From an uncultured Alphaproteobacteria bacterium (GTDB lineage: Bacteria > Pseudomonadota > Alphaproteobacteria > HIMB59 > GCA-002718135): a stretch of 6,413 nt of DNA. Numbering within the stretch: position 1 is the stretch's first letter; every line of letters starts with the position of its first letter. The notes below the pieces were generated by a model. The model searched no databases. It had not been told where the DNA came from and saw only the letters and a program-made list of their open reading frames with translations. Shown here in pieces: positions 1-6,413 of this stretch. The position numbers were made by a program, and so were the translations under genes. The stretch is taken from NCBI GenBank assembly GCA_902519435.1, contig CABYKC010000029.1:1-6413 (forward strand), read 5' to 3'.

Positions 1-1416
1 GGTGAAGTTGTAAGAACATCAATGGTAAAAAATGCATTTAGCTCTTTAATTGATTGCCCAACAAAATTGATCACATTTTCTGATGATATGGATGGATTAA
101 GAAAAGTTCCTGAAAATGTTCCAAATAAAGAAATGTTAGAAAAATTTATAGGCAAGCCACTTACTTCTATACCAGATCCATTTGGTAAATTTGAAAGTTT
201 TGGACATCACAATAATGCAAAACTTCGAAGTTTTTTAGACGAATTTAATTTCGAATATGAATTTGTTAGCTCAACAGAAAAGTATCAAAACGGAGATTTT
301 AATGAAACAATATTAAGTATATTTGAAAATTATCAAAAAATATTAGATATTATTCTACCTACCTTAAGATCAGAGAGAAAAGAAACTTATAGTCCATTTC
401 TACCAATAAGTGAAAATTCAGGTCAAGTACTTCAGGTTAAAATCGAAGAATATAAAATGGATTCAAAAACAATTATTTTTAGAGATCCATCCTTGGACAA
501 GTTAGTTGAAACAGAAGTAATTAATGGAAAATGTAAGTTACAGTGGAAAGTTGATTGGGCAATGAGATGGATGTCGTTTGATGTTGATTATGAAATGTGT
601 GGTAAAGATCTTACAGAAAGTGTTGATTTAGGATCCAAGATTTGTAAAGCATTAAATAAAAAACCACCTACTAATCTAATTTATGAAATGTTTTTAGATG
701 AAAAGGGTGAAAAAATTTCTAAGTCAGTTGGAAATGGTATTAGCGTCGATGAGTGGCTTCGTTATGCCTCTCCTGAGAGTCTTGCACTCTTCATGTTTCA
801 AAAACCAAAATCAGCAAAGAAACTTCACTTTGATGTAATTCCCAAAACTGTAGATGATTATCTTTCTCATTATAATTCATACTCAAGTTTAGATAAATAT
901 AAACAGTATGATAATCCAATTTGGCATATTCATTCTGGAAAACCTAAAGAATTTAAATCAGAAATAAATTTCAACACCCTAACTAACCTTGTAAATGTCT
1001 CTAACTCTAAAGATAAAAAAGTAATATGGTCTTTTATTAATAAATATGATGAAAATATTAATGCTGATAAAAATCCTGAATTTGATCGCCTCATAGATTT
1101 TGCTCTAAATTACTATGAAGATTTTATTTTGCCTAAAAAGAAATTTTTAGAGATTGATAGTAATAATAAAGAGGTATTTATTGATATTATTAATATTTTA
1201 GAAAATGATGTTACTGAACATAGTTCATCTGAAGATATTCAAACTTTATTATACGAAGTAGGAAAAAAGCACGAATTTGAAAACTTAAAAGATTTTTTTA
1301 AATTAGTATATCAAGTTATGCTTGGTCAGGATCAAGGTCCCAGACTAGGATCATTTTTTAAATTATTTGGTTTGAGAGAAACTATTGATTATCTAAAAAA
1401 ATTAATAGATAATTAA
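1..1416 (+). CDS. lysK: Lysyl-tRNA synthetase, class I (5'-truncated by window edge)
   Basis: This cytoplasmic enzyme charges tRNA-Lys with lysine using ATP. The frame is open from base 1 (GEVVRTS, then MVKNAF), so the Met at base 22 is internal and the gene begins outside the window; 471 residues are visible. In this family GEVxRT directly follows the HIGT (HIGH-like) signature, so about 55 N-terminal residues, including that motif, are missing. Visible class I LysRS hallmarks are FSDDMDGLRKVPENVP (visible residues 26-41), WKVDWAMRW followed by DYEMCGKDL (about 182-204), the KMSKS-type signature as KISKS (bases 712-726), and SPESLALFMFQKPKSAKKLHFD (about 257-278). The C-terminal half is the helical anticodon-binding region, ending in QVMLGQDQGPRLGSFFKLFG, well conserved in the family. 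Class I LysRS, rather than the class II enzyme of most bacteria, is usual in alphaproteobacteria. pyrD starts 4 bases after the stop, suggesting co-transcription. Identification is firm. Confidence 0.96.
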   Translation, partial: GEVVRTSMVKNAFSSLIDCPTKLITFSDDMDGLRKVPENVPNKEMLEKFIGKPLTSIPDPFGKFESFGHHNNAKLRSFLDEFNFEYEFVSSTEKYQNGDFNETILSIFENYQKILDIILPTLRSERKETYSPFLPISENSGQVLQVKIEEYKMDSKTIIFRDPSLDKLVETEVINGKCKLQWKVDWAMRWMSFDVDYEMCGKDLTESVDLGSKICKALNKKPPTNLIYEMFLDEKGEKISKSVGNGISVDEWLRYASPESLALFMFQKPKSAKKLHFDVIPKTVDDYLSHYNSYSSLDKYKQYDNPIWHIHSGKPKEFKSEINFNTLTNLVNVSNSKDKKVIWSFINKYDENINADKNPEFDRLIDFALNYYEDFILPKKKFLEIDSNNKEVFIDIINILENDVTEHSSSEDIQTLLYEVGKKHEFENLKDFFKLVYQVMLGQDQGPRLGSFFKLFGLRETIDYLKKLIDN

Positions 1417-1420
1417 TTTA

Positions 1421-2476
1421 TTGTACAATAGTTCATTAAAAATATTAAGATTATTACCACCCGAGTTATCTCATACTATTACAATTAATTTTTTAAAATA
1501 TTTCAAAGTAAGACAAAAAAATATTGAGGATTCTATTCTTTCACAACATTTAATGGGTTTAGATTTTCCAAATCCTATAGGACTTGCTGCGGGTTTTGAT
1601 AAAAATGCTGAAGTGATGCATTCCATGTTTTCATTTGGTTTTGGTTTTCTTGAAGTTGGTACAATTACTCCACAACCTCAAAGTGGTAATTCTAAACCTA
1701 GAGTATTTAGATTAATTGAAGATAAAGCTATCATTAATAGTTTAGGTTTTAATAATAAGGGTATTAAAAAAGTACAAAAAAATTTAATAAAATACCAAAA
1801 ATCATACTTAAATAATAAAATTGTAGGAGTTAATATTGGAAAAAATAAAAATTCTAGTGAAGCTATTAATGATTATCTAATAGGTTTAGAAGAGTTAGGT
1901 GATTTAGCAAACTATATAACTATAAACATATCATCACCAAATACTGAGGGGTTGAGGGATTTACAATTAAGAGGAAATATAGAAAAATTAATTAAAAAAA
2001 TTGTAGACAAAAGAGATGAACTAAAAAATATTAATACCAAGCCAATATTAATTAAAATTTCACCTGATTTAAATGAAGATCAACTCAGAGATATAGCATT
2101 AATTTCTTTGGCTAATAACGTTGATGGTTTAATACTTACAAACAGTACTATCAAAAGAGAGACTAATTTAATTTCAATGAATAAAGGAAAAAAAGGAGGT
2201 TTAAGTGGCAGACCATTATATAATAACTCAAATATTATTTTGAAAAAAATGTATGAATTAACAAATGGTCAAATACCATTAATAGGAGTGGGTGGTATAT
2301 CAAGCGGAAGGGATTGTTATGAAAAAATTAAATCCGGTGCTTCCTTAGTTCAGCTATACACTGCTTTGGTTTATTCTGGCCCAAATTTAATCAATAGTAT
2401 GAAAAGCGATTTGATTGATCTAATTAAAACTGATGGATATAAAAATCTGACTGAAGTTATTGGAAAGTCAGTATAG
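1421..2476 (+). CDS. pyrD: Dihydroorotate dehydrogenase (quinone), class 2
   Basis: It oxidises dihydroorotate to orotate in de novo pyrimidine synthesis, passing electrons through FMN to membrane quinone; class 2 enzymes attach to the inner membrane by an N-terminal helical segment. The product is 351 residues, normal for the class. Motifs in order: N-terminal amphipathic extension LKILRLLPPELSH (6-18), FPNPIGLAAGFDKNAE (49-64, FMN site), SLGFNNKG (107-114), VGVNIGKNK (135-143), NISSPNTEGLRDLQ (169-182) in which Ser172 aligns with the class 2 catalytic base Ser175 of E. coli, ILIKISPDL (209-217, FMN-contacting Lys212), GGLSGRPL (259-266) and GVGGISSG (289-296, FMN phosphate loop). The start is TTG: no in-frame ATG occurs before residue 45, and the TTG-initiated N-terminus (MYNSSLKILRLLPPE) fits the family. 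No clear ribosome binding site precedes it. It lies 4 bases after lysK and 2 bases before the HAD gene, so translation is probably coupled. Confidence 0.96.
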   Translation: MYNSSLKILRLLPPELSHTITINFLKYFKVRQKNIEDSILSQHLMGLDFPNPIGLAAGFDKNAEVMHSMFSFGFGFLEVGTITPQPQSGNSKPRVFRLIEDKAIINSLGFNNKGIKKVQKNLIKYQKSYLNNKIVGVNIGKNKNSSEAINDYLIGLEELGDLANYITINISSPNTEGLRDLQLRGNIEKLIKKIVDKRDELKNINTKPILIKISPDLNEDQLRDIALISLANNVDGLILTNSTIKRETNLISMNKGKKGGLSGRPLYNNSNIILKKMYELTNGQIPLIGVGGISSGRDCYEKIKSGASLVQLYTALVYSGPNLINSMKSDLIDLIKTDGYKNLTEVIGKSV

Positions 2477-2478
2477 CA

Positions 2479-3315
2479 ATGAAAAAAATAAAATCGATTG
2501 AAGAAATTATTAATGATTATGATAATTTTATAATTGATCAATGGGGTGTAATGCATGATGGAACATTTGGATATGAGCATGCCTTTAATTCTATTAATAT
2601 TCTGAATAGTAATAATAAAAATTTGTTTATAATTTCAAATTCATCAAAAAGATCAAAATCATCCATAGATAGATTGCCAAAACTTGGTTTTAAAAAAAAT
2701 TCTTTTATAAATACAGTTACAAGTGGAGAAATGATTTGGCAATTACTTAAAAAAGGATTTTTAGATGATAAAAATAAGAAAAATTGTTTTCATATTTATG
2801 ATGAAGAAAAAGAGGATGGTCTAAATTTTAGAGATGGTTTAAATTTTAATTTTGTAGAAAAAGTAGAAGAAGCAGATTTAATTTTAGCTTGCACTCCTTT
2901 TGCAAAGTTTCAACCAATAGACTACATTCCATTACTAGAAGTAGCTTACAATAAAGAAATAACAATGTATTGTGCAAACCCTGACTTTGAAACAGTTGAA
3001 AGCAATAGTAACAATAATATTTTCTGTATGGGTGCTATTGGTGAAATATACAAAAAAATGGGTGGGAATGTTATTATAAAAGGTAAGCCTGATGTAAGCA
3101 TATACACTGCAACCACTAATCAAATTAATTTAGAAAAAAAAAGAACAGTAGCTATTGGAGACTCATTGTTCCACGACATTCAAGGTGCTAATAATTTTGA
3201 AATAGATAGTGTTTTAGTAAAATCTGGTATTCATAAAGATTTAAATCAAATAAATAATTTAATTAAAAATCATCAAATAACCCCAACCTTTATTATAGAT
3301 AAATTTAGTATTTAG
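2479..3315 (+). CDS. HAD-superfamily class IIA hydrolase (TIGR01459-like)
   Basis: This is a predicted phosphatase-type HAD protein of 278 residues; the substrate is unknown. Motif I is IIDQWGVMHDG (18-28) with nucleophile Asp20, but the usual second Asp two residues on is Trp22. DxWGVxHDG is, to my recollection, typical of the TIGR01459 subfamily. Motif II is IISNSS (51-56), motif III lies at KGKPD (201-205, Lys202), and motif IV is AIGDSLFHDIQGA (225-237; Asp228, Asp233). CANPD (165-169) and the large cap between motifs II and III mark class IIA, the NagD-like group. An in-frame 18-bp tandem duplication gives DGLNFR-DGLNFN (113-124) in the cap. The ATG lies 2 bases after the pyrD stop, with a possible GGAAAG ribosome binding site inside the pyrD 3' end (2462-2467), 11 bases upstream. 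Location behind pyrD raises a nucleotide-related substrate as speculation only. The family is confident, the function is not. Confidence 0.85.
   Translation: MKKIKSIEEIINDYDNFIIDQWGVMHDGTFGYEHAFNSINILNSNNKNLFIISNSSKRSKSSIDRLPKLGFKKNSFINTVTSGEMIWQLLKKGFLDDKNKKNCFHIYDEEKEDGLNFRDGLNFNFVEKVEEADLILACTPFAKFQPIDYIPLLEVAYNKEITMYCANPDFETVESNSNNNIFCMGAIGEIYKKMGGNVIIKGKPDVSIYTATTNQINLEKKRTVAIGDSLFHDIQGANNFEIDSVLVKSGIHKDLNQINNLIKNHQITPTFIIDKFSI
2815..2850 (+). repeat. 18-bp in-frame tandem duplication inside the HAD gene
   Basis: Two adjacent 18-base units, 2815-2832 and 2833-2850, match at 15 of 18 positions (GATGGTCTAAATTTTAGA and GATGGTTTAAATTTTAAT). They encode DGLNFR and DGLNFN, residues 113-124, at the cap-domain stretch just before FVEKVEEADLIL. 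As I recall them, homologues carry a single GLxLxFV-like segment here, so one unit is probably an extra copy. The frame is preserved. Confidence 0.8.
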
Positions 3316-3320
3316 AATAC

Positions 3321-3348
3321 TTGACAAAGTAATATTTATATTTACATG
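3321..3348 (+). promoter_or_regulatory. Candidate sigma-70 promoter for rpmB-yhhQ-tgt
   Basis: A perfect TTGACA -35 hexamer lies at 3321-3326 in the only sizeable non-coding gap (3316-3358), just ahead of rpmB. The -10 box is less clear. TACATG (3343-3348, 16-base spacer) matches TATAAT at only three positions. The better-looking TATATT (3337-3342) is only 10 bases from the -35, too close for normal use. If the TACATG position is right, transcription would start about 3354-3357, leaving only a few leader bases before the rpmB ATG. The location between two tight gene blocks supports a promoter; the exact -10 is uncertain. Confidence 0.5.
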
Positions 3349-3352
3349 AAAA

Positions 3353-3369
3353 CTCATTATGTCAATGAG
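3353..3369 (+). promoter_or_regulatory. Perfect inverted repeat enclosing the rpmB start codon
   Basis: CTCATT (3353-3358) and AATGAG (3364-3369) are exact reverse complements separated by ATGTC (3359-3363). In mRNA this is a 6-bp stem with a 5-base loop that holds the rpmB AUG. The stem stops there, as flanking bases 3352 and 3370 are both A. It could modulate initiation, act as a protein or ribosomal-protein binding site, or at the DNA level overlap the transcription start region. With only two G-C pairs among six it is weak, and a chance origin in AT-rich DNA is possible. Confidence 0.45.
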
Positions 3370-3640
3370 ATGTGAATTAACCGGAAAATCCTTCCAAACT
3401 GGTAACAACGTTAGTCATGCCAAAAATAGAACAAAAAGACGTTTTAAACCAAACCTTCAGAACATAACTTTTGTTAGTGAAGTATTGGGACAAAAATTTC
3501 AACTTAAAGTTGCAGTTAGTACTATACGTACAGTAGAAAAAAAAGGTGGATTAGATGAATTCCTCATCAATACACCAAACTCTAAATTGCCATTAAAGGC
3601 TAAAAAGTTAAAAAAAACTATTCTATCAAAATCTAATTAA
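3359..3640 (+). CDS. rpmB: 50S ribosomal protein L28 (bL28)
   Basis: This is a structural protein of the large ribosomal subunit. The 93-residue product matches the longer alphaproteobacterial form of L28: MSMRCELTGKSFQTGNNVSH (1-20) corresponds to the family's RCxLTGK-GNNVSHAxN start, followed by KRRFKPNLQ (27-35), the core strand QKFQLKVAVSTIRTVEKKGGLDEFL (45-69), and a Lys-rich tail typical of rRNA-binding proteins. There is no CxxC zinc-type motif; only Cys5 is visible. The ATG at 3359 is preferred over the ATG at 3365 because alphaproteobacterial L28 begins MSxRCELTG. No Shine-Dalgarno sequence is seen; the start codon lies in a small inverted repeat and close to a predicted promoter. 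It is the first gene of a block with yhhQ (9 bases downstream) and tgt, so the Q-salvage genes are probably transcribed with a ribosomal protein gene. Confidence 0.96.
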   Translation: MSMRCELTGKSFQTGNNVSHAKNRTKRRFKPNLQNITFVSEVLGQKFQLKVAVSTIRTVEKKGGLDEFLINTPNSKLPLKAKKLKKTILSKSN

Positions 3641-3649
3641 ATTTTTGTA

Positions 3650-4390
3650 ATGGGTTTTTTCTTTGAATTAACAACAATACTTAATTCACTTAGCACTGAA
3701 CTGATGTGGTTCATAATGCTCCTTTTTTGTTTTTTTTCTATTCTTATTTTTTTAAGGATATTTGGATATATAGGAATTTTTATTTATTCTGCACTAGCTG
3801 TAATTGCAGGAAATATTCAAGTTTTAAAAACAGTAGATTTTTTTTATTCACCTGAACCAGTAGCTTTAGGAACCATACTTTTTGCTTCCACATTTTTATG
3901 TACTGATATTTTATCTGAATATTATGGCAAGGAAAAAGCTAGAATGAATATTTTAATTGGTTTCAGCGCATTCTTATTTATGACTTTATTAATGGTAATT
4001 ACTATTGGTTTTCAACCATCAGATGCTGATTGGGTACAAGAGAGTTTATCAAATGTATTTACTCCAATGACAAGATTTTTCGTAGCTAGTATGATAGCAT
4101 ATTTAATAAGCCAATATTTTGATGTTTGGTTCTTTAACTATTTGAAGCAAGCTTTATCAGGCAAGTCTCTTTGGTTAAGAAATAATTTATCTACTATTAC
4201 CTCCTCTTTGGTTGATAACACTGTCTTTAGTATATTTGCTTGGATCTTATTAAATCCTGAGCCAGTAAGTGTGTATAATGTCATAATGATTTATATTTTA
4301 GGTACTTATCTTCTTAGAATATTTATAGCCCTACTTGACACCCCTTTTATTTATATAGCTAAGTTTTTTGTCCCAAAAACTAATGACTAA
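3650..4390 (+). CDS. yhhQ: Queuosine precursor transporter, YhhQ/DUF165 family (COG1738)
   Basis: This is an integral inner-membrane transporter, 246 residues. E. coli YhhQ imports preQ0 and preQ1, and a Chlamydia homologue was reported to handle queuine. The sequence is strongly hydrophobic with about six to seven membrane segments (roughly 19-36, 39-60, 70-86, 100-121, 142-160, 186-202, 207-240). Family signatures are the conserved CTDILSEYYGKEKAR (84-98), SxYFDVWFFNYLK (154-166), LWLRNNLSTITSSLVDNTVF (174-193), and the C-terminal GTYLLRIFIALLDTPFIYI (218-236). No signal peptide is evident beyond the first helix. The ATG follows the rpmB stop by 9 bases without a visible ribosome binding site, so reinitiation is likely. 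Its last 8 bases overlap the start of tgt, a direct functional link: the transporter supplies the base that Tgt inserts into tRNA. Which base is imported cannot be read from the sequence. Long T runs occur in the first helix. Confidence 0.92.
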   Translation: MGFFFELTTILNSLSTELMWFIMLLFCFFSILIFLRIFGYIGIFIYSALAVIAGNIQVLKTVDFFYSPEPVALGTILFASTFLCTDILSEYYGKEKARMNILIGFSAFLFMTLLMVITIGFQPSDADWVQESLSNVFTPMTRFFVASMIAYLISQYFDVWFFNYLKQALSGKSLWLRNNLSTITSSLVDNTVFSIFAWILLNPEPVSVYNVIMIYILGTYLLRIFIALLDTPFIYIAKFFVPKTND

Positions 4391-5582
4391 CTTTTCTTGG
4401 AAAGTTAAAAAAACAAATAAAAATAATAAAGCAAGAATAGGAAAAATTTCTACACCACATGGTGATATTGAAACTCCAGCATTTATTTTTTGTGCAACAA
4501 AAGCTGCATTAAAATCTTTTACTACACTTGAAGCAAAAAAAAATAATACACAAATTATACTATCCAATACATACCATTTAATGCTTCAGCCAGGTAGTGA
4601 ACTAATAGCTCAACATGGCGGTCTTCATAAATTTACGGGTTGGGATGGGCCTATGTTAACAGATAGTGGTGGATTTCAAATCTTTTCTCTTGGACATGGG
4701 TCAGTTGCTGATGAAATAAAAGGACGAAAAACAAATTCAAAAAATAAAAAAACTTTAATAAATTTGAATGAAGAGGGTGCGTTATTCAAGTCTTATATAG
4801 ATGGTTCTACTCATATTCTATCTCCTGAAAAATCAATAGAGGTTCAAAGAAATCTTGGAGCAGATTTCATCTTAGTTTTTGATGAATGTACTCCCTATAA
4901 TGTAGATAAAGTATACACATCTGATTCTATGTTAAGAAGTCATAGATGGTCTTTGAGATCCATCAATGCATTTAACTCTAAACTTAATTTTAATCCTAAA
5001 AATGGATCAGCTGGTAGACAAGAAATGTATGGTATTATTCAAGGAGGGATTTACAGAGATTTAAGAGAAGAAAGCATTGAATTTAATACAAAAAAAATCA
5101 ACACTTTTGGAATTGCCATTGGTGGAAGTTTAGGATCAAATAAAGATGAAATGAAAGATATAGTTCATTTTACTTCTTCTAAATTAGATAACACTCGTCC
5201 AGTACATTTACTAGGTATAGGTGATCCAAGGGATATATGGGATTTTGTTGCAGATGGAATCGATACATTTGATTGTGTAAGCCCAACTAGAATTGCAAGA
5301 CATGGATCAGCTTTAGTTAAAGGTAAACAGGGAAAAATAAACTTAAAAAATGTTAAATATAAAAATAATTTAAACCCAATAGATAATGAATGTAATTGCT
5401 ATACTTGTAAGAACTTTACACTGGCATATTTATATCATCTTTTTTCTGCACAAGAATTACTAGGATTACAGTTGCTTACTAATCATAATATATATTTTAT
5501 GAATAATCTTATGAAAGAAGTTAGAAGCTCAATTGATAACAATAATTTTGATAACGCAAAAAAGAAATGGTTAAATTCTTAA
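4383..5582 (+). CDS. tgt: tRNA-guanine transglycosylase, atypical Chlamydia-like form
   Basis: It exchanges guanine 34 in the GUN anticodons of tRNA Asp, Asn, His and Tyr for a deazaguanine base. The product is 399 residues, and all core residues are present: general base Asp94 (LTDSGGFQ), base-contacting Asp167 and Gln220 (FDECTPY, GIIQGG), nucleophile Asp297 (TFDCVSPTR), and zinc ligands Cys337, Cys339, Cys342 and His368. No archaeal PUA extension is present. It departs from the canonical bacterial enzyme in three places: [11 protein letters not shown] (34-44) instead of the usual MPVGTxATVK; about 26 residues (104-129, [13 protein letters not shown] onward) where Zymomonas Tgt has about 7; and [11 protein letters not shown] (247-257) instead of GGLAVGEGxxEM. 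These resemble Chlamydia Tgt as I remember it, an enzyme reported to accept queuine directly. The ATG at 4383 is chosen because MTNFSW fits family N-termini and overlaps the transporter gene by 8 bases; an in-frame TTG at 4368 would add five residues. Enzyme identity is firm; substrate preference is inferred. Confidence 0.95.
5579..5582. other. Tail-to-tail stop codon overlap of tgt and cobT
   Basis: The four bases TTAA hold both stop codons: TAA of tgt at 5580-5582 on the plus strand and TAA of cobT at 5579-5581 on the minus strand. No intergenic space exists for a dedicated terminator, and no GC-rich hairpin followed by a T run is apparent close to this junction. Transcripts from the two sides probably overlap at their 3' ends. 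Confidence 0.9.
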
Positions 5583-6413
5583 TTATCTAAATGAAAAGTA
5601 GAAGATAATTGATTTAGTAATACTTCGCCTAACTGATCGACATCCATTATTGTTACAGCCTTACTATAGTATCTTGAAACATCATGCCCAATTCCTATGG
5701 CAATTAATTCAATTTCATCTTTTTTTTCAATTTCACCAATTATATCTCTTAAATTTTTTTCTAAATAATTACCTGGATTTACAGACAATGTTGAATCATC
5801 AACTGGCGCACCATCACTTATAACAATAAGAATTTTTCTTTTTTCCTTTCGAAAAGATAATCTATTATAAGCCCATGACAAAGCTTCTCCATCGACATTT
5901 TCTTTCAAAATCCCCTCTTTCAATAACAAGCCCAAATTTTTCTTTGATCTCCTCCATGGTGAGTCTGCAGATTTATAAACAATATGTCTTAGATCATTTA
6001 ACCTGCCTGGATTAGAAGGCTTTCCATTTTTGATCCATTTTTCTCTTGAGTTACCTCCTTTCCAAGCTTTGGTTGTAAACCCTAATATTTCAGATTTAAT
6101 TAAGCATCTTTCCAATGTTTTTGCTAAAATATCTGAACAAAGGGCTGCAACCGTAATTGGTCTGCCTCTCATTGAACCAGAATTATCAATTAGGAGACTC
6201 ACAATAGTATCTTTAAATTCAACTTCCTTTTCTATTTTGTAGCTTAATTTATTATTTGGATTAGCAATAATTTTAGCTAATCTTGATGTATCAAGAAAAC
6301 CCTCTTCCATATTAAAATCCCAATGACGATTTTGCTGAGCTAAAAGTTTTCTTTGCAGTCTATTAGCAATTTTAACAATTAGAGGTTGAAAAGAAAATAC
6401 TTGTTGATCAAGA
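5579..6413 (-). CDS. cobT: CobT-type cobaltochelatase subunit, C-terminal part (5'-truncated)
   Basis: In the aerobic B12 pathway CobT pairs with the AAA+ ATPase CobS and the large subunit CobN to insert cobalt into hydrogenobyrinate diamide. The frame stays open to the right window edge, so the Met at 6310 is internal; 277 C-terminal residues of a protein usually about 600 long are seen, and the acidic N-terminal half lies outside. Visible: [22 protein letters not shown] (17-38, diagnostic of CobT), then a von Willebrand A domain with MIDAS motif DNSGS (76-80, bases 6173-6187), [73 protein letters not shown] (198-217) and [11 protein letters not shown]. The match to alphaproteobacterial CobT is very close. 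Its stop codon overlaps that of tgt on the other strand. CobST-like pairs also resemble MoxR/VWA chaperone modules, so a B12 role depends on whether cobN and the rest of the pathway exist elsewhere in the genome. Confidence 0.95.

Follow-up and report, generated by a model that had tools for sequence, protein, structure and literature searches.

The overlapping genes yhhQ and tgt in the 6,413-nucleotide stretch of alphaproteobacterial DNA analysed here (the window) probably form a direct queuine-salvage module, a reading supported by their gene order and overlap, the absence of QueA and QueF among relatives, the distinct Tgt clade and the altered substrate pocket, all of which are read from sequence. 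In the proposed mechanism, YhhQ would import the free base queuine, and Tgt, with a pocket remodelled by a shorter loop and nearby changes, would put queuine in place of guanine 34 in the GUN-anticodon tRNAs by one exchange reaction, which would make QueA and QueG/QueH unnecessary. We infer that queuine is the base imported and inserted, and that it originates from other organisms. The system is of a known kind, with hosts that are new and apparently widespread. Direct queuine salvage has so far been shown for the intracellular pathogen Chlamydia trachomatis, in which YhhQ and Tgt work on queuine but not on preQ1 (PMC11570991, PMC11130926). The features of the locus are as follows.

3359..3640, plus strand: rpmB (ribosomal protein L28; TIGR00009, 75.4 bits), upstream neighbour of yhhQ, outside the salvage function
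3650..4390, plus strand: yhhQ/QPTR (COG1738, PF02592; TIGR00697), queuosine-precursor transporter, 246 aa
4383..5582, plus strand: tgt, tRNA guanine(34) transglycosylase (TIGR00430), 399 aa from the ATG at 4383
4383..4390, plus strand: 8-base overlap ATGACTAA of the tgt start and the yhhQ stop, read from the sequence
4680..4769, plus strand: stretch coding for Tgt residues 100-129 and holding ~18 extra residues after DSGGFQ, placed by motif position
5115..5153, plus strand: shortened base-binding loop of Tgt (canonical example AIGGLAVGEGQDEM), placed by motif position

The yhhQ–tgt locus and its conservation

The genes in the window are ordered lysS (class I), pyrD, a HAD hydrolase gene, rpmB, yhhQ and tgt, followed by cobT on the opposite strand. 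The yhhQ frame starts with an ATG at 3650, after a gap of 9 bases behind rpmB, and its stop codon ends at 4390, and tgt extends from an ATG at 4383 to a stop codon ending at 5582, which confirmed the 8-base overlap given in the preliminary description of this DNA; the two genes are presumably translated in a coupled manner. An alternative TTG start of tgt at 4368 would yield a protein of 404 aa, and the closest homologues are 399 aa long, as from the ATG at 4383. At the other end of the gene, positions 5579-5582 are four bases common to tgt and the convergent cobT frame, which continues past the window end. A search for regulatory RNAs with Rfam returned zero matches up to E=1, and promoter-like matches in 3200-6413 were no commoner than in shuffled sequences (14 observed vs 19.9 shuffled).

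A scan of species genomes, from which 76 loci were kept, included 60 loci of close relatives (L001-L056, L058, L060, L061 and L067), with Tgt proteins 86-99% identical to that of the window. In 60/60 of them, counting L019, whose yhhQ frame is interrupted by a contig end, yhhQ was the gene immediately preceding tgt, in the same orientation; therefore, the arrangement is not due to chance. The two genes overlap by 8 bases in 46 of these loci and are separated by a gap of 18-20 bases in the other 14. One of the loci (L058) belongs to the single cell AG-337-I02, with a Tgt 96% identical to that of the window, and this cell has been assigned to the order HIMB59/AEGEAN-169, formerly SAR11 clade V (PMC8692485). 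AEGEAN-169, of which HIMB59 and LSUCC0245 are the two isolates, is described as streamlined and separate from SAR11 (PMC10308909). Judged by Tgt identity, the window is very probably derived from the order HIMB59 (AEGEAN-169). A true SAR11 host was considered and rejected because of the placement of AG-337-I02 in the order HIMB59 (PMC8692485). Seven stretches with the pattern were recovered from viral contigs, zero of them encoding a relative.

A separate clade of short-loop Tgt

The Tgt of the window matched TIGR00430 with 422.5 bits (cut-off 306.75) and PF01702 with 417.4 bits (cut-off 26.3), and it contains the DSGG, FDEC, FDC and CxCxxC...H motifs of the catalytic Asp and the zinc site. 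Aspartates corresponding to Z. mobilis D102, D156 and D280 are conserved in the Tgt alignments. The motifs quoted in the preliminary description, among them AIGGSLG, RPxHLLGIGD and PTxxARHG, were indeed found in the protein; according to that description, they would be features of Chlamydia Tgt. The protein has neither the canonical GGLAVGE pocket nor PRYLMGVG, and its GGSLG agrees with the published queuine-user motif GG[LS][AS]G at 4/5 positions, with Leu replacing Ala/Ser. A structure model of the protein was obtained with a pLDDT of 84.5, the ~18-residue insert being poorly resolved and of low confidence, and its nearest PDB structures were those of Z. mobilis Tgt (TM 0.85/0.91). MAFFT placed the Leu of the short loop against Val233; because the loop is one residue shorter, either Gly or Leu may fill this position.

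The distribution of this loop was followed in a class sample of 289 alphaproteobacterial genomes, in which Tgt was found in 260 and QueA in 199. With the window's Tgt as the query, 59/289 genomes matched at E <= 3.6e-101, and the next match, G353 (5.0e-94), has a canonical pocket. The other 201 Tgt genomes were typed by score, some of them being fragments (e.g. G148), and 41 of their Tgt loci were read, a non-random set made up of the 30 best Pfam scorers and 11 hand-chosen loci. Among the 59 sequences and that of the window, the loop reads GGSLG in 35, GGCLG in 17, GGTLG in 6, and GGSFG and GDCLG in 1 each. It is one residue shorter in 60/60 of these clade members vs 0/41 canonical proteins, so the claimed departure from the canonical preQ1-using form holds. 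In 60/60, His likewise replaces Tyr258 and Leu replaces Met260, with the Z. mobilis numbers assigned through the motifs, and Cys158 is kept in 60/60. DSGG and the EEG-like motif that follows it are 33-44 residues apart in 55/60 clade members (5 unmeasured), and 17 residues apart in 34/41 canonical Tgt (7 unmeasured). Glu235 is present in 41/41 canonical sequences; in the clade, Glu does not rank among the top four residues of the corresponding column, though L195 has it.

A Tgt tree was then calculated from 68 short-loop sequences, 35 canonical alphaproteobacterial sequences and 8 from other phyla, chlamydial and eukaryotic sequences lying outside its scope. In this tree, obtained by a quick method with no bootstrap and with a weak root, the 68 short-loop Tgt fell on one branch (SH-aLRT 100, length 0.91). 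A position inside the canonical clade, which the preliminary description had named as speaking against its proposal, was not found; the window's Tgt is located outside the canonical alphaproteobacterial clade with the same SH-aLRT of 100. Two further observations were made on these sequences. The zinc-site cysteines (CxCxxC), present in the window's Tgt, are lost in the clade members L064, L065, L066, L183, L185 and L196. G353 (L112) possesses two Tgt genes, one of which carries DEP replacing DEC together with GGLSVGE and branches apart from other alphaproteobacterial Tgt.

Compared with the canonical Tgt of Z. mobilis and E. coli, the window's protein shares the fold, the catalytic residues, Cys158 and the zinc-site cysteines, but differs in its shorter loop, His for Tyr258, Leu for Met260, the ~18-residue insert and the separate clade. 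The chlamydial/algal BL-TGT and the human enzymes possess a pocket Gly together with Leu (BL-TGT) or Val (human) at 158, according to PMC12301720 and PMC3660597; the pocket Gly is common to the window's Tgt, whereas at 158 the latter keeps Cys. Eukaryotic QTRT1 also has a Gly in its pocket motif (PMC3660597) and resembles the window's Tgt in the use of queuine without later enzymes that is predicted for the latter. In contrast, QTRT1 partners with QTRT2 and carries Val at 158. The QTRT1 loop has the canonical bacterial length. In Z. mobilis Tgt, the V233G mutation, alone or with C158V, generated a larger pocket but no queuine insertion, as described by Biela et al. (PMC3660597), which suggests that pocket space is required yet insufficient.

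Queuosine pathway genes and the inserted base

The pathway content was judged on relatives, namely 110 genomes of AG-337-I02's family, many of which are incomplete single-cell genomes. Tgt was detected in 96/110 and YhhQ in 94/110 of them, and QueA and QueF were each found in 0/110, with controls positive in 9/14 and 8/14 reference genomes, respectively. Because Tgt was seen in 87% of the 110 genomes, a gene common to the whole family would hardly have been overlooked 110 times. QueG, QueH and QueC were searched in 80 genomes, comprising 23 of the 110 and 57 other carriers of the short-loop Tgt type. Within the 23 family genomes, QueG was found in 0/23 and QueH in 0/23 (QueH control positive in 2/14 reference genomes). 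Accordingly, the complete set of preQ1 synthesis, QueA and QueG that had been named beforehand as counting against queuine salvage did not appear among these relatives. The QueC model matched 23/23 family genomes, at no more than 31 bits, with most matches above the cut-off of 22 and a few spanning most of the model. Three weak HIMB59 matches were named by family, as MnmA (411 bits), GMP synthase and asparagine synthase, and the QueC-like matches in the 23 genomes are probably other enzymes; a convincing QueC was not found in this set. Across the 80 genomes, 74 matched the QueC model and 65 exceeded the low cut-off, with scores above 100 bits only in G352, G286 and G236. The match in G352 is a true QueC (NCBIfam), and G352 and G286, which lack QueA, QueG and QueH, both give clear QueC matches; the enzyme may serve there to make a different 7-deazaguanine compound.

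In the class sample, QueA was missing in 56/59 short-loop genomes vs 12/201 genomes with other Tgt, some of the genomes being counted by elimination; the association of QueA absence with Tgt type yields a Fisher p of 5e-41, a value that ignores kinship. As the short-loop type is one clade, the QueA loss within it is mostly one inherited event and not 56 independent ones. Among canonical genomes, queA was located within 450 bases of tgt in 24/28 top-scoring genomes with coordinates (of the best 30). In the distant short-loop genomes (non-HIMB59), yhhQ adjoins tgt in 27/57, and YhhQ was found anywhere in the genome in 39/57 and not detected in 18/57.

The gene content resembles that of C. trachomatis, which has yhhQ and tgt without QueA or QueG, and a pocket motif with Gly, as queuine users are reported to have, is a further similarity; the two systems, likened through literature descriptions only, differ in that the HIMB59 host is free-living and its genes overlap. 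Against exclusive queuine use, three clade members carry QueA. G219 and G323 have a short-loop Tgt and, at another site of the contig, a cluster of yhhQ, queA and queG, and G236 has a short-loop Tgt with QueA, QueH and QueC; all three sit inside the short-loop clade of the Tgt tree. Their QueA genes indicate that the clade may also accept preQ1, or that these lineages changed back, and the kept Cys158 likewise speaks against exclusive use. G219 and G323 (L164, L172, L212 and L213) are thereby a test case provided by nature for the role of the loop in specificity.

The three genomes and the retained Cys158 could be accommodated by a dual use, in which the pair would take both queuine and preQ1, with Q made from queuine when present and the modification otherwise ending at preQ1; the B. 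henselae proteins behaved in this dual manner in E. coli (PMC11570991). We consider this unlikely, and the transporters of the two QueA/QueG genomes tell against it. In a YhhQ tree made by a quick method from hand-chosen rows, with long branches, G219 and G323 branched apart (SH-aLRT 99) from 29 rows (three duplicates) including the window's. The transporter type thus tracks gene content in G219 and G323, which suggests that transporter specificity shifted along with the gene set there. The YhhQ of the window matched TIGR00697 with 168 bits (cut-off 50.95) and PRK11212, the model of the E. coli-type preQ0/preQ1 transporter, with 35 bits (cut-off 252); the eight proteins compared from the two YhhQ branches all scored below the PRK11212 cut-off, and the model does not tell the branches apart. 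Three YhhQ-family matches occur in G012 (L239, L245 and L246), one of them adjoining tgt.

Terminal preQ1 salvage, in which YhhQ would import and Tgt would insert preQ1 and the tRNA would stay at preQ1, also appears rather improbable. Such salvage is on record for Alphaproteobacteria that have only tgt and in which Tgt retains GGLAVG, and the proposed cases, Bartonella and Pelagibacter, resemble the window in being Alphaproteobacteria with tgt and QPTR but no QueA/QueG (PMC11570991). Members of the YhhQ family elsewhere carry preQ0/preQ1, and the QueA of three short-loop clade members would fit such a use. However, Bartonella and Pelagibacter Tgt, the proposed preQ1 users (for Bartonella shown in E. 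coli; PMC11570991), keep the canonical pocket, and the window's Tgt does not. Moreover, the 12 QueA-less genomes with other Tgt include the 1.2-Mb genomes G215 and G322, which carry GGLAVGE, fall outside the short-loop clade and are similar to Pelagibacter as described in PMC11570991. The same 2024 survey gives queA and queG in the complete alphaproteobacterial genomes analysed, Bartonella excepted, and states elsewhere that Pelagibacter, Anaplasma and Ehrlichia retain only tgt (PMC11570991). A relic, or a role outside Q formation such as guanine exchange only, is highly improbable: a Q measurement for HIMB59 was not found in our literature search, but the two genes are adjacent in 60/60 loci of a streamlined group and the three aspartates named above (D102, D156 and D280 in Z. 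mobilis) are conserved.

Spread of short-loop Tgt among free-living hosts

Beyond HIMB59, the best 120 matches to the window's Tgt all carried GGSLG (120/120). With the Tgt of G290, a 6.0-Mb genome, as the query, 119/121 sequences (the best 120 matches and the query) were of the short-loop type, with GGSLG in 108, GGCLG in 6 and GGTLG in 5, and two were read otherwise by the script pattern. Sources of short-loop Tgt included Rhodospirillum centenum, Rhodocista pekingensis and Nitrospirillum amazonense (Azospirillaceae), as well as Azospirillum sp. RWY-5-1, Indioceanicola profundi and Oleisolibacter albus, Rhodospirillales which we take to be free-living. QueA, QueG and QueH were not found in G290 and G386, whose Tgt are close to those of the named Rhodospirillales. 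A short-loop Tgt without QueA and without yhhQ nearby was also found in the Holosporales bacterium L068 (G018). Based on these Tgt sequences, the clade is wider than the preliminary description assumed, reaching free-living Rhodospirillales; the streamlined free-living host proposed there fits HIMB59, but the trait occurs also in non-streamlined/non-marine hosts.

We lean towards the view that a queuine-inserting Tgt clade, new to the papers searched, spans about one-fifth of the sampled Alphaproteobacteria, from HIMB59 and Holosporales to large-genome Rhodospirillales, and that queuine serves free-living bacteria as a shared vitamin-like compound, also beyond animal hosts. A search of the titles and opening lines of the open-licence literature did not find a queuosine/queuine report for HIMB59 or Azospirillaceae, and the uptake of ready-made queuine has to date been demonstrated chiefly for parasites and eukaryotes. 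If the proposed salvage is true, a common ocean order and various free-living relatives would depend on queuine made by others, and a wobble-base modification, hence decoding, would be tied to community exchange. Cultured strains relevant to this reading are HIMB59 and LSUCC0245, together with Rhodospirillum centenum and Nitrospirillum amazonense, the last two with a Tgt of the same type.
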